Translations under genes and position numbers: made by a program
Part shown: piece by piece, positions 1 through 64,000 of the stretch
Position numbering within the stretch: position 1 is the stretch's first letter
How the letters are laid out: every line of letters starts with the position of its first letter
The notes under the pieces: model-generated
What the model was told of the DNA's origin: nothing
Database searches by the model: none
What the model saw: only the letters and a program-made list of their open reading frames with translations
DNA from: Hoyosella rhizosphaerae
GTDB lineage: Bacteria > Actinomycetota > Actinomycetes > Mycobacteriales > Mycobacteriaceae
Assembly: GCF_014643175.1 (NCBI RefSeq)
Contig: NZ_BMJH01000001.1
Span: 186,001-250,000 of the forward strand
DNA length: 64,000 bases
Direction: 5' to 3'

Positions 1-321
1 TATTAGCTGTCACTTATATAGTCCGCTAGGTCTAACGCGAAGTTTCCTCACTTGCGTCAGCGTCGCTGGTGGCGCTCTGAATCCAGCTTTTGTAATACGC
101 ACAACGGAAAATCGTGAAATGCAGGTATTGCAAGATGCGGTAATAAATTCGCGACCAGCGAAACCGGCAGAAATGCAGGCAGGCCTCAGGCCTTGGGCCC
201 AAAAGCTAGTTGTCGGAGTTTTCCTAAAAGTCCGGTTTACGCGCACGAATCCCGTTAGTCTTGCAACCGAATCTGTGGCCAAAGTGTCGACTGAACAATG
301 CATGATAAGGAAGGTTGTCGA
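1..321. other. Intergenic, no gene seen
   Basis: I see no convincing gene in this stretch. Open frames on both strands lack a ribosome binding site and show no recognisable protein. It presumably holds the promoter of the small secreted protein that starts at 322, whose ribosome binding site (AAGGAAGG) lies at about 308-315. Confidence 0.5.
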
Positions 322-885
322 ATGTCCATTCGAAGGTTTGGGGTAGTCGTCGCGGCGAGTGCATTGTTCTACGGAGCATCGTTTGGTGTTGCGAGCGCAG
401 GCCATAACGGAGCCGACGTTGAGTTTGTTGCGTCCGGTGATTGCGGTGAGACGACTTTCACTGCGGGCGTGATTGACGCAGCAGGTACCCACAAGGTCAA
501 CAACATGGTTCTAGTTGTGCACGCTGATGGCGAGACTCAGAATCAGGTGATCCCCGTTGATGGCACCACAACGTCGATTACTGTTGGGCCCTTTACATCT
601 CCATCAGCTGGAACCGAAACGATTCACTGGCGCGTATTCGGTGGCGGAGAGCGGGACTACGACGACCCTTCCTGGAATGGGTACGGCGAAGCGGGCTTCA
701 CTGATGACATCAATGCGTACGCCGAAGACAACGGCTGGGGTTGGGTTGTGGCTGGTCCGGACGATGACAACCCGTTCACTATCTGGAGCACCGTTGACGT
801 CGAGAGTTGTGCAGGTGGCGCTGAGGAATGCGCTGGAATGCCCATTGATCTCGGGTCGATTCAATTCTGTCTCCCAGCATTCTGA
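322..885 (+). CDS. Small secreted protein of unknown function
   Basis: The protein is 187 residues long from the ATG at 322, chosen because AAGGAAGG lies 6-7 bases upstream; an earlier ATG at 298 has no such site. Residues 1-30 form a Sec-type signal peptide (Arg residues, hydrophobic core, Ala-Ser-Ala-Gly cleavage region). The mature part is acidic, rich in Gly, Asp, Thr and Val, with Cys residues near both ends that could form disulfides, and reads like a beta-sandwich exported protein. I do not recognise the family. It is a single-gene unit followed by a strong hairpin at 956-995. Function unknown. Confidence 0.65.
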   Translation: MSIRRFGVVVAASALFYGASFGVASAGHNGADVEFVASGDCGETTFTAGVIDAAGTHKVNNMVLVVHADGETQNQVIPVDGTTTSITVGPFTSPSAGTETIHWRVFGGGERDYDDPSWNGYGEAGFTDDINAYAEDNGWGWVVAGPDDDNPFTIWSTVDVESCAGGAEECAGMPIDLGSIQFCLPAF

Positions 886-906
886 TAGCAATGTGGGGTA
901 TATAGG

Positions 907-920
907 GGACTGAACAGTCC
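907..920. repeat. Short perfect inverted repeat after the secreted protein gene
   Basis: GGACTG-AA-CAGTCC is a perfect 6-bp inverted repeat 20 bases after the stop codon at 885. It may be a small mRNA 3' hairpin or a protein site; the stronger terminator-like hairpin follows at 956. Confidence 0.4.
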
Positions 921-955
921 GCTGTAATCCCGACTTTCCGCAAAATAAGCGAGAA

Positions 956-995
956 ATGAATCCCGGCCGCAATAATGCGAGCCGGGATTCATTTG
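956..995 (+). terminator. Hairpin terminator
   Basis: A perfect 12-bp stem (ATGAATCCCGGC at 956-967 pairing with GCCGGGATTCAT at 981-992) with a 13-base loop is followed by a short T-rich stretch. It lies between two rightward genes and most likely ends the transcript of the small secreted protein. Confidence 0.75.
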
Positions 996-1102
996 TGAAA
1001 CACATAGTTGCAGGTCCGCGAAACGTACAACTCGCGTGAAATTATTCCCAGGTGGGTCTGCAAGGTGAACGGTTCGCGAATCCGTGCTGAATCTGCAACA
1101 CG

Positions 1103-2254
1103 ATGGGATTTAATTACTGCATGCCTGCCGTGCGCATCACGTCATTCAGTCTCGCTTGTGTCGTTGGTCTTGGGGTGTTCGTCGGCACCCCTGCTGCTTC
1201 TGCGGTACCCACTGCCGCAGAATCCGGCACCGTTATCGAGGTGTCCAACCATCCGTTTGATCAGTGGATTCCAGGTACAGCACACGCATTCCGTATTTCA
1301 TATTGGTCGGTCGGCGCTCGCGGTGAGCGGATACCAGTTTCTGGGGCTGTGTATCTGCCGGAAGGCACCCCACCACCCGGCGGCTGGCCGGTGCTCGCCT
1401 GGGCGCACGGCACTGTGGGGCTCGCGGATGATTGTGCGCCGTCGGTCACGGGCAGATCGGAACGCGATCTCGACTTTTTGCAGGAATGGATGGCCGAGGG
1501 TTATGCGATCGTTGCGAGTGATTATGCGGGCCTTGGTGGTCCGGGTGTGCACCCTTATCTCAACGGGGAGATCGCTGCGTACAGTGTGATTGACGCCGTG
1601 CGTGCAGCGCGGAACGCCGAACCGTCACTATCACGTTCGTGGGTTGCGGTGGGTCAGTCCCAGGGAGGCCATGCGGCCCTGCAGACGGCCAACATTGCGC
1701 GTCGATACGCTCCAGATCTTGATTTCCGCGGTGCTGTGGCGACGGGTGCGCCGTCACAATTGGAGTATCTGGTGTCGACACTCGGGCCGTGGTTCCCGGA
1801 TGTGGGACAACCTGGCCTGTCGACGTTTGTGTCCTACTTGCTTGCGAGCGTTCGTGAAACGCACCCTGAGGCCAATATCAACAGCTATCTCACACCACTT
1901 GGTCGCGCAGTTGTGGACGATGCGGAGCGGCTTTGTTACCACGACCAGCGCGCCCAGCTTGAGGGAATCGCGTTGGGGGCGTTGTTCACTCGTCAATTGA
2001 CTGACGTGCCGTTTTTCTCCGCGCTGCGCGAAGTCGTGGAAGTTCCTGTAACTGGGTATGAGCGGCCGGTCTTGATCGCGCAAGGAGGGATCGACACGAC
2101 CGTGTGGGCACCGTTGACGGAAATCCTGGCGACCCAAATGCGGGCAAATCAGCAGCCGGTGCGTGTGCATTACTACCCGGCGGACAATCACGACTCGACG
2201 ATGACTGCCTCACTGCGGGATTCGCTGCCATTCGTGCGGGAACTGTTCCGCTAG
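1103..2254 (+). CDS. Secreted alpha/beta hydrolase, secretory lipase (LIP)-like
   Basis: A 383-residue protein with an N-terminal signal peptide (about residues 7-36, ending in an Ala-Ser-Ala site) and an alpha/beta-hydrolase body. The nucleophile elbow is Gly-Gln-Ser-Gln-Gly with Ser at about residue 186. A late Asp (in Gly-Gly-Ile-Asp) and a His (in Asp-Asn-His-Asp) fit the rest of a catalytic triad. The architecture matches actinobacterial secretory lipases/esterases that act outside the cytoplasm on acyl esters; the substrate is not predictable. The start may instead be the ATG at 1121. It ends 16 bases from the convergent hydroxylase gene and is probably not part of the siderophore operon, although an esterase acting on the siderophore cannot be excluded. 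Confidence 0.75.
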   Translation: MGFNYCMPAVRITSFSLACVVGLGVFVGTPAASAVPTAAESGTVIEVSNHPFDQWIPGTAHAFRISYWSVGARGERIPVSGAVYLPEGTPPPGGWPVLAWAHGTVGLADDCAPSVTGRSERDLDFLQEWMAEGYAIVASDYAGLGGPGVHPYLNGEIAAYSVIDAVRAARNAEPSLSRSWVAVGQSQGGHAALQTANIARRYAPDLDFRGAVATGAPSQLEYLVSTLGPWFPDVGQPGLSTFVSYLLASVRETHPEANINSYLTPLGRAVVDDAERLCYHDQRAQLEGIALGALFTRQLTDVPFFSALREVVEVPVTGYERPVLIAQGGIDTTVWAPLTEILATQMRANQQPVRVHYYPADNHDSTMTASLRDSLPFVRELFR

Positions 2255-2269
2255 CCAAACCCCGCGCAC

Positions 2270-3568
2270 TCAACGCGCGGTAGCCCACACTGCATGCTGG
2301 TCAGCCAACTCCCCGCCCATCACCCGAGCATCGGTTCGTCGTTGAGCGATGGAGTTCAGTATTTCTCCGGCTCGAACAGCGACGTTGGATAGCAGCGATG
2401 AACTGATGCCGTGCGTGTGTTCGACTCCGCCTTGTAGGTAGATGCCTGCTCGGATGCGGGGATCGGTGATGACGCGGTAGTCGCGTGCGACGGCGGGTGG
2501 CTCACTGATGATGTCGCCGAACAGTGGATGTAGCGGCGTTGGAGTGAAACCTGTTGCACAGACCACGGCGTCGCACTTCAGCGTTTCGGCATGTCCGTTG
2601 AGGTCCGAACGGACTGTCACGGTTACGCCGTCTGTGGTTTCTGTGACGCCGTCGACTCGCGATGCCCGGTGCATGAAGATGCGTCGCTGGCCGGTGACGC
2701 GTTCCTGGTATTCGGTTTCGTAGAGGTGGGCGATGAGTTCGGGGTCGACGACGGAGTAGTTCACGCCGCGGTGCAGGGCGAGGAGTCGTTGTCGTACCTC
2801 GGTTGGTGCGTAGTGGAATTCGTCGACGACGGAAGGGTCGAAGATTCTGTTGGCGTAGGGGGAGTCGTCGGCCGGGCTGTATCCGAACCGAGAGAACACG
2901 CTGTGCACGGCTGCTGTTGGGTACCGGCTGTGTAGGTAGTCGACGATTTCTGCGGCGCTTTGGCCTGCACCGACGACGACGAATCGCTGGTGCTGCGGTT
3001 GCGGCATCCGTTCGATGTGGTGGAGGAACTGGTGATTGTGGAAGCAGCGCCGGGAGGCGGTGACGTCCTCGGGTAGGCGTTCACGTAAGCCCAGCGCGGC
3101 GACGACGTTACGGGCGACCACGGTTGTACCGCCTGCTTCGACGCTATGCGCGGTTCCGTCAGCAGCCGGGGTGATTCTGGTGACGGCGGTGCCATACCGG
3201 ACGTCCGCATCAACTTTTCCTGCCGCCCATTCGAGGTAGTCGTGGAATTCCTTCCGGGATGGGAAGAAGGTTTGGTGGTTGACGAAGTCGGCAAGCCGAT
3301 TGCGATCGTGCAAGTAGGAGAAGAAGGTGTAGGCGCTGGTGGGGTTGCGGAATGTAGCGAGGTCTTTGGGGAAGGCTACTTGCATTGTTGTGCCGTCGAG
3401 CAGCATTCCTCGGTGCCAGCCGAAGCGCTGTTGCCGTTCGAAGAACACCGCGCGCAGCGGTTCGGCAACCGTGTGGTTGTGTTCTTCGATTGCTATGGCC
3501 AACGCCAGGTTGGACGGGCCGAAACCGATTCCGGCGATGTCGTATTCGGCGGGGGCCTGGACGCTCAT
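2270..3568 (-). CDS. L-ornithine/lysine N-monooxygenase (SidA/IucD/PvdA family)
   Basis: FAD- and NADPH-dependent enzyme that hydroxylates the side-chain amine of ornithine or lysine to provide a hydroxamate-forming residue. At 432 residues it has the usual length. Seen: the FAD-binding motif Gly-Ile-Gly-Phe-Gly-Pro-Ser-Asn near residue 12, the NADPH motif Gly-Ala-Gly-Gln-Ser-Ala-Ala-Glu near residue 200, and the C-terminal Ala-Thr-Gly-Phe motif. The start has an AAGGAACACC ribosome site. It is the last gene of the entC-entA-entE-entB operon. The fourth NRPS module carries an N5-hydroxyornithine-like specificity code, so L-ornithine is the likely substrate. Confidence 0.93.
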   Translation of the reverse strand: MSVQAPAEYDIAGIGFGPSNLALAIAIEEHNHTVAEPLRAVFFERQQRFGWHRGMLLDGTTMQVAFPKDLATFRNPTSAYTFFSYLHDRNRLADFVNHQTFFPSRKEFHDYLEWAAGKVDADVRYGTAVTRITPAADGTAHSVEAGGTTVVARNVVAALGLRERLPEDVTASRRCFHNHQFLHHIERMPQPQHQRFVVVGAGQSAAEIVDYLHSRYPTAAVHSVFSRFGYSPADDSPYANRIFDPSVVDEFHYAPTEVRQRLLALHRGVNYSVVDPELIAHLYETEYQERVTGQRRIFMHRASRVDGVTETTDGVTVTVRSDLNGHAETLKCDAVVCATGFTPTPLHPLFGDIISEPPAVARDYRVITDPRIRAGIYLQGGVEHTHGISSSLLSNVAVRAGEILNSIAQRRTDARVMGGELADQHAVWATAR

Positions 3569-3597
3569 GGTGTTCCTTAGGGTGGTGGGGTGGCAGG

Positions 3598-4245
3598 TTA
3601 GACGCGAGCGGCGCGCAAGGCCGCGTCTACGTCGCAGGTAGGAAGGACGACAGCGCAGCGGGCTGCGGCGTAGGCGAGTGCCTCACGGTGTTCGCGTGCG
3701 GTGAAGTCCGCGACAGCATCTGAGACGAGGAAGACCTGGACGTCTTGCATGAAGCCGTCGAGTGCGGTGGTGAGGCATCCGATGTGGGCGTACACACCGG
3801 TGACGATGAGTTGGTCGCGGCCCCATTCGTGCATGAGTGCACGAAGGTTGGTGCGGATGAATGCGCTGTAGCGCCACTTGGTGAGCAAGACATCGGAGTC
3901 CTCCGGTGCGAGGTCACCGACGATTGCGGTCTCGCGGGGATCGTTGCTGAGGCCTGGGCCCCAGAAGTCTGAGAGCAGAGCGCGGTCGTCGGGGTCTTGG
4001 TTTCCTGGTTGTGCTGTGTAGACGACGGGGATTCCGGCAAGCTTGGCGTTTTCGCGGATTTGGGCGATGTTGGGGATCACTGTTGCGAGCGGTTCGGCGT
4101 TGCGCTCGAAGGATCGGACGAAGTATTCCTGCATGTCGTGCAGAAGTAGCACTGCCCGATCTGGGTCGATTGACCAGTCTGCAACATTGTTGGACTCGAC
4201 GTGCGGCAGTGCGTAGGAGATCGCTTTGGGCAGTGTGGATGTCAT
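3598..4245 (-). CDS. entB: Isochorismatase (EntB/DhbB-like, without aryl carrier domain)
   Basis: Hydrolyses the vinyl ether of isochorismate to 2,3-dihydro-2,3-dihydroxybenzoate plus pyruvate, the second step to 2,3-dihydroxybenzoate. The protein is 215 residues and matches the isochorismatase domain only (Leu-Leu-Leu-His-Asp-Met-Gln near residue 35, [10 protein letters not shown], and Gly-Val-Tyr-Ala-His-Ile-Gly-Cys near residue 155). EntB of E. coli has an additional C-terminal aryl carrier domain, absent here. A freestanding carrier protein at 28953 can fill this role. The start overlaps the end of the ligase gene upstream by 4 bases, indicating translational coupling. Confidence 0.94.
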
Positions 4246-5885
4246 CGGGATGTCACTTTCTCCCAGGTGCTGGCGAGTGTGCGGCGTAACTCTGACCGGC
4301 TAGTCTTGCCAACTCCAGTGGCGGGGAATTCGGAAACGATGTGGATGAGGTCGGGTACTTTGAAGCCTGCAACCCCGCGGCCACGGAGGAACGATTTCAG
4401 TACCAACGGATTCGGGGGGGTGCCGTCGGCGACGATGAAGGCGCAGGTGCGTTCGCCGAGGTAGGTGTCGGGGACGGAAACCACGGCGGCGTCGAGAACA
4501 TGGGGGTGCGCGATGAGGTGGTTTTCCACTTCTTCGGGTGCGATCTTTTCTCCGCCGCGGTTGATCTGGTCTTTGCTGCGCCCTTCGACGACGATGTATC
4601 CGTCGGGTGTGACACGGACAATGTCGCCGGTGCGGTAGAAGCCGTCGTGGGTGAAAGCTGCGGCGTTGTGTTCGGCGGCGTTGAAGTAGCCCCGAATGGT
4701 GTAAGGCCCACGGGTAAGCAGGTGCCCCTTTTTTCCGAGTACGACGTCGTTGTCGTTGTCGTCGACTACTCGAATTTCATCGGCGGGGCTGATGGGTCGG
4801 CCTTGGGTGGTCACGATGGTGTCGGTTGGATCGTCCAGCCGCGTGTAATTGACGAGGCCTTCCGCCATACCGAAGACCTGCTGGAGAGTGCAACCGAGTT
4901 CGGGGCCGATACGTCGGGCGGCTTCTTCGGTGAATTTTGCGCCACCTACTTGCAGCACTTCCAGTGACGTCAGATCGCGGGTGGTGTTTTTCGCAGCGGA
5001 CAGCCATGCGAGCGCAAGGGGCGGTACGAGCGATGAAATGGTGACGCGGTGCTGTTCGATGAGGGTAAACGTGGTAGTCGGGCTGGGGTCGGGCGCGAGT
5101 ACTACGGTGCCGCCTGCGTGTAGGACGCCGAGAATGCCCGGTGAACTCATCGGAAAGTTGTGGGAGGCAGGCAGCACCACGAGCATCCGGGTGTCTTTTG
5201 TGATGCCGCAGATCGACGCGGATTCACGCACTGAGTAGAGGTAGTCGGCGTGGGTGCGGGGGATGAGTTTTGGTGTGCCGGTGGTGCCGCCCGAAAGTTG
5301 TAGGAAGGCAATGCACTCCGGATTAACGGGCGTTGGCGCTAGCGGCGCTGCCGCGCGCAGATCGGTGAGCGCCGTGAATTCTGCGGCTTCGCCTGCGACG
5401 ACGACCATACGGCCGGTTGCAACTGTTCGGGCGATCTCTCGGTAGTCGAAACCACTGTGCCGGTCCGCGATTACGTATGCTGCGGCGTCGGTGAAGTTGA
5501 TGAAGTGCGCAATGTCAGAGCTGCGGTGCGCTGGTAGCGCAAAGACTGGCAGGGCGCCAAGCCTGAAGAGCCCAAAAAGCACCTCGGTGTGTTCGATGAT
5601 GTTGGGCATGTGCAGGACAACGCGGTCACCGGCTTGGATTCCGAGTTCGGCGAACCCTCCCGCGATCCTCTCGGCTGATGCGGACAGTTCGGCGTACGTC
5701 AGGCTTCGCTGCACCCCTGCTGAGTCATGACCTATGACGGCTACGTGGTCTGGGAACTGTTCGGCCCGGCGAGGCAGGAATTGTTGAAATGTTTCGTCAG
5801 TCCAGTACCCAGCGGCGCGGTAGCGAGCAGCGAATTCGTCGGGGTACTGGGGGTGAAGGCTGAGGTCAGGCACGAAGAGTCGCAC
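4242..5885 (-). CDS. entE: 2,3-dihydroxybenzoate-AMP ligase
   Basis: Adenylates 2,3-dihydroxybenzoate and loads it on an aryl carrier protein. The 547-residue protein has the ANL-superfamily P-loop (Ser-Gly-Gly-Thr-Thr-Gly-Thr-Pro-Lys near residue 196), the aryl-acid pocket region with Ser-His-Asn-Phe-Pro, the motif [10 protein letters not shown] typical of EntE/DhbE, and the C-terminal catalytic Lys (Gly-Val-Gly-Lys). The start is uncertain: GTG at 5885 sits directly on a GGAG and GTG at 5873 has better spacing. It overlaps the entA end by about 20 bases. Confidence 0.96.
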
Positions 5886-6624
5886 CTCCGTCTATGTAGA
5901 GGGTTTGCATGGTGATGTGACGTGCTCGATCGGAAAGGAGGAACTCGACTGCGTGGGCGATATCGGCGGGTTCGGCGATTCGCCTGAGCGGGATGCCAAC
6001 TTTGTAGGACTCGAGATTGCCGTTGATGACGGCGTGCCGTCCGGTTTCTTCGTCGGTCCACAGGGAGCGCTGCATTGTGGTGTCGGTCGATCCGGGGGCG
6101 ACAATGTTTGCGCGGATACCGAACTCGGCCAGTTCGAGCCCTAGCACGCGAACGATCATTTCCGCAGCCGACTTGGATGCGCCGTAGGCCCCCATTCCGA
6201 CGCGGGGGACTCCGGCAGCGTTGGAGCCAACGACGACGATCGACCCGCGTTGCCTATCGCGCATGCGTGATCCCACTGCGCGGAGGACGCCCACCAGTCC
6301 GTGGACGTTGACGTCAAAGACCTCGTGCCAAGCAGCTGGTTTGGTATCGAGAATTGATCCCGTTTCTAACACCCCGGCGACGTGCGCGAGGCTGTCGATG
6401 GGTCCATGCTCTGATTCGATCTCTGCGATGGTGCGGTGGACTGCGGTTTGGTCTCGCACGTCGAGCAGGAAGTAGGGCGCGGCGCCTATGAGCTGTGCTG
6501 TTTCGTCGAGCGCCGCGCGATCAAGGTCCGCGATAACCACACGTCGTCCCGCTTGTGCGAGGGCAATGGCGGTTGCCTTACCGATGCCGTGGCCTGCCCC
6601 GATGACCAATGTGATGCCGTTCAC
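5866..6624 (-). CDS. entA: 2,3-dihydro-2,3-dihydroxybenzoate dehydrogenase
   Basis: NAD-dependent short-chain dehydrogenase that oxidises the dihydrodiol made by the isochorismatase to 2,3-dihydroxybenzoate. 252 residues, usual for EntA. Seen: the Rossmann motif Gly-Ala-Gly-His-Gly-Ile-Gly near residue 9, the Tyr-Gly-Ala-Ser-Lys catalytic pair near residue 150, and an active-site Ser upstream. It overlaps the entC stop by 4 bases and the entE start by about 20 bases, so the four genes form a tight operon. Assignment rests on the fold motifs together with the complete DHB gene context. Confidence 0.93.
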
Positions 6625-7751
6625 CCCTGCACCTCGAAGGCGTCAAAAACGGTGCGGAGTTTGGTGCTAGTTTCGGAGAGTTCGTCACCGGGGTTGGAGT
6701 CGGCAACGATTCCGCCGCCCGCGTAAGCGGTAAGTGTGGTCTGATCAGCGTCGAGAATTACACAGCGAATGGTGACCATCCATTCGCCGTCACCGTTGTG
6801 GTCAGTCCACCCGACGGCTCCTGCATAAAATCCGCGGTTGCCTTCGACGTTGCTGATGACGTCGCGGGCAGTTGCGGTGGGGGTGCCGCACACTGCTGGT
6901 GTGGGGTGGAGTGCGAGGGCCAGATCGAGGGCGGTGGTGTCGGTGCTGCGTAGTTCTCCGCGGATTGGGGTGCCGAGGTGCCACAGTTCCCGAGTTTTGG
7001 TGAGGGTTGGTTTGTTTGGTAGCCGGAGTTCCCGGCAGTACGGCATGAGTGCCCTGCGAATGTGGTCAACGACAAATGCGTGTTCGGTGAGGTTTTTTGT
7101 TGACGTCAGCAGTTCGGCGGCGTGGGTGCGGTCGATTTCAGGGTCGAGGTCCCGTGGCGCTGAACCTGCCAGTGGGTGGCAAGTGACGATGCGTCCAGTG
7201 CGGCAGACGAGAACTTCTGGGCTCGCGCCGATGAGGTGGCGTCCCACCCATGTCCCGCCCGCGGCGCTGAGGTCGACGGCGTAACCGTTTCCGTGTGGGT
7301 CGCGTTCGACGAGCCGCGTACAGAGCGCCGACGGGTTGACTGCTTCGCTTGCGCTGATGGTGACGGCTCGCGCGAGAACCACTTTCTCTAAAGCGCTGTC
7401 GCTCATGCGTGCAATGGCTGCTTCGATGCGTGACGTGTGTTCTGCGGTGGCTGGAAAGTACCCGGTGACAGCCATAGGCGGAATCCAGGTGGGTGTGGCT
7501 GTGGGTGGCGCGGAGTCGTGCATGAGTCGTACGGGCGCGATGAGTGCGGCTGGTTCTTCGAGGTCGAAAGGGAGGGCTCCGGCGACGGCACTGATTGTGC
7601 CACTGCGCAGGCGTTCGAGCGCTGCGTGTGCGGAACTAAATTGTTCCGCGACGCCTTCTGCGATCACAGTGCCGTGTGGGCGGGAAAGCACGAAGGGCAT
7701 GGAGTTCGCCTGGAGGTTTTGGCGCGTCTGCGTGGCCACCTGCGTCTGCAT
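6621..7751 (-). CDS. entC: Isochorismate synthase
   Basis: Converts chorismate to isochorismate, the committed step of 2,3-dihydroxybenzoate synthesis. The protein shows chorismate-binding family features: Lys-Val-Val-Leu-Ala-Arg in the middle, the His-Pro-Leu-Ala-Gly-Ser-Ala-Pro-Arg loop, His-Leu-Gly-Thr-Pro-Ile, Leu-His-Pro-Thr-Pro-Ala-Val-Cys-Gly-Thr-Pro and the C-terminal Ala-Gly-Gly-Gly-Ile. I choose the ATG at 7751 because AGGAGGT lies 9 bases upstream; the ATG at 7760 touches that site directly. First gene of the DHB/hydroxylase operon, with an IdeR box about 70 bases upstream, so repression by iron is expected. Confidence 0.95.
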   Translation of the reverse strand: MQTQVATQTRQNLQANSMPFVLSRPHGTVIAEGVAEQFSSAHAALERLRSGTISAVAGALPFDLEEPAALIAPVRLMHDSAPPTATPTWIPPMAVTGYFPATAEHTSRIEAAIARMSDSALEKVVLARAVTISASEAVNPSALCTRLVERDPHGNGYAVDLSAAGGTWVGRHLIGASPEVLVCRTGRIVTCHPLAGSAPRDLDPEIDRTHAAELLTSTKNLTEHAFVVDHIRRALMPYCRELRLPNKPTLTKTRELWHLGTPIRGELRSTDTTALDLALALHPTPAVCGTPTATARDVISNVEGNRGFYAGAVGWTDHNGDGEWMVTIRCVILDADQTTLTAYAGGGIVADSNPGDELSETSTKLRTVFDAFEVQG

Positions 7752-7818
7752 TTCGCACATACCTCCTGGTTGCTTGTCGTGACGTTGCCGGTGTTTTCCC
7801 GCAACAATCCAGAAGATA

Positions 7819-7837
7819 TATGGTTAGCCTCACCTTT
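7819..7837. promoter_or_regulatory. IdeR/DtxR-type iron box upstream of entC
   Basis: TATGGTTAGCCTCACCTTT matches the 19-base consensus TTAGGTTAGGCTAACCTAA at 13 positions, including GGTTAG and ACCT. It lies 68 bases upstream of the chosen entC start, in the position expected for an operator. IdeR with ferrous iron would repress DHB synthesis when iron is sufficient. Confidence 0.75.
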
Positions 7838-8033
7838 GGTGAAGTTCCTTTCGGGGTGCAACCGATTGGACCGATTCGCGAAACATAATGTGGCGTAGGC
7901 AAAGCCGGGTGCGCATATTGCGAACAGCGTGTCGACCGCCGCGTAAGTGCAGGACATAACGCAGTTTGCGAAGAACCGCTGGACTATTCGTACTTGAACG
8001 CTGTAGCGGAATGCGATCTTCGCCACATAGGCG

Positions 8034-8079
8034 TGTGTCGGGCCAATGGGTGGTCAATCCACCCGATCGGCCCGACACA
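8034..8079 (-). terminator. Strong hairpin after the importer operon
   Basis: TGTGTCGGGCC (8034-8044) pairs perfectly with GGCCCGACACA (8069-8079), and an inner GGGTGG/CCACCC stem extends it. The hairpin lies about 40 bases past the stop of the leftward binding-protein gene and most likely ends that operon. There is no long T tract on the transcribed side. Confidence 0.7.
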
Positions 8080-8115
8080 GAGCTGCCGACGATGCAGCCG
8101 ACTAGTCAGAGAGCA

Positions 8116-9126
8116 TCAGAACGCCTCTGGGTGAAATGCCTCTGCGAGTTGGCGAAGAACCTCGATGTTGCCCCATGTTCCAGGCATCACGGCGTTGCTG
8201 CTGACGGCGACAATTCGGTCGTCGCGCACCGCGGCAACATCAGCGAAGCGGTCGGTGAGGAACGCCCGTACCGCTTGCTCATGGGCGTCGCCCCTGACTG
8301 AGATGACGATGACGTCAGGATTGCGGGCGATGAGTTCTTCGGGCGAGATAACGGCGGCGATGAAGTCGGAAAACTCAGGGCTGTCTGGATGGAATACGTT
8401 GTCGCCGCCCGCTTTCTGGATGATGTCGTATTCCAGGCCAGCACCAATCGCTGAGATAGTTGTTCCTTCGATGAACAGCTGCGTCACGGTGGGCTTGTCA
8501 CGGTCGCCGACGGCGGCCTCGATTTCTTCAATCTCAGCGGTAACGCGATTACTCAATTCCGCGCCCTGCTCCTCTGTGTCGAGCAGTACCGAAAGCTTCT
8601 CGATGTCGTCCAGGATGTCTGTGACTTCGGCGGTCTTGCGGCGATCAAAGCATCCCGCAGTCGCGATGTACGCAGCCGCACCAGCCTCGCTCAACTGGTC
8701 GATGCTCGCGAAGCCTTGCTGTGCGGTGAATTCGTAGCTTGTGGGCGATACGACTAGGTCCGGTGCGACATTTAGTAGCACCTCGCGTGACGGCGGCGAA
8801 TCGACGCTGAGCACCTCGACCACGTCAGGATCTAGAGCTGAATTAAGGGGTGTATCGCCTGACTGAGCTTCCGCGACAACACGATCGCCGACGCCAAGGC
8901 GCACCAGCAGGTCTGTCGTGCCGGGCATCATCGACACCACGCGCTGCGCATCGCCTGCAACCGACACTGAGCGACCGCAATTTTCCACCGTACGAGTTTC
9001 TGAGGTGCGAGCTTCCGCGCTATCCGATTCGCCTGCGGGAGTTACTGATTGGCCACAGGCGGACAGCACAAATGTGGCTGCCGCAGCTAGCGACACACTG
9101 ACGAGGGTCGTGGAGTTCCGTTTCAT
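8116..9126 (-). CDS. Metal-siderophore ABC transporter substrate-binding lipoprotein
   Basis: A periplasmic-type binding protein of the FepB/BtuF-like (PF01497) family, anchored outside the membrane as a lipoprotein. The ATG at 9126 has AAGGATCACC just upstream and gives 336 residues; earlier starts reach into the ATPase gene. The lipobox Leu-Ser-Ala-Cys is near residue 24. Family landmarks include Arg-Val-Val-Ser-Met-Met-Pro-Gly-Thr-Thr-Asp-Leu and repeated Pro-Asp-Leu/Val-Val sequences. It is the third gene of a permease-ATPase-lipoprotein operon. Another binding protein of the same family is encoded at 25806, so the locus may take up two related ligands. Confidence 0.9.
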   Translation of the reverse strand: MKRNSTTLVSVSLAAAATFVLSACGQSVTPAGESDSAEARTSETRTVENCGRSVSVAGDAQRVVSMMPGTTDLLVRLGVGDRVVAEAQSGDTPLNSALDPDVVEVLSVDSPPSREVLLNVAPDLVVSPTSYEFTAQQGFASIDQLSEAGAAAYIATAGCFDRRKTAEVTDILDDIEKLSVLLDTEEQGAELSNRVTAEIEEIEAAVGDRDKPTVTQLFIEGTTISAIGAGLEYDIIQKAGGDNVFHPDSPEFSDFIAAVISPEELIARNPDVIVISVRGDAHEQAVRAFLTDRFADVAAVRDDRIVAVSSNAVMPGTWGNIEVLRQLAEAFHPEAF

Positions 9127-9134
9127 GGTGATCC

Positions 9135-9929
9135 TTACGTGTGGGAGGTGACTTGTGCAGTGCATTGTTGAGTGGAGAAGGCGATAACTGGTCGCCCATC
9201 GGAGGGGTGGATCAGAGTGTGGGCGGCGACTCCGAACACGTCAGAAATCAGTTCAGGGGTGAGCACGTTGTGCGGGGTGCCGGATGCTGCCACACCGCCG
9301 TCGTTGAGTACCACGACGTCGTCGCAGAAAGTGGCCGCGAGATTGAGGTCATGCAATGCCGCGATTGTGGTCAAACCACGCTCGCGGATCATGGTCATGA
9401 GTTCGAGTTGAAAGCCAATGTCAAGGTGGTTGGTGGGCTCGTCGAGAATGAGCACGGGTGTTTCCTGGACGAGCGCGCGGGCGAGCAGGATCCGCTGCTT
9501 TTCTCCTCCGGATAGGGCGGCAAAGAGACGGCCTTTAAGATGCCCAGCTCCGACTGATTCAAGTGTGTCGTGGGCAAGGTCGAGGTCGTAGCGAGAGTCC
9601 CCGCCAAACCCGCGTTGATGGGGAACCCTGCCGAGCAGTGCCACTTCGAGTGCGGTGAGGGGGAAGTCTTGTGCGAGTTCTTGTGTCATCACCGCGACGA
9701 GTCGGGCGGTTTCGCGCGCCGAGAGGTCTCTAAGGTCGAGTCCGTCAATGCGCACTGTGCCGCTAGATGGTTTGTGTACCCGGTACACCGTTCGGAGGAG
9801 GGATGATTTCCCGCTCCCGTTAGGTCCGAGCAGCCCTATGAAGCGTCCCGGCTGTACGTCGAGGTTGACGCCGTGCACGACGCGTTTGCCGTCAAGGGTG
9901 ACGGTCAAGTCCTCAATGTGCACCCGCAT
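9135..9929 (-). CDS. FecE/FepC-type ABC transporter ATPase
   Basis: Cytoplasmic ATPase that powers siderophore or metal-chelate import. I use the ATG at 9929, which overlaps the permease stop (TAATG), giving 264 residues; a longer frame starting at 10343 would run deep inside the permease gene and is not credible. Seen: Walker A Gly-Pro-Asn-Gly-Ser-Gly-Lys-Ser near residue 35, the signature Leu-Ser-Gly-Gly-Glu-Lys-Gln near 135, Walker B Leu-Ile-Leu-Asp-Glu-Pro-Thr-Asn near 160, and the switch His in Ala-Ala-Leu-His-Asp. Middle gene of the importer operon. Confidence 0.93.
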   Translation of the reverse strand: MRVHIEDLTVTLDGKRVVHGVNLDVQPGRFIGLLGPNGSGKSSLLRTVYRVHKPSSGTVRIDGLDLRDLSARETARLVAVMTQELAQDFPLTALEVALLGRVPHQRGFGGDSRYDLDLAHDTLESVGAGHLKGRLFAALSGGEKQRILLARALVQETPVLILDEPTNHLDIGFQLELMTMIRERGLTTIAALHDLNLAATFCDDVVVLNDGGVAASGTPHNVLTPELISDVFGVAAHTLIHPSDGRPVIAFSTQQCTAQVTSHT

Positions 9930-11047
9930 TAGGCCACCCCTCCGCGAATCGCGCTTGACTGGCGCATCAACCAGAGAAAGAACGGGGCCCCGACAACCGC
10001 GGTCAGGATGCCCAACGGGATTTCCGTGGGCTGCGCGATAGTACGTGATAGCAGGTCGGCAAGCATGAGAAAGCATGCACCGCCGAGGACTGTGATGGGG
10101 AGCATTCGCCGGTGGTCCGCGCCAACCAAGATGCGAGCGACGTGAGGGATGACGAGTCCCACGAATCCGATACCTCCGGCGACCGCGACCGTAGCGCCTG
10201 TTAGAAGCGCTGCCGCTAGGAGAAGTAGTTTGCGCATCACCCCGACGTTGACGCCGAGGGCTGTGGCGGACTCGTCGCCCGCGAGCATGGCATTGAGGTC
10301 CCGTGAGCGGAGCATGACCAACACAGACACGGCAACGAGGCACACTGCAGGAAAGAGCAGTTGGCTATAGGTGGCGGCAGAGACGCTACCGAGGAGGAAG
10401 AACAGGACGCTGTAGACATTCTGAGCTTCAGTGGTGATCGTGAGGAAATTGGTGATTGCGGCGAGCAACGCACCGAGCGCCACACCCGCGAGAATGAGGC
10501 GCGTCGGTGCGATGACGCCGTGTTGCTGAGCCAGTAGATACACGAGTGCGGTGGCGACGACTGCTCCAGCGAACGCGGCGAGGCTGATCGGCACGCCGGA
10601 TAGTGTTGCGGAGCCCAGGACGATTGCGGTGACGGCACCGACACCCGCGCCTGCTGAGACTCCGAGGATGTATGGCTCGGCGAGCGGGTTTCTTACCGTC
10701 ACCTGCATCAGTGCACCTGCTAGTGCGAGCGATGCGCCTGCGATGCCCGCCAATAGTGTGCGTGGCACGCGAAAATTCCACACGGCTCGATCTTGGGCAA
10801 CGGTGATCGTGCCGTCTGTCATCCATGGCATGCCCGGAAGTAAGTGACCGAGAGTAATTTTTGCTGCTTCTTTGAGTGAGGTTTCGAGTGGTCCAACACT
10901 TGCGGACTCGACCATGATCAACACGATCGAGCCGATGAGCAGACTGCTGAGGAGTGCGGTCCGGTTACGTAGGGGCCGTCGCGTGGCAGATCTAGTGCCT
11001 CGGACTGTTTGTGGACTGTCGTACTCGTCCGTTGATAGTGATGACAC
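9929..11047 (-). CDS. FecCD-type ABC transporter permease
   Basis: Integral membrane subunit of a siderophore/metal-chelate importer, 372 residues with about ten hydrophobic helices. Recognisable FecCD features are Gly-Ala-Leu-Met-Gln-Val-Thr-Val-Arg-Asn-Pro-Leu-Ala-Glu-Pro-Tyr-Ile-Leu-Gly near residue 110, the Gly-Phe-Val-Gly-Leu-Val-Ile-Pro-His region, and a C-terminal Gly-Ala-Pro-Phe-Phe. The N-terminal 35 residues are polar and Arg-rich and stay cytoplasmic. Only one permease gene is present, so it presumably forms a homodimer. It is the first gene of the operon; a Zur-like box sits about 39 bases upstream of its start. Confidence 0.92.
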   Translation of the reverse strand: MSSLSTDEYDSPQTVRGTRSATRRPLRNRTALLSSLLIGSIVLIMVESASVGPLETSLKEAAKITLGHLLPGMPWMTDGTITVAQDRAVWNFRVPRTLLAGIAGASLALAGALMQVTVRNPLAEPYILGVSAGAGVGAVTAIVLGSATLSGVPISLAAFAGAVVATALVYLLAQQHGVIAPTRLILAGVALGALLAAITNFLTITTEAQNVYSVLFFLLGSVSAATYSQLLFPAVCLVAVSVLVMLRSRDLNAMLAGDESATALGVNVGVMRKLLLLAAALLTGATVAVAGGIGFVGLVIPHVARILVGADHRRMLPITVLGGACFLMLADLLSRTIAQPTEIPLGILTAVVGAPFFLWLMRQSSAIRGGVA

Positions 11048-11085
11048 GCTGCCTCGCAGTCTGGAAGATCGAACATATTCTTTAA

Positions 11086-11100
11086 TGAAAACTATTGTCA
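11086..11100. promoter_or_regulatory. Zur-like box upstream of the importer permease
   Basis: TGAAAACTATTGTCA matches the actinobacterial zinc-uptake regulator motif TGAAAATNATTTTCA, as I recall it, at about 12 of 15 positions and sits in an AT-rich island. It lies 39 bases upstream of the permease start. It does not resemble the IdeR consensus. The identification is from memory of the motif and is tentative. Confidence 0.4.
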
Positions 11101-11390
11101 GGTTTACTCGATCTGGCGCACGATCACCAATCGGTCATGTCTGGCTTGGTGGGGTTAACTTGGCAGCCTTCGCGTTATGGGCAACGCGGCCCACTCTGGG
11201 TTCGGTCGCGATAGAGCTCACCTGTTAGCGGTTGAAACAGCCTCATTCGCCGGGAATGAATGGACTGCGATCCGCTGGCGAATGCTGGGCGCGCTCTGTC
11301 CGGGTTTGGCGCTTCTGGCTACTCACTGGGTCGCTCGTGCGGCGTAGATCACAGAGTGAGGCGACCGAAAAATAACCCAAGGGTGTTAAC

Positions 11391-11409
11391 TTTGGTAAGG
11401 CTAACCAAA
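11391..11409. promoter_or_regulatory. IdeR/DtxR-type iron box upstream of the NRPS operon
   Basis: TTTGGTAAGGCTAACCAAA matches 16 of 19 positions of TTAGGTTAGGCTAACCTAA and is itself a near-perfect palindrome. It is the strongest iron box in the window. It lies 36 bases before the small leader ORF and about 260 bases before the NRPS start. It implies iron repression of the whole operon through the aryl carrier protein gene. Confidence 0.88.
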
Positions 11410-11445
11410 TCACTTGGACAAATCGGACAACCTGGGGGATGAGTC

Positions 11446-11667
11446 ATGCACGCAACAACGCTGAAGGCTATGCGCCGCGCGTTGAACTGCCTCGGCGGCC
11501 TTGATTGCGTTGCCGCGCAACTGAACCCCACGGATGTCAACCCCGCTGGAGTCAATACCGAGATTAGATCATTCGGATCGAAAAGTGGGCGCGTCGTCAT
11601 CTCAGCCGGCCCCCGAAGGATTGCCGCTGCCAGACGGATGGGACCAGAAAGCAATTGGGGTATTTAG
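11446..11667 (+). CDS. Small ORF (73 residues) directly upstream of the NRPS gene
   Basis: This frame begins with ATG six bases after GGGGGA, a good ribosome site, and stops 3 bases before the NRPS start codon, which itself has only a weak site. The product is basic and has no motif I recognise; it is not an MbtH-like protein. It could be a translated leader that couples ribosomes to the giant NRPS frame, a real small protein, or chance. The IdeR box lies immediately upstream, so whatever it is, it should be transcribed only under iron limitation. Confidence 0.4.
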   Translation: MHATTLKAMRRALNCLGGLDCVAAQLNPTDVNPAGVNTEIRSFGSKSGRVVISAGPRRIAAARRMGPESNWGI

Positions 11668-11670
11668 CTG

Positions 11671-14600
11671 ATGACTAGCACTGCAGTCGGTTCGGTCACC
11701 GACACAGCAAACAATGATGTCGAAAGTGCCGAGGTAACCGATTCCACTTTGCGGCCACTCACTGGTGCGCAACGCGGAATTTGGCATGCGCAACAACTTG
11801 ATCCGGAGTCTGACCGGTATCTCGTCGGCGAAGTCCTGGAAATCACTGGATCAGAGCCGATTGATGTCACAGTGCTCACCAAGGCAATTAAACGCACCGT
11901 CGCTGAAGCCGAAACGATGAGACTTCGATTCGTCGACACCTCGGACGGACCACGCCAGTTTGTTTCTCACATCGGGGTTAGCGCTGAGATCGTCGATCTG
12001 CGGGCGCATTCCAATCCAACCGAAATAGCGCACGCAGAGGTGGAGAACCATCGGCGCAGCGCTGCCGAACACTGCCGTCACATGGTCGACCGGCAGCTGT
12101 ATACGTATCTCTTGATCCGTCTTTCCGACTGCGAAGTCTGGTGCGTCCAGCTCTACCATCACCTGATTGTTGACGGATACAGTGCGGCTTTGCTGTCTCG
12201 CCGAGTGGCCGCCCACTACACCGGTTTGGTTCGAAACACCCCAGTGCCGACTGCTCCGTTTGGCACCATCGCTGAACTCGTAGCGGACGACGAAACCTAC
12301 CGCGCAAGTGAACAATTCGAGCGTGATCGCGAGTACTGGCGTGGTGTACTCACACCGCTGCCGCCGATGGAACGACGTACCGTCCCGCTGGGCGGCCAGG
12401 TCGAAGCCACAGTGCAAGCGCGCACGATCCTTCCAGGCGAGTTCCTTGACGACCTCCGTCAGCAAGCACAACACCTTGGTGTGACGTGGGCCGACATGCT
12501 CATCGCCGGGTACGCCGCGTTCCTTCATCGGCTGTTGGGGGTCTCCGACGTCGTTATCGCCCTACCTCTCATGGCGAGGTCGGGTCGGCTCGCGCTCACC
12601 ACTCCGGCGATGGTGGTGAATGTGCTGCCCTTGCGGGTCACCGTGCGTAGCGACGACGAACTAGGTCATCTCGCGCAACGAGTGGCGGGGGCGCTGCGTG
12701 ACATGAGAGCGCACCAGCGTTATCGGGGTGAAGATCTCATCCGCGAGTTCCCAGGGTGCGGCGCCTTGCTCCACGGAGTGGGCGTCAACCTCAAGGCATT
12801 CGATATGGCCCTGGACTTTGCAGGCGCCCGGGGTGTTCTCCGCAACGTAGCTGGTGGGCCTCCAGAGGACTTTGGACTGACGGTCACTCCTGGCGCTGAT
12901 CGCACAGTTCAGTTGGGCTTTGAAGCCGACGCCCGCACGAACGATGCGGTTGCAGTGCAGTGGCGGATGGACGCCCTCACCCAGATCGTCCGGACGCTCA
13001 CAGCGAACGCAACCAAAGTGGGTGCGCTACCGCTGATGTCGGCCGAGGAAACCGATCGGGTGCTGCACGCGCGAGCGAGCGCACCAGTAGCACGGCCAGC
13101 CGAGTTGCTTCCCGACGTGTTCGACCAACTGGTTGCGCAGCAGCCACAACGCACCCTCCTGTCGAGTGGCGACGAACAGTTCACCGCAGCAGAGCTCGGC
13201 GCGCGGGTATATCAGTTGGCCCGCTACCTGAGAAGTCAAGGCGTCGGACGCGAAACGATTGTTGGTATTGCCCTGCCTCGGAACGCTGACCTCGTCATCG
13301 CCGTGCTGGCTATCCTGCGTGCGGGCGGAGCGTATTTGCCCCTCGACCTTGAACAACCGACTGCGCGGTTACGAGACATCACCGTCGATGCGCAGCCCTC
13401 AGTCATTATCGCCAACAACGAACTCGCCGAGCTGGCAGGCACCGCGGTGCTGGTGGACATTGACGCACCAGACACGCGTAGTGCTGTGTCCGCAATGCCC
13501 AGCAATGTGCCGACAGGCGACGAATGGGGCGCGGCAAGTGATCAGCTCGCCTACGTCATCTACACATCGGGATCGACGGGTAAACCGAAAGGCGTACTGG
13601 GGCATCATGGGGGCCTCGCCGCATTGCTGGCTGGGCATCGCGGGGGACTGTACGCCGAGACGGTGCAACGCTGTGGCGGACGACCACTGCGGACCGCACA
13701 TACTGCATCCTTTGCCTTTGACGCGTCGATTGATCAATTGCTCTGGCTGTTCGATGGTCACCACGTCCACGTGTATGGCCCTGAGTTGCAGCGCGATGCC
13801 GCCGCACTCATTGCCGCGTTCCGTGATGACAGCATCGATGTCATCGACACCACCCCGTCGATGGCTGGTGCACTTATGGAGTGCGGACTAGCTGACAGGC
13901 CGCCAGCGCTACTCATCCTTGGCGGTGAAGCCTCCCCACCAGGACTGTGGCAGCGCCTCATCGACGCCAACATTCCGGTAGCTGACCTTTACGGACCCAC
14001 AGAGGCCACGGTCGACGCAATCGGCTCACTGCGGCCAGGCGCAGAGCCACGCATTGGTTGTCCGCTGCCCGGCACGGGTGCGTACCTGCTTGATGCTGAC
14101 CTATCCGTAGTTCCGGATGGCCAGACAGGGGAGTTGTATCTTGCGGGACCCAACATTGCACGCGGTTACCTTGGGCGCGCGGCGCTGACCGCAGACAGGT
14201 TTGTGGCAGATCCGTTCGGGAAGCCCGGTTCACGGATGTACCGCACCGGCGATCTTGCCCGGTGGATCCCGGGCGAAGGATACGAGTATCTCGGTCGCGC
14301 TGATCAACAGGTCAAGGTCCGCGGATACCGCATCGAGCTTGGCGAGGTTGAAGCCGCGTTGACGCGCCTGCCCGGCGTTCGTGCTGCTGCCGCGACTGTC
14401 CGCAACGAACCGCGCATCCTTGTCGGCTATGTTGTCCCAGACCCAGGCGCAAACCTTCCCGATACGGTCCGGTTGCGGGCGATGCTCGCAGAAACAGTGC
14501 CAGATCACTTGGTGCCCTCGTCGCTGGTTGTCATCGATGAACTTCCGATGACCGACAACGGAAAGGCCGATCGTTCAGCGCTGCCTGCTCCTCTTGTTGG

Positions 14601-17600
14601 CGCCTCTGGGCCGCAGGCCAGTACCGCCGCAGAACTAGCCTTGTGTGAGGTAGTGGCTGAGGTGCTAAATTCCGGCACTGTTGGTGTGGACGATGACTTT
14701 TTCTCCGCGGGTGGTGACAGCATCAGCGCCATCACGGTGAGCAGTCGGCTCCGCTCGCGCGGGTACGTGTTGCAGCCGAAGCAGTTGCTCACGCAGCGGC
14801 CGCTCGGCACGATCGCTGCGACCCTGACAGCACGCGACGCTTCGGATGCGGTGACGGCAGCTAGTGATGGCACGGGGGAAGTCCCGGAACCTCCCATCGT
14901 GCAGGCATTACTGCGCCGCAACGCGAAGTTGGCCGCGATAGCCGGGTACGTCCAGTGGACGTCTCTGCGCGTAGACAGTGGACTTTCTGCTGATGTATTA
15001 CGAGCGGGCCTGACAGCGGTTGTGCAGCATCATGATGCCCTGCGGTTGGTCAAGACCGAGGACGCCCTGGTGATTCCAGAATCGTCTTCTGCCGTCGTCG
15101 CCGTGGCGGAACGAATCCTGGACGACGAAAACCAGATCGCACAGATCGCGGCAGATGAAGCAGCTCTGGTCGATGTTATCGGTGGCCCACTCGTCAGGGC
15201 AGTGTTGGTGCAGGTGCCAAACGATGAGTGCAGCCACATTGTGATCGTCGCCCATCACCTCGTCATCGATGGCGTCTCCTGGCGCATCCTGCTGACGGAC
15301 CTCTATAAAGCCTGTGCGGCTACGCAACAGACGCCGCGGCTTGATCCGGTCCCCGCATCGTGGAGGCGCCATGCCCAACTTCTTCACGAACAGGGTCGCT
15401 CAGGCGCCCGGCGCACAGAGTTGCCGTACTGGACATCCACGCTCGAAGCAGCAACTCCGCTGCTGGGAACTCGTCGCCTCGACCCTGCGATAGATACTGC
15501 TGCCACAGCGAACCGAAGCACAACTATTGCCTCAACAGGTGTCACGTCAGCACTGCTGACCACCTTGGCTGACGCATACCGCGTGCGCGCCGACGAAGTG
15601 CTGCTTGCCGCTTGGCTTCTGACACTTCGGTCGTGGCAACAAGAGCGGACACAGGAGCGCAGACTCGACCATTGCGCTGTTGACCATTGCGCTGTCACTG
15701 TCGAAGGCCACGGACGCGAAATGGACGAGACAGGACTCGATCTCACGCGAACCATCGGATGGTTCACAAGCGAGTTCCCCGTCCGACTTCCGATGCACGC
15801 AATTAACAATCCGCAGGCGCTTGATGATGCGCTCGCCGGGGGAACCGCAGCCGGACAGTTGCTACGTGCTGTGAAGGAAGCGCGCCGACGAGTGCCCGGT
15901 TCAGGTGTCGGGTTTGGTGTGCTCCGATGGCTCGACCCGGAATCAGCACCCGCACTGAGTGCCTTGCCTGAACCTGAGGTGTTGATCAACTATCTGGGTA
16001 GGTTTACCGACGCTCCAGGGCCGGGCTGGCACCTTCCCGACGAGGATGCGTTCGCGGTAATCGAACCCGCCGGGAAAGCGCTCACAGAAGTGCTGGCACT
16101 GAACGCCTTCATCCGCGAACAAGGCGGTAACCCGCAACTTGCGGTCGAGTGGACTGCCGCGAGCAGGATCGTGGACGACAGTGCACTTGCTGCGTTGCAG
16201 AACCATTGGCAGAACGCTCTCGAAGCGCTGGCCGCGCACGCATATCTAGCACCGGGTGGGCTCACTCCGATCGACTGCCCACTGGTGACCATTGATCAAC
16301 CCACCATTGACCTATTCGAAGCCAGTCACGGGCCCTTAGCTGATGTGTTGCCGCTGTCACCGCTGCAAGAAGGGTTGCTCTATCACGCACTCCGCGACGG
16401 GGACGACGATGCTTACACGCTAACCGCTCGGCTTGATCTCACTGGTTCGCTCGACAAGGACAGGCTCACAGCCGCGTTTGATCGAGTAGTAGCAAGGCAC
16501 CGCAACCTCGGCGCCGCGTTCCACTACGCAGAGTTGCCCTACCCCGTGCAGGTGATTCCGCGCACCGTGACGGTGCCGTGGCGGTATGAAGACGTCTCCG
16601 CTCTGCCCCCATCAGTTGCCGAGCGTGTCGCAGCGCGGCTCGAAACGGAAGCAGCTTCCCACGTCTTTGACGTCGAAACGTTACCGCTGTTGCGTGCGTT
16701 GTTGATTCGTATGCCAGGTAGTGAGGATCAGTGTGAGCACCGACTCATTCTGAATGCGCATCACCTGCTGACTGATGGCTGGTCGACACCTATTGTTCTT
16801 CGCGAATTGCTCGCTCTGTACCACGGTGATGATGCCGCTTTGGCGACGCCGGGGTATTACGGCGACTACCTTGCGTGGCGTGGTGAGCAAGACTTCGAGG
16901 TAGCGCTGGAGTCGTGGCGCACACGGCTCGCTGGGCTTGCGGGGCCCACAATGATCGGGCGCCGAGTTGGGGCGGGTGCCACTGCGGAGCAACGTATCGA
17001 GCTGGCGCCGAACACCGTCAACAGCCTCGAAACGCTCGGAAGGTCAGCCGGGCTCACCCAAAACACGATCGTTCAAGGTGCTTGGGCAATGGTGCTGGCC
17101 GAACACGTTGGCTCTGACGATGTGGTGTTTGGTGCCATCGTTTCCGGACGACCAGCAGACCTGCGTGGTGTCGAAAGCACCGTCGGCCTGTTCAGCAATG
17201 CGGTGCCTGTTCGGGTTCACCTGGACCAGGCTGTGCCACTGTGCGAGCAGCTCGCGACACTGCAACACACCCGACTGGAACAGCAGGAACACGAGCATGT
17301 GAGCCTGGCTGAGATCGAGCGGGCGGCAGGCCTCGGGCAACTGTTTGACACCCTCATGGTGTTTGAGAATTTTCCCGGCGCCGGTGTGCGCCAGCCAGAA
17401 TCGCACGAAGTTCGCGTCAGTCGGTTCGTCAACCGCAGTCTCACGCACTACCCGGTGACACTGGTCGCGCCCCCGGCGGATCACTTGGAATTGCTGCTGG
17501 CCTACGACACCGAACGCATGCCCGAGGGGCTAGCACAACGCTTCGCAAGCAGGCTGGCAGAGATCTTGACTGCCCTGGCCGCAAACCCGGCGGTGACTCC

Positions 17601-20600
17601 TGGGGAACTCATCCACATAGACGGCATTACTGCTGGTTACACTGTTGCTGACTGGATGGAAACCGTCGCTGCACAACACGGAGACCGTCCCGCTCTCGCC
17701 TACGGTGACGAGACTCTCAGCTACCTCGAACTACATGCGCGCGCCAATCGGTTGGCCCGCTGGTTAGTCGATCAGGGTGTTGGACCAGAATCTGTGGTCC
17801 CCATCGCGGTTGGTCGCAGCACACAATTTGTCATTGCTGTGTGTGCGATTAGCAAGGCCGGGGCTGCGTTTTTGCCGCTCGATCCGCAGCTGCCGACGCA
17901 ACGCATCGACGCCATGCTCGCAGTGACCGCGCCCTCGGTGGTGCTCACGGCAGCGGAAATCGACAACGTCGAACTCAATGATTACTCGGCTGATCCGATC
18001 ACCGACAATGAACGTCGAGCGCCGATCCGTCCCACCAATACGGCGTACGTCATGTTCACCTCAGGTTCCACCGGTGAGCCCAAGGGCGTTGCGGTGTCGC
18101 ACGAGGCGATCGTGCAGCGTATGCGCTGGGTGCAGCGCGCTGGCCTCTACACAGCTGACGACATTGTGCTGTTCAAGTCGGCGCTGAACTTTGACGTCGT
18201 CGTCGCGGAGATCTTCGGCGCACTCCTTGCTGGGGCGAAACTTGTGATTGCCCGCGACGGCGCACACTGGGATCCCGCCGCGCTCGTGGACCTCATCCGT
18301 GCCCATAGCATCACCACCGCAGAGTTCGTGCCGTCGATGCTGGCGCTGTTCTCCGAGGAGATCGAGCCGGGGAGTGTGCCGTCACTCCGACGCGTCTACT
18401 CCGGGGGCGAGGCACTGTCACCGGCACTTGCACAGCGTGTAGCCGCCACAACCGGGGCTCGAGTCTTCAACACCTATGGCCCAACCGAGGCCGCAGTCGA
18501 CGTCACGTGCCGCGAAGTATCAGGGCTGGACACGCCGGTGGTGCCCTTAGGGTTGCCCGCCCCAGGCATGCGAATGTACGTGCTCGACGACGCCTTCCAA
18601 CAGGTAACCCCAGGTGTTGCCGGTGAGCTGTACCTCTCTGGGAATCAGCTCGCACGCGGCTATGTGGCACGCTCCGCCACCACCGCTGAGCGGTTTGTCG
18701 CTGATCCTTTCGAACGAGGCAAGCGGATGTACCGCACGGGCGACCGGGTGACGTGGACCGCCGCCGGTGAACTCGAATACGTTGGGCGCGCTGACTTTCA
18801 GGTCAAACTCCGCGGACAGCGCATCGAACCCGCGGAAATCGAGCTAGCGCTCCTCACCGAGGAGGCGGTGGCACAGTCTGTCGCTATCCCGCGGGAGGAT
18901 GTGCCGGGGGACCAGCGCCTCGTCGCATATGTCGTGCTGCACACTGGAATGTCCACCAGTAGCGAAGTTCTCCGTGAGCGCGTGCGAGCGACGCTGCCCG
19001 AGTTCATGGTGCCGTCCACGGTCATGATCCTCGAATCCATGCCGCTGACTGTGAGCGGAAAGATTGACCGCTCGGCATTGCCTGTACCTACGCACGTGTC
19101 GTACGCACCACTTGAAGTTAGTCTCGACGACGAGCCAGCGATCGCCGCTGTCTGCACCGCGATGGCCGAGGTGCTCACCGCTGCTCATGTAGGCCCCGAC
19201 GACGACTTTTTCGCCCTTGGCGGCCATTCACTGAGTGCGGTCCGGCTCATTGGTGCGCTGCGCCGTCTCGGCCACACCGCTGTCGTGGACGACGTTTTCG
19301 AAGCTCCCTCGCCTCGGCAGCTCGCCCGGCGAATGAGCGGAGCGGCTCCACTCGAGGCACCACTGCCTGAACACCGCATGGCGGACAGCGTTGAGGCGCG
19401 CGACGTTCTGTCGCCAGCGCAGGAACGACTGTGGTTCCTACACCGGCTGGAAGGGCCGTCAACCACCTACGACATTCCCGTCCTGTGGCGGTTGACTGGG
19501 GATCTTGATTCCGCGGCGCTGGCCGCAGCGTGGCGCGATGTGCTCAGCAAGCACCCCATGTTGCGCACGATCTACCCCGAGGACGAAACCGGTGCGCCGA
19601 CACTGTCCACGGTCGAACCAGGCAGCGTCGAATCAAGCAGCGTGCCTGCGTTACGAATCCGAAGCATCGAACCCGATGTCGAAACCGTTGACGCTGCGAT
19701 AGCTTCCTGCCTAGCGCAAGCAGTCGATCTCGCACGTGAGATGCCCGCACGCGCGACGCTGCTCGCTACCAATCCCGGCGAGCACGTTCTCGTGATCGTT
19801 GTGCACCACATCGCTGTCGATGCTGGGTCGATCGCAACACTGTGCACTGACCTCGCCGCGTCCTACAACGCCAGGACGGCTGGTGAGACGCCACAATGGT
19901 CCGCCATTGCGCCGGACTATCGCCTGTATGCGACACGCGAACAATCCAGGATTGAAGCAGGCTCCTACCGCACCCAGGTCGAGTACTGGCGCACAACGCT
20001 GGCAGGGCTTCCCGCCGAACTCGATCTGCCCACAGACCGGCCGCGTCCCACCCGTCCTCGGTACCGAGGTACAGCGGTGTCGATTCCGCTGTCAGGCCAC
20101 ACCCGTGCCGCAATCGGCGCGCTGTGCGGTGAGTACGCGGTAACGCCGTTGATGGTGCTCCAAGCAGCGGTCGCGGCTACGTGGCAGGCGTTCGGCGCGG
20201 GCACAGACATCCCGTTGGGCAGTTTGGTTGAACACCGTGCTGGCGGACTGCAACCCGGGTCTGGTCCAGACTTCACCGGCACAGTCGGCTACTTCGTCAA
20301 CACCCTTGTGGTGCGCTGCGACCTCAGCGGGAGACCATCGGTGGCCGAGCTTTTGCACCGGGTGCGATCGGCCGCGTTGGGTGCGTTGGCGAACCAAGAT
20401 GTGCCGTTTGAGCAAGTGGTGGAGGCGATTTCTCCACCCCGCTCACTCGCGCGGCATCCGCTTTTCCAAACGCTGGTCGCGCATGAACAACCCGAACCTG
20501 CATTGCCGTTTCATGGTCTGGCCACTGAACCGGTTGTGCCCCCGGTAGCTGCTTCGCGATTCGATGTTGCTGTGTGGCTTGCGGATTCACACGAGTCAAC

Positions 20601-23600
20601 CGATGCATCTGATCCTGCTGCGCATCTGCGTATCGTCGCTGACGCAGACCTATTCGACCACAGTACGGTCGTGAACCTCGTCCACGGTGTCGTGCGCATG
20701 CTCGACCAGATGGTGCAATCGCCAGCGGGCTCGATCGCCGAGATCACGTTGGGGGAATCTGCGGTCGCGCCGTCGGCGGCACGCAAGTGCGGCGCAGGTG
20801 TGATCGCAGACTTCGTCCGCCAGGCCGAGCTCACTCCCAACGCCATAGCGATTCGGAGCGGAACCACCGCGACGACCTACGCCGAGCTGAATAGACGCGT
20901 TGATCAGCTTGCTTCGCTGCTGCACCAGTCCGGGGCAGGTTCGGAACGCGTTGTTGCGGTGGCTCTCCCGCGATCCACCGACCTGATCGCTGGTGTGCTC
21001 GCTGTTCTTCGAGTCGGAGCCGCCTACCTTCCCCTCGATATCGACTACCCACAGCAACGCTTGGCGTTCATGATCGCGGACACCAATCCGGTGTGTGTTC
21101 TCACCACCAGCGAGCATGCGGACCGGTTGCCGTCCGGCGGTGGGGAACAACTGGTCTTCGTCGACGGCGATATGCCGACGCTAGGTGTTCTCCCGGAACC
21201 GCCCGCGCCTGGTGACGGACTTGCCTACGTCATCCACACCTCAGGATCAACTGGACGTCCCAAGGGTGTTCAGATCACAACTGCGAACCTCGAGGCGTTC
21301 GCCGCAACGGTCACAGGTGATGGGTGGGTTCGTTCAGACGACAGAATCGTCGCCGTCACCACGGTGTCCTTTGATATCGCCGTTCTTGAGTTGTTGTGCC
21401 CGTTGACAATCGGCGCGACTGTGGTGCTCGCGGATCGCACTACGGTTCGAGACCCGGAACTTCTGCTGGCCCTCATCGCGGCGGAACAGGCGACAGTTTT
21501 GCAGGCCACCCCGTCGTTGTGGCGTGGTCTGATCGAGCACAGCGCTGGCGGCGAACTAGGAGGTGTGCGCGCACTCGTTGGCGGTGAAGCGGTCCCCAGC
21601 GATCTTGCTTCTCAACTTGTGGCGAACTGCGCAAGCGCACGCAACGTGTATGGCCCAACCGAAGTCACAGTCTGGGCCACCACATCGATGCTGACCAGCG
21701 GTGCACCCGTCACGATCGGCCAGCCCTGGACGGGCGTCCATGCTCGCGTGCTTGATGCCGACCTGCGCGACGTTCCAGCAGGAGCCGTCGGTGAGCTGTA
21801 TCTGGGTGGCGACCAAGTTGCCCGGGGATACGGCGGCCGATTCGGATTAACGGCGAGCCGGTTTATCGCCGACCTAACGGTGCCTGGTGAGCGGTTGTAT
21901 CGCACGGGTGATCTCGTGCGTGTCCGTGATGGGCAACTGCACTTCGTGCGCCGCGCCGACGACCAGGTCAAGGTACGCGGGTTCAGGATCGAACTGGGGG
22001 AGGTCGAGTCGGCGCTCTCTGCCGCTCCAGGCGTCGCGAGGGCAGTGGCAACCGTCCGCGCCGATTCGCGTGGTGCGGGCCAACTACTGGGCTACGTGGT
22101 TCCAGAAGCGGGTTCCGCGCCAACACCCGATGGTGTGCGGGCCGCGGTCGCCGCTGCGCTTCCCGAATACATGGTGCCCGCGGTCATCACCGTGCTCGAA
22201 GCGTTGCCGACAACGCTCAACGGCAAAATTGACAGGTCGGCGTTGCCCGAGCCAGGCCCAGCCGGTTCCGGCAGACGAGCGACCACGGCGTCCGAGCGAC
22301 TCATGTGCGAGATCACCGATTCCGTGATCGGCAGCCGTGGCGCGGGCCCAGATGACAACTTTTTCGCACTCGGCGGCGACAGCATCTCGTCGATCAGATT
22401 GGTCACCGCAGCAAGGCAACGAGGACTCCAACTGTCCGTTGCCGATGTGTTCGAAATGGCGACCTTGGCTGATCTCGCAGCCGCCGCCGTGCCCGTGTCA
22501 ACAGATACATCTCCGACACTGCAGCGAGTGGATGCCCCCCTCGTCACCCTCGACGAGAGCATGCGACGCCACCTCGACGCAGTGAGTCCGGGCTGGGTCG
22601 AGGCGCTGCCTCTGGGGCCGTTGCAGGAAGGCATGTACTACCAGTCTGTCGTAGACGCCGCGGCCGATGCCTACCACGTCCAACATCGCTTCACCTTTGC
22701 CAGCGACCAACAGGTTTCGGGCGACGCAGTGCAGGCAGCGGCACAGATTCTGGTGCAACGCCACCCGAACTTGCGGGCAGGTTTCACCAATCTCGCTGGT
22801 GGCCAACCGGTTCAGTTCGTGCCCCGCCAAGCGACAGTCCCGTACCGGGAGGTTGAGTATGGCGAAGAGTTCCACAGGCTCGCAGCAGAAGTCGCTGCGG
22901 CGGAGTATGCGGCACCCTTCGACCTCGCTGATCCTCCACTTCTCAGAGTTGCGGTGGTTCGTGGACCCGATGGGCGTTCGGAACTTATCGTCACCCATCA
23001 CCACCTCCTCGCCGATGGATGGTCGCACGGATTGCTCTTCGCCGAACTGTTCGCGCTGTACGAACGTGCCCGCGATGGTGTGGAACTTGAGGCTCTCGAC
23101 CACGTGCTGCCTCAGCCAGCGGACTTCCGTCAGTACCTGCGGTGGGCTGCGAGCGCCGACCGTGCTGCTGCCGAATCTGCGTGGCGAAACTATTTGTCAG
23201 ACTTGGCTTCTCCAACGCTGCTCGCGGGCGAAAGAACTCCCGACAGTCAGGTGAAGGAGAGTCGAATCTCGGAATCCCCTGTTGTCGTATCGGCAGACAC
23301 GACAGCCCAGTTGCGTCGTCTCGCAAGCGACTGCGGGACCACACTGTCGACCGTCGTGGCCACGGCATGGGCGTTGACATTGCGCACGCTGACAGGCAGC
23401 GATGACGTTGTGTTCGGTGCAACCGTGTCAGGTCGACCCGCGGATGTCGAAGGGGCAGACCGGATGATTGGGTTGTTGCTCAACACCCTCCCAATCCGTG
23501 TCAAGGGCAAACCAGGTGAGCGGCTCACAGATCTGCTGCGACGTGTGTTCCAGGAACAAGGCGCACTAACACCACACCAACACTTGGGCCTCGGACACAT

Positions 23601-25809
23601 TCAGCGATCAGCAGGTTATTCAACGCTGTTCGACACCCTGTATGTTTTCCGGAACCTGCCACGCGATGAGGAAGGTAGGTTGTCAGCTTTCGCGACAAGC
23701 GGTGTCACAGCCACCGCGTCAGCTGATGCCACGCATTACGCCATCACCATTGACGTCGACCCTGGTGACAGCGACAGACCACTGCACGTGACGGTCGAAC
23801 ATCGTGACGACCTCATCCCCGCATCAACTGTGGCGCACCTGTGTTCACAGTTCGCCGCGACGCTAAACCGACTAGCCGAGCCCGCAACCGCCCGCGGAGT
23901 AACAGTGGTTGCCGATACCGGGCCTGCGATCGTGCCGTCGGACCTGGACCGCGTGCCTGTGCCTGAACCGGGAGAGCGGGAAGGCAGCGTTGATGCGCTG
24001 CTGCGTGAACGTGCGGGGAGTACGCCGGACCAACTGGCGCTCGTATGCGGTGAGATCCGACTGACGGCAGCCCAACTTGACACCAGGGTTGACCGGTTGG
24101 CCCGGGTGCTGGCATCCGGCGGCATCGGCAGCGGCGATGTTGTGGCAATTAGTTTGCCGCGCACCGCTGATCATGTGGTTGCCATCTTCGCGGTCCTGCG
24201 AACGGGTGCCGCCTACCTGCCACTTGACCCGGCACATCCGGTCGCCCGTCGGCGCGAACTCGTGGCCGATAGCGGGGCGATGTGCTTGATTGAAAGTGGC
24301 ACTCGGGCACCGTTGTTCACCGGCGATACTGCCGAGCCTCAGGTTCGAATTGTCATCGACGACCCGGAGATCACCGAAATACTCGATGGGACTGTTCCTG
24401 CACCCGTCGTGGATTCTCACGCCGTAAGCGGGCCGACCTTCGCCGATCAACCCGCGTACGTGATCTACACGTCCGGCACAACAGGTCGTCCCAAGGGAGT
24501 TGTCGTGGGGCACCGGGGACTGACGGCGATGTACCACAACCACCGCGACGAAATCTTCATCCCCACAGTCCGAACCGCTGCACGGTCACCCCTACGCATT
24601 GCCCATACGGTGTCGTTCTCTTTCGACATGTCGTGGGAAGAGCTGTTGTGGATGCTCGCCGGACATGAAGTCCATGTCATTGACGAGGACGCCAGGCTCG
24701 ATCCTGTCGCGCTCGTGCGGCATTACCGTGAAGTCGGGATCGACGTGGTGAACGTGACCCCGACCTACGCGGCCGAACTGCTCACAGCAGGCCTACTCGA
24801 CGGTGAACGACACCCCGCCCTGGTGATGCTCGGCGGTGAAAGCGTGCCTCAGTCCTTGTGGAGTCGCCTCCGCGAACAAGCCGGGGTAGACGGCTACGAC
24901 CTATATGGGCCCACCGAGTTCACCATCAACGCGCTGGGGTCCGCGGTACGGCGAAGCGACACCCCGTGCCTCGGCCGCCCTGTACGGAACGCGACCGCCC
25001 GGGTGCTCGACAGCGGCTTGCGTGAAGTGCCGGACGGTGCCGCAGGGGAGTTGTACCTCGCCGGTGATGGCATCGCCCACGGTTACCTCGGCAGGCCAGG
25101 TCTGACGGCGGGCGCATTCATAGCTGATCCGTACAACTGCGGTTCTCGCATGTATCGCACGGGCGACTTGGTGCTACGTCGCTGCGACGGCGAGTTGCAA
25201 TACCTCGGGCGTGCCGACCGGCAGGTGAAGATCCGCGGCATTCGAATCGAACTCGGCGAAATTGAAGCCGCACTAACAGCGAGCCCCGGAGTCCAACGTG
25301 CAGCGGTGGACGTGCGCCGGAGCGACTCTGGGGTAACCAAGTTGATTGGTTACGTCGTCACTAGTGCCGGTTATGACCCCGCGACTGTTCGTGCACAGTT
25401 GCGCAGCGAACTACCGGCGCAACTCGTTCCCTCGGTGCTCGTCGAAGTGGCGTCGATACCGCTGACGGTCAACGGGAAACTCGATCGAGCAGCGTTGCCG
25501 GAACCACCCGCAGTGTCGATGACGCGCTCACCCCGGTCCGCGACCGAGCAACGAGTGCTGGCGGTATTTGAACGTGTACTCGACACGACCGGCCTGGACC
25601 CTGATGACGGGTTCTTTGAAGTCGGCGGCGACTCGCTCGCGCTGATGCGACTTGTCGGGGAGCTCAACCGAGAATGCGGACCGCTTGATGTCCGCACAGT
25701 GCTTGCGCACCCGTCGGCCGCAGAACTAGCGGCGCACCTCGATGGCCGTGCAGAACAACAGGTGCTACCACAGCACCTGCCTTCCGAAGAAAGAGGAAAC
25801 AAGGCATGA
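11671..25809 (+). CDS. Four-module siderophore NRPS (C-A-T-E, C-A-T, C-A-T, C-A-T)
   Basis: A 4712-residue assembly line. Domains by approximate residue: C1 25-450 (His-His motif 163), A1 470-975, T1 (Ser1017), E 1065-1520 (His-His 1195; Asn-Tyr-Leu-Gly-Arg-Phe near 1440), C2 1545-1975 (1697), A2 1985-2475, T2 (Ser2520), C3 2570-3020 (2712, with Asp-Ala where Asp-Gly is usual), A3 3035-3525, T3 (Ser3571), C4 3630-4070 (3776), A4 4090-4600, T4 (Ser4655). There is no thioesterase. Specificity positions read by eye: A1 DADDIGLVD, A2 DVAEYGTVD, A3 DILQLGVVW (glycine type), A4 DMENMGLIN (close to the N5-hydroxyornithine code of coelichelin synthetase). C1 likely accepts 2,3-dihydroxybenzoate from the carrier protein at 28953. 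Predicted chain: DHB-(D-X1)-X2-Gly-hydroxyornithine, X1 probably basic. Heterobactin is the nearest known type. Confidence 0.95.
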
Positions 25810-26825
25810 AAACCACCAACTGGGGCCGAGTGCGGCGTCCGTTGCGGCAGACCGCGGTCGCCGCAGCCACGCTCGCCGTTGTATTCACAGGGGCGGCGTG
25901 CGGTGCCGACAGTGACACAGAATCAGGCGCAAATTCGGCAGAGACGCGCACCGTCGAAACCGAGCAGGGACCGATCACGGTCCCAGCCGATCCGCAGCGC
26001 GTAGTTGTTCTCAACGGCAGCCTCGCAGGCTACCTGTTCGACCTCGACGTTCCCGTGGTCGCGGCAGACACCCGCATGATCGGTGTGAACACCGACGGCG
26101 GCGAATTCCCACCATCACTTGAAGAGTCGGCCACCGACCAGGGCACCGAAGTCCTTCCGGCTGCATCCGAAATCCCCGTCGAAGTTGTCGCAAGCTACGA
26201 CCCCGACTTGATCATCGGTGGTGGCCAAGGATTCACAGGCGTCCTCTCAGAGCAGGCGTACGACCAGCTCGCAGAAATCGCACCCACCGTCCTCGTTCCT
26301 GCCTCAGCTGCTGACTGGCAAGAACAACTGGGATTTGTGGCCAACGCAGTGGGCCGATCTGACCAGGTCGACACCATCATGGACAGCTACCGCGACCGGA
26401 TCAACGAAGTCGCATCCGCTATCACACCCCCCGATGGTCAGGTTGCATACATTCTCACCACCTCGGACCCGAGCACGGTGACAATGATTTCAGCCACTGC
26501 GGCACTGCCAGAAATGATGAACGAAATTGGTTTCGAAGCAGACGCTGACGTATGGGACAAAGCAGGAAACCCAGAGCTATATGGCACGGGTGACAGCTTC
26601 CAGTTCAGCCTAGAACGGCTCGAACAAGCTGCGGACGCACCAGTAGTTTTTGTCATCGCACTTGATGGCGGCCGCACCGCTGAGGAACTCGCCGATGACC
26701 CGATCTACGCACGCCTACCTGCGTTCCAGAACGGCAACGTATACGACCTGCCCGCAACAAGTTTCCGGCCTGACTACCGTCTCGCCATCGACACACTCGA
26801 CATCGTTGAGGCGCAGTTCGGATGA
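25806..26825 (+). CDS. Siderophore-binding lipoprotein (FepB-like)
   Basis: A 339-residue extracytoplasmic binding protein for ABC import of a ferric siderophore. The N-terminus has an Arg-rich leader, a hydrophobic helix and the lipobox Thr-Gly-Ala-Ala-Cys near residue 34, followed by a flexible acidic linker. The body shows the PF01497 landmarks Pro-Gln-Arg-Val-Val-Val-Leu and Tyr-Asp-Pro-Asp-Leu-Ile-Ile-Gly-Gly. Its ATG overlaps the NRPS stop by 4 bases. No permease or ATPase follows, so it may share the importer encoded at 9135-11047. Confidence 0.93.
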
Positions 26826-28093
26826 TCCGTCGCCTGTTCGTCGATCTGTCCCCGCTGCGGGACAGCCGCCCATTCCGGTATGCCTTCACCGCGCGGCTCG
26901 TGTCGCTGCTCGGAATTGGTTTGCTCCTCGTAGCACTTCCGATGCAGGTCTATCAGCTCACCGGGTCGAGCCTCCACGTTGCAGCAGTATCAGCAACGAT
27001 GGCGGTGGCACTGTGCGTCGGCAGCCTAAGCGGAGGACTGATTGCCGACCGGGCTGATCGGAGTCGCACAATCCAGTGGGCTCGCGCCATCGCGGGTCTG
27101 GGGTTCGTGGTTTTGGGTGTCAACGCGCTCATGCCCGAACCCCAACTGTGGGTGATCTATATCGTCGCCGTGGTGGACGGGGCCGCAGGTGGGGTGAGCG
27201 GCTCCGCACTGATGGCACTCATGCCTTCGCTTGTGGGGCGCGACCGGTTGGCCGCAGCTGGCGCACTCGTTGCGCTCACCACTGATTTAGGCCTGATGAT
27301 TACGCCCGCGATTGCGGGAATCGTGATCGCGGAAAGTGGCGTCGCCACCACGTACTTCGCTGCCGCTGCCGCCACAGGGCTGACGGTGTTGCTGTTTCAA
27401 GGCGTCGGCCCCGCTCCACCACCCGGTGGGGGAGCAACTCAACCACTGCAGGCGCTGCGCGAGGCATTGCACTACGCGGCGCAACACCAGATTCTGCGTG
27501 CTGTACTTCTCACCGGACTTCTCGCGATGGTGATCAGCGGCCCGCTCGTCTTGCTTCCCGCATTCGTTGACATCGAATTGGAGGCGGGACCACGCGTGCT
27601 CGGCGTTCTCTACGCGGCACCAGCCGTTGGAGCGGTGCTCGGGTCTCTGCTCAGCGGCTGGACGGGGCGCACCCAACGTGCGGGGCTGTGGCTGCTTATC
27701 GCTGTAGCGGCGATGCCGTTTGGTGTACTTGTATTCGGCTTCGCCAAAACAGCGGTGGTCGCGTTCCTTGGGCTAGCTGCATACGGTCTGGCCAGCGCTA
27801 TCCAAGAGATCTTGCAGTATGCGGTATTCCAAAGGAATGCAGCTGAAGAAATGCGGGGACGCGTCTCCAGTCTCCTCATGGTTCAAGGCGTGGCTGGCGC
27901 TGCCGTAGGCTCCCTCGTCGCCGGCACACTCGGCACCGTGTTCGCACCAGGAACTGCGCTGCTCGTCTACGGCCTTTTCGGTTCGGTGCTGGGGTTGGCC
28001 CTTCTCATATCGATGCGCAATCTCCGCGCGGTCGGCGCCCTCACCGGAGACGAAACAGTATCTGCATCAACCACCAGGAGCACTCAAGAATGA
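26822..28093 (+). CDS. MFS siderophore exporter (EntS-like)
   Basis: A 423-residue major facilitator with about twelve hydrophobic helices and the MFS loop Gly-Gly-Leu-Ile-Ala-Asp-Arg-Ala-Asp-Arg between helices 2 and 3. The N-terminus (Leu-Phe-Val-Asp-Leu-Ser-Pro-Leu-Arg-Asp-Ser-Arg-Pro-Phe-Arg) is typical of EntS-type enterobactin exporters and of their actinobacterial relatives. It would move the finished siderophore out across the cytoplasmic membrane. Its start overlaps the binding-protein stop, and its stop overlaps the next start, each by 4 bases. Confidence 0.92.
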   Translation: MIRRLFVDLSPLRDSRPFRYAFTARLVSLLGIGLLLVALPMQVYQLTGSSLHVAAVSATMAVALCVGSLSGGLIADRADRSRTIQWARAIAGLGFVVLGVNALMPEPQLWVIYIVAVVDGAAGGVSGSALMALMPSLVGRDRLAAAGALVALTTDLGLMITPAIAGIVIAESGVATTYFAAAAATGLTVLLFQGVGPAPPPGGGATQPLQALREALHYAAQHQILRAVLLTGLLAMVISGPLVLLPAFVDIELEAGPRVLGVLYAAPAVGAVLGSLLSGWTGRTQRAGLWLLIAVAAMPFGVLVFGFAKTAVVAFLGLAAYGLASAIQEILQYAVFQRNAAEEMRGRVSSLLMVQGVAGAAVGSLVAGTLGTVFAPGTALLVYGLFGSVLGLALLISMRNLRAVGALTGDETVSASTTRSTQE

Positions 28094-28926
28094 ACCTAGC
28101 CATGTATCACGAGCGCCTCGCCGAGGTCCTCGCCAGCACACACTCAGACAAGGTGCCCTATCCCATCGGGTTGCGCGAACTCGAAGTAGTGCGAAGGGCT
28201 CCGGTGGGATCCGGGCTTGTCCGGATCACCTTTGGCGGTCCAGAGCTCGAAGGTTTCGTCTCCCATGTGGCCGATGAGCACCTTCGGTTGATCTTCCCCG
28301 ATGACACAGGCGCGCTGAACCTTCCCGAACGTGACGGACTCTCACTGCGGTGGACAGCGCCACGACCCATCTCGCGCGAATACTCTGTTCGACGCTTCGA
28401 CCGCGATGCCAACGAACTCGACATTGAGTTCGTTCTTCACCCCGGCGGGTTGGCGTCCGAGTGGGCAGCCACAGTGCAACCGGGTGAGCGCATACACATC
28501 GCTGGCCCTCCCGGAGGCGTTGTAGTGCCGGATAGTTATGACCGCTACCTCCTCGCTGGCGATATCACTGCGTTGCCTGCGATTGCTCGGTGGCTCGAAA
28601 TGCTGCCCAGAAGTGCACGCGGCTGGGCTGTCATCGAAGTTGCTGACGCCAGCGAAGAAGTCACGCTCGATGCTCCAGAAGGTGTGGTCGTGCAATGGCT
28701 GCACCGCGGTGACGCGGCCCCCGGAACCACAGACTTGCTGGAGGTTGCCGTACGAGCTATCGACTTGCCCGCCGGAGAACGTGTCTACATCTGGATCTCA
28801 GGTGAAGCAGGCTCAATTAAGCCACTGCGTCGATGGGTGCGGGCCGAAGCGAAGTCCGCGCGCGGCGACCACCTCATCACCGGGTACTGGAAACGCGGCG
28901 TCACCGACTTCGATGATCACGACTAG
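28090..28926 (+). CDS. Siderophore-interacting protein (ferric-siderophore reductase)
   Basis: A 278-residue flavoprotein of the SIP/ViuB family that reduces ferric siderophore in the cytoplasm to release iron. Seen: the FAD-binding motif Arg-Glu-Tyr-Ser-Val-Arg near residue 96, a Gly-Gly-Leu-Ala-Ser-Glu-Trp segment, the Leu-Ala-Gly-Asp-Ile-Thr-Ala-Leu-Pro-Ala-Ile motif near 155, and the C-terminal Gly-Glu-Ala-Gly-Ser-Ile-Lys with Gly-Tyr-Trp-Lys-Arg-Gly. It belongs to the NRPS operon. A second member of the family is encoded at 40191-41000. Confidence 0.94.
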   Translation: MNLAMYHERLAEVLASTHSDKVPYPIGLRELEVVRRAPVGSGLVRITFGGPELEGFVSHVADEHLRLIFPDDTGALNLPERDGLSLRWTAPRPISREYSVRRFDRDANELDIEFVLHPGGLASEWAATVQPGERIHIAGPPGGVVVPDSYDRYLLAGDITALPAIARWLEMLPRSARGWAVIEVADASEEVTLDAPEGVVVQWLHRGDAAPGTTDLLEVAVRAIDLPAGERVYIWISGEAGSIKPLRRWVRAEAKSARGDHLITGYWKRGVTDFDDHD

Positions 28927-28952
28927 ACCACAACCGACCACGGAGAACTCAC

Positions 28953-29198
28953 ATGACAGTTGCTCACGAATACAACAGGCAAGACGCCCTCAATGACATC
29001 GCGCACGTATTGGGGATGCCCCCTGCGGATCTGCCCGACGGAGTCAACCTGTCGGACGCCGGAATGGACTCGCTCCGCACCATGGCGCTCGTAGAAAAGT
29101 GGCGAGAAGCAGGGTTCGAACACATCGATTTTGTCACTCTGGCAACAGATCCCACGCTCGACTCGTGGCTCGCCGCGCTTTTTGAACCAGCAGCCTAG
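28953..29198 (+). CDS. Freestanding aryl/peptidyl carrier protein
   Basis: An 81-residue acyl-carrier-type protein with the 4'-phosphopantetheine attachment site Asp-Ala-Gly-Met-Asp-Ser-Leu (Ser at about residue 47). Size and motif match the aryl carrier domains fused to EntB in other systems (there Asp-Ser-Leu/Ile). Because the isochorismatase here lacks its carrier domain, this protein most likely receives 2,3-dihydroxybenzoate from the EntE-like ligase and presents it to the first NRPS condensation domain. Last gene of the operon, 26 bases after the SIP gene. Confidence 0.9.
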   Translation: MTVAHEYNRQDALNDIAHVLGMPPADLPDGVNLSDAGMDSLRTMALVEKWREAGFEHIDFVTLATDPTLDSWLAALFEPAA

Positions 29199-29258
29199 TT
29201 AGTCGGTGTCCTCCCGTAGTCTTCATATACCGCACCGGCCGGATTGAGGAGAGCACCC

Positions 29259-29636
29259 ATGACATCTGATCTCGACCATTTCGGGCAAGCAAAATATGTG
29301 TCCTTGACGACTTTCCGGAAGGACGGGACACCCGTAGCTACACCTGTGTGGGTTGCCTCCGATGGTGACCGACTCCTGGTGTGGACTGTGACGGACTCGT
29401 GGAAGGTAAAGCGCGTCCGAAAAAACCCCAAAGTCACAATCCAACAGTGCGACATGCGGGGGAATGCGTCGGGGCCGGTCGTCGAAGGGCACGCGGAGGT
29501 CCTTGATGACGACGGCACCGCGTTGGTTCGGAAAGCAATCAAACGGAAATACGGAATCACGGGGACTGTGGCGATCAACGCCAGCCTGTTACGTCGAGGC
29601 AAGCGCGGCACAATTGGACTCGCGGTGACTGTGTAG
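29259..29636 (+). CDS. PPOX-class F420-dependent oxidoreductase
   Basis: A 125-residue split-beta-barrel flavin/deazaflavin protein related to the Rv1155/Rv0121c-type proteins of mycobacteria. The start at 29259 has GAGGAGA six bases upstream; the upstream TTG at 29244 lies inside that site. Seen: Tyr-Val-Ser-Leu-Thr-Thr-Phe-Arg-Lys-Asp-Gly-Thr-Pro-Val-Ala-Thr-Pro-Val-Trp near the N-terminus, Ser-Trp-Lys-Val-Lys-Arg-Val-Arg-Lys-Asn-Pro in the middle. It probably uses F420, heme or FMN; substrate unknown. It stands 60 bases after the carrier protein and may be read through with the siderophore operon. Confidence 0.85.
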   Translation: MTSDLDHFGQAKYVSLTTFRKDGTPVATPVWVASDGDRLLVWTVTDSWKVKRVRKNPKVTIQQCDMRGNASGPVVEGHAEVLDDDGTALVRKAIKRKYGITGTVAINASLLRRGKRGTIGLAVTV

Positions 29637-29661
29637 GCGATGAGGTGTAATTCGCGCAGCG

Positions 29662-30339
29662 GTGGCGAAGCCGAGCAACATCGGAAACGATGGGTCTGTG
29701 CAACTCGGTGAAGTAACGGGATTTGTCGCACTGGGCCTTATGGCAGGTGCGGCGATCGGATTAGTCTGCCAGGCCATCGTCCGAGCGATGCGGTGGCGAC
29801 GAGGAATTGCAAGCGCACTCGGGGTGGCCGGTGTATTCCTCCTCGTCGCGGTACTTGCAGCGGTGTGGGACCCGAGCGGCGCCCTCGCCCTGGGGCTCGG
29901 CGCTGCACTCACCACTCCGATATTTGCGACCATCACGAGGCCTCCGCTGCAGATCAATGTTGCAGAGGAAAAGCCGTGGCAATCAAGAGTGGTTGCCACG
30001 ACACTGGCCTCAGGTGCCGCATTCGGGCTCGGCCTTGTTGCGTGGGGGCGTGGTTCGTTAGGCGAAACGATGTTCGCCGTTGTGCTGGGGCTCATTGTCG
30101 GGGGGTGCATTAGTGCCGTCGCCGTAGTGTTGGGCAACATTGCGTTGCGCCTGCGCCCCGATGATGCTGTTGCCTTTGCGTTAGCACTCGCCGTTGCTAC
30201 CGAAGCAGTACTTCTGGGGCTAGCTATCTGGTTGCCAACAGGGGATTGGATCGCGGTTGTTGCCCTTGCCTCCGGAATCGTTGCGTTCGCCTGCGGAATT
30301 CGTTTCCACCCATCGGACCTGCGGCAGCGCCGTGCGTGA
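29662..30339 (+). CDS. Polytopic membrane protein of unknown function
   Basis: A 225-residue protein starting at GTG 29662 (a second GTG at 29698 is possible). It shows about six hydrophobic segments rich in Ala, Gly, Val and Leu, separated by short basic loops. I do not recognise a family. It lies 25 bases after the PPOX-type gene and may be co-transcribed with it, and it converges on the SbtA-like gene with a gap of only 20 bases. Confidence 0.6.
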   Translation: MAKPSNIGNDGSVQLGEVTGFVALGLMAGAAIGLVCQAIVRAMRWRRGIASALGVAGVFLLVAVLAAVWDPSGALALGLGAALTTPIFATITRPPLQINVAEEKPWQSRVVATTLASGAAFGLGLVAWGRGSLGETMFAVVLGLIVGGCISAVAVVLGNIALRLRPDDAVAFALALAVATEAVLLGLAIWLPTGDWIAVVALASGIVAFACGIRFHPSDLRQRRA

Positions 30340-30359
30340 CACAGGTCCATGATGGTTGG

Positions 30360-31316
30360 TTACGCGAGTAACTGTGCGGCGGTGTAGAACAGCGGGATTC
30401 CCACGATGAGGTTGAAGGGGAACGTGACGCCGAGGGCCAGGCCGAGCGAGAGGGCGGGGTTGGCCTCGGGGACGGCCTCTCGTATGGCTGCAGGTGCCGC
30501 GACATATGAAGCGCTCGCGCCCAGCACCGCGAGCAGTGTGGCACCACCGACGGATAGGCCGATGGCCGTTCCCAGCAGTACACCAGCGGTACCACCGATC
30601 AGGGGCATCACCATTCCGAACGCGAGCAACCGTAGCCCGGCTTGCCGCAGTTCGCCGAGTCGACGGGCCGCGATGATGCCCATGTCGAGGAGGAAAAGCG
30701 CAAGTACGCCGAGGAATGGAGTGACGAGAAAGCCTTCAAGTTGGGCCATCCCGGCTTCTCCGGTTGCGGCACCGACCACGGCTGCGCCGATGAGCAACAC
30801 GATGGGCCCGTGCGTCAGGGTATCCATGAACCGATGGTTCGAGGTGCTACCTCCACCGCGGCGGGCGAGGTAGATGCCGATAAGGATCGCGGGGACTTCC
30901 ATCGCTGCGAGCAGGGTGATCATGAAGCCCTCGCTCGATTCTCCCATCGCGCTGAGGAAGGCGGTTGCTGCGACGAACGTGACGACGCTGACTGATCCGT
31001 AGTGTGCGGCGACGGCTGCGGCATCGATCCGGCTGACGGGTGTGAACGACCGCAGGATGAGGTATGCCACCAGGGGCAGGGTTACAGCGAGGAAGAGTCC
31101 TGCACCGATGCCAAGGGCGAGGCTGCTGCTGATGCCTTCGGCCCGCAGTTGCACTCCGCCTTTGAAGCCGATCGCGATGAGGAGGTAGATGGACAGGGCT
31201 TTTGCCGCCTGTTCGGGGAACGACAGGTCTGACTTCATTCGGGTCGCGATGACGCCAAGGGCGAAGAACCCGAGTGCCGGAGAGGCGAGGTTAGCGGAGA
31301 GCACATCGATTGGCAC
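30360..31316 (-). CDS. SbtA-like sodium-dependent bicarbonate transporter family protein
   Basis: A membrane protein of the SbtA family (DUF897), about 318 residues and ten hydrophobic helices. The start at GTG 31316 is preceded by AGGATAA 8 bases away and begins at the conserved Asn-Leu-Ala-Ser-Pro-Ala-Leu-Gly-Phe-Phe; an upstream ATG at 31388 would add a polar leader and cross the intergenic region. Seen: Leu-Ile-Ala-Ile-Gly-Phe-Lys-Gly-Gly near the N-terminus, Gly-Ser-Val-Ser-Val-Val-Thr-Phe-Val-Ala-Ala, Ala-Ser-Tyr-Val-Ala-Ala-Pro-Ala-Ala-Ile-Arg near the C-terminus. In cyanobacteria SbtA imports bicarbonate with sodium; in heterotrophs its substrate is less certain. A small winged-helix gene is divergent. 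Confidence 0.85.
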   Translation of the reverse strand: MPIDVLSANLASPALGFFALGVIATRMKSDLSFPEQAAKALSIYLLIAIGFKGGVQLRAEGISSSLALGIGAGLFLAVTLPLVAYLILRSFTPVSRIDAAAVAAHYGSVSVVTFVAATAFLSAMGESSEGFMITLLAAMEVPAILIGIYLARRGGGSTSNHRFMDTLTHGPIVLLIGAAVVGAATGEAGMAQLEGFLVTPFLGVLALFLLDMGIIAARRLGELRQAGLRLLAFGMVMPLIGGTAGVLLGTAIGLSVGGATLLAVLGASASYVAAPAAIREAVPEANPALSLGLALGVTFPFNLIVGIPLFYTAAQLLA

Positions 31317-31439
31317 GCGCTTTATCCTGTCTTCTAATACATGAAATACACTTCCGGTAATATAGATCGTGTGAGGATGGTTTGTCACTTCGTGCCCGAA
31401 ATGCGTTAGCGTTAGGTCCAGGATCGACGGGAGGAAGGC

Positions 31440-31733
31440 ATGGCAGCGGAGTCGCAGCGAAACTGGACCTTCTTAACGAACCATGCGCACGTACTGGTCT
31501 GCATCGCACGCGATTCCGGGATGCGCATGCGGGATATTGCGCAAGCAGTCGGCATCACAGAGCGCGCTGCGCAGAGCATCCTTTCGGACCTCATCAGTGA
31601 GGGTTACGTCACACGCACGCGAATCGGTCGACGAAATGACTACGTGATTAACCAGGAGAAGCATCTTCGCCACGAGCTGGAACACGAGCGGCTCGTTGGC
31701 GAACTGTTGGACGTGCTCGCGCGCGAATCCTGA
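31440..31733 (+). CDS. Small winged-helix transcriptional regulator (MarR-like)
   Basis: A 97-residue protein with a helix-turn-helix (Met-Arg-Asp-Ile-Ala-Gln-Ala-Val-Gly-Ile-Thr-Glu-Arg-Ala-Ala-Gln, about residues 29-45) and a basic wing (Tyr-Val-Thr-Arg-Thr-Arg-Ile-Gly-Arg-Arg). The N-terminus has aromatic residues and His, and the C-terminus is a charged helix probably for dimerisation. An AGGAAGG-like site precedes the start. It is divergent from the SbtA-like gene, 123 bases apart, and may control it. Confidence 0.8.
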   Translation: MAAESQRNWTFLTNHAHVLVCIARDSGMRMRDIAQAVGITERAAQSILSDLISEGYVTRTRIGRRNDYVINQEKHLRHELEHERLVGELLDVLARES

Positions 31734-31750
31734 CAAGCTCCGCTTCGGGA

Positions 31751-32380
31751 TTATCTAACGTCGCGTGGCCGGAATTGGATACTGATGCGTGGGCCGACTG
31801 GCCGTGCTGTTTTGGGTACGCAGTGCTCCCACGTGCGTTGGCATGAACCGCCCATAACGAGCAGGTCGCCGTGGCCGATTGGGAACCGAAGTGAGCGTCC
31901 CCCGCCGTTTGGTCGGAGAAGTAGCGGCCGGGCTTCGCCGAGCGACAGTATGGCAACCATCGTATCCTCGGTTTTACTGCGGCCGATCCGGTCTCCATGC
32001 CAAGCGACACTGTCTGCGCCGTCGCGGTAATAGCACATTCCGGCGGTGACGAACGGTTCCCCGAGCTCACTGGCGTAGTGGTCGTTTAGCGCTCCTCGCA
32101 CTTCATTGAGCAGGGGGTGGGGAAGTGGGTCGCTGCGCTCGTAGAAGCAGGCGAGCCGGGGGACGTCCACAACGCGGTCGTACATCTGCCGACGCTCCGC
32201 CCGCCACGGCACTGTAGTCACTAGATGTGAAAATAGGTCCTCTGACCCGGCAATCCAGGTGGGGAGCGTGTCCACCCACGCACCGCCGACCAGGTCAGTT
32301 CGCCGAGTGTGTGAAAGTGCGCCGATGCTCGGACCAGTCCCACATGTGTCAAAGAGTGAAGCCTGGTGTGATGCGAACAT
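31751..32380 (-). CDS. AlkB-like 2-oxoglutarate/Fe(II) dioxygenase
   Basis: A 209-residue protein of the AlkB family, which repairs alkylated bases in DNA or RNA by oxidative demethylation. The iron ligands are visible as Trp-His-Gly-Asp-Arg (His and Asp near residues 119 and 121) and Trp-Glu-His-Cys-Val-Pro-Lys (His near 188), followed by the 2-oxoglutarate-binding Arg in Pro-Arg-Ile-Ser-Ile-Gln-Phe-Arg. A Tyr-Arg-Asp-Gly-Ala-Asp element precedes the first ligand as in AlkB/ALKBH2-type proteins. Single gene, convergent with the regulator before it. Confidence 0.9.
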   Translation of the reverse strand: MFASHQASLFDTCGTGPSIGALSHTRRTDLVGGAWVDTLPTWIAGSEDLFSHLVTTVPWRAERRQMYDRVVDVPRLACFYERSDPLPHPLLNEVRGALNDHYASELGEPFVTAGMCYYRDGADSVAWHGDRIGRSKTEDTMVAILSLGEARPLLLRPNGGGRSLRFPIGHGDLLVMGGSCQRTWEHCVPKTARPVGPRISIQFRPRDVR

Positions 32381-32412
32381 GTGTTCGATTGTAGCGGTAA
32401 AAAGACGAGGGC

Positions 32413-33411
32413 TTACGGTCCCCCGACCGCGGCTTCAACGGTGGGCCACGCCGAGCGAATCGCATCGTTCCAATACGGCCACGAATGCGTTCCTGATGAC
32501 CGGAAATCGACGGTTGGGATGATCCCTTCGTCGATGAGTCGTGCGGCGAAATCAGTGGAGCACACCAGCGCGGCAGCCTCGATCGGGCCACCAACAGTTA
32601 CGGTCTCCTGCGCATCGTCGACTTGCGTCTCATAAATGCCCGGTGCGCCACTACCGGCATAGAGATAGATCGGCTTGCCACGTAGCGCATCGAGATTCTG
32701 CGCCGGGTCGTGTTCAAACCAGCCTGGGGCATCTCTGGGTCCCCACATGTTGGTGGCATCGCCACCGCGAGAGGCGATGCCAGCGCGCACCGAATTTTGA
32801 TAAGGCTCAGGCGCGACGAGCGGGCACGCGCTAATTCCAATTGCACCCCTGAATAGCTCAGGATTTCGTGTAGCGAGGGTGAATGCGGCTTGGCCACCCA
32901 TCGAGGTGCCCCCAATCGCGTTGCGCCCATTGCCGTTGAATCTGGCGTCAATGATCGGAGGTAATTCCTCAGCGAGGAAGGTCTCCCACTTGTACACGCC
33001 AAACTTGGGATCAGTTTGCTGCCAGTCCGTGTAGTGGCTGCCTTCACCCCCAGCTGGGAGGACGACATTGACATTCTTGGTTGACGCAAACTCCACAATG
33101 CTTGTCTTCGCGATCCAATCACTTTGCTCATATCGCGCCTCGTTCCCGTCGAGCAGGTAAAACGATGGCCGCGGTGCCGAATGCGATGGATGCAGAACAT
33201 GCACCAGAATGGTGCGCTGCATCGCGGGGGATGAGATGTAGATGTCAGTCTGTGCGTCCGATATTTGATCCTCCCGTGCGATCGAGGCGGTAGACGGCGA
33301 GGCCATCGCTGACCGCAGTGAGAACGCGGCGGTACACAGAGCAAGCAGTACCACTGCGAATATCACGATTGCCGCACGGGAATGGGTAGTGACCCTTGAC
33401 TGCGATGTCAC
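32413..33411 (-). CDS. Antigen-85/mycolyltransferase-like exported esterase
   Basis: A 332-residue alpha/beta hydrolase with an N-terminal membrane or signal segment (about residues 14-33). It follows the antigen 85/Cmt mycolyltransferase pattern: Tyr-Leu-Leu-Asp-Gly near residue 83, a Val-Val-Leu-Pro-Ala-Gly-Gly-type strand, Tyr-Thr-Asp-Trp, Lys-Trp-Glu-Thr-Phe-Leu, and the nucleophile Gly-Thr-Ser-Met-Gly-Gly near residue 170. A late Ser-Gly-Thr-His-Ser-Trp supplies the catalytic His. Such enzymes transfer mycolic acids to trehalose or arabinogalactan in the envelope. The match supports a mycolate-containing host. Whether it is a true mycolyltransferase or a relative is not settled by sequence reading. 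Confidence 0.85.
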   Translation of the reverse strand: MTSQSRVTTHSRAAIVIFAVVLLALCTAAFSLRSAMASPSTASIAREDQISDAQTDIYISSPAMQRTILVHVLHPSHSAPRPSFYLLDGNEARYEQSDWIAKTSIVEFASTKNVNVVLPAGGEGSHYTDWQQTDPKFGVYKWETFLAEELPPIIDARFNGNGRNAIGGTSMGGQAAFTLATRNPELFRGAIGISACPLVAPEPYQNSVRAGIASRGGDATNMWGPRDAPGWFEHDPAQNLDALRGKPIYLYAGSGAPGIYETQVDDAQETVTVGGPIEAAALVCSTDFAARLIDEGIIPTVDFRSSGTHSWPYWNDAIRSAWPTVEAAVGGP

Positions 33412-33491
33412 AGGGACCTCACTTAAACACAGAATGTGACTTACGACTCACACAGTGTAACCACGTCGTCGCTCTAAGCGCCGGGCGCCCA

Positions 33492-33549
33492 CATGTGCAG
33501 AAAAACGCATCGACAAAGCCGCTCGATCAGATGTATTTCTCAGCACATG
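33492..33549. repeat. 58-nt dispersed palindromic element, copy A
   Basis: The element begins CATGTGCAGAAAAA and ends CAGCACATG, so its ends are inverted repeats, with AAAGCC in the middle. A second element of exactly the same length and with the same ends and core lies at 44866-44923. Both are intergenic. It resembles REP/MITE-type interspersed palindromes; no coding content. Confidence 0.7.
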
Positions 33550-33621
33550 CGGCAGACCACCGACCACCATTCGCTCGGTAATTCGGTTGCACGAGGCGTC
33601 GGCTGCAGGCACCCTTGAAAG

Positions 33622-33706
33622 CATGAAGAGCTGACACCCGTCCCGCCCGTTCTGTGGCCTTGCGTGCCCTGCGGGCTTTCCGTCTCAACGGATAGGTGTC
33701 TTCATG
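33622..33706 (+). promoter_or_regulatory. Likely translational attenuator of the ABC-F gene
   Basis: CATGAAG-GACACC (33622-33638, with a four-base bulge) can pair with GGTGTCTTCATG at 33695-33706, whose ATG is the start codon of the ABC-F gene; CGT/ACG pairs extend the stem. The left arm contains a tiny frame ATG-AAG-AGC-TGA (33623-33634, Met-Lys-Ser). An inner GCCC-TGC-GGGC hairpin sits in the loop. Leader peptide plus start-codon-masking hairpin is the arrangement by which ribosome-targeting antibiotics induce many resistance genes. Pairing is seen; the mechanism is inferred. Confidence 0.55.
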
Positions 33707-35317
33707 CCTCACGAAATTTTGCGCGCAATTGATCTGGTCAAAATTTATGGCGACCGCCGTGTCATCGATGGACTCAACCTCACGAGTGCGCCAGGGGAGC
33801 GCATCGGTTTAGTCGGTGAAAACGGGGTCGGGAAGTCGACGCTGCTCAGGCTGCTCGCCGGGATTGAGGAACCCGACGACGGCCGCGTCGAGCGACCACA
33901 GGAAGTGGGTTATCTCGCACAGGAACTTCCCTACGCACCAGATACAACAATCCAGGAAGCAGTCGATGAAGCGCTCACGCTGACGCACCAGATCGTGGCT
34001 GATCTCACCGCCACCGCAGAAGCTGTGGCAATCAGACCAGAGGACGGCCCCGCGCTTGACCGCTACGCGAACCGCCTTGCCCGCGCTGACGAATACGGCG
34101 TGTGGGACGCTGAGAATCGAGCCGAAACTGTACTTGACCGGCTGGGCCTCGGCGGGATCGCGAGATCAACGTCAGTTCAGGAGATTTCTGGTGGCCAACG
34201 GTCCCGACTGGCGCTCGCAACGCTGCTCATCCGTCAGCCGAGAGCGATGCTGCTCGACGAGCCGACTAACCACCTCGACGATGCCGCCATCACGTTTCTA
34301 GAGGAACAGTTGCGCACATTGCCTGGAACGGTAGTTCTCGCATCTCACGACCGAGCCTTTCTCGATGCGGTGTGCACAACGGTGATTGACCTTGACCCGT
34401 CACGGTTCGGAGTGACCCGCTACGGCGGCAGCTACTCGTACTACCTGGCTGAGAAGCGGAAGGAACGCGTTCGGTGGGAGCAGCAGTACGCGGCGGAACA
34501 GGCTGAGCTCCGCAATCTCGACTATGCGGTGGCAGTGAGCGCGCGTGAGGTCAGCCATGGTCGCCCCATGCGTGACAACAACAAGCTTGGCTACGACCGG
34601 CTCGGTGGTCGTGTCGACAAACAAGTGTCCAGGCGCGTTCGCAATGCGCAACGTCGCTTCGATGAACTGATGGCCGATCAGGTTGCCGAGCCAGTCGAAG
34701 TACTGCGCTTCGGCGGGCAACTGACGAGCACAAACCATGTTGTCGACGACCCTCTGATCACGGTAAAGGACGTTGTAGTACCACGACGTTTGACTCTCGA
34801 CGCGTTGGAAATTACGGCGTCCGAGCGGTTGTTGATCACTGGCCCGAACGGTGCAGGAAAGTCCACACTGCTCACTGTCCTCGCCGGTGAACTGCAACCT
34901 ACGGCCGGGATCGTGGAGGCGGCAGACGGAATAACGCGGCGAATGCTCCGACAGGATGTTTGGTTCAAACACTCTGATCGCAGCGCTTCGTCGACATACT
35001 TCGAACAAGCCGGAGATGACGCGCCAACACTCACAGCGCTCGGTTTGCTCACCGCAGCACAGGCCAACCAAGCGGTGGCTCACTTGTCGGTGGGGCAACG
35101 GCGCAGACTAGCGCTGGCGATCCTGCTTGCCGAACCACCAGACGTCCTGTTGCTTGACGAACCAAGCAATCACCTTTCGCTACGCCTGGTTGAGGAGTTG
35201 GAGGATGCGTTTACATCGGCTCCGGGGGCCATCATTGTTGCCTCCCACGACAGGTGGCTGCGGGCACGGTGGGACGGCCGGGAGATTCAGTTGCATGATG
35301 GAGAGGTGAAACTCTAG
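33704..35317 (+). CDS. ABC-F family ATPase (ribosome protection type)
   Basis: A 537-residue cytoplasmic protein with two ABC domains and no membrane segments. Walker A motifs are Gly-Glu-Asn-Gly-Val-Gly-Lys-Ser near residue 38 and Gly-Pro-Asn-Gly-Ala-Gly-Lys-Ser near 380; signatures are Ile-Ser-Gly-Gly-Gln-Arg-Ser near 164 and Leu-Ser-Val-Gly-Gln-Arg-Arg near 464. The linker between them (about 250-340) is basic and helical. ABC-F proteins act on the ribosome E site; the antibiotic-resistance members displace macrolides, lincosamides or pleuromutilins. The start codon appears locked in a hairpin with a leader frame, which favours a resistance role. Confidence 0.9.
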   Translation: MPHEILRAIDLVKIYGDRRVIDGLNLTSAPGERIGLVGENGVGKSTLLRLLAGIEEPDDGRVERPQEVGYLAQELPYAPDTTIQEAVDEALTLTHQIVADLTATAEAVAIRPEDGPALDRYANRLARADEYGVWDAENRAETVLDRLGLGGIARSTSVQEISGGQRSRLALATLLIRQPRAMLLDEPTNHLDDAAITFLEEQLRTLPGTVVLASHDRAFLDAVCTTVIDLDPSRFGVTRYGGSYSYYLAEKRKERVRWEQQYAAEQAELRNLDYAVAVSAREVSHGRPMRDNNKLGYDRLGGRVDKQVSRRVRNAQRRFDELMADQVAEPVEVLRFGGQLTSTNHVVDDPLITVKDVVVPRRLTLDALEITASERLLITGPNGAGKSTLLTVLAGELQPTAGIVEAADGITRRMLRQDVWFKHSDRSASSTYFEQAGDDAPTLTALGLLTAAQANQAVAHLSVGQRRRLALAILLAEPPDVLLLDEPSNHLSLRLVEELEDAFTSAPGAIIVASHDRWLRARWDGREIQLHDGEVKL

Positions 35318-35408
35318 CTGCGCCCATGCCTGTGGCTCACTTCATTGCGTTCCTCGTCGTTTAGTCAATATTGTCAAGATTAAGGTCCCGACGAGGGGAG
35401 TGAGCGTT

Positions 35409-36236
35409 ATGGCCATGATCTCGGCTCACCGGTGTGGTGCGGGTGCGGATTTAGCGCTTGGGAACGGTCGCGCCGCCCTCGAACGTGCATTGCAACTCGA
35501 TGTGGATTTCGTTGAGTTCGACGTGCAACTGTGCGGCGATGATACTTTCGTGCTTCATCATGACGACCACATCGTTGCTGATGGGGAACGTATTTTGCTG
35601 ACTTCTCTGACGTTTGACGAGTTTGCGTCGTTGGTCGATGATCCGATTACCTTTAAGCAAGCGCTGGAAATATTGCAGCGTAGCGACAAGAAGGCGCATA
35701 TCGACTTCAAATTCTCGACAGGCGACGGCGAAACCGAAGATCCTGAAGCTCGGACTGAAGTGGCTGCCGCAAGGCTTGCCATTGACACCCTTGGTTGCGA
35801 GAACTTCATCATCACGACGTTGGAAGACGATTCGGTGCGCGCACTACGCGACTGGTCAGATCATCAGGACATCGCGCTCATGGTCGGTCTTTCGCTCGGC
35901 CGTGATCTTGTCGGTTACTCGCCGATCGACAAGGTGGTTATCCGGATGTCTGAGTTGTTTCCCAGCCGACGGTTCCGTGAAAGCCGCGCGAACCTCGTCG
36001 TAGTTCACCACAGATTGGCGTACTTCGGTGTGGCGGAATGGGCAGCCCGGCGAAGCCTTCCTTTGTTGGTGTGGACGGTTGACGGACAGGCGCGGTTGAG
36101 CAGGTGGTTGTTTGATGAGCGTGTGTGGTTGGTGACGACGAACTTTCCGCAGGATGCTCGCCGGATTATCGAATCGGGAGTCGGAAGTCGGCGAAGCAGC
36201 ACATCCCGTCGCAGATTTCGATCAGCTAGTTCTTGA
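35409..36236 (+). CDS. Glycerophosphodiester phosphodiesterase family protein
   Basis: A TIM-barrel enzyme that hydrolyses glycerophosphodiesters to glycerol-3-phosphate and an alcohol. Seen: Ser-Ala-His-Arg-Cys-Gly at the N-terminus (family pattern His-Arg-Gly, here with Cys inserted), Glu-Phe-Asp-Val-Gln near residue 35, His-His-Asp-Asp near 49, and the late Val-Trp-Thr-Val-Asp. I prefer ATG 35409 because GAGGGG lies 9-10 bases upstream; a GTG at 35400 touches that site. About 275 residues, no signal peptide, so cytoplasmic. Confidence 0.88.
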   Translation: MAMISAHRCGAGADLALGNGRAALERALQLDVDFVEFDVQLCGDDTFVLHHDDHIVADGERILLTSLTFDEFASLVDDPITFKQALEILQRSDKKAHIDFKFSTGDGETEDPEARTEVAAARLAIDTLGCENFIITTLEDDSVRALRDWSDHQDIALMVGLSLGRDLVGYSPIDKVVIRMSELFPSRRFRESRANLVVVHHRLAYFGVAEWAARRSLPLLVWTVDGQARLSRWLFDERVWLVTTNFPQDARRIIESGVGSRRSSTSRRRFRSASS

Positions 36237-36280
36237 CCCAACATTGCAATTTTCGACAGTGCTTCAACCAGTCACGACGT

Positions 36281-36982
36281 TCACTTCTTGTACGACGCGA
36301 GGGGCGTGAGCACAGCTGTGAATAGCTCTTTTAGGTCGCTGTGCGGTGGGCGGGGGTCTGAGAGGCTCCATTCGTGCGCGACGTTGTTGACCGCACCGAC
36401 GAATGCCTGACCGGCAAGCATGTAACCACCGGGGGGCTCGTAGGTTTCTCCGAGTTTGCTCCGTAAGGCTGTTTCAAGGAGTTTGCCCCAGGTGAGACGT
36501 TGGCGGCGCCGCAGTGCCTCGAGTTCCGTGCTGACTCCTACGACTTCGACGAAGGCGACCTGAGCGCGAAGTGGGTCTGCCGCGATCGACTCGACGTAGG
36601 CAGACATTACTTCGGCGATTGTCTCCTCAATTGGCGCATGTGAGAACTCGGTAATTGCGGTGAGTACTGCTGTGCGGGCGTCTTCTTGGATTCGACTGTA
36701 TGCAGCGGTGAGAAGTTCTTCCCGTGACCCGAACTCCTCGTAGAACTGGCGGCGTGAAAGTTTCGCATGGCTGCAGATGTCGGACAGTGTCGAACCGCGA
36801 TAGGTGCGTTCGCCAAACACTGTGATCGCGGAATCGACGAACCGGACGCGACGCTCGGCCCGGCGGTCGGAAACTGAACGTCCGCCGTACTGTCTTTCGG
36901 TCGCCGCAGAAGTCGAATCAAGCTTTGTCTGCATACTTCCATTTCTACCCGCTACGTCAGATAACTTCGCAATTCGCCCCAT
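36281..36982 (-). CDS. TetR-family transcriptional regulator
   Basis: A 233-residue regulator. The TetR helix-turn-helix is at about residues 43-90, with Ala-Ile-Thr-Val-Phe-Gly, Thr-Leu-Ser-Asp-Ile-Cys and Leu-Ser-Arg-Arg-Gln-Phe-Tyr-Glu-Glu-Phe-Gly-Ser-Arg-Glu-Glu-Leu. The rest is a helical ligand-binding domain. The first 16 residues may be untranslated, as Met17 is an alternative start. It is divergent from a secretory lipase gene with a 243-base gap, so it may control that gene; the ligand is unknown. Confidence 0.88.
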   Translation of the reverse strand: MGRIAKLSDVAGRNGSMQTKLDSTSAATERQYGGRSVSDRRAERRVRFVDSAITVFGERTYRGSTLSDICSHAKLSRRQFYEEFGSREELLTAAYSRIQEDARTAVLTAITEFSHAPIEETIAEVMSAYVESIAADPLRAQVAFVEVVGVSTELEALRRRQRLTWGKLLETALRSKLGETYEPPGGYMLAGQAFVGAVNNVAHEWSLSDPRPPHSDLKELFTAVLTPLASYKK

Positions 36983-37225
36983 TTTGTCAGCCCCCCGAAC
37001 AAAGTGAGACTGATACGTTCCACTTATGATAGATTTCCGTTGTGGGATAAGCCACAGCTTGTCTCATTAGTGTGGTACGTCATAAATGGAGTGCCGCAGC
37101 ACTGATGGATGCCCAAAACCTGACGGGCCGAATCATCAACATTCGTGGCACCACCGTTCGGCGAGGTACCAAGTTTTCGCTGACAGCGCTGTGGTCCAGT
37201 TGGCTGAAAATCGAAAAGGTACTCA

Positions 37226-38659
37226 ATGCCGGAGATCAAGAAACGCACGAGAAAGCACAATTCGGGGCGGCGCACCGTGGGGGCGATGGTTGCCTTCGTC
37301 ATGATGGTTGTGCTGCACCCATTCATCGCGGTCGGGGGCGCCGCCGCTGAACCGCCACCACCGCCTGACGCCTTCTACGATCGGCCCGCAGACTTAGCGG
37401 CCTTCAACCCAGGCGACATCATCCGCAGCCGCGCTGTCGAAGTGCGCGCGCTTCAGCTGTTCCCAGTGAACGTCCAAGCCTGGCACTTGATGTATCGAAC
37501 GTCAGACGCCGATGGCGCGCCCGATGCGGCTGTGACCACCGTCATCGTTCCGCAGGGCCCCGCTAAACCTCGGTCACTGCTGTCCTATCAGGCCGCGACG
37601 GATTCGACGCTTCGAGTGTGCGGCCCATCGTACTCCCTCGTCCACGGCGCTCCGATCGACTTCAATAACCCCGTTGGTCCGGTTACACTCACCCTTCCCG
37701 GAGCTGAAATCGCACTTGCAGCAGCAGGTCTCGCCGAAGGTTGGGCCGTCGCCATGCCTGATCACGGCTCAATCGCAGACCGCTTCCTCACTCCTCGGCA
37801 GCCTGGCTTCGCCGTTCTCGACGGGATTCGCGCCGCTACCAGCTTTGAACCCGCAGGACTAGCCGGACCCCAAACACCGACAGCGCTGTGGGGATACTCC
37901 GGCGGTGCGATCGCTTCGAGTTGGGCAATTGAAGAGCACCCTACCTATGCCCCGGAACTCAACATCCGCGGTGCAGCATTTGGAGCCCCTGAACGCGACC
38001 TTGAAGCGTCCCTGCACTCGGCGAATCGGGCACTGCTCGCTGGGCTCATCCCGATTGCCCTCGCGGCGATTGGAAAAGACTCGCCAGAATTTGCCGCTGA
38101 GCTCGAGCCCTACCTCACCACTGAAGGCAGGAACATCGTTGCTCGGGCGAGGAACCATTGTGCGAGCCAGAATGTACTCAACAACATTTGGTTCGACTAT
38201 GAGCAGCACCTCAATGCACCTATTGACGAAATTCTCGCCAACCCTGTCATCCGCCGCGAAATCGATGCCAGGGGAGTTTCCGGCCGTGCGCCAACCGTTC
38301 CGACATACGTGCACAACGGAATTAGCGAGGAAGTAGCACCCATCGTCGGTACTGACAGGCTCGTGAACAGCTACTGCGCGGGCGGGACGCCAGTTACTTA
38401 CCGGCGGGAAGCGTTTCCGGAAAACCCGCCACCCCAACTCTTTACTACGCACGGGTTCATTGCTGTCACCGGCGCTCCGGGTGCCTTCACATGGATTAAA
38501 CAGCGCATGGCACCAGGTGCGCCCGACCCCGTCGCGGGTTGCGACATTCAGGACGTTCCCAGCACCTTGCTTGAGCCAGGTGTAGGGGATGGTTTGCCAA
38601 CCTTCGTGGACAACATCATCGCGATGATCACAGGTCAGCCGCTCGGAATGGATCGATAA
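37226..38659 (+). CDS. Secretory lipase (LIP family)
   Basis: A 477-residue exported alpha/beta hydrolase. The N-terminus has a long basic region (Lys-Lys-Arg-Thr-Arg-Lys) followed by a hydrophobic core and an Ala-Ala-Ala-Glu cleavage site near residue 41. Proline-rich Glu-Pro-Pro-Pro-Pro-Pro-Pro-Asp-Ala-Phe-Tyr is typical of the start of mature LIP lipases. The nucleophile is Gly-Tyr-Ser-Gly-Gly (Ser near residue 225). A His in Thr-Thr-His-Gly-Phe fits the catalytic His. Such enzymes hydrolyse triacylglycerols or other lipids outside the cell. Single gene, ended by the hairpin at 38671. Confidence 0.9.
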   Translation: MPEIKKRTRKHNSGRRTVGAMVAFVMMVVLHPFIAVGGAAAEPPPPPDAFYDRPADLAAFNPGDIIRSRAVEVRALQLFPVNVQAWHLMYRTSDADGAPDAAVTTVIVPQGPAKPRSLLSYQAATDSTLRVCGPSYSLVHGAPIDFNNPVGPVTLTLPGAEIALAAAGLAEGWAVAMPDHGSIADRFLTPRQPGFAVLDGIRAATSFEPAGLAGPQTPTALWGYSGGAIASSWAIEEHPTYAPELNIRGAAFGAPERDLEASLHSANRALLAGLIPIALAAIGKDSPEFAAELEPYLTTEGRNIVARARNHCASQNVLNNIWFDYEQHLNAPIDEILANPVIRREIDARGVSGRAPTVPTYVHNGISEEVAPIVGTDRLVNSYCAGGTPVTYRREAFPENPPPQLFTTHGFIAVTGAPGAFTWIKQRMAPGAPDPVAGCDIQDVPSTLLEPGVGDGLPTFVDNIIAMITGQPLGMDR

Positions 38660-38670
38660 AAGATCGCCGC

Positions 38671-38711
38671 CAGCCCTGCCCTGACGGAGCGTTGACGCCG
38701 GGGCAGGGCTG
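38671..38711 (+). terminator. Hairpin terminator after the lipase gene
   Basis: CAGCCCTGCCC (38671-38681) pairs perfectly with GGGCAGGGCTG (38701-38711), 12 bases after the lipase stop. There is no T tract after the stem, as is common for actinobacterial terminators. Confidence 0.7.
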
Positions 38712-38821
38712 ATGCATCAGCCAACAGACGAGTAGCCCACTTGTGTTCCATGCCATTTGCCTAGGGTTTGCGGGGCAGAAAGGCCCTAGTGCGCTCCGCC
38801 CGCCGCGAGCACGATGAGGAT

Positions 38822-39841
38822 ATGGCAAATCCTGATCCGGTACACGCTGTGCAGTGGCCCCTCTCGGTGCATCTCGAAACGATCGATGCGATGGTGAACT
38901 TCGAGATCCACAACCACCCGGTCTACACGGGTGTGGAGGTGCAATCCTTCGACGATGAAGCACATGGCACCGGTGTTCTCGTGCTGATGTGCCGCGCCGA
39001 CAACGGCAAGGTAGACGTCTATCAACAGCCGGGTCTGACGATCGACCGATCGGGATACGGCATCGCGGCGGGACTCGGTGATTGGTTTACGGTAGACATC
39101 TCGCCAGCAGTGTTGGAAGTGTCGGATAGCGGAGTCCACGTGGACATCAAGTTCGACGACAAAATTGGCCGGGCGATCGAGATCCAGGTTGACGATCGAA
39201 ATGGCAAACGGCGGTGCACTGCGGAGTTTCTGGCGCCGGTGGGCGCTGAAATTGAGCACCCGACGGAGTTAATGCTCGTCTGGATGCGAAGGTTTGACCT
39301 CGTTCGTCAGACGGGTATCGACCCAGTTGTGCGTATTGATGGGGAGTCCATCAGGATCGGCAGACTCCCTGGTAGGTGGATGCACCGCCGCCACCTGATC
39401 AAAGTGGCATCCGATTTGTGGATAGTCAGCGTGAATCCCGATGAGAGCAAGGGCACTCTCGATGCGCACGGTCCCGGTGAAGCTAACGCCCAACTTCACC
39501 TTTCGCCACCACCCCCAGCGCCTGGAATGCTCAAGCCCGGGGAGGTGCTAACTGGAAAATGGTCGGTGTCGATCGGGGATCACGCAGACGTTGTCAGTGG
39601 CACGTGGAAATGCGCGGGCACTCCAGTCGTAGCACTCACCTTCGCTGTGACGCGCGGTTGGCAGCCACGGCAACTCCCGCTGTTCATGAGAGTCGTTACG
39701 ACAGTGCTGCCGATGTTTCGGCGATGGCCGACGACGTACATGTGGGAAGCGCGAGCTGATGTGCGCGACGGCTACAAGGTAGAGGCCACGTGGCGGCGGA
39801 CTGTGCACAAGAAGAACCTGTACACGAAGGTCACTAGCTAG
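38822..39841 (+). CDS. Protein of unknown function, beta-rich
   Basis: A 339-residue protein from the ATG at 38822; an upstream TTG at 38768 is possible but has no ribosome site. There is no signal peptide or clear membrane helix. The sequence alternates hydrophobic and charged residues like a mostly beta protein and resembles carotenoid/lipid-binding or tocopherol-cyclase-like folds only in general character. I do not recognise catalytic motifs. It is followed by the small ORF at 39941. Confidence 0.65.
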   Translation: MANPDPVHAVQWPLSVHLETIDAMVNFEIHNHPVYTGVEVQSFDDEAHGTGVLVLMCRADNGKVDVYQQPGLTIDRSGYGIAAGLGDWFTVDISPAVLEVSDSGVHVDIKFDDKIGRAIEIQVDDRNGKRRCTAEFLAPVGAEIEHPTELMLVWMRRFDLVRQTGIDPVVRIDGESIRIGRLPGRWMHRRHLIKVASDLWIVSVNPDESKGTLDAHGPGEANAQLHLSPPPPAPGMLKPGEVLTGKWSVSIGDHADVVSGTWKCAGTPVVALTFAVTRGWQPRQLPLFMRVVTTVLPMFRRWPTTYMWEARADVRDGYKVEATWRRTVHKKNLYTKVTS

Positions 39842-39940
39842 CCATTTGTTCCCGCGCGTGTATTTGTAACACTCTGTGCGCCAATGAGGATTAAGGTGAT
39901 GGACTGTGCGTAAGCACGAACCGAATGAGAAGGAGAAAAG

Positions 39941-40090
39941 ATGGGTTCCATCGATTACCTGAACGTCGTCCTCGATCGGACAGCGGGCCTACCGCTACTT
40001 GAGCAAATCGAAACTCTATCCCTCGGAGCTGGTATCTACATCTTCAATGCAATCGCGGCGGTCACCCCAATAACGCCGTGGGCTTACTAA
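39941..40090 (+). CDS. Small ORF, 49 residues, hydrophobic C-terminal half
   Basis: The frame ATG...TAA is preceded by a very strong ribosome site, AAGGAGAAAAG, and followed 18 bases later by a textbook Rho-independent terminator (40108-40141). The product starts Met-Gly-Ser-Ile-Asp-Tyr-Leu, is acidic in the first half and ends in a 20-residue hydrophobic stretch terminating Pro-Trp-Ala-Tyr. No signal peptide. I do not recognise it. Size and make-up recall the short leaderless channel peptides (PorA/PorH type) of mycolate-bearing bacteria, but that is only an analogy. Confidence 0.65.
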   Translation: MGSIDYLNVVLDRTAGLPLLEQIETLSLGAGIYIFNAIAAVTPITPWAY

Positions 40091-40107
40091 ACTTCGCGCA
40101 TACTCTC

Positions 40108-40141
40108 AGGCTCACCCGTCACGCGGGTGGGCCTGTTTTTT
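40108..40141 (+). terminator. Rho-independent terminator
   Basis: AGGCTCACCCG (40108-40118) pairs with CGGGTGGGCCT (40124-40134), one wobble pair, followed by GTTTTTT. It ends the transcript of the 49-residue ORF and faces the convergent siderophore-interacting protein gene. Confidence 0.88.
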
Positions 40142-40190
40142 AGCAAAGCGATGCTCACTGATTGCTTGATGGTCGTGCTCCGGGTGCAGG

Positions 40191-41000
40191 TTACAACCTG
40201 GAGACGCCAAGTGGTTCGGCTTCAACCTCGCGCACCCAGGCAGCCTTCACTGAGCGCCATTGCTCGTCCGTGTGGCCGTGCCGCCAGTAAGGAGAGCAGG
40301 ACAGGTACTCAGGTGTGACGATGTTCTCTCCGAGTAGCACCCGCCGCACTGCCCGTATGGACTCCGCTTCGCCATGGACGAACGCGCTCACGGTGCCGTC
40401 AGTTCGGGGAAGCGCGTGCACTGCCTCTGCCAGCAAGTTCTCATCGTGGCGTCCGGCGCGGTGCACCCAGTGGATGTCAAGATTGCCGGTCGAGCGCAGT
40501 TCGATTTCCCCTGCGGAATCCTCAACCTCGGCAACGATCGTCACACGCCGACCTTCTGGCACGGATTCAGCGGCAACCGCAATGGCTGGCAAGGCACTCT
40601 CGTCACCTACAAACATGTAGCTGTCGGCTTCCGAGTGGGGGCTATATCCGCCGCCTGGTCCTCGGAACTGAAGGCGGTCGCCCGGCTTGGCGTTGAAGGC
40701 CCAGCTACCGGCGTATCCGACGTCGCCGTGTACCGCGAAGTCGAGGGCTAGCTCTCGACGTTCCGGATCCCACGATCGCACGGTGATCCGGCGCGGGAGA
40801 GGCCGGAATTCGCGGGCGTGTTTACGCACGTCGGCCTCATCGAACGGAACCTCATACGGCGCATCGCGTGGAATGAAGAAGGCGTTGACGTAGCTATCTG
40901 CGTACGGGGAGGGGGCGAAGTCGTCGAGTCCTGCGCCGCCGAGCGTGACGCGCACTAGTTGCGGGGTTAGCTGTGTTGTCGCGATGACCTCGCCATGCAT
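40191..41000 (-). CDS. Siderophore-interacting protein (second copy)
   Basis: A 269-residue FAD/NAD(P)H-dependent ferric-siderophore reductase of the SIP family. The ATG at 41000 has AGAAGGAGCC upstream with good spacing; an ATG at 41051 would add a leader through that site. Seen: Arg-Ile-Thr-Val-Arg-Ser-Trp flavin region, Gly-Tyr-Ala-Gly-Ser-Trp, Val-Gly-Asp-Glu-Ser-Ala-Leu-Pro-Ala-Ile, Val-His-Gly-Glu-Ala-Glu-Ser-Ile-Arg, and the C-terminal Tyr-Trp-Arg-His-Gly. It stands alone, with a weak IdeR-like box upstream, and may serve a different siderophore than the NRPS operon copy. Confidence 0.92.
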   Translation of the reverse strand: MHGEVIATTQLTPQLVRVTLGGAGLDDFAPSPYADSYVNAFFIPRDAPYEVPFDEADVRKHAREFRPLPRRITVRSWDPERRELALDFAVHGDVGYAGSWAFNAKPGDRLQFRGPGGGYSPHSEADSYMFVGDESALPAIAVAAESVPEGRRVTIVAEVEDSAGEIELRSTGNLDIHWVHRAGRHDENLLAEAVHALPRTDGTVSAFVHGEAESIRAVRRVLLGENIVTPEYLSCSPYWRHGHTDEQWRSVKAAWVREVEAEPLGVSRL

Positions 41001-41048
41001 GGAGGCTCCTTCTGCTGTGCGATCAAGATTGAAAGCTTCGCATATGAG

Positions 41049-41067
41049 CATAGCCTAGCCTCACTAG
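41049..41067. promoter_or_regulatory. Weak IdeR-like box
   Basis: The segment containing TAGCCTAGCCTCACTAG matches about 10-11 of 19 positions of the iron-box consensus, 49 bases upstream of the SIP start. It is much weaker than the boxes at 7819 and 11391, but the context of an iron-release gene supports it. Confidence 0.45.
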
Positions 41068-41188
41068 CGCCGCATTGTTGCTGACCTGTGAGCTGGACTC
41101 CATCCACGGTTTACGCCTACTTGTGCGGCACTCGTCGCGTGTAGGAGGACGGGTCCACAGTCGCGCGTCCGCACCGATGTCGTGTCGC

Positions 41189-42217
41189 CTACCTCTGCTC
41201 CTCAAGGACTGGTGGCAATCCAAACGATTCGAAGTACGTATCGTCATAGGTGTAGATCTCCGTCACGAGTCCGTCGACTACGCGCAACACATCGATCGCC
41301 AACGCACTGTATTCCGACCCGCCAGGTTGGCGGACGTACATTGCCACCGCAGGTTGACGATTGGCGGTGGTGGCAATGCCTCGCCATTCATCGAAGCCCG
41401 GTTTGCCGAATCCGCCTTCGACCCATAGGTCAACAGCTGCATCTCGTCCGACCCAGACACCAGGTTGAGGCGGCATCGCAAACCGCAGGTCGTCACGCAG
41501 CAGCGTCGTTAGCTTGGTGATATTGAGCTGCTCATGCGCGTCGATATACGCAGAAACGAGGTTTCGTTCATCGGCCGACAACTCGTGAGTGGTCGGCGCA
41601 CGCCAATCTAAACGAGCATCAGGTAATTGCTCACGCATGGTCGCTCGTGCCCTCTGAAGTGCGCTATTAACGGATGCCACGGTGAGGTCAAGAGCGTTTG
41701 CGGTGTGGCTAGCTTGCCACCCAAGGACGTCCCGCAAAATCAGAACCGCGCGTTGACGAGGCGGCAAATGCTGCACAGCGACAATGAACGCTAGCTCAAT
41801 AGTTTCCCGTGCGACAGCTGATTCCTGAGGGTCATCCGGTAGCAATCTGTCTGGATACGGCTGGAGATAACGCACCTCGGTAGTGCCCTCATAAATTTCC
41901 GCCGGAATCGGTGTCCGGTTTTTGCGTTTGTCAAGGAAATCCAAACAGCAATGCGTGGCGATGCGGTAAAGCCATGTACGCAAAGACGACCGGCCTTCAA
42001 AAGTCTGTCGGTGATTCCACGCTCGCAGGAAAGTCTCCTGCGTCATGTCCTGCGCGTCCTCGTACGAGGCCAACATTCGGTAACAGTGCACCTGCAATTC
42101 GCGACGGAAGCGTTCCGTCGCAAGCGCGAACTGACTGGTGTCACCTGATTGGGCTGCGGACATAAACCGCATTTCGTCCGCCCCGATCGGACGCGCTCCG
42201 CCGGTCTTGGTGTCCAT
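41189..42217 (-). CDS. ECF sigma factor with SnoaL-like C-terminal domain (SigG/SigJ type)
   Basis: A 342-residue RNA polymerase sigma factor. The ATG at 42217 has AAGGATCATC upstream. Sigma region 2 is at about residues 18-90 (Asp-Ala-Gln-Asp-Met-Thr-Gln-Glu-Thr-Phe-Leu-Arg-Ala-Trp), region 4 at about 140-195 (Leu-Pro-Pro-Arg-Gln-Arg-Ala-Val-Leu-Ile-Leu-Arg-Asp-Val-Leu-Gly). Residues 210-330 form a SnoaL/NTF2-like domain. Such fused domains replace a separate anti-sigma factor and regulate activity in cis. No anti-sigma gene is adjacent. Close in build to M. tuberculosis SigG. Confidence 0.92.
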   Translation of the reverse strand: MDTKTGGARPIGADEMRFMSAAQSGDTSQFALATERFRRELQVHCYRMLASYEDAQDMTQETFLRAWNHRQTFEGRSSLRTWLYRIATHCCLDFLDKRKNRTPIPAEIYEGTTEVRYLQPYPDRLLPDDPQESAVARETIELAFIVAVQHLPPRQRAVLILRDVLGWQASHTANALDLTVASVNSALQRARATMREQLPDARLDWRAPTTHELSADERNLVSAYIDAHEQLNITKLTTLLRDDLRFAMPPQPGVWVGRDAAVDLWVEGGFGKPGFDEWRGIATTANRQPAVAMYVRQPGGSEYSALAIDVLRVVDGLVTEIYTYDDTYFESFGLPPVLEEQR

Positions 42218-42355
42218 AATGATGATCCTTCCCCGTCTGGATGTGACTATCAATACAGACGACGCAGCACCGGAAAATTCATCGGTGGGTCGGAGTCTTT
42301 GGCTAATTCAGTTGCGCTACGGCCGACGATCAGCGTGAATCGTAGAACGTGAAGA

Positions 42356-42994
42356 ATGCTGGCGGAAGTGGGGCCACCTGTGGAGGTACACCAATACGTA
42401 CTCCTGATTGGAGTGTGGGCCGTGGCCGTTGTCGCGCCAGGTCCCGATACGGTTGTGGTGCTTCGCCAGTCGATTGTCGGTTCACGCACCTCAGGCTTGG
42501 CTGCTGCCGCAGGTATTGTCGTCGGAATAGCACTGTGGATTGTGCTCGCCATGGCGGGCGTCGCCGCACTTGTTTCGGCCCACCCTGCGTTGCTGCCCAT
42601 CTTGCAGGTATTAGGTGGCGGCTTCTTAGTCATCCTCGGTGTTTCGGGCCTGCGTGCGAAACCATCACGCACAGCGGCAGCAGCTCACGGTCGGTCGTTT
42701 TGGATCGGGCTCGCCACGAACCTCGCCAATCCGAAAGCGCTGGTGTTCTTTGCAGCTGTGTTCGCAACGCTAGTACCAGTGACAGCATCACTCGGTGAAC
42801 GTACAGCGGTGTTTGCCATCCTCGTCACAGGCGAGTGGCTGTGGTTCAGCATGCTCGCAGTCTTCGCGTCGTCGCACGGTGGCTGGCTAAGCCGGAAGGA
42901 ACGGCCATTAAACACTGCCGCATCGTTAGTCATCGCCGCGCTCGGTGGCGCATCAATTCTTGCGGGCGCGGCGACGCTTAGCGGAGTTCGTTGA
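42356..42994 (+). CDS. LysE/RhtB-family amino acid exporter
   Basis: A 212-residue membrane protein with about six hydrophobic helices. The N-terminal Ala-Pro-Gly-Pro-Asp motif near residue 27 and the Gly-Leu-Ala-Ala-Ala-Ala-Gly-Ile near residue 50 are typical, as is Leu-Ala-Asn-Pro-Lys-Ala in the middle. These transporters export amino acids or related metabolites. The start may be GTG 42377 rather than ATG 42356. It is divergent from the sigma factor gene and its stop overlaps or nearly touches the next frame. Confidence 0.88.
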   Translation: MLAEVGPPVEVHQYVLLIGVWAVAVVAPGPDTVVVLRQSIVGSRTSGLAAAAGIVVGIALWIVLAMAGVAALVSAHPALLPILQVLGGGFLVILGVSGLRAKPSRTAAAAHGRSFWIGLATNLANPKALVFFAAVFATLVPVTASLGERTAVFAILVTGEWLWFSMLAVFASSHGGWLSRKERPLNTAASLVIAALGGASILAGAATLSGVR

Positions 42995-43083
42995 CTCGGG
43001 AGCCTTTTCGAAGGCTGCCTCTCCTGTCGTATCGTTCGCGTACTGTGATCACCCAAAGCATCAGGAACCGCAGAAGGGCGCAC

Positions 43084-44721
43084 GTGTCCCACTATCAGAC
43101 AGCTGACGCATTAGTACGTATCGAAAACGAACAGGTAATCATCTGGGGGCAGAGGGTGATGCAGATTTCGTTTGGCGACATCACTGCCGTTGCTGCCAGT
43201 GAACCCAGAATGCTGGGGCGAGGTCGCCTTGATATATTCACCGCTGACCAGCGACACACCTTGACTTTCACGCGCGGGCAACTTCGCGAACTCAATGTAC
43301 TTGCGGGCTACCTAGCCCAAATCGCCGACATTAACTCCACTCGTCAACCAGTCTGCGGCTCAGCCAACACGACAGGCGTGAGCTTTGTTTCGTTTGACGT
43401 GGAAACCGCAAATCGAGCACGCGGCAGCATTTGCGCGGTTGGGTTTTCGGTCGTGCATAACGGAGTCATTACTGACACGCGCGCGATCCTATGCAAACCA
43501 CCGAAAAGTCTAGATGGCTTTGACCCCGGGAATGTCCGCGTGCATGGCATCACCCCAAATCAGGTGCGTCGTGCCATCCCGGCGCGGGAGGCTATTGGTC
43601 ACGTTCTTGATATCGCCGGGGGCCTACCTTTGGTGTGCCACAATGCCAGCTTCGATATCAGTGCCTTGCGTGACGCATGTGTGGCTGAGGCCCTCCCCAT
43701 TCCAGAACTGTCGTTTGGCTGCACGCTTACGTGGTCTCGGAAAGATCTATCAAAATTGCAGAATCATAAGTTGCCAACTGTGGCAGCAGCCCTCGGGGTT
43801 AGTCTAGAAAACCACCATGATGCTGGCGCTGATGCATATGCAACTGCGGGGATCTTGCTTAGCCTCACGTCAAAGCGGGGGTCCTCGACTCTCGCCGACT
43901 ACACCACCGCGACCAAGACTCAGTTGGGCTCTTTGGGACCTGCAGGGATTACCGCCTGCAAGGGCACAAATTCGACAAACTCATCGTCTAGGACCCCAAC
44001 TGGAACACCTAGAAGAAGGCCTCCGAAGCCAGACCTGCGCGCGGATCCCACTGGCCCATTGCGTGGGCAGACGATCGTGATTTCTGGCGAGGTCCCAGGA
44101 TTCACTCGCGATGAAGCATGGGACGCGATCGTTGCTGCCGGTGCTACGCCCGAAGACTCGGTAACTAAGCGCTGCACCATACTCGTTGCCGGGGATGGCG
44201 CTGGGGAAACGAAACTAGGGAAGATGCGCCGTCTGGCCGAGACAGGCCACCCCATTGCCTTGGTCGATTCCTCAGAGTTCGCTGAATTACTCGCCGGCCA
44301 GAAAATCGCAGCACTTCCCAACCTCGCCGAAGTCCGAGAGCAGAAGCTCCACCACGCCATGTCGCTCGTTGGCGACGCACCGGCCGAAGCTATACACCCC
44401 TCCGAACTGGTGCGCGGCAAGCACTACACGGCTTGGGTCGAGCCAATTAAACAGCTTAAACGTGACGAGCTCTATGACGAAGCACTTGAGTTGCTACTCG
44501 AATGCGTGACCGCCTGTGAACAACCAGAATCTCGCCACCGCTCGTCGCCTGCACCCTGGTACACAGAACAAGCCGCCATCATTTACCGCAAGCGAAAGGA
44601 CTTCGTCGGCGAAGTTGCCATATTGCAACGCTGGTTAGAGCTAGTGGAAGACGGCTCGCAACGACAGCAGTTAAAGGAACGCTTCGAAAAGGCGCAACTG
44701 CTACTTGCCCGCGAGGGCTAG
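43084..44721 (+). CDS. DEDDh 3'-5' exonuclease with BRCT domain
   Basis: A 545-residue protein starting at GTG 43084, chosen because GAAGGG lies about 6 bases upstream and the sequence before it is not protein-like. Residues 1-80 look like a small beta (PH-like) domain. Residues 100-270 are an exonuclease of the DnaQ/DEDDh group (Phe-Asp-Val-Glu, Cys-His-Asn-Ala-Ser-Phe-Asp, His-His-Asp-Ala-Gly-Ala-Asp-Ala). Residues 325-410 are a BRCT domain (Leu-Arg-Gly-Gln-Thr-Ile-Val-Ile-Ser-Gly). The last 120 residues form a helical module also found in similar actinobacterial proteins. Likely role: DNA repair or end processing. Partners unknown. Confidence 0.85.
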   Translation: MSHYQTADALVRIENEQVIIWGQRVMQISFGDITAVAASEPRMLGRGRLDIFTADQRHTLTFTRGQLRELNVLAGYLAQIADINSTRQPVCGSANTTGVSFVSFDVETANRARGSICAVGFSVVHNGVITDTRAILCKPPKSLDGFDPGNVRVHGITPNQVRRAIPAREAIGHVLDIAGGLPLVCHNASFDISALRDACVAEALPIPELSFGCTLTWSRKDLSKLQNHKLPTVAAALGVSLENHHDAGADAYATAGILLSLTSKRGSSTLADYTTATKTQLGSLGPAGITACKGTNSTNSSSRTPTGTPRRRPPKPDLRADPTGPLRGQTIVISGEVPGFTRDEAWDAIVAAGATPEDSVTKRCTILVAGDGAGETKLGKMRRLAETGHPIALVDSSEFAELLAGQKIAALPNLAEVREQKLHHAMSLVGDAPAEAIHPSELVRGKHYTAWVEPIKQLKRDELYDEALELLLECVTACEQPESRHRSSPAPWYTEQAAIIYRKRKDFVGEVAILQRWLELVEDGSQRQQLKERFEKAQLLLAREG

Positions 44722-44865
44722 AAATCTGCTCAGCCGCCGTAAGGGGGACCTGTTGCCTAAGCGTGCGCCCAGACCTGTCATCGATGAAGTGTCGGTTCCC
44801 CAGATTGGTTTTCGAGGGGATCTGGAAGCTCACCGTAAACTCAGCCGAAACCCGCGATCGGTGCG

Positions 44866-44923
44866 CATGTGCAGAAAAATGCATGCTCTAAAGCCTTGAT
44901 GGTCCTGCATTCTTCTGCACATG
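44866..44923. repeat. 58-nt dispersed palindromic element, copy B
   Basis: Begins CATGTGCAGAAAAA and ends CTTCTGCACATG, giving an almost perfect 17-bp terminal inverted repeat. Its length and ends equal those of copy A at 33492-33549. It lies in the 295-base gap before the acyl-CoA dehydrogenase-like gene; nothing else is recognisable in that gap. Confidence 0.72.
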
Positions 44924-45016
44924 TTGCGGACCCGAAGCTCGCTCACGACCAAACCCCGGCGACCTGGGTGCCGCACGTCCCCATCAAGCCCCGGGCACAC
45001 AGGCTAGGGTCGCTTC

Positions 45017-45943
45017 ATGGATTGCGAGCCACTGCTTCAGCACCTACTTACTGCGCCTACAAAGGCGCCACAAACGGAAACCACGGCCGAGTTCTGGGCC
45101 AGGCACCGCGAGACGGCCCGCCTTTTTCATGAGCCTGTTGATGCCGCAGCCGCCGCGGGGTTTGACGCGAGTTGCGTTGGGCACGCGTTTGGTTCGGGTT
45201 ATCAGGTCGCTTTGCGTGTCCTTGATCCGCAGCTCGGTGAGGGGCTTGCGGCGATGTGCGTCACGGAGGCAGGCGGCGGACACCCGCGCGCGATCACCAC
45301 CACCATCACGCCCGCCGACGGAGGGTGGGTCATCAGCGGAACGAAGACGTTTGTCACCTTCGGGACTGATGCGTCTGAACTGCTCGTCGTTGGCAGCGCG
45401 GGGACCACACCTGACGGGCGCCCCAGACTTCGCGTGGCCCGAGTCTGCGCGAACGAACCCGGTGTCACTGTGACGCCGAGGCCGCCGCTTCCGATGGTCC
45501 CGGAGTTGCCGCATGGTGAAGTTCAGCTTCATGAAGTCCGCAGTACCGAACTGCTCGACGGCGATGGCTACTCTCGGTACGTCAAGCCGTTCCGCACCAT
45601 TGAGGACATCCACGTAACCGCGGCGCTTCTGGGTTGGTTGCTCCGTGTCGCGAGGGAATCGGGCTGGCCGCACGATATTCAGCAGCAGCTCCTTGCCTCG
45701 ATTCTTATGTTGCGTCCTCTCGGGAGCGCGAGTCCTGCTTCGCCCGTCGTACACATTGGTCTTGGGGGAGCGTTGGCTGCGATGGCTCAACTTGTCGAAA
45801 CACTGGAACCTCTGTGGGCGGACGCGGATCCTGACCTGGCCGCGATGTGGCACCGGGACAAAGCGTTGCTGGGCATAGCTGGCCGCGCACGGGCGGCACG
45901 GCTTGATTCGGCGTGGGCGGCGATCAGCACAACTGGGAGCTAA
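45017..45943 (+). CDS. Acyl-CoA dehydrogenase-like flavoprotein, short form
   Basis: A 308-residue protein related to acyl-CoA dehydrogenases, which normally have about 380-400 residues. The middle-domain signature is clear: Cys-Val-Thr-Glu-Ala-Gly-Gly-Gly-His-Pro-Arg, then Gly-Gly-Trp-Val-Ile-Ser-Gly-Thr-Lys-Thr-Phe-Val-Thr near residue 110. The N-terminal helical domain is shortened and the C-terminal helical bundle lacks an obvious catalytic Glu, so it may be catalytically atypical. It is followed after 21 bases by the MoxR gene and may belong to the same unit. Confidence 0.78.
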   Translation: MDCEPLLQHLLTAPTKAPQTETTAEFWARHRETARLFHEPVDAAAAAGFDASCVGHAFGSGYQVALRVLDPQLGEGLAAMCVTEAGGGHPRAITTTITPADGGWVISGTKTFVTFGTDASELLVVGSAGTTPDGRPRLRVARVCANEPGVTVTPRPPLPMVPELPHGEVQLHEVRSTELLDGDGYSRYVKPFRTIEDIHVTAALLGWLLRVARESGWPHDIQQQLLASILMLRPLGSASPASPVVHIGLGGALAAMAQLVETLEPLWADADPDLAAMWHRDKALLGIAGRARAARLDSAWAAISTTGS

Positions 45944-45964
45944 AGGCCACCGTATGCTGACGAG

Positions 45965-46834
45965 GTGGATGAATTGACGGTCGGGTTCTTCACCGACGCC
46001 GACGCGGTGAGCGGGCAACTCGAGGCGGAGGGATATCTGCCGGATGAGGACACGGCGTTGACGGTGTTCCTCGCGGATGTCCTGGGCAAGCCGTTGCTGA
46101 TCGAGGGCCCCGCGGGGGTGGGTAAAACTGAGCTCGCTAAGGCTGTCGCTAGTGCTGCGGGAGTGCCACTGATTCGGTTGCAGTGCTACGAAGGACTGGA
46201 TGAATCGCGGGCGTTGTACGAGTGGAACTATTCGAAGCAGCTGTTGAGCATCCAGGCGGCCAAGGACCCAGGCGGGTCGACTGACGATGTGTTTAGTGAG
46301 CAATTTCTGCTCACCAGGCCGTTGCTGACCGCGATCCGCAGCGAGTCCCGGACGGTTCTGCTTATCGACGAGATTGACAAGACTGACCTTGAGTTCGAGG
46401 GCCTGCTGCTTGAGATTCTGTCGGATTTCCAGGTGACGATCCCTGAACTCGGCACAATGCAGGCCACAGCTAAGCCGTTCGTTGTGTTGACATCGAATGC
46501 GAGCCGCGAGCTGTCGGAGGCTCTGAAGCGACGGTGCCTTTACCTCAACATGGAGTACCCATCGATCGAGCGTGAACGCGACATTGTTCTGCGCCGCATT
46601 CCAGGTATAGATGCCACCCTCGCGCTGCAGCTCGCCGAGACGGTGGACGCCTTGCGTGGGCTTGAGCTGAAGAAGGCGCCCTCGATTGCGGAGACCCTCG
46701 ACTGGGGGCGCACTCTTCGCGCGTTGGGGACGACCAGGCTTGATGGTCGCACCATCACGAAGACCCTGGGCGTGGTTCTCAAGCATGCCTCCGATCATGC
46801 GAAGGCGATTACTGGCTTGAAGCTGACGGAGTAG
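45965..46834 (+). CDS. MoxR-family AAA+ ATPase (CoxD-like)
   Basis: A 289-residue AAA+ protein starting at GTG 45965. Walker A is Gly-Pro-Ala-Gly-Val-Gly-Lys-Thr near residue 50, Walker B Leu-Leu-Ile-Asp-Glu-Ile-Asp-Lys near 140, sensor 1 Thr-Ser-Asn near 178. The segment Leu-Gln-Cys-Tyr-Glu-Gly-Leu-Asp after Walker A is typical of the CoxD/MoxR group. These ATPases work with a von Willebrand factor A protein, encoded 4 bases downstream, to insert metals or remodel target enzymes. The target is not evident here; no CO dehydrogenase genes are in the window. Confidence 0.92.
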   Translation: MDELTVGFFTDADAVSGQLEAEGYLPDEDTALTVFLADVLGKPLLIEGPAGVGKTELAKAVASAAGVPLIRLQCYEGLDESRALYEWNYSKQLLSIQAAKDPGGSTDDVFSEQFLLTRPLLTAIRSESRTVLLIDEIDKTDLEFEGLLLEILSDFQVTIPELGTMQATAKPFVVLTSNASRELSEALKRRCLYLNMEYPSIERERDIVLRRIPGIDATLALQLAETVDALRGLELKKAPSIAETLDWGRTLRALGTTRLDGRTITKTLGVVLKHASDHAKAITGLKLTE

Positions 46835-46838
46835 GGCA

Positions 46839-48179
46839 ATGCTTGACCGTCATCTCGGTTTCTTGGATGCTTTGCGTGCCGCAGGTATTCCCGCTTCGAC
46901 CTCGGAGGGACTTGATTCTCTGCGGGGGATCGAGGCGTCGACTCCTCTTGATCGACGGAGGCTTCGCGCGGTCTATTTGGCGACGCTCGTGAAACGTCAA
47001 TCGCATCGACAGCTGTTCGATAGCTTGTTCAACCTGTGGTTCCCGGACAATGCAGCCGCTCGCGAGCCGCGAGCAGAGCAGGGGGCGGAAGCTCCGTCGA
47101 TACAGCAGGTTTTGCGCGCCGAACTCACCGAGACGGTCCTCCATGGTGACGATACGGATCTGTACGAGGTTGCGCGGGAAGCGGTTGAGCAACTCGGCCA
47201 GATCCCTAGCGCGGGTGGCACAGGAACATCGTGGTCGCCGGCGACGGTGATCACCACGATGTCACCGCGAACCCTGATGGCCGGGTTGATGAAAGCTGCC
47301 GACGAGGAGTCAGCCTTGCCCGCATCGATCGCCCGGGCCCGGTTTGATGGCAGGCTTCAACGCTTTGAGGAACTGGTGCAGGCTGAGACGCAGCGGCGGA
47401 TCCTTGAAGACAAGGGAGTCGGCGCGGACTTGGTGCACGTGAAGCCTCTGGAGATGGTGAGTTTCGGTGCCGCCTCCAAGGCCGAGATTGCGGAGATGCG
47501 ACGCCAGCTGTACCCCCTCGCTCGGCGGCTAGCAACGCGGATGAGTATGAAGCGCCACCACGGTCGCAGGGGGGCACTCGATTTCCGGCGCACTATCCGT
47601 GCGTCGCTGAGTACGGGTGGTGTCCCGGTGCATCTGGCTCACCGCCCGAAGCGACCGCACCGCCCCGAGCTAGTGGTGCTGTGCGACATCAGTTCGTCGG
47701 GGGCGACTTTCGCCCGGTTTGCGTTGCTGCTGGTTGCGGCGTTGCAGCAAGAGTTCACCCGTGTTCGTTCCTTCGTGTTTATCAATTCGCCCGAGGAAGT
47801 CACGGAGCACTTTGCCCGCCACCACGATGCGTTCGACGCGTTGGCAGCGATGGAAAATGGGATCACCCAGCAGGTCATGGGTAGCGGAACTGACTATGGG
47901 CAGGTCTTCAGCACATTCGCGTCGACGTACGCAGATTCCCTAACCCCTCGGTCGACGCTGCTGATTATCGGGGATGCACGTGCCAACAACTTGCCACCCC
48001 GCGTCGATGCTGTTGCGGGCCTCGCCGATCGCGCCCTCCGCGCGTACTGGCTCAACCCCGAGCCGAATGCCAGTTGGGGGACCGGTGATTCTGCGGCTCT
48101 TGAGTACGCCGAGGTGATCGACATGCTCGAGTGCCGCAATCTCGCGCAGTTGACCGAGGTTATCGAGAGGCTTGGGTAG
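46839..48179 (+). CDS. VWA-domain protein (CoxE-like), MoxR partner
   Basis: A 446-residue protein of the CoxE family. The C-terminal half holds a von Willebrand type A domain (Val-Leu-Cys-Asp-Ile-Ser-Ser-Ser near residue 285, a MIDAS metal site; later Gly-Ser-Gly-Thr-Asp-Tyr). The N-terminal half is helical and charged, ending with Lys-Arg-His-His-Gly-Arg-Arg-Gly. The gene follows the MoxR gene at 4 bases and is surely co-translated. In carboxydotrophs such pairs mature CO dehydrogenase; in other bacteria the client is often unknown. Confidence 0.9.
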   Translation: MLDRHLGFLDALRAAGIPASTSEGLDSLRGIEASTPLDRRRLRAVYLATLVKRQSHRQLFDSLFNLWFPDNAAAREPRAEQGAEAPSIQQVLRAELTETVLHGDDTDLYEVAREAVEQLGQIPSAGGTGTSWSPATVITTMSPRTLMAGLMKAADEESALPASIARARFDGRLQRFEELVQAETQRRILEDKGVGADLVHVKPLEMVSFGAASKAEIAEMRRQLYPLARRLATRMSMKRHHGRRGALDFRRTIRASLSTGGVPVHLAHRPKRPHRPELVVLCDISSSGATFARFALLLVAALQQEFTRVRSFVFINSPEEVTEHFARHHDAFDALAAMENGITQQVMGSGTDYGQVFSTFASTYADSLTPRSTLLIIGDARANNLPPRVDAVAGLADRALRAYWLNPEPNASWGTGDSAALEYAEVIDMLECRNLAQLTEVIERLG

Positions 48180-48193
48180 GTTCTTAAAGATCG

Positions 48194-49537
48194 TTAGGCA
48201 TCTGCCGGGAGGTAGTGCCGGAACTTCCCACCGGGGCTGATCCGTGGCGGTTCGTTGGCTAGTTCGATTGTGAAATGGGCGAGGTCGTGCTCGGCGAGCA
48301 GGGTCTTGAGTTCTTCGCGGACCTTTGGCCACAACTCATCGGCGCGCAGCCCGTCTGCCGGGAGCATCCGGACCTGCAGCGCACTCGGACCCGCCTGCAC
48401 CAGTTGGAACTTGCGGACGCCGTCCACTCGTCTTGCGAGCGAGCGGACCAGGACCTGCGCGATAACCGCAGGTGCGCCTTCTTCGTTGCGCAACACGTCA
48501 GCAGTGCGGCCCTGCACCTTAAACGCCGGATAGGGACTGCCGCAGGGGCACGGATCTGGTCGTTGCAGGACAGCGTCACCGAGTTCGTAACGTAGCAACG
48601 GCTGGGTCCTGCGATACAGCACACTGATCAGCACTGAATGCGAAAGGACACCGGCGGGGGTGGGTGAGTAGTCCGCCTCGACCGGCTCGAAGACTACCCA
48701 GTCGGTGAACACGTGATGCCATCCTTGAGCGCAACTCTTGCTCAGCCTCAGTGCCTCGTTCGCCGCGTACACGTCGACGAGGTGGGCGCCGAACTCCCGA
48801 ATGATGGAGGCACGCTCCTCGTCGGAGAGTGTTTCCCCGGCGATCAACACGACCGCTGGTGAGATGCTCAGGCGTCCCGCCGCTTTCTCCCCGGCGAGTA
48901 GCGCCACGATACCTGATGTCCCGGTCACGATCGCTGGATCGAACGCGTTGAGCTGCGCGACGAGCTCAGACAACGGTTGAAGCGAGGAGTAGCGCTGGTG
49001 CCTTTTGTTGCCCGTGCCGTGAGCCTGCACCCATGTGGAGTTCAACACGTGGTGTCCCGCTAGATCCATGATCGTCGCCGTGCGGATGCCCTTCGTGAGC
49101 AACCGGAACAAGCGTATGGGCAATAGGAGCGGGCCTATCGAGCTGGGGCTATATGCCGGTCCGGACACGGCGCGCAGCTCGTCTGCGGAGATGATGAAAA
49201 ATCCTCGCCGCCCTGTCGACCCCGATGTTGTAGTGAGAAGGTACTTGTCGAGGAATTTGGTACCGATCAGGTCGGGTCTGGCGAGGAACTTCTCGACCTG
49301 ATCAAGGGTGATGTCGCGGTCGGTGGTCCATCGGTCGAAATCGGCCATGAGCCCGGGCTTGGTGGTGACGGGCAGCATCTGCGGATCGGTGACGGATTCA
49401 GGCATGTCCCGGTATAGCTCGGCGAACAATGGGGAGTGGGCGCGCGCGTGGGCAACGGCGTCAGCGAGCCGTTCGCGTTGCCGGGACTGGATTTCTCCAG
49501 TGGATGGGTTCTTGCTCGCAAGCGGGTTGCTGAGCAC
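48194..49537 (-). CDS. Phenylacetate-CoA ligase-like (PaaK/FadD-like) enzyme
   Basis: A 447-residue adenylate-forming enzyme of the PaaK/coenzyme F390 synthetase-like group. Seen: Thr-Thr-Thr-Ser-Gly-Ser-Thr-Gly-Arg-Arg-Gly near residue 103, the AMP-binding P-loop, Asp-Val-Tyr-Ala-Ala-Asn-Glu near 258, Tyr-Glu-Leu-Gly-Asp-Ala near 315 and Pro-Cys-Pro-Cys-Gly-Ser-Pro-Tyr-Pro after it. The substrate is an unidentified carboxylic acid. It converges on the CoxE-like gene and is divergent from the first desaturase. Confidence 0.82.
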   Translation of the reverse strand: MLSNPLASKNPSTGEIQSRQRERLADAVAHARAHSPLFAELYRDMPESVTDPQMLPVTTKPGLMADFDRWTTDRDITLDQVEKFLARPDLIGTKFLDKYLLTTTSGSTGRRGFFIISADELRAVSGPAYSPSSIGPLLLPIRLFRLLTKGIRTATIMDLAGHHVLNSTWVQAHGTGNKRHQRYSSLQPLSELVAQLNAFDPAIVTGTSGIVALLAGEKAAGRLSISPAVVLIAGETLSDEERASIIREFGAHLVDVYAANEALRLSKSCAQGWHHVFTDWVVFEPVEADYSPTPAGVLSHSVLISVLYRRTQPLLRYELGDAVLQRPDPCPCGSPYPAFKVQGRTADVLRNEEGAPAVIAQVLVRSLARRVDGVRKFQLVQAGPSALQVRMLPADGLRADELWPKVREELKTLLAEHDLAHFTIELANEPPRISPGGKFRHYLPADA

Positions 49538-49685
49538 ATGCGCTCCGATCGTTAGCTGCCAGGACGGCGTGGATCCGGTGGGAACATCTTCCGAGGCTTC
49601 GGGGGAACACGTGAAAGATGTTGACTGGTTGCCACGCTATCGTGTTGTGCGTTCGTACGCGTCCTACAACACGCCGAACGCCGAA

Positions 49686-49713
49686 TGGACATTTCAGTGA
49701 ACACCTGTACTCT
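49686..49713 (+). promoter_or_regulatory. Promoter with embedded inverted repeat, copy 1
   Basis: TGGACA (49686-49691), a 16-base spacer and TACTCT (49708-49713) look like -35 and -10 boxes. The spacer includes GTGAACACCTGTACTC, an imperfect inverted repeat. The same layout and 17 of 18 bases of GTGAACACMTGTACTCTC recur at 51343-51370. TetR-type regulators of fatty acid desaturation such as DesT bind inverted repeats of this general kind. Confidence 0.6.
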
Positions 49714-49853
49714 CGGGTATGTGGGGCAAATTGTCCAGCGCAAGGTAGGCGACCTAACAATGCGGCCCAACTCAATCTGAAATGGCCTCTGAGCAGGCCT
49801 GGAAGGCAGCCCTCACGCCGGTGTATGGCCGCCGACGAGGGCAGAGACGCTTT

Positions 49854-49901
49854 CAGATTCATGTAACGGCGCCTTGCGGAGACGAGAACGTCAACCTCTA
49901 A
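49854..49901 (+). pseudogene. 3' remnant of a deleted reductase copy
   Basis: Fifteen codons plus stop encode Gln-Ile-His-Val-Thr-Ala-Pro-Cys-Gly-Asp-Glu-Asn-Val-Asn-Leu. This equals the C-terminus of the reductase at 51423-52541 at 12 of 15 residues (that protein has Cys for His and Val-Ser for Glu-Asn). The remnant stands 34 bases before the first desaturase, as the intact reductase stands 37 bases before the second. Confidence 0.85.
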
Positions 49902-49935
49902 TCACCCCAGAAGCGCTAGCAAAGGACAAATTATC

Positions 49936-51063
49936 GTGATTACTACCCACCCAGATCTCACCGCCGATCAGATCGAAGCACTCGGCCAGGACTTCGACGC
50001 CATCCGCGCGGAGGTCGTCGCTGACCTCGGCCAGCGTGACGCCGACTACATTCGCAACATCATCGACGTTCAGCGCAAGCTCGAGGTCGCAGGGCGCGTC
50101 TTCCTGTGGGCAGGAGTCGTTCCGCCATTCTGGTTGGCCGGTGTCGCTTCGCTGGGTGCCGCCAAGATCCTCGACAACATGGAGATCGGGCACAACGTCA
50201 TGCACGGCCAGTACGACTGGATGCAAGACACCGAGCTAACATCGAAGAACTTCGAGTGGGACAACACCATTTCGGCGGACAGCTGGCGCTACACCCACAA
50301 CTACGTGCACCACACCTACACCAACATCATCGGTAAGGACCACGACGCAGGTGGCTACGGTGTCATGCGTTTGACTGAGGAAACCCCGTGGCACCCAATT
50401 TGGTTGCTCAATCCAGTCTTCGCGGTACTGGTGCAGTCCTTCTTCCAGTGGGGAGCCGCCCTGCAAGAAGCCGAGGTCGAGAAGGTCATCCGTGGCGAGA
50501 AAACCTTCGCCGACGCCCGTGAAAGCTTTGGCCGCGCACTCGGCAAGGGGCGCAAGCAGGCTTTGAAGGATTACCTGATCTTCCCGGCATTGTCCGGTCC
50601 GTTCTTCCCGGTAACCTTCGCGGGCAACGTCGCGGCCAACTTCATCCGCAACATCTGGTCGTCGGCGATCATTTTCAACGGTCACTTCCCGGCCAACGTG
50701 CAGGAGTTCTCGATCGAGGAGACTGAAAACGAGTCGAAGGGCGCGTGGTACTACCGCCAGGTCTTGGGTTCGGCCAACTTCACTGGCGGCAAACTTATGC
50801 ACATCATGTCTGGCAACCTGAGCTTCCAGATTGAGCACCACCTGTATCCCGACCTGCCGGCGCACCGCTACGCCGAACTATCCCCGAAGGTTCAGGAAGT
50901 CTGCGCGAAGTACGGCCTGCCCTACAACACGGGTACGTTCCTCGGCCAGTTCGGATCGGTCTACAAGAAGATCTTCCGCCTCGCATTGCCTGATGGCCGA
51001 GCGGCAAAGGTCCAGCGCGCCGCTAGCACGAGCATCAACAGTCGCGAGCTTGTCGCTGCCTGA
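49936..51063 (+). CDS. Membrane fatty acid (acyl-CoA) desaturase, DesA3-like, copy 1
   Basis: A 375-residue di-iron membrane desaturase. The three histidine boxes are His-Asn-Val-Met-His (near residue 86), His-Asn-Tyr-Val-His-His (near 120) and Gln-Ile-Glu-His-His (near 300), with hydrophobic stretches between them. Relatives such as M. tuberculosis DesA3 introduce the delta-9 double bond into stearoyl-CoA using electrons from a ferredoxin-type reductase (Rv3230c). The protein is about nine-tenths identical to the copy at 52579. Its own upstream reductase has been lost, so it must use the shared one. A strong terminator follows. Confidence 0.94.
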   Translation: MITTHPDLTADQIEALGQDFDAIRAEVVADLGQRDADYIRNIIDVQRKLEVAGRVFLWAGVVPPFWLAGVASLGAAKILDNMEIGHNVMHGQYDWMQDTELTSKNFEWDNTISADSWRYTHNYVHHTYTNIIGKDHDAGGYGVMRLTEETPWHPIWLLNPVFAVLVQSFFQWGAALQEAEVEKVIRGEKTFADARESFGRALGKGRKQALKDYLIFPALSGPFFPVTFAGNVAANFIRNIWSSAIIFNGHFPANVQEFSIEETENESKGAWYYRQVLGSANFTGGKLMHIMSGNLSFQIEHHLYPDLPAHRYAELSPKVQEVCAKYGLPYNTGTFLGQFGSVYKKIFRLALPDGRAAKVQRAASTSINSRELVAA

Positions 51064-51070
51064 TCAAAAC

Positions 51071-51114
51071 CATGAGCCCCCTTTTCCTCGCGGAACTGGG
51101 GGCTCATGTTTTTT
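51071..51114 (+). terminator. Rho-independent terminator after desaturase 1
   Basis: CATGAGCCCCC (51071-51081) pairs perfectly with GGGGGCTCATG (51098-51108), followed by TTTTTT. It separates desaturase 1 from the reductase-desaturase 2 operon. Confidence 0.93.
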
Positions 51115-51147
51115 CTCATCGGTTGGCTATCTGAGGGCTGCAGCTCT

Positions 51148-51333
51148 CTAGGAACCGCGGTCGCCGAGTCGTAGTTGACCGGTGCTATCCAGCGGCTTGG
51201 GCAACTGTTCAAGTGATCCGGTGTACTCGGTCAACGGTTGGGCAACCAGTTGAGCCAACATCTGTTCACTGCATAAATCTCCGGCTTGACGGGTAAAAGC
51301 GCAGGTCAATAGCACGTGTTCGGGAACACACCG
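51148..51333 (-). pseudogene. Possible 3' fragment of a lost gene
   Basis: On the minus strand a frame of 61 codons, open from 51333 to a TAG at 51148, reads like real protein (e.g. Glu-Gln-Met-Leu-Ala-Gln-Leu-Val-Ala-Gln-Pro-Leu-Thr-Glu-Tyr) but has no good start or ribosome site. Its upstream end reaches into the promoter region of the reductase. It may be the truncated end of a gene broken when the desaturase locus was duplicated. I do not recognise the family, and chance is possible. Confidence 0.3.
51316..51329. promoter_or_regulatory. Perfect inverted repeat upstream of the reductase promoter
   Basis: GTGTTC-GG-GAACAC is a perfect 6-bp inverted repeat 13 bases before the -35 box. Its half-site GAACAC also occurs in the promoter spacer (GTGAACAC), suggesting two binding sites for one regulator. 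Confidence 0.5.
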
Positions 51334-51342
51334 TCAAATGTA

Positions 51343-51370
51343 TTGAGAATCGAGTGAACACATGTACTCT
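51343..51370 (+). promoter_or_regulatory. Promoter with embedded inverted repeat, copy 2
   Basis: TTGAGA (51343-51348), 16-base spacer, TACTCT (51365-51370). The spacer carries GTGAACACATGTACTC as in copy 1 at 49686-49713. It should drive the reductase and desaturase 2. Confidence 0.62.
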
Positions 51371-51422
51371 CAATGCAACGGGCTGAACGGCCCAGTACAC
51401 GTCATAAACCTGAGGAGTGTAG

Positions 51423-52541
51423 ATGCGTACAGCAATGAGTGTGGTGACGTCATCGCGACCAGGACGACGCGTTCTGGGTTCATCGATCGCCCGAGCAATG
51501 GCAAGCCCCCACAGCGTGGACCGCTACGTCAGCATGATCGACCCCGCGTGGTCGCTCACCGACATCCGCGCCGAGGTGACCACAGTTGAGCACAAGACGA
51601 GCGATAGCGTCACCCTGACACTGCGTCCCAACGCGAACTGGCAAGGCTTCCGAGCAGGCCAGTTTGTGCGCCTATCCGTCGATATCGACGGTATCCGCCG
51701 CACACGCTGCTACTCGCCAGCAGATTCACAGTTCCGCCGCGACGGTCGCATCGAGCTCACCATCAAGGTGGACCCGAACGGCCTCGTCTCCCGCTACCTG
51801 AGTGACAACGCCAAGCCAGGGATGATCGTCACCCTTTCGGAGGCGCAGGGCGAGTTCTTCGTCCCACTGCCGCACCCGCGACGCATCTTGCTGATCAGCG
51901 GCGGCTCCGGCATCACCCCGGTGATGTCGATGCTGCGGACGCTCTGCGACAAGGCATACAACGGCAAGATCACTTTCTTGCACTACGCGTTCACTGAAGA
52001 CGACATCATTTACCGCCGCGAACTCGACGAGCTCAAAGAGCTCTACCCGACCGTGAAGATCGTGCGGGCGTACACCGAGCAAGAGACCGGCGGAGACCTT
52101 CACGGGTACTTCAACCGCGAACACCTTGTTGCAGCGGAACCGTACTTCCATGATGCAGAGACCTTCCTGTGTGGACCGCTGCCCCTGATGGACGCAGTAC
52201 GCAAGGTTTACGCCGAGGACGGCCTCGACGACCAGCTTCACCTCGAGCAGTTCGCGGCACCAGTACGCACGGTCCCATCTGATGATGTTGACGGCGACCT
52301 GTCATTCACCTTCGCCGACAAGAAGGTGACCAACAACGGCCGCAGCATTCTTGAGCAGGCCGAGGAAGCGGGCCTTACTCCGGAGTATGGCTGCCGGATG
52401 GGCATCTGCTTCTCGTGCACCAAACGTAAAGACTTCGGTACGACACGCAATGTCATGACGGGCGAACTGGATTCCGAAGAAAACAAGGACATCCAGATTT
52501 GCGTAACGGCGCCCTGCGGCGACGTCAGCGTCAACCTCTAA
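51423..52541 (+). CDS. Ferredoxin/FAD reductase partner of the desaturases (Rv3230c-like)
   Basis: A 372-residue electron-transfer protein that passes electrons from NAD(P)H through FAD and a 2Fe-2S cluster to the desaturase. FAD motif Arg-Cys-Tyr-Ser-Pro near residue 95; NAD(P) motif Gly-Gly-Ser-Gly-Ile-Thr-Pro-Val near 160; C-terminal plant-type ferredoxin domain with Cys-Arg-Met-Gly-Ile-Cys-Phe-Ser-Cys near 325 and a last Cys in Gln-Ile-Cys-Val. It is 37 bases upstream of desaturase 2 and is the only intact copy for both desaturases. Confidence 0.93.
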   Translation: MRTAMSVVTSSRPGRRVLGSSIARAMASPHSVDRYVSMIDPAWSLTDIRAEVTTVEHKTSDSVTLTLRPNANWQGFRAGQFVRLSVDIDGIRRTRCYSPADSQFRRDGRIELTIKVDPNGLVSRYLSDNAKPGMIVTLSEAQGEFFVPLPHPRRILLISGGSGITPVMSMLRTLCDKAYNGKITFLHYAFTEDDIIYRRELDELKELYPTVKIVRAYTEQETGGDLHGYFNREHLVAAEPYFHDAETFLCGPLPLMDAVRKVYAEDGLDDQLHLEQFAAPVRTVPSDDVDGDLSFTFADKKVTNNGRSILEQAEEAGLTPEYGCRMGICFSCTKRKDFGTTRNVMTGELDSEENKDIQICVTAPCGDVSVNL

Positions 52542-52578
52542 CCAACTTTCACGATTCAACAGTTAAGGACTCTTAATC

Positions 52579-53712
52579 ATGATTACTACCCACCCAGAAC
52601 TCACCGCCGACCAGATCGAAGCACTCGGCAAAGAACTCGACGCCATCCGCCAAGAGGTCGTTGCTGACCTCGGCCAGCGTGACGCCGACTACATCCGCAA
52701 CATCATCGACGTCCAGCGCAAACTCGAAGTAGCCGGACGCGCATTCCTGTGGGCCGGAATCATCCCGCCGTTCTGGTTGGCCGGAGTAGCGTCACTGGGC
52801 GCAGCTAAGATCCTCGACAACATGGAAATCGGCCACAACGTCATGCACGGCCAGTACGACTGGATGCAGGACCCTGAGCTGACCTCGAAGAACTTCGAGT
52901 GGGACAACACCATCTCATCGGACAGCTGGCGCTACACCCACAACTACGTGCACCACACCTACACCAACATCGTCGGTAAGGACCACGACGCTAGCGGCTA
53001 CGGTGTCATGCGCATGACCGAGGAAACCCCGTGGCACCCAGTCTGGTTGCTCAACCCGGTCTTCGCGATCTTGCTGCAGTCATTCTTCCAGTGGGGCACC
53101 GCCTTGCAAGAAGCAGAGGCTGAGAAGGTCATCCGTGGCGAGAAAAGCTTTGCGGACGCTCGTGAAAGCTTTGGCCGCGCGCTCGACAAGGGCCGTAAGC
53201 AAGCACTCAAGGACTACCTGATCTTCCCGGCACTATCAGGTCCGTTCTTCCCTGTCACCTTCGCAGGTAACGTCGCTGCAAACTTCATCCGCAACATCTG
53301 GTCGTCCGCAGTGATCTTCAACGGTCACTTCCCAGCCAACGTGCAGGAATTCTCGATCGAGGAAACCGAAAACGAGTCCAAGGGCGCGTGGTACTACCGC
53401 CAGATCCTCGGCTCAGCTAACTTCCACGGCGGTCGGCTCATGCACATCATGTCCGGCAACCTGAGCTTCCAGATTGAGCACCACCTGTTCCCAGACGTCC
53501 CAGCGCACCGCTACGCCGAGATGTCCCCTAAGGTCCAGGAAGTTTGCGCCAAGTATGGCCTGCCCTACAACACGGGCTCGTTCCTCGGCCAGTTCGGATC
53601 GGTCTACAAGAAGATCTTCCGCCTCGCCCTTCCTGATGGCCGCAAGGCGAAGGCACAGAAAGCAGAGCTCGCCAAGGCCAGCTCCAACGTGCGCGAACTC
53701 GTCGCCGCCTAA
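52579..53712 (+). CDS. Membrane fatty acid (acyl-CoA) desaturase, DesA3-like, copy 2
   Basis: A 377-residue desaturase with the same three histidine boxes as copy 1 and the same termini (Met-Ile-Thr-Thr-His-Pro at the start, Arg-Glu-Leu-Val-Ala-Ala at the end). Differences are mostly conservative; the C-terminal tail differs most (Ala-Lys-Ala-Gln-Lys-Ala-Glu-Leu). It forms an operon with the reductase directly upstream, the arrangement of M. tuberculosis Rv3230c-desA3. A rho-independent terminator follows. Confidence 0.94.
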   Translation: MITTHPELTADQIEALGKELDAIRQEVVADLGQRDADYIRNIIDVQRKLEVAGRAFLWAGIIPPFWLAGVASLGAAKILDNMEIGHNVMHGQYDWMQDPELTSKNFEWDNTISSDSWRYTHNYVHHTYTNIVGKDHDASGYGVMRMTEETPWHPVWLLNPVFAILLQSFFQWGTALQEAEAEKVIRGEKSFADARESFGRALDKGRKQALKDYLIFPALSGPFFPVTFAGNVAANFIRNIWSSAVIFNGHFPANVQEFSIEETENESKGAWYYRQILGSANFHGGRLMHIMSGNLSFQIEHHLFPDVPAHRYAEMSPKVQEVCAKYGLPYNTGSFLGQFGSVYKKIFRLALPDGRKAKAQKAELAKASSNVRELVAA

Positions 53713-53720
53713 TTGAACAT

Positions 53721-53769
53721 CACGACATGATCCCCGGTTCCCTCGCGGAACCGGGGCTCGTCGTGTTTT
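53721..53769 (+). terminator. Rho-independent terminator after desaturase 2
   Basis: CACGAC (53721-53726) with GTCGTG (53760-53765) and CCCCGGTTCC (53732-53741) with GGAACCGGGG (53747-53756) form a long stem, followed by TTTT. It ends the reductase-desaturase operon. Confidence 0.92.
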
Positions 53770-53864
53770 GGCCTTTCGCTGCTGTCAGCCGCCACGATGC
53801 CGCGCTGCGAAGAAAGCTACAGTAATCAGATGCGGCGACGAGTGCGCGCCGCGGAGAGGCACGA

Positions 53865-54254
53865 ATGATTGTCGTAGGTCTCATATTTGCTGGAATCGCA
53901 GCCTTAGTTCATCTGTACATTTTTTACCTAGAGTCGTTGGCGTGGGAGTCTCCACAGGCACGTGCGGTGTTTGGTACAGGTAGTGTCGAGGAGGCGCGGG
54001 CAACCCGATTCTTGGCATACAACCAGGGGTTCTACAACCTGTTCCTCGCCATTCTGGCTGCACTCGGCATCATTTTCGTAGCCGTAGGCCACCTAGGTGT
54101 GGGGTCGGCATTGGTCTTCGCGGGTACGGGCTCGATGCTCGCCGCGGCACTTGTTCTGTTTGTGTCGTCGAAACCGCACCGGTCAGCCGCAGTGAAGCAG
54201 GGCTTGTTCCCTCTGCTAGCCGTGGGTGCTCTCGCTATCGGACTGTTGGTGTAG
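53865..54254 (+). CDS. DUF1304-like small membrane protein
   Basis: A 129-residue protein with four hydrophobic helices. It begins Met-Ile-Val-Val-Gly-Leu-Ile-Phe-Ala-Gly-Ile-Ala-Ala-Leu-Val-His and contains Tyr-Asn-Gln-Gly-Phe-Tyr-Asn-Leu-Phe-Leu-Ala, both typical of DUF1304 proteins. GAGAGGCACGA gives a ribosome site. Function of the family is unknown. It converges on the LEH-like gene. Confidence 0.8.
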   Translation: MIVVGLIFAGIAALVHLYIFYLESLAWESPQARAVFGTGSVEEARATRFLAYNQGFYNLFLAILAALGIIFVAVGHLGVGSALVFAGTGSMLAAALVLFVSSKPHRSAAVKQGLFPLLAVGALAIGLLV

Positions 54255-54285
54255 CTCCTAGAAGGCGACGCAACTACTCATCGGT

Positions 54286-54320
54286 CCGCCGAACGGTTTG
54301 TCACAACCTACGTTCGGCGG
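54286..54320. terminator. Bidirectional hairpin between convergent genes
   Basis: CCGCCGAACG (54286-54295) pairs perfectly with CGTTCGGCGG (54311-54320). It lies between the DUF1304-like gene and the leftward LEH-like gene, whose stop codon is inside the loop-proximal side of the right arm. Confidence 0.65.
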
Positions 54321-54790
54321 GCTTGGCTTTTGCCCGAAAGTGCAGCCAGTCCTGGTGCGAACAACGCGAAGGGCTGACGCCGTGGCAACACAATTCCGAC
54401 CAAGCCCCGTATGATCGCGAACGTAAAGTTGGCGTAGTCGAACCGGTCACGCCATACAGAGATTTTCCCGTCGCGGAACTCAAACGTGCCGCACACCCAG
54501 AACTCGATCCGAAATCTTCCAAGGCTGAGAGCATCAGTACGTTCAGTCAACACTGCATCTGTGCCCGTGCCTATGTGATGGAACTGCACGTCAAAGCGCA
54601 TATTCAACTTCTTCATCAATGCGAACGCTCGGCTCACGTTGCGCTTGCCCCGAACCTTGGGAAGAGACACGTTGTGCCACACAAGATCCTCGGTGACGTA
54701 GCTCAACGCCTGGTCAAACTGTTCATCACGCAAAGCCGCTAAAAAGGCAACGACCACTCCGCTGCTCGAATCTTCACCCTCATAAGCCAT
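54308..54790 (-). CDS. Limonene-1,2-epoxide hydrolase/SnoaL-like protein
   Basis: About 160 residues from the ATG at 54790 (Met-Ala-Tyr-Glu-Gly-Glu), preferred over a start at 54811 for its position. The sequence fits the NTF2/limonene-epoxide-hydrolase fold: Val-Val-Ala-Phe-Leu-Ala-Ala-Leu near the start, Tyr-Val-Thr-Glu-Asp-Leu-Val-Trp-His-Asn near residue 35, Glu-Arg-Thr-Asp-Ala-Leu near 90, and Trp-Arg-Asp-Arg-Phe-Asp near 120, with Asp-Arg-Asp-type catalytic residues. It may hydrate an epoxide of fatty acid or sterol origin. Confidence 0.75.
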   Translation of the reverse strand: MAYEGEDSSSGVVVAFLAALRDEQFDQALSYVTEDLVWHNVSLPKVRGKRNVSRAFALMKKLNMRFDVQFHHIGTGTDAVLTERTDALSLGRFRIEFWVCGTFEFRDGKISVWRDRFDYANFTFAIIRGLVGIVLPRRQPFALFAPGLAALSGKSQARRT

Positions 54791-54930
54791 GCGAAACCTC
54801 CACAGGTTCAAAAGCCGTTGCGACGCCTCGTCGCTATTGTGGCAGACAAACGGGCGCAGGCTTCAAGTGTTGGAAGGTTGGGAGCGAAGCCAAGATCCAG
54901 GAGTGCCGAGAAGGTTGCTGCTGTCGGACA

Positions 54931-56034
54931 ATGGTGGGTATGGAGCGCGGGCGAATTCGGCTAGGCACAGTCGCGGGAATACCGGTCGGTGCGCATTGGT
55001 CGGTGCTCGCGATCTTTGGTCTGATCACTATCATTCTGGGCGCGTCAATACTCCCCGGAGCAGTGCCGGGAAGGTCTCCCATTGCGTACTGGTTTGTGGC
55101 AGGTGCAGGCTCAGTAATCTTTCTCGGGTCACTTCTTGTCCACGAACTGGCTCATGCCCTCGTGGCGTTGAAATACGGTGTTGGAGTTCGACGTATTACC
55201 TTGTGGCTGCTCGGTGGAGTGGCGGAACTGACTGAAAATCCACGCACCCCGAAGTCGGACTTCCGGATCGCAGTAGTGGGGCCACTGGCGAGCCTTGCTA
55301 TTGCAGTGGTGGCGCTTATTGCGGCGTATGTCGCGCACCCGTGGATCGACACCCTGCTGGTGGCGATGCTGATTTGGATTTCGCTGGTGAACCTCATTAT
55401 TGCGGTTTTTAATATGTTGCCTGGCGCCCCGTTGGACGGGGGGCGGGTGCTTCGCGCATTCTTGTGGAAGCGCACAGGTGACCGAGAGCGAGCCTCAGAA
55501 ATGGCCGCCACCGCCGGGCGCTTCCTCGGATTTATCTTCATCGGTCTAGGGATTATGCGGATGGGTTTCGGTCAGTTCGGTGGTCTATGGCTGTTGCTCA
55601 TTGGCGGGTTCATGCTGATGGCAGCCCACGCCGAGAGCGAAGCGACCAAACTTCGGCGCCGACTCGCCGGCGTACGAGTCTCTGACGTCATGTCTCGACG
55701 ATTTGATGTTGCGCCCGCGTGGTGGCCCGTTGAACAAGTCTTGGCGAACACCACGACCGGGCACCGGGTAGTACCAGTGGTGTCGGCAACAGGCACCCCC
55801 GTCGGTGTGGTGAACATCGCCGATCTCGCGCGGCTCGACCCCCACGTGCGCATGCGGGCGACCATTGCTGATGTAAGCAGACCACTTCCTGCGGACGCGA
55901 TCGTGGGCGTCGCCGATGAACTTGTGGATGTGTTAAACCGGATCGAAGATGTTGACGCAATCTTCGTGGTCGATCGCGGTGCGGTCGTCGGCGTTCTGAC
56001 ATCTGAACAGCTCTTCGGACGACCAGGACTGTGA
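54931..56034 (+). CDS. Site-2 protease family (M50) membrane protease with CBS domains
   Basis: A 367-residue intramembrane zinc metalloprotease. The zinc site His-Glu-Leu-Ala-His is near residue 72; the second motif Asn-Met-Leu-Pro-Gly-Ala-Pro-Leu-Asp-Gly-Gly is near 162. About six hydrophobic helices are followed by a C-terminal pair of CBS domains (from about residue 245, starting Val-Ser-Asp-Val-Met-Ser). Proteins of this build cleave membrane-bound regulators; the CBS part probably senses nucleotides. Single gene; start may be ATG 54940. Confidence 0.9.
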   Translation: MVGMERGRIRLGTVAGIPVGAHWSVLAIFGLITIILGASILPGAVPGRSPIAYWFVAGAGSVIFLGSLLVHELAHALVALKYGVGVRRITLWLLGGVAELTENPRTPKSDFRIAVVGPLASLAIAVVALIAAYVAHPWIDTLLVAMLIWISLVNLIIAVFNMLPGAPLDGGRVLRAFLWKRTGDRERASEMAATAGRFLGFIFIGLGIMRMGFGQFGGLWLLLIGGFMLMAAHAESEATKLRRRLAGVRVSDVMSRRFDVAPAWWPVEQVLANTTTGHRVVPVVSATGTPVGVVNIADLARLDPHVRMRATIADVSRPLPADAIVGVADELVDVLNRIEDVDAIFVVDRGAVVGVLTSEQLFGRPGL

Positions 56035-56143
56035 GTGTTGATCAGGACCCGCCGCGACTTCGTGTGCCATTAGCACGAGCAATCGGCGTCGGGCAATTAA
56101 CGTAATAACTGCACCACACACTCATGGGGAAGGAACCCACGCA

Positions 56144-56572
56144 ATGAGCGAGTACGACGACTGGAACGCCAGCATCATCAGTGAGTTTCGCGCAAATGAG
56201 GGTCGAGTAGGTGGCCAATTCGAAGGTGCCGACTTGATCCTGCTGCATCACCGCGGTCGGAAGTCTGGTCGCGAATACGTCAGCCCGTTAATGTGCCTAG
56301 TTGATGAAGCCAACACCGATTCGATCTACATCTTTGGCTCCGCGGCGGGAGCGCCGAAGCATCCGCAGTGGTATCAGAACATCACCAGTGCTGGCCAAGC
56401 AGAAATTGAACGCGGCACAGAAAAATACACCGTGATTGTGGAGGAAGTGGTGGGGGACAAGCGCGACAAGGTCTACGCCGAACAGGCACGTCAGTACCCC
56501 TTCTTCGCCGAGTACGAAAAGAAGACAGCAGGGATTCGCACAATCCCTGTTGTGGCGCTGCGTCGGGCGTGA
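56144..56572 (+). CDS. Deazaflavin-dependent nitroreductase family protein (Ddn-like)
   Basis: A 142-residue F420-binding split-barrel protein of the Ddn/Rv3547 group. Seen: Phe-Arg-Ala-Asn-Glu-Gly-Arg-Val-Gly-Gly near residue 14, Leu-Leu-His-His-Arg-Gly-Arg-Lys-Ser-Gly near 36, and Pro-Lys-His-Pro-Gln-Trp-Tyr-Gln-Asn near 75, all typical. Such enzymes reduce quinones and nitro compounds with reduced F420. AAGGAA precedes the start. Single gene. Confidence 0.92.
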   Translation: MSEYDDWNASIISEFRANEGRVGGQFEGADLILLHHRGRKSGREYVSPLMCLVDEANTDSIYIFGSAAGAPKHPQWYQNITSAGQAEIERGTEKYTVIVEEVVGDKRDKVYAEQARQYPFFAEYEKKTAGIRTIPVVALRRA

Positions 56573-57004
56573 ACTGAGCCAGTTACGGTGCTGAGAGAGT
56601 GAATTCGGTTGCCTGGGGGAGTACAGGTGACGCACGCTTTGTCCTCAAGGCTTGCGTTACGCCTATTTGAGCCTCGACGAAAATTAACTGGCGGAGTGCC
56701 GTCATTTCGTCGAATCCTCGACTACTCAAACTCGTCGAGCTGGAACGCCGCCTTCTGACGCAGTGGATACCCCTACCTCAGAATTTGTGCATGGGTGGAC
56801 CCTCGATATTGGTTCACAATCACGGTAGGGGCTTGTTCGTGTGGGGACAGGCGAGTTTGCACGAATGTCGCGAAGGCCAGTGCGGTCGAAGGACATGTCC
56901 TGTGAGGCGAGACTTGCCCCGAATGATCTTCCTGAGCGTCGAAAGCGTGTGGGAGGCTAATTATCGTTCCGGAGGTGCCTTTAGCTGTGGCGCGTCAGCG
57001 CACG
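56573..57004. other. Gap between core genes and the Dnd locus
   Basis: No gene is supported in these 432 bases. A perfect inverted repeat lies at 56674-56713. No tRNA gene, integrase or direct repeat that would mark a mobile island edge was seen. Confidence 0.55.
56674..56713. repeat. Inverted repeat in the gap before the Dnd locus
   Basis: TCGACGAAA (56674-56682) and TTTCGTCGA (56705-56713) are perfect 9-bp arms around a 22-base loop. It could be a terminator for the Ddn-like gene (100 bases downstream of its stop) or a scar. Confidence 0.4.
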
Positions 57005-58195
57005 CTACGTGCCATCGGATTGAATACGGCGCAACCTTTCAACGAGCTCATTGATGTCAAAAGTTGGTGTGAGGTGACACCAAGACATGCGCAGGGCTCC
57101 GTGAATCTGAGTCTCCGGCAGTCCGGCTGCGAGCAACACATGACTGAGCGCGTAACTTTGTGATGTGCACGCAGATCCGTTTGAAATTGCGGCGATGTCC
57201 TTCAGTGCAATGAGCGCGGCTTCGGAATCGAGACCAGGAACTGAAAAGTTCACAGTGTGTGGGGCCGTCCGGTCTAGGTCAGCGTTCCATGTGACGTTGA
57301 TTCGGTTGAGCGCGGCGACGAGTTGATCACGGATCTCGACACAGCGCGCTTCGCGCGCCTCGTGATCCCTTGTCGCAATTCGGGCTGCAGTCCCCAGTCC
57401 TGCGATCAGGGATACCGGCAAGGTTCCTGGTCGTAGACCTCGTTCTTGGCCACCTCCGAACATTATCGGTCGCAACGGTACCTTTTTAAAGCCTCGACGA
57501 CGAGCAACGAGCGCGCCGATCCCTTTCGGCGCAAATATCTTGTGCCCGGAAATACTCATGAGGTCTATTCGCTTGTTCCGGAGTGGCCCGATCGTTTTCC
57601 CGAAGGCCTGCGCCGCGTCGACATGCAAATAGGCATCGTGGTCGCTCAGGCTTTGTGAGATCTCCTCAATAGGTTGGGCGACCCCGGTTTCATTATTGAT
57701 ACCCATGACGGAGACCAAAAAAGTGTCTGGTCGGAGCGCCTTGGTAATTGAGGTAGGTTCGACCCACCCTCCGCGATTCGGCGGTACGACAGTGACATCA
57801 AATCCGAGCTCACGCAATTTTTCGATGGGCTCGAGTACAGCTTTGTGTTCAATCTCTGTAGTAAGGATGTGGCGCTTGCCAGCTTGCTCCGCGTGCGCTA
57901 CAAGTCCGAAGATCGCCAGATTGTTGCTTTCGGTTGCTCCGCTGGTAAAAGTAACCTCTTCGGGTTTTGCATCCACAACTTGAGCAACTTCGGCGCGCGC
58001 CCGCACGACGCGCTCCTTCGCGACCTGCCCATATGTGTGTGTGCGACTGCCAGCATTTCCGAACTCGACGTCAAGATACTTCACTACTTCGTCACGAACC
58101 TCGGGGTCTATCGGGGTTGTGGCGTTGCAGTCCAGATAGACAGGTCTTGTCGTCCTGCCAGTCAACAAGTTGTCAGAGGGAGGCGTTAAGGTCAT
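57005..58195 (-). CDS. dndA: Cysteine desulfurase of the Dnd DNA phosphorothioation system
   Basis: PLP enzyme that takes sulfur from L-cysteine and supplies it for phosphorothioate modification of DNA. From the ATG at 58195 it has 396 residues. Seen: Tyr-Leu-Asp-Cys-Asn-Ala-Thr-Thr-Pro near residue 20, Ala-Thr-Glu-Ser-Asn-Asn near 88, the PLP lysine in Ser-Gly-His-Lys near 218, and the catalytic Cys in Gly-Ser-Ala-Cys-Thr-Ser near 340. No ribosome site precedes the ATG, so the mRNA may be leaderless. It is divergent from dndB-dndE. The IscS-like sequence alone is general; the neighbours decide the call. Confidence 0.93.
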   Translation of the reverse strand: MTLTPPSDNLLTGRTTRPVYLDCNATTPIDPEVRDEVVKYLDVEFGNAGSRTHTYGQVAKERVVRARAEVAQVVDAKPEEVTFTSGATESNNLAIFGLVAHAEQAGKRHILTTEIEHKAVLEPIEKLRELGFDVTVVPPNRGGWVEPTSITKALRPDTFLVSVMGINNETGVAQPIEEISQSLSDHDAYLHVDAAQAFGKTIGPLRNKRIDLMSISGHKIFAPKGIGALVARRRGFKKVPLRPIMFGGGQERGLRPGTLPVSLIAGLGTAARIATRDHEAREARCVEIRDQLVAALNRINVTWNADLDRTAPHTVNFSVPGLDSEAALIALKDIAAISNGSACTSQSYALSHVLLAAGLPETQIHGALRMSWCHLTPTFDINELVERLRRIQSDGT

Positions 58196-58256
58196 ATCCG
58201 AACAGTACGGGATCCGACACGTGTTCGGTGGTGACAAATCGCCACACTGTTCGGAT
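58196..58256. promoter_or_regulatory. Inverted-repeat operator between dndA and dndB
   Basis: ATCCGAACAGT (58196-58206) and ACTGTTCGGAT (58246-58256) are a perfect 11-bp inverted repeat. Between them CCGACACGTGTTCGG (58214-58228) is a third, nearly palindromic site with the same GTTCGG core. The left arm touches the dndA start codon. DndB is known to regulate dnd transcription in Streptomyces and other hosts, so this is a good candidate for its binding site; that link is inferred. Confidence 0.7.
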
Positions 58257-58294
58257 GTATTGTTCCGTACATGGTTCTACATGAGGGGCGTGAG

Positions 58295-59410
58295 TTGACG
58301 ACAGCTAAGGTGCGAACGACCGGGTTTGAGTACGTGTTTCCTGCACTTCGCGGTGTGCAGGCAGGGCGCGAATATTTTGTAACTATGTGCCCGCTTCGGC
58401 TGATTCCGCGGTTGTTTGTGTTCGACGATGAAGAACTTGCCCCTGAGATGCGAGCACAAAGGTCATTGAACCGAAATCGTGTCCCTGAGATAGCCCGATA
58501 TATGGCTCAGAATCCGACAAATTACGTCTTTTCTGCACTTACAGCATCTGTTGATGCAGATGTGTCGTTCGAGTCCTTCACCGAGACCGGTTCGAACGAG
58601 CGAGTCGGCATCTTGACAATTCCCATGTCCGCGAAGTTTGTCATTAACGACGGGCAGCACCGCCGCGCAGCGATCCAACAGGCGTTGTCCGAAAGCCCCC
58701 ATCTAGGTGACGAGACAATTGCGATCGTGCTCTTCCTGGATGTAGGACTGAAGCGGTGCCAGCAAATGTTTGCCGACCTAAACCGGTACGCAATTCGTCC
58801 CGCCAAATCCATCAGTGTCTTGTATGACCATCGCGATGAGATGTCTGCCATTACACGGGTGACGGTGTTCAAGTCGCCCTTCTACAGCGATCTCACCGAG
58901 GCAGAATCCAATAATCTGGCGGCGCGCTCTCGCAAGCTCTTCACACTCTCAGGGTTCTACAACGCGAACAAGGCCCTACTCGATGGGGTTGCAGAGGACT
59001 CATTTGAACGGCGTGTCGACCTCGCAACAGCTTTTTGGGAGACAGTAGCCAGGCAGTTCCCTGAGTGGGGTCAAGTCCGGAACCGCGAAGTCAGTGCTGG
59101 TGAAGTGCGCCGTGACTTTATCCATAGTCACGGAATTGTGCTTCATGCGATCGGCAAGGTAGGGAACAGCCTGTTGCGGCAAACTCTCGAACGTAGAACC
59201 TGGGAGAAGACACTAAAGCGACTAGATTCAATCGACTGGCACAGGTCGAACTCGAATCTCTGGGAAGGCCGCGCAACTTCGGGTGGGAGAGTCTCGAAGA
59301 GTACAGGTAATGTACTCCTGACCACGGCAGTCATCCGGAAAGCCCTGGGAATGGAACTCTCCGCGGACGAACAGCGTGCAGAGAACGCCCTTACGCGAGG
59401 AGAAGCATGA
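58295..59410 (+). CDS. dndB: DndB, DGQHR-domain regulator of DNA phosphorothioation
   Basis: A protein of about 371 residues. The hallmark Asp-Gly-Gln-His-Arg-Arg is near residue 118, and the N-terminus has Phe-Glu-Tyr-Val-Phe-Pro-Ala-Leu-Arg-Gly-Val-Gln-Ala-Gly-Arg-Glu-Tyr-Phe, typical of DndB. I prefer a TTG start at 58295, which has GAGGGG six bases upstream; an ATG at 58271 lacks a ribosome site. DndB is not needed for sulfur insertion but affects how often sites are modified and acts on dnd transcription. It overlaps dndC by 4 bases. Confidence 0.95.
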   Translation: MTTAKVRTTGFEYVFPALRGVQAGREYFVTMCPLRLIPRLFVFDDEELAPEMRAQRSLNRNRVPEIARYMAQNPTNYVFSALTASVDADVSFESFTETGSNERVGILTIPMSAKFVINDGQHRRAAIQQALSESPHLGDETIAIVLFLDVGLKRCQQMFADLNRYAIRPAKSISVLYDHRDEMSAITRVTVFKSPFYSDLTEAESNNLAARSRKLFTLSGFYNANKALLDGVAEDSFERRVDLATAFWETVARQFPEWGQVRNREVSAGEVRRDFIHSHGIVLHAIGKVGNSLLRQTLERRTWEKTLKRLDSIDWHRSNSNLWEGRATSGGRVSKSTGNVLLTTAVIRKALGMELSADEQRAENALTRGEA

Positions 59411-60936
59411 CAATTAACATTCCGTTGCGCCCGAAGTCGTCCTTCGACGATCTGGGGTTCTCCGCAACTATAGGTGCAATAGTTAAACAGACGCAGGAAC
59501 TCTACCTATCAGACGGCATCCCGTGGGTAGTCGGCTATTCCGGAGGAAAAGACTCGACAGCCGTCTTGCAAGTAGTCTGGAAAGCCCTCGCTGGCCTCGC
59601 GCCCGAGCAGCGCACGAAGACGGTTCACGTGATCAGTACTGACACGCTCGTTGAGAATCCCGTAGTGGCTTTGTGGGTGACGCACTCATTGGACACAATG
59701 GCTGCAGCGGCACGAGAGCAGGACTTGCCGATCGTTCCGCACCGACTAACGCCAGCGGTCGCCGACACCTTCTGGGTCAACCTAATCGGGAAGGGGTACC
59801 CGGCGCCAAGACCTAAGTTCCGTTGGTGCACCGAGAGACTCAAGATAAAGCCGTCGAACACCTTTATTCGGGACATGGTGCGGGACCACGGCGAGGCGAT
59901 TCTGGTGCTCGGCACGCGGAAGGCAGAGAGTTCGGGCCGTTCCCATCGGATGACTGAGCTCGAATCTAGAAGGACCCGAGATCTCCTTAGTCCAAGCCAA
60001 TCGCTACCAAACTGTCTCATTTACTCTCCTGTCGAGAACTGGTCGAACGACGACGTGTGGACTTTCCTGATGCAGGTTCAGAACCTGTGGGGACACTCCA
60101 ACAAAGAATTGCTCACTATGTATCAAGGTGCATCGGAAGATGGCGAATGCCCTCTTGTAGTCGACTCATCAACGCCAAGTTGCGGTGATAGCCGCTTCGG
60201 CTGCTGGACATGCACTCTGGTTGAAAAAGACAAGTCGATGTCGGCCATGATCCAGAACGATGAGGAGAAGGAGTGGATGCTTCCGCTGCTTGAGCTCCGT
60301 AACGCGCTGGACGTACCTGACGACCGACATCTTCGGGATTTCAGGCGCATGAACGGATCTGTTCAGCTGTTTTACGATCGGCCTATCCCCGGTCCTTATA
60401 CACAGACCGCGCGCGAGGACTGGCTCAAGCGATTGCTCGAAGCGCAAGTCTGGATTCGTGAGAACGGCCCCGAGTACGTTCGTTCCCTCGAGCTAGTTAC
60501 TTTGGCGGAGCTGGAAGAAATTCGCCGAATCTGGGTTGTCGACAAGCACGAGTTCGAGGACACTCTTCCACAGATTTACGAGCAGACCGTGGGAGAAAAA
60601 TATCAAGGTAGCTCGTTAGATGAGCACTTGCCGTTAGGGCCGGACACAGTAGACATCCTTCGCTCGGTAATCGGGGAGGACCGGTTGCACTTCGAGCTGG
60701 TGCGAGAACTGCTTGACGTCGAGCAACGTCATCGTGCACGAGCTCGTCGCGCCGGGTTGTTCGACTCGTTGGAGAAGGCACTTAAGCGTGGCTTCTACGA
60801 GTCCAAGGATGACGCGTTGGAGCGCGCAAATGCACGACTATCTGCATTTGAGAAACGGGACGACGATGAATCACCGACCGATCTAGACATAGCGGATGGG
60901 TACGTCAGGAAAGTGAACGGGGGATCCGCGCAGTGA
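59407..60936 (+). CDS. dndC: DndC, ATP pyrophosphatase/PAPS reductase-like sulfurtransferase
   Basis: A 509-residue PP-loop ATPase. The motif Tyr-Ser-Gly-Gly-Lys-Asp-Ser-Thr is near residue 45. The iron-sulfur region Ser-Cys-Gly-Asp-Ser-Arg-Phe-Gly-Cys-Trp-Thr-Cys-Thr-Leu-Val-Glu-Lys-Asp-Lys-Ser follows near 260-285. The C-terminal 150 residues are charged and helical. DndC is thought to activate the DNA backbone or carry sulfur together with DndA, DndD and DndE. Overlaps both neighbours by 4 bases. Confidence 0.97.
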   Translation: MTINIPLRPKSSFDDLGFSATIGAIVKQTQELYLSDGIPWVVGYSGGKDSTAVLQVVWKALAGLAPEQRTKTVHVISTDTLVENPVVALWVTHSLDTMAAAAREQDLPIVPHRLTPAVADTFWVNLIGKGYPAPRPKFRWCTERLKIKPSNTFIRDMVRDHGEAILVLGTRKAESSGRSHRMTELESRRTRDLLSPSQSLPNCLIYSPVENWSNDDVWTFLMQVQNLWGHSNKELLTMYQGASEDGECPLVVDSSTPSCGDSRFGCWTCTLVEKDKSMSAMIQNDEEKEWMLPLLELRNALDVPDDRHLRDFRRMNGSVQLFYDRPIPGPYTQTAREDWLKRLLEAQVWIRENGPEYVRSLELVTLAELEEIRRIWVVDKHEFEDTLPQIYEQTVGEKYQGSSLDEHLPLGPDTVDILRSVIGEDRLHFELVRELLDVEQRHRARARRAGLFDSLEKALKRGFYESKDDALERANARLSAFEKRDDDESPTDLDIADGYVRKVNGGSAQ

Positions 60937-62900
60937 TTCTCGACGAACTTGTCCTCAGCAATATCGGGACCTTTTCGGGCACACAACGGCTAAATCTCAC
61001 GCCCGAGGCTGGTAAACCGATCGTACTGGTAGGCGGCTTGAACGGTTGCGGGAAGACCACAATCCTCGAAGCGATTCAGCTCGCGCTATACGGTCCGCTC
61101 GCTCCCCGAAATGGGCGCCGGAGTGGCGGATACGACACTTATTTGCGCAATCTTGTGCATCGTGGAGCGGAATCGAGGCACGCGAGGGTGGAGCTGGCTT
61201 TCCGTAGCTTCCAGGAAGGCAGTCAACGGAGCATCAGAATTATCCGTTCCTGGGATGGGGGCGCCGGTCCAGTTCACGACAACCTGGAAGTAGCTGTTGA
61301 CGGACGATTCGACAATGCACTTACCTCGACGTGGAACGAATATGTTGAGACATTTCTTCCTCGCGGTGTCGCAGGGTTGTTCTTCTTTGACGGCGAACAG
61401 ATTGAAGCTCTGGCCGACATGGACCGGAGCCGTGACGTACTAAGGGCGGCCCTCGCTGCGCTACTGGGACTGGACCTAGTTGACCGTCTTGGCGCGGACC
61501 TCGGTGTCCTGAGGCGCCGTCATCGTACAAATCAAATTCCGCCGGAACTGCAGTCATCCGTGGAGAGCAGTCGTCAACTAGTCACGCTCGCAAGGCAGGC
61601 AGAAGAAAGCGCAATGTCGGCCGTCGCGCATGCGAGAGTACAGCTTGAGCGTTCCGAAAAACAATTCTTTAGAATCAACGAGCAATACCGTTCAATCGGT
61701 GGTGAGTTGCTCGAGCAGCGTGACGATGTGGTGACCAAGCTGGAATCTGCGAAGCAGAGCAAGCGCGCTATTCAGGATCAACTTCGGGAAGCTATGGCAG
61801 GAGTCGCACCGTTGTTGCAGTTGGCGTCACTGCTTGAAGAACTACGCGATCAGGCAGCACTTGAATCTGCGGCAGCTCACCAACACGTTGTTGGCCAGGT
61901 GATCGCGGAGCGCGACAGAAACCTCGTTGAAAAACTCCGTGCTCAGGACGTCGAAAGTTTGGCCATCGACGTAGTTGAACGATTGCTTCGTGCGGACCGC
62001 GAGTCACGCAACAACAATGCGGATGTTTCACCTGTAGCGTTCCTAGCTGATGAATCTGCGCTCTCGAAATTAGTGGTTTCAGACATTCCGGCAGCACGTG
62101 AGCTCCTGAGTGGTCTTACTTATGAGCTGGAGTCCACTTCTTCGAAAGTCGATGATCTAGACCGATACCTTGCGACAATGCCCGATCCCGAATCAGTCGC
62201 GCAGATAGCAAGCGAACGAGAAAATGTTGAATCCGACCTCTACGCTCATCGAGCGGCCTTGGCTGCGGCCGAGGAACAGCATCGCTTATCAGGACTTGGG
62301 CGTGCGAAGGCCGAGACCGCGTACGAGTCTCAACTTGACCGCTTAGCGCAGGCCAACCTATCGATTGATGACGATCGCCGAACTATAAGCCACATCGACA
62401 AGGTCAAAGAGACCTTGAGAGCGCTGAAAGCGGCAGCCGTTGAGAGGCATATCGATCGAATCGGTGCGCTTGTTCTCGAAGCGTTGCAGCAATTACTCCG
62501 AAAGCAATCGCTTGTATCAGCGGTGAAGATCAGTTCTGATGACTACGGGGTTGAACTAGCTGGTGCAGATGGCTCAGTCATCTCCGCCAACCAACTGTCG
62601 GCCGGTGAGCGCCAATTGCTCGCAGTTGCGCTGCTGTGGGGGTTGGCCCGAGCTTCAGGGCAACCGCTACCGGTCGTCATTGACACTCCGCTGGGGCGCC
62701 TGGACGGCACACATCGCGAACGCCTACTTGATGGGTATTTTCCCCACGCAAGCCACCAAGTAATCCTGTTGTCCACAGACACAGAGATTGATAAAAACGC
62801 CTTTCAACGAATTTCGGGCGACGTCGCGCGCGTGTATCGCCTGAACTTTGACGACGAACTTAAAGCAACCTCGGTCGAGCCGGGATACTTCTGGGAGTGA
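60933..62900 (+). CDS. dndD: DndD, SMC-like ATPase of DNA phosphorothioation
   Basis: A 655-residue ABC/SMC-type ATPase starting at GTG 60933. Walker A Gly-Leu-Asn-Gly-Cys-Gly-Lys-Thr is near residue 31; Phe-Phe-Phe-Asp-Gly-Glu-Gln near 152; residues 220-520 are long coiled-coil; the C-terminal signature Leu-Ser-Ala-Gly-Glu-Arg-Gln and Walker B Val-Val-Ile-Asp-Thr-Pro-Leu-Gly-Arg-Leu-Asp complete the ATPase near 550-590. DndD probably nicks or remodels DNA so that sulfur can be inserted. Confidence 0.97.
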   Translation: MILDELVLSNIGTFSGTQRLNLTPEAGKPIVLVGGLNGCGKTTILEAIQLALYGPLAPRNGRRSGGYDTYLRNLVHRGAESRHARVELAFRSFQEGSQRSIRIIRSWDGGAGPVHDNLEVAVDGRFDNALTSTWNEYVETFLPRGVAGLFFFDGEQIEALADMDRSRDVLRAALAALLGLDLVDRLGADLGVLRRRHRTNQIPPELQSSVESSRQLVTLARQAEESAMSAVAHARVQLERSEKQFFRINEQYRSIGGELLEQRDDVVTKLESAKQSKRAIQDQLREAMAGVAPLLQLASLLEELRDQAALESAAAHQHVVGQVIAERDRNLVEKLRAQDVESLAIDVVERLLRADRESRNNNADVSPVAFLADESALSKLVVSDIPAARELLSGLTYELESTSSKVDDLDRYLATMPDPESVAQIASERENVESDLYAHRAALAAAEEQHRLSGLGRAKAETAYESQLDRLAQANLSIDDDRRTISHIDKVKETLRALKAAAVERHIDRIGALVLEALQQLLRKQSLVSAVKISSDDYGVELAGADGSVISANQLSAGERQLLAVALLWGLARASGQPLPVVIDTPLGRLDGTHRERLLDGYFPHASHQVILLSTDTEIDKNAFQRISGDVARVYRLNFDDELKATSVEPGYFWE

Positions 62901-62903
62901 AAC

Positions 62904-63290
62904 ATGGCGATCGAACACATCCGATTGAGTCAGTCCGCACGAGACCAACTGATCACGCTCAAGAGGCGAACTGGAATTGCCCACTGGAATGTCCTTTGTC
63001 GGTGGGCATTCTGTAGATCGCTCGCTGAGCCATCGGTTCCGCCGATGACCAAACTTGTGACTGATAGTAGTGTCGAGATGAACTGGAAAGTTTTCGCCGG
63101 CAATCAGGGTGATATCTATTGGGCATTGCTGCGAATGCGCTGCCACAAGGATGGGTTTCCCTTGGATGAGGACACGCTAGCCTCGCAGTTTCGGCTTCAT
63201 TTACACCGGGGGATTGGTTACCTAGTAGGGGACAGTCGCGTGACCGACGTTTCAGGATTAGCTTCAGTCGGGCTCGCCGCTGCGGAATGA
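62904..63290 (+). CDS. dndE: DndE, sulfur-modification protein
   Basis: A 128-residue basic protein. The pattern Ile-Arg-Leu-Ser, Leu-Lys-Arg-Arg-Thr-Gly-Ile-Ala-His-Trp-Asn-Val-Leu-Cys-Arg-Trp-Ala-Phe-Cys with Ser-Leu-Ala-Glu following is diagnostic of DndE, which binds nicked DNA as an oligomer. Three bases separate it from dndD. Its stop overlaps the start of the methyltransferase gene (ATGA). Confidence 0.96.
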   Translation: MAIEHIRLSQSARDQLITLKRRTGIAHWNVLCRWAFCRSLAEPSVPPMTKLVTDSSVEMNWKVFAGNQGDIYWALLRMRCHKDGFPLDEDTLASQFRLHLHRGIGYLVGDSRVTDVSGLASVGLAAAE

Positions 63291-64000
63291 CGATGACCAG
63301 CATTGCTCGCCACAAGACGGCTATGGTGCGCGACGCGTTGTCACGTCCAATGTCGATGGCCGTCTCAGACAGTCTCATCGCTCCCGGGCGAACCGTCTTT
63401 GACTACGGTTGCGGGCGGGGTGACGATCTTCGGCACCTTGAAGCGCTCGGATACCAAGCCAGTGGTTGGGATCCCGGACACCGTCCTGATGCAGAACACT
63501 GCCATGCAGATGTCGTCAATCTTGGTTACGTCGTCAACGTGATAGAAGATCGCGCCGAACGTGCTAGGACACTTGCAGCAGCTTGGGAACTAGCGAAGCG
63601 TGTACTGGTGGTGTCAGCGAGACTAGTCTGGGATGCCCGCGATCTCGTCGGTAGACGGCACAGTGATGGCGTTATAACTAGAACAGGAACATTTCAGAAG
63701 TTCTATGAACAACCTGAGCTAGCTGCCTGGATCACGCAAGTGCTCGGGGTGACACCTGTAGCTGCGGCGCCGGGCATCTTCTATGTCTTCCGCTGTGAAG
63801 AGGATCAACAACAGTTCCTCCATGATCGTGTGCACACGTATCGACCAAGAGTGCGAATCGATCCACACGAACGCTATGAGTCGACCAAAGAACTTCTTTC
63901 GCCGCTGTTTGATTTCATGTCTGCTCACGCACGCCCGCCCCGCACCCTTGAGCTCGATACCGGCGCGCAGGAAGCGATCAAAGTTGAGTTCGGCAGCGTT
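63287..64000 (+). CDS. DNA phosphorothioation-associated putative methyltransferase (partial, runs off end)
   Basis: The frame opens with ATG at 63287, overlapping the dndE stop by 4 bases, and stays open for 238 codons to the window end. The SAM-binding motif Val-Phe-Asp-Tyr-Gly-Cys-Gly-Arg-Gly-Asp-Asp is near residue 39, then Gly-Trp-Asp-Pro and Leu-Gly-Tyr-Val-Val-Asn-Val-Ile-Glu-Asp. This fits the methyltransferase-like family known as a neighbour of dnd genes. Its target is unknown. The C-terminal part lies outside the window. Confidence 0.9.
   Translation, partial: MTMTSIARHKTAMVRDALSRPMSMAVSDSLIAPGRTVFDYGCGRGDDLRHLEALGYQASGWDPGHRPDAEHCHADVVNLGYVVNVIEDRAERARTLAAAWELAKRVLVVSARLVWDARDLVGRRHSDGVITRTGTFQKFYEQPELAAWITQVLGVTPVAAAPGIFYVFRCEEDQQQFLHDRVHTYRPRVRIDPHERYESTKELLSPLFDFMSAHARPPRTLELDTGAQEAIKVEFGSV

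Follow-up and report, generated by a model that had tools for sequence, protein, structure and literature searches.

Introduction

Ribosome-mediated attenuation of genes encoding ABC-F proteins is already known (PMC8546547, PMC9226507), and in several cases the upstream open reading frame (uORF) of the leader is only three codons long. Such leaders have been described for CplR (MR[I/M]), VmlR (MIN) and VmlR2 (MK[L/Q]) (PMC10201436), and the are5sc gene of S. coelicolor has the three-codon leader MLV (PMC12421871). Of the two three-codon uORFs predicted for are5sc one alone was translated in vitro, and on the are5sc uORF ribosomes are held at the start codon by lincosamides, pleuromutilins and streptogramin A (PMC12421871). 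Leaderless uORFs are also known, in mycobacteria (PMC4633059).

Here we analyse the leader of an ABC-F gene of Hoyosella rhizosphaerae, located on a stretch of 64,000 nucleotides (contig NZ_BMJH01000001.1, positions 186,001 to 250,000) that we refer to as the window. An earlier note on this DNA had proposed a hairpin that masks the start codon of the ABC-F gene, and a Met-Lys-Ser leader that it considered unusually short. The latter remark does not hold, since the leaders of CplR, VmlR and VmlR2 (PMC10201436) and of are5sc (PMC12421871) have the same length.

Results

The frame ATG-AAG-AGC-TGA (Met-Lys-Ser) is located at positions 33623-33634 of the + strand, ahead of the ABC-F open reading frame. 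Between GCATGAA-(GAGCT)-GACACC (33621-33638) and GGTGTC-TTCATGC (33695-33707), 13 base pairs can form around a bulge of 5 nt. This helix is contained in the predicted MFE fold of the leader, and so the left arm with the short frame that pairs across the ABC-F start, as described in the earlier note, is present in both the sequence and the fold. The features of the region are as follows.

33578..33583, + strand: GTAATT, 5/6 positions as in the WblC/WhiB7 motif GAAAWY, separated from the -35 element by 3 bp
33587..33592, + strand: -35 element TTGCAC, which fits TKGMNN
33610..33615, + strand: -10 element CACCCT, a weak match to TANNNT with one mismatch, after a 17-bp spacer
33621..33627, + strand: left-arm extension GCATGAA, window-specific, pairs with 33701-33707, missing in H. 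altamirensis
33623..33634, + strand: three-codon uORF ATG-AAG-AGC-TGA, predicted to be leaderless, start-N6-TGA kept in relatives
33633..33638, + strand: left (anti-Shine-Dalgarno) arm GACACC, from within the uORF stop codon to uORF nt 16
33645..33650, + strand: 5' strand of a conserved inner hairpin, GCCCGT, pairs with 33671-33676, covariation
33671..33676, + strand: 3' strand of the conserved inner hairpin, GCGGGC, partner of 33645-33650
33694..33698, + strand: Shine-Dalgarno sequence AGGTG of the ABC-F gene, 5 nt before the ATG, GGTG/GGAG kept there in relatives
33695..33700, + strand: right arm GGTGTC, pairs with 33633-33638
33701..33707, + strand: right-arm extension TTCATGC over the start codon, window-specific, pairs with 33621-33627
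33704..35317, + strand: ABC-F ATPase gene, 537 aa, two ABC domains, best model the TlrC/CarA/OleB/SrmB family, below the curated cut-off

A small extra hairpin, CCGT-CTCA-ACGG (33680-33691), lies just 5' of the Shine-Dalgarno sequence, and its counterpart in Hoyosella altamirensis reads CCGT-ACCG-ACGG. An Rfam search of the window matched no family.

In the window alone the pairing is of modest strength, barely above chance. The duplex of the two arms has a predicted energy of -13.6 kcal/mol, a value equalled by 977 of 20,000 shuffled arm pairs (~5%), and among random ATGs in the window 15% had an upstream partner that pairs as well. Folding of the whole 141-nt region gave no advantage over its shuffles (z 0.23) and was therefore dropped as uninformative. 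Such weak single-sequence statistics favour the explanation that the inverted repeat lies beside the start codon by chance. This explanation, which we consider extremely improbable, is refuted by a leader that is conserved and co-varies in several families of actinomycetes, and it is the comparison with relatives that is decisive.

The product of the downstream gene contains PF00005 twice, with an inter-domain linker and no membrane domain, and matches EttA, VmlR and other ABC-F structures. Among all NCBIfam models the top hit was NF000171 (TlrC/CarA/OleB/SrmB), a group classed as macrolide resistance ARE4 (PMC6723617). The score was 451.8 bits against a curated cut-off of 800, and under the NCBIfam cut-off rule the protein was not assigned to this group.

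Homologous loci were collected by searches at family, order and class level, and their upstream regions were read. The best-matching named relative protein is that of H. altamirensis (L031, 76% identical). No match at E 1e-100 was found in three further Hoyosella genomes. The uORF of H. altamirensis is identical to that of the window (ATGAAGAGCTGACACC), and GGGTGTC precedes the ABC-F start. The TTCATG that pairs with the uORF start codon in the window has become TATG: in both H. altamirensis loci (L031, L061) and a near relative (L062) TCTTCATG reads TCTATG, and the ATGAA:TTCAT part of the helix is missing. Thus, the uORF and the GACACC:GGTGTC arms are conserved in the closest relatives, unlike the part that covers the start codon. 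The more distant Saccharopolyspora locus L032 (52% identical) has ATGAAGCGCTGA. Judged by this comparison, the conserved target of masking is the Shine-Dalgarno sequence of the ABC-F gene rather than its start codon. We therefore retain the masking hairpin of the earlier note for its Shine-Dalgarno arms, and reject start-codon masking as a conserved function since the closest relatives are without that part.

An exact ATG/GTG-N6-TGA frame was present in 45 of the 58 order- and class-level ABC-F loci, and shuffling the upstream regions produced a three-codon frame similarly spaced from a -10 box at a rate of 0.65%. Ten of the 13 loci without the frame sit directly behind another ABC-F gene, whose promoter they would share. 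When the central motif GCCCGGCGGG was used as an independent selector, the uORF was found in 40/64 loci under a strict -10 rule, a count blurred by tandem genes and by the longer leaders of Streptomyces; a tandem check attributed most of the absences to tandem ABC-F genes. In the tandem pairs L102-L104, L111, L121, L127-L129, L134 and L136 the second gene is without a leader. At L150, L202, L203 and L210 an ATGTGA start-stop overlaps the GTG-N6-TGA frame (GATGTGANCC), and a one-codon uORF is possible there.

The uORF starts with ATG in 55 cases and GTG in 5, and its second and third codons are diverse: the encoded peptides are MKS, MKN, MKL, MKR, MES, MEL, MDN, MDS, MDD, MRN, MRI, MRH, MLN, MLS, MVI, MYS, MWI, MNI, MIY, VIY, VIR, VRN and MIS. 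As read from these upstream regions, length, start, position and TGA are conserved and the peptide sequence varies, so that of the Met-Lys-Ser leader of the earlier note the frame is kept but Met-Lys-Ser itself is not.

This bears on the possibility of a peptide-specific arrest, in which a short nascent peptide and a macrolide would together stall the ribosome, as for ErmCL and MsrDL, and the ABC-F protein would be a macrolide protector like TlrC or OleB. The macrolide resistance group ARE4 (PMC6723617) indeed supplies the closest NCBIfam model, and codon 2 frequently encodes a basic residue (AAG, CGC, AGG). Peptides such as MKS, MDN, MEL, MES, MVI, MYS, MWI, VIY and MIS nevertheless share no motif, the three-codon are5sc leader is not stalled by erythromycin (PMC12421871), and other ABC-F genes of the relatives are preceded by longer, conserved leaders (MGTLL[FI][FL]L, MLIRSVH), as would be expected if the peptide is read. 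We consider peptide-specific arrest unlikely.

Two such groups of longer leaders were seen at ABC-F paralogues. L079, L081 and L082 have a conserved octapeptide leader, MGTLL[FI][FL]L*, which begins ~10 nt past the -10 box, is thus near-leaderless, and looks like a peptide-reading leader of the macrolide type. L066, L067 and L069-L072 have a longer uORF that opens with ML[IL]RSVH and extends as far as the start of the ABC-F gene, and carry a CGAAGYGTTC / GAATGCTTCGGAG hairpin.

The consensus of WblC-dependent promoters is GAAAWY, 3 bp, TKGMNN, 16-19 bp and TANNNT, with the transcription start site 7-8 bp past the -10 element (PMC7157823). The region upstream of the uORF reads GTAATT-CGG-TTGCAC-17 bp-CACCCT-7 nt-ATG and thus resembles a WblC/WhiB7 promoter. 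With the -10 box 7 nt upstream of the ATG, the 7-8 bp rule predicts a start site at 33622/33623, i.e. at the uORF ATG or 1 nt before it. In 60 leaders, we counted 63 xAxxxT boxes with a gap of 6-10 nt to the uORF start and none with a gap of 2-5, 11, 13 or 14. Since the frame starts 6-10 nt after the -10 box, the three-codon uORF is probably leaderless; no Shine-Dalgarno sequence was seen by eye for it. At least five matches to GAAAWY exactly 3 bp before the -35 element were present in 14/58 loci, versus 0-1 at offsets of at least 3 nt. The Hoyosella genome (L185) encodes WhiB7, a Wbl protein that ends in GVWGGEIFDQGTVVARKRSRGRPRKVA and has an RGRPRK hook.

For the bases from the uORF stop codon onwards (TGAC...), the most favourable pairing partner in nearly all leaders with two arms is the ABC-F Shine-Dalgarno region. 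The arms change together, as in GACATCACC/GGTGATGTC (L088, L089), GACACCACC/GGTGGTGTC (L122), GACTCCG/CGGAGTC (L101), GACTCCGA/TCGGAGTC (L140) and GACACCTC/GAGGTGTC (L150). Because the arms shift register, we used a partner-swap test in place of RNAalifold on the full MAFFT alignment. Arms with their own partner paired at -16.2 kcal/mol, compared with -12.6 kcal/mol (sd 0.57) when partners were swapped between species, and the native pairing was reached in none of 50,000 partner permutations (23 representatives). Covariation among homologous leaders, which the earlier note had suggested looking for, was hence found, and the attenuator-like layout with a uORF overlapping the masking arm is conserved and co-varies in relatives.

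Co-varying arms are also compatible with a switch made of RNA only, in which the hairpin would mask the Shine-Dalgarno sequence constitutively, or sense temperature or a protein, and the uORF would be untranslated; as the stop codon lies within a pairing arm, its conservation could be structural alone. Such a switch does not explain why the start codon, which in the relatives lies outside the arm, is always ATG or GTG, nor the fixed two-codon gap between start and TGA and the fixed distance from the -10 box. We regard it as improbable, somewhat more so than peptide-specific arrest.

The inner hairpin (33645-33650/33671-33676) is conserved as well: in 19 leaders 99.1% of the cells were paired, three pairs had changed on both sides, and its covariation score was 0.312 against 0.152 for shuffled sequences. 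This conservation would agree with transcription attenuation, in which RNA polymerase would be halted by the inner CCCGC:GCGGG hairpin, or by Rho, if no ribosome stalls on the leader, and lmrC and are5sc are controlled at the level of transcription (PMC8546547, PMC12421871). Against it, a scan of the window leader for intrinsic terminators was empty and no U-run is present, and for this reason we have not filed the leader as a transcriptional attenuator of the lmrC type; moreover, the arms end at the Shine-Dalgarno sequence, as in translational control. Transcription attenuation is in our view a rather doubtful explanation, about on a par with peptide-specific arrest.

The predicted effect of a ribosome on the uORF was assessed by the cost of opening the ABC-F ribosome-binding site, a measure adopted because the unpaired probability is ambiguous for the window. 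Occluding nt 1-16 of the uORF lowered this cost in the window from 14.6 to 10.5 kcal/mol. Over 42 leaders the mean drop was 3.8 kcal/mol; it exceeded 2 kcal/mol in 33 of them and did not in the remaining 9. The effect was smaller when a neighbouring stretch was occluded instead. AGGTG of the window is not predicted to be unpaired more often once a ribosome has stalled (probability 0.215 without and 0.10 with stalling), as a weak local hairpin takes the place of the long one; in these models this is the main in-silico weakness of reading the leader as a switch.

A group of leaders from Streptomyces and allies (L112-L117, L125, L130, L131, L133, L135) have an arm of 12-14 bp, for example GACATCGAGACCG:CGGTCTCGATGTC, and two more arms that pair over the Shine-Dalgarno sequence. 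In several of them this four-arm layout, like that of erm leaders, stands in place of the two-arm one. Their predicted opening was mixed.

A covariance model of the leader element was run against 397 genomes of the order, 45 of which contained hits. The 30 model-hit loci that were fetched all lie upstream of ABC-F sequence, some of the genes being degenerate, and none was ahead of another type of gene, which argues that the element belongs to the ABC-F gene family. Seven hits of lower significance (E about 1e-4 to 0.01) were inspected: L216 precedes an ABC-F remnant, and the other six are not followed by an ABC-F gene and look like chance hits. At L209, L210 and L216 an intact leader precedes a shortened or broken ABC-F gene, as if the gene had decayed first.

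Discussion

Comparison of the loci brings out a conserved uORF, its position after the -10 box, co-varying arms and a promoter motif; from these we infer the transcription start site, translation of the uORF, stalling, the drug class and induction. On this basis we think it likely that the leader controls the ABC-F ribosome-protection gene by translational attenuation, with a leaderless, three-codon, peptide-blind uORF behind a WhiB7/WblC-type promoter. The promoter would start the transcript at the uORF ATG or 1 nt before it. Without drug, the ribosome on the uORF would depart at once and the GACACC:GGTGTC pairing would hide the ABC-F Shine-Dalgarno sequence. A ribosome with AUG in its P site reaches to about nt 16 (toeprint distance), and the left arm of the window corresponds to uORF nt 11-16. 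A ribosome stalled by a drug on the start codon or on codon 2 would thus cover ~16 nt from the A of the AUG, exactly the left arm, whereupon the Shine-Dalgarno sequence would be free and the ABC-F protein made. The uORF peptide would not be read, and its length and position alone would count.

As the uORF peptide is not conserved, the most plausible inducers are drugs that prevent the first peptide bonds whatever the sequence, which suggests lincosamides, pleuromutilins and streptogramin A. Macrolide arrest depends on peptide context; with no peptide conserved here, macrolides seem less likely inducers. More broadly, we lean, with some reserve, towards a widespread class of actinomycete attenuators that use the 5' end of the mRNA as sensor, with a leaderless three-codon uORF, a WhiB7 promoter and no peptide code. 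In such a class the sole read-out would be a ribosome stuck on the first 16 nt, and the ABC-F gene would respond to inhibitors of early elongation.

If this is true, three-codon peptide-blind attenuation is not confined to Firmicutes but is found widely among actinomycetes, on leaderless mRNA. Leaders that keep length and position while the peptide drifts would show, as a natural experiment, which features an antibiotic-sensing uORF needs, and reading the leader would predict inducing drugs for a poorly studied group of ribosome-protection genes. In a literature search that covered a minority of subscription journals, we found no description of a leaderless three-codon uORF, a masking arm at its stop codon and a WhiB7-type promoter combined.

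Among known systems, the leaders of cplR, vmlR and vmlR2 of Firmicutes (PMC10201436, PMC9226507) are similar in having a three-codon uORF ahead of an ABC-F gene. Stalling there uncovers the ABC-F Shine-Dalgarno sequence, as proposed for the window leader, and the inducers are drugs with little context dependence, like those proposed here. The cplR leader differs in its 212 nt and its intrinsic terminator with U-tract, whereas in the window leader no terminator was found, the uORF is apparently leaderless and the masking arm has its 5' end within the uORF stop codon. The genes are5sc and tiaA of S. coelicolor (PMC12421871) are likewise actinomycete ABC-F genes with links to the WblC regulon, a comparison of layout and not of homology; their 5'UTRs are 232 and 194 nt long, and are5sc belongs to the ARE5 subfamily and is controlled at transcription (PMC12421871). 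The four-arm attenuators of erm type resemble some Streptomyces relatives (L115, L116, L125, L130), with an arm 1:2 beside the uORF, a possible arm 2:3, and an arm 3:4 pairing over the Shine-Dalgarno sequence; compared with these, the window leader is a minimal two-arm form with no peptide arrest motif. Finally, in the leaderless cysteine attenuators of mycobacteria a leaderless short ORF also acts as the sensor within a cis-regulatory leader; these read cysteine codons (PMC4633059), whereas the window leader appears to read inhibition of the ribosome, independently of codons.

What the first reader, a model, noticed from the sequence alone, without database searches (positions are those of the whole stretch)
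57005..64000. Complete core Dnd phosphorothioation locus with an associated methyltransferase
dndA is divergent from a tight dndB-C-D-E operon with 4-base overlaps, and the next gene, coupled by ATGA, is the phosphorothioation-associated putative methyltransferase cut by the window end. This host should carry sulfur in its DNA backbone; whether a restriction partner (dndFGH) is present decides if it is defence or epigenetic marking.
Basis: partly seen in the sequence, partly recalled or inferred. Interest (0 to 1): 0.55.

Follow-up and report, generated by a model that had tools for sequence, protein, structure and literature searches.

The report
Sulfur-DNA defence island with extra nuclease pair
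The window ends inside a complete set of genes for putting sulfur into the DNA backbone, and just past the window edge lie its likely virus-blocking partner genes and a so far unnamed two-gene nuclease module that accompanies such sulfur systems in other bacteria too.

Summary
In detail: dndA diverges from dndB-C-D-E, followed by the TIGR04096 'methyltransferase' gene. All five Dnd proteins pass their NCBIfam equivalog cut-offs. No DndG or DndH match was found in the genome (DndF not searched). Instead, 6-11 kb past the window edge and convergent with dnd, sits a complete pbeABCD cassette, headed by an extra 749-aa RpoA-CTD/sigma-4 gene that overlaps pbeA by 4 nt. So this is most likely a Dnd-Pbe phage-defence island, a known kind.

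The new part lies between the modules: a translationally coupled pair. One gene encodes a GIY-YIG nuclease that Pfam misses (fold Z 8.9 to UvrC; seven motif residues invariant in 50 of 50 rows). The other encodes a 753-aa DndB-like DGQHR protein whose predicted N-domain best matches the phosphorothioate sensor SspE (weakly, Z 5.3). In 65 of 78 loci of a genome scan this family sits beside Dnd or Ssp genes (49 of 52 with full flanks), and the tree splits by adjacent system type with one change. I propose a two-gene, phosphorothioate-linked NTPase-nuclease effector, a split analogue of SspE/DndI. The mechanism is inferred, not shown.

The parts
57005..58237 (-). dndA, cysteine desulfurase
   Evidence: TIGR03235 486.5 bits, cut-off 480; SGHK and SACTS motifs. 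Start may be an internal ATG.
58248..58271 (+). palindrome TGTwCGGA-N8-TCCGwACA in front of dndB, candidate operator (inferred)
   Evidence: only match in the window at up to 1 mismatch, 0 expected; present with 0-1 mismatch in 6 of 6 family dnd loci, one with a 7-nt spacer
58271..59410 (+). dndB
   Evidence: TIGR03233 500.5 bits, cut-off 328; start codon uncertain
59407..60936 (+). dndC, sulfurtransferase
   Evidence: TIGR03183 666.1 bits, cut-off 290.4
60933..62900 (+). dndD, ABC/SMC-like ATPase
   Evidence: TIGR03185 563.2 bits, cut-off 245.85
62904..63290 (+). dndE
   Evidence: TIGR03184 125.1 bits, cut-off 71.85
63287..64000 (+). DNA phosphorothioation-associated putative methyltransferase, cut by the window end; continues for 738 bases beyond it (L001:9287-10738). 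The pair (L001:11325-12044 and 12048-14309, +), HNH gene (L001:14935-15639, -), pbeD-C-B-A (L001:16000 to L002:853, -) and the 749-aa gene (L002:850-3099, -) lie outside the window and are placed in the full report
   Evidence: TIGR04096 623.4 bits over full length, cut-off 150

Best explanation
This is a PT defence island, probably acquired horizontally. DndA and DndC supply and insert sulfur, and DndD-DndE choose the DNA sites, marking the host genome. DndB probably limits this by acting on the palindrome before dndB. PbeABCD, headed by a DNA-binding RpoA-CTD/sigma-4-like protein, is the partner that blocks unmarked incoming DNA. Between them sits a PT-linked two-gene effector: the 753-aa DndB/SspE-like NTPase reads the PT state of DNA or the NTP state of the cell and gates the separately encoded GIY-YIG nuclease, as SspE and DndI do within one chain with an HNH nuclease. 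Shown here: gene content, order, families, the predicted GIY-YIG fold with conserved motif residues, and the recurrence of the pair beside Dnd and Ssp systems. Inferred: PT marking, Pbe activity, operator role, complex formation, and NTP gating.
For: Dnd equivalogs over cut-off. pbeABCD complete and in the order of the published cassette (PMC6459918 passages; PMC10853773 section 16). No DndG or DndH match in the genome. The pair: 65 of 78 loci have a Dnd or Ssp gene within the fetched flanks; 63 of 78 have dndC (30) or sspD (33); among loci with at least 8 kb on both sides, 49 of 52 have a Dnd or Ssp gene and 47 of 52 have dndC or sspD. Of the 13 loci without, 10 have DndC or SspD elsewhere in the genome. 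GIY stop and DGQHR start overlap or lie within 7 nt in 49 of 50. The tree of 77 rows needs 1 change between the Dnd-adjacent (31) and Ssp-adjacent (33) rows (shuffled mean about 21.6, 0 of 500 as low). GIY-YIG fold: UvrC 8.9, R.Eco29kI 7.8, T4 EndoII 7.5, next unrelated 3.2. DGQHR N-domain: SspE is the top VIA row, Z 5.3. Independent draw: in 396 genomes of the phylum the only other strong A6 hit (G362, 594 bits) lies beside sspB-C-D.
Against: No biochemical data. SspE Z 5.3 is under the tool's own caution level of 8, and Foldseek E was 0.57. hhalign against an SspE-like protein found nothing useful (probability 3.1%). The PT-sensing tyrosine before Q in SspE (P61, Y63, Q64 in EcSspE) is L, M or I in 52 of 52 DGQHR rows if my by-eye register is right. 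The pair is optional: among 6 family dnd loci it is in 2, within the stretches read, and G146 lacks it genome-wide. 26 of 75 loci with upstream room lack a detectable GIY gene. Seven rows without PT genes in their fetched flanks do not support the split by type: L087, L088, L090, L092 and L098 lie on the Ssp side although their genomes gave DndC and no clear SspD; L077 and L079 lie on the Dnd side although their genomes gave SspD, plus a weaker 533- and 539-aa frame that I did not examine. In G227 no pbe gene lies in the about 25 kb beyond MT; the contig has only 738 bases on the dndA side, and the rest of that genome was not searched. The strict HxKx4D pattern did not match PbeA.
Confidence: 0.55

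Rival explanations
1. The island is an ordinary Dnd plus Pbe defence system; the GIY-YIG/DGQHR pair is a regulator of PT level (a second DndB with a nuclease partner) rather than an effector.
For: The DGQHR N-domain aligns with DndB (E 2.6e-5), and DndB is reported as a regulator of PT modification (title and abstract start of PMC4507180 in the listing; passage in PMC10853773).
Against: A nuclease with seven motif residues kept in 50 of 50 rows is not needed for repression. The pair also accompanies Ssp, and own dndB is present as well, so it does not replace DndB.
Confidence: 0.25
2. The pair is an independent defence or anti-plasmid system merely sharing defence islands with PT systems.
For: 3 of 78 genomes gave neither DndC nor SspD (all MAGs); 10 of 78 have the PT gene only elsewhere in the genome, seven of them with a type that does not clearly fit the tree side; the pair is optional; GC is lower than in the neighbouring modules (0.47-0.52 against about 0.55).
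Against: Adjacency in 49 of 52 full-flank loci across phyla, and a tree whose adjacent rows split by PT type rather than by taxonomy, go beyond what I would expect of a general defence-island neighbour (no matched control gene was run); in 20 of 22 sspD-upstream cases the GIY gene starts within 60 nt of the sspD stop.
Confidence: 0.12
3. Solitary marking: the Dnd genes act mainly as an epigenetic or antioxidant mark and the neighbouring nucleases are decayed or inactive.
For: No dndG or dndH match found; Xiong et al. saw no DNA cleavage with PbeABCD (PMC6459918, passages); the strict HKD pattern did not match PbeA.
Against: All four pbe genes are intact open frames; PbeC Walker A and CxC, and PbeA GTGKT and DEAH, are present; the two modules stand side by side in 4 of 5 relatives, though in differing arrangements.
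Confidence: 0.08

Closest known systems
DndCDEA-PbeABCD (Xiong et al. 2019, PMC6459918) = CxC ABC-ATPase system (Rakesh et al. 2024, PMC10853773)
   Same: pbeA-B-C-D order, PLD-helicase PbeA, small PbeB, CxC PbeC, DndE-like PbeD, beside a Dnd modification set
   Different: five-gene Dnd with dndA and dndB, a TIGR04096 gene in the operon, Pbe convergent rather than downstream, and an extra 749-aa gene overlapping pbeA
SspE and DndI (PMC13251355, PMC11662687; passages seen)
   Same: ParB/DUF262-type domain with a DGQxR motif tied to a nuclease and to PT
   Different: nuclease in a separate gene, of GIY-YIG instead of HNH type; no tyrosine at the putative sensor position (by-eye register); large helical C-domain
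SspFGH (PMC8092258, section 6 read)
   Same: genes beside sspBCD that act with PT
   Different: three genes, with a Walker A motif in SspF and an FtsK-like C-terminus in SspH, as that section states; the pair has two genes and neither feature was found in the scans
DndB (PF14072, TIGR03233)
   Same: aligned over about 155 columns including DGQHR
   Different: twice as long, below both the Pfam and the DGQHR-domain cut-offs, and paired with a nuclease
GIY-YIG nucleases R.Eco29kI, UvrC N-domain, T4 EndoII, I-TevI
   Same: fold (first three; I-TevI only as a weak profile hit) and G-Y, Y-G, R, H, E residues (their roles recalled)
   Different: 87-124 residues between the GIY and YIG tyrosines in 50 rows; not detected by Pfam at E 10
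URI/GIY-YIG genes mentioned near Dnd loci (PMC10853773, section 17)
   Same: GIY-YIG genes near Dnd were noted and proposed as suicide effectors
   Different: the sections and passages seen do not mention the DGQHR partner, translational coupling, or a link to Ssp; its supplements could not be opened

Membership tests
DndABCDE modification system | all five proteins over equivalog cut-offs | tested here: met
DndABCDE modification system | motifs looked for in A, B, C and D are present | tested here: met
DndABCDE modification system | phosphorothioate in genomic DNA | not testable with these tools
   needs LC-MS/MS
DndFGH restriction | dndF, dndG, dndH present | tested here: inconclusive
   DndG PDLC02678 and DndH PDLC02683 gave no match in the genome, but one model each; the DndG search rang in no control genome; DndF was not searched
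PbeABCD | PbeA and PbeC families | tested here: met
   PADLOC 522.0+282.4 and 842.5 bits
PbeABCD | small PbeB and DndE-like PbeD in order A-B-C-D | tested here: met
   TIGR04062 67.8 bits is just under its cut-off 74.25
PbeABCD | CxC Zn-hook in PbeC | tested here: met
   CIC at residue 336
PbeABCD | HKD nuclease motif in PbeA | tested here: inconclusive
   PLDc_2 28.2 bits over cut-off 27; HEKLGIFRD and GSSN present but with one residue more than HxKx4D
PbeABCD | PT-dependent virus blocking | not testable with these tools
   needs phage assays
GIY-YIG nuclease superfamily | fold | tested here: met
   Z 8.9 UvrC, 7.8 R.Eco29kI; next unrelated 3.2
GIY-YIG nuclease superfamily | conserved Y, Y, R, E (recalled as catalytic) | tested here: met
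   50 of 50 rows: own and 49 of the 50 GIY homologues, L081 left out of the alignment
GIY-YIG nuclease superfamily | C-terminal Asn of the motif set (recalled) | tested here: inconclusive
   no invariant Asn in A5; P234 and G237 are invariant instead
DndB family | Pfam PF14072 and NCBIfam DGQHR cut-offs (for the 753-aa protein) | tested here: not met
   24.4 against 29.1 and 38.3 against 58.85
SspE/DndI | ParB-type domain and nuclease in one chain | tested here: not met
   two genes
SspE/DndI | DGQxR NTPase motif | tested here: met
   DGQHR in 52 of 52 rows
SspE/DndI | PT-sensing tyrosine before Q | tested here: inconclusive
   L 36, M 15, I 1 of 52 at the position before the invariant QR, which would be 'not met', but the register was set by eye
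TIGR04096 | subfamily cut-off | tested here: met
   623.4 against 150
TIGR04096 | methyltransferase activity | not testable with these tools
   SAM-type motif FDYGCG present; substrate unknown

The most novel reading that the evidence does not exclude
A conserved, so far unnamed two-gene effector (a large DndB/SspE-like NTPase plus an insert-bearing GIY-YIG nuclease) is a recurrent partner of both known kinds of DNA phosphorothioation, double-strand Dnd and single-strand Ssp. It has co-diverged with the kind of mark, so that its NTPase specifically reads PT state and licenses the nuclease.
Probability: 0.4. Interest if true: 0.75.

Novelty: new variant of a known kind. Interest (0 to 1): 0.58.

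Why it matters
It also points to a module that occurs with both kinds of PT system, has no match in Pfam for its GIY part or in PADLOC 2.0 for either gene, and is labelled 'DndB' or 'hypothetical' in the plasmid records looked at. A nuclease gated by a separate PT-linked NTPase would make the PT-reading step directly testable with two purified proteins.

Tried and rejected
PF13020 (NOV_C) search of the own genome as a first probe: no match, uninformative. Island boundaries: homology with three dnd-free genus mates ends at window 53759, but their sequence beyond does not align (blastn) to the next 80 kb here, so the right boundary and an empty site were not found. The palindrome before dndB was looked for elsewhere as a shared operator for pbe or the pair: no second exact copy in the own 134 kb; looser matches there were at shuffle level (7 against 6.0), but in G068 above it (7 against 1.6), not followed. 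Phages: no hit to the DGQHR protein. hhalign to an SspE-like protein: nothing useful. Solved-structure profile search with the DGQHR alignment: no hit; with the GIY alignment only sub-significant hits, the best on-family (UvrC E 0.078, EndoII 0.47, I-TevI 1.0) among unrelated ones. Foldseek alone gave E 0.044 at best for GIY and nothing significant for DGQHR. dndFGH as partner: not supported as far as tested. The pair as SspFGH: rejected, since SspFGH is three genes with a Walker A and an FtsK-like part (PMC8092258 section 6). A GmrSD_N protein exists on contig C3 with no visible link to dnd. No matched control gene was run for the 65-of-78 adjacency; the background is only that DndC over cut-off is in 6 of 301 and 3 of 396 genomes. 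Not in print: claimed only for the searches. Of the papers cited here I saw: PMC10853773, sections 16, 17, 24 and passages; PMC8092258, section 6 and passages; PMC6459918, PMC11662687, PMC13251355, PMC10952713, PMC12602166 and PMC12707154, passages only; PMC4507180, listing only. The three reviews hold GIY-YIG only in other contexts.
Full report
WHAT IS IN THE WINDOW. The finding is correct. On the minus strand dndA (57005-58237) diverges from dndB, dndC, dndD, dndE and a sixth gene that the window cuts. Each Dnd protein passes its NCBIfam equivalog cut-off, DndA narrowly, and the motifs looked for in A, B, C and D are in place. The overlaps are 4 nt at B/C, C/D and E/MT; D/E is spaced by 3 nt. 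The cut gene, completed from the neighbouring stretch of the same contig (L001, window = L001 + 54000), is a 483-aa TIGR04096 protein, 623.4 bits. A palindrome TGTTCGGA-N8-TCCGTACA lies at 58248-58271, is unique in the window and unexpected by chance, and recurs with at most one mismatch before dndB in 6 of 6 family dnd loci, own included, one of them with a 7-nt spacer. I take it as a candidate DndB operator; this is inference.

DISTRIBUTION. DndC over cut-off is in 6 of 301 genomes of the family, including this one, and not in three genus mates; in 396 genomes of the phylum it is in 3. Base composition falls from about 0.59 to 0.54-0.57 over the dnd genes and to 0.47-0.52 just after them. 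Homology to the three genus mates stops at 53759. This fits a horizontally acquired island, whose right edge I could not fix.

BEYOND THE WINDOW. Coordinates here are extrapolated on G000:C1 (window = L001 + 54000 = L002 + 74000). On the minus strand, converging on the Dnd operon: a 749-aa protein with RpoA-CTD and sigma-region-4 matches (74850-77099), pbeA (PLD + SF2 helicase, 72715-74853, PADLOC 522.0 and 282.4 bits for the two pieces split by the locus edge), a 59-aa ORF in the place of pbeB (72521-72700), pbeC (70467-72524, PADLOC 842.5 bits, CxC motif) and pbeD (70000-70470, TIGR04062 just under cut-off). An HNH gene (68935-69639, -) lies between pbeD and the pair. PbeA's HKD-like stretch HEKLGIFRD...GSSN has one residue more than the strict pattern. 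The order A-B-C-D is that of the experimentally tested PbeABCD of Haloterrigena (PMC6459918, passages), and the CxC ATPase/DndE reading is that of Rakesh et al. 2024 (PMC10853773, section 16), who report tandem DndD and CxC systems in 936 bacterial taxa. Dnd plus Pbe is therefore a known combination. In 4 of the 5 other dnd-positive family genomes pbeABCD stands beside the dnd genes, convergent in three and ahead of dnd in one (G146). In the fifth (G227) no pbe gene lies in the about 25 kb after MT, and its contig ends 738 bases past dndA on the other side; the rest of that genome was not searched. In all five Pbe loci seen, own included, the 749-aa gene overlaps pbeA by 4 nt. Among 11 further pbeA genes over 40% identical in the genome-scan loci it is adjacent in 10 (9 by script with 4-nt or 1-nt overlap, L074 by its coordinates; L071 lacks it; L074 is probably the same record as G044). 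The descriptions of Pbe that I read do not mention this gene; PMC10853773 mentions a sigma-like domain only inside a DndH variant.

THE PAIR. Between the two operons lie two plus-strand genes separated by 3 nt: 239 aa (65325-66044) and 753 aa (66048-68309). Pfam finds nothing in the first even at E 10, and only a sub-cut-off DndB match in the second (24.4 against 29.1); PADLOC gave no match for either at E 0.001. AlphaFold on a 50-row alignment (own and 49 of 50 homologues) gave the first protein pLDDT 91.1. VIA-align ranks UvrC GIY-YIG domains (Z 8.9, rmsd 2.4, 87 aligned), R.Eco29kI (7.8), T4 EndoII (7.5) and a plant Grx N-terminal domain (7.5), then drops to 3.2; Foldseek alone was weaker (best E 0.044, top seven rows all R.Eco29kI). 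G24, Y26, Y141, G143, R151, H155 and E225 are invariant in 50 of 50 rows, with 87-124 residues between the two tyrosines. I read it as a GIY-YIG nuclease with an insert between its first two strands. The second protein has DGQHR in 52 of 52 rows (own and 51 of 76 long homologues), aligns to this locus's DndB (hhalign probability 74.7%, E 2.6e-5, 155 columns), and its predicted N-domain (model pLDDT 87.7) has SspE as best VIA row (Z 5.3, rmsd 4.4, 157 aligned, residues 24-263), with the GmrSD-type BrxU fifth (3.9). These Z values are weak by the tool's own note, and Foldseek was not significant. A direct hhalign to an SspE-like protein was blank.

RECURRENCE WITH PT SYSTEMS. A tblastn of plasmids found 7 records; the four opened all lie beside PT-type genes: Nonomuraea (dndA-E plus a TIGR04096-like gene) and Trichormus, Asticcacaulis and Geminocystis (Ssp-type genes). 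An alignment-based scan of genome contigs matched 248 stretches, 96 encoding relatives, the best 80 kept, 78 distinct loci. A Dnd or Ssp gene lies within the fetched flanks in 65 of 78; dndC in 30, sspD in 33, never both; with at least 8 kb on both sides, 49 of 52 (47 of 52 with dndC or sspD). Of the 13 others, 3 genomes have SspD and 5 have DndC elsewhere, and 2 more have DndC, leaving 3 of 78, all MAGs. The GIY gene is directly upstream in 49 of 75 loci with room for it, overlapping or within 7 nt of the DGQHR gene in 49 of 50 (starts are longest-ORF starts, so overlaps are upper bounds). Of ten loci without it that I looked at, the upstream gene was by eye a GHKL-type ATPase (L049, L050, probably L053), PbeD-like (L078, L079), SspE-like (L089), PIN-like (L087), sspD itself (L091) or unclear (L068, L092). 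In 20 of 22 cases with sspD upstream on the same strand, the GIY gene starts within 60 nt of the sspD stop. A tree of 77 DGQHR proteins (quick method, SH-aLRT, with long-branch warnings) separates Dnd-adjacent (31) from Ssp-adjacent (33) rows with one change (shuffled mean about 21.6, 0 of 500 as low). Among adjacent rows it follows PT type rather than taxonomy: cyanobacteria L071 and L078 and a proteobacterium L072, all with dnd, fall with the actinobacterial Dnd rows, and Mycolicibacterium L103, with ssp, falls with the Ssp rows. Against this, rows without PT genes in their flanks do not follow so cleanly: L087, L088, L090, L092 and L098 lie on the Ssp side although their genomes gave DndC and no clear SspD, and L077 and L079 lie on the Dnd side although their genomes gave SspD (plus weaker 533- and 539-aa frames not examined). 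In an independent draw of 396 phylum genomes the alignment found 3: own, G362 (594 bits; the pair stands beside a cysteine desulfurase, sspB, sspC, sspD and Pbe-like genes) and a weak one, G401 (22 bits, a DndB-like frame near sspC/D). The pair is optional: own and G044 among 6 family loci, in the stretches read.

HOW IT MOST LIKELY WORKS. Inferred: DndA/C/D/E mark host DNA with sulfur, DndB keeps the level in check, and Pbe blocks unmarked DNA. For the pair, the best model is a split version of SspE/DndI, in which a ParB-like DGQxR NTPase senses PT and an HNH nickase is in the same chain (PMC13251355 and PMC11662687, passages). Here the nuclease is GIY-YIG and encoded apart. A caution: the tyrosine that reads PT in EcSspE stands before Q64 (P61, Y63, Q64), and the residue before the invariant QR here is L, M or I in 52 of 52 (register by eye), so the reading step, if it exists, must differ. 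The alternative that the pair regulates PT is kept as the main rival.

LITERATURE. Searches for 'GIY-YIG' with phosphorothioate or Ssp terms, 'DGQHR' and 'SspBCD' with 'ParB' returned no paper that, in what I read, describes this pair; most listed papers were seen only as listings or passages. The nearest is a passage in PMC10853773 on URI (GIY-YIG) genes at the borders of Dnd loci. Three reviews that came up hold GIY-YIG only in other contexts, and SspFGH is a different, three-gene cassette. Supplementary files could not be opened, and most papers of subscription journals are missing from the library.

VERDICT. The window feature itself is a new member of a known kind. The conserved GIY-YIG/DGQHR module, found with both PT systems, is the part worth following, as a new variant of PT-linked effectors.

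Noticed in passing
77540-79987 (extrapolated; L002:3540-5987): 815-aa SMC/AAA ATPase divergent from the 749-aa gene; a 43% identical gene sits at the same place in G146. Weak PADLOC hits to MADS and LmuB parts.
   Followed up: partly
L030:8599-11286 (G195): In a relative the slot between Dnd and Pbe holds a different pair: a 568-aa protein with a DGQHR motif next to a 319-aa HNH-like protein (domains by eye), as if nuclease + DGQHR pairs were exchangeable cargo.
   Followed up: no
L027:9339-18567 (G068): In another relative the same slot is filled with genes that look like transposases (by eye).
   Followed up: no
L049:7804-9795, L050:7887-9797 and probably other Streptomyces loci: A GHKL-type ATPase gene (by eye) stands in place of the GIY-YIG gene upstream of the DGQHR gene.
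   Followed up: partly
L041:5315-5998: In a Trichormus plasmid the GIY-YIG gene is split by an in-frame stop into two annotated CDS, while the neighbouring DGQHR and ssp genes are annotated as whole.
   Followed up: no
L096, L100, L101, L109: TIGR04096-like genes also occur in 4 of 33 loci with sspD, not only in Dnd loci (22 of 30).
   Followed up: no
88501-89828 (extrapolated; L002:14501-15828): Two tandem, closely similar short lipoprotein-like genes (by eye).
   Followed up: no
G000:C3:530832-531479 (L140): A GmrSD_N (DUF262) protein, possible type IV restriction enzyme, on another contig.
   Followed up: no
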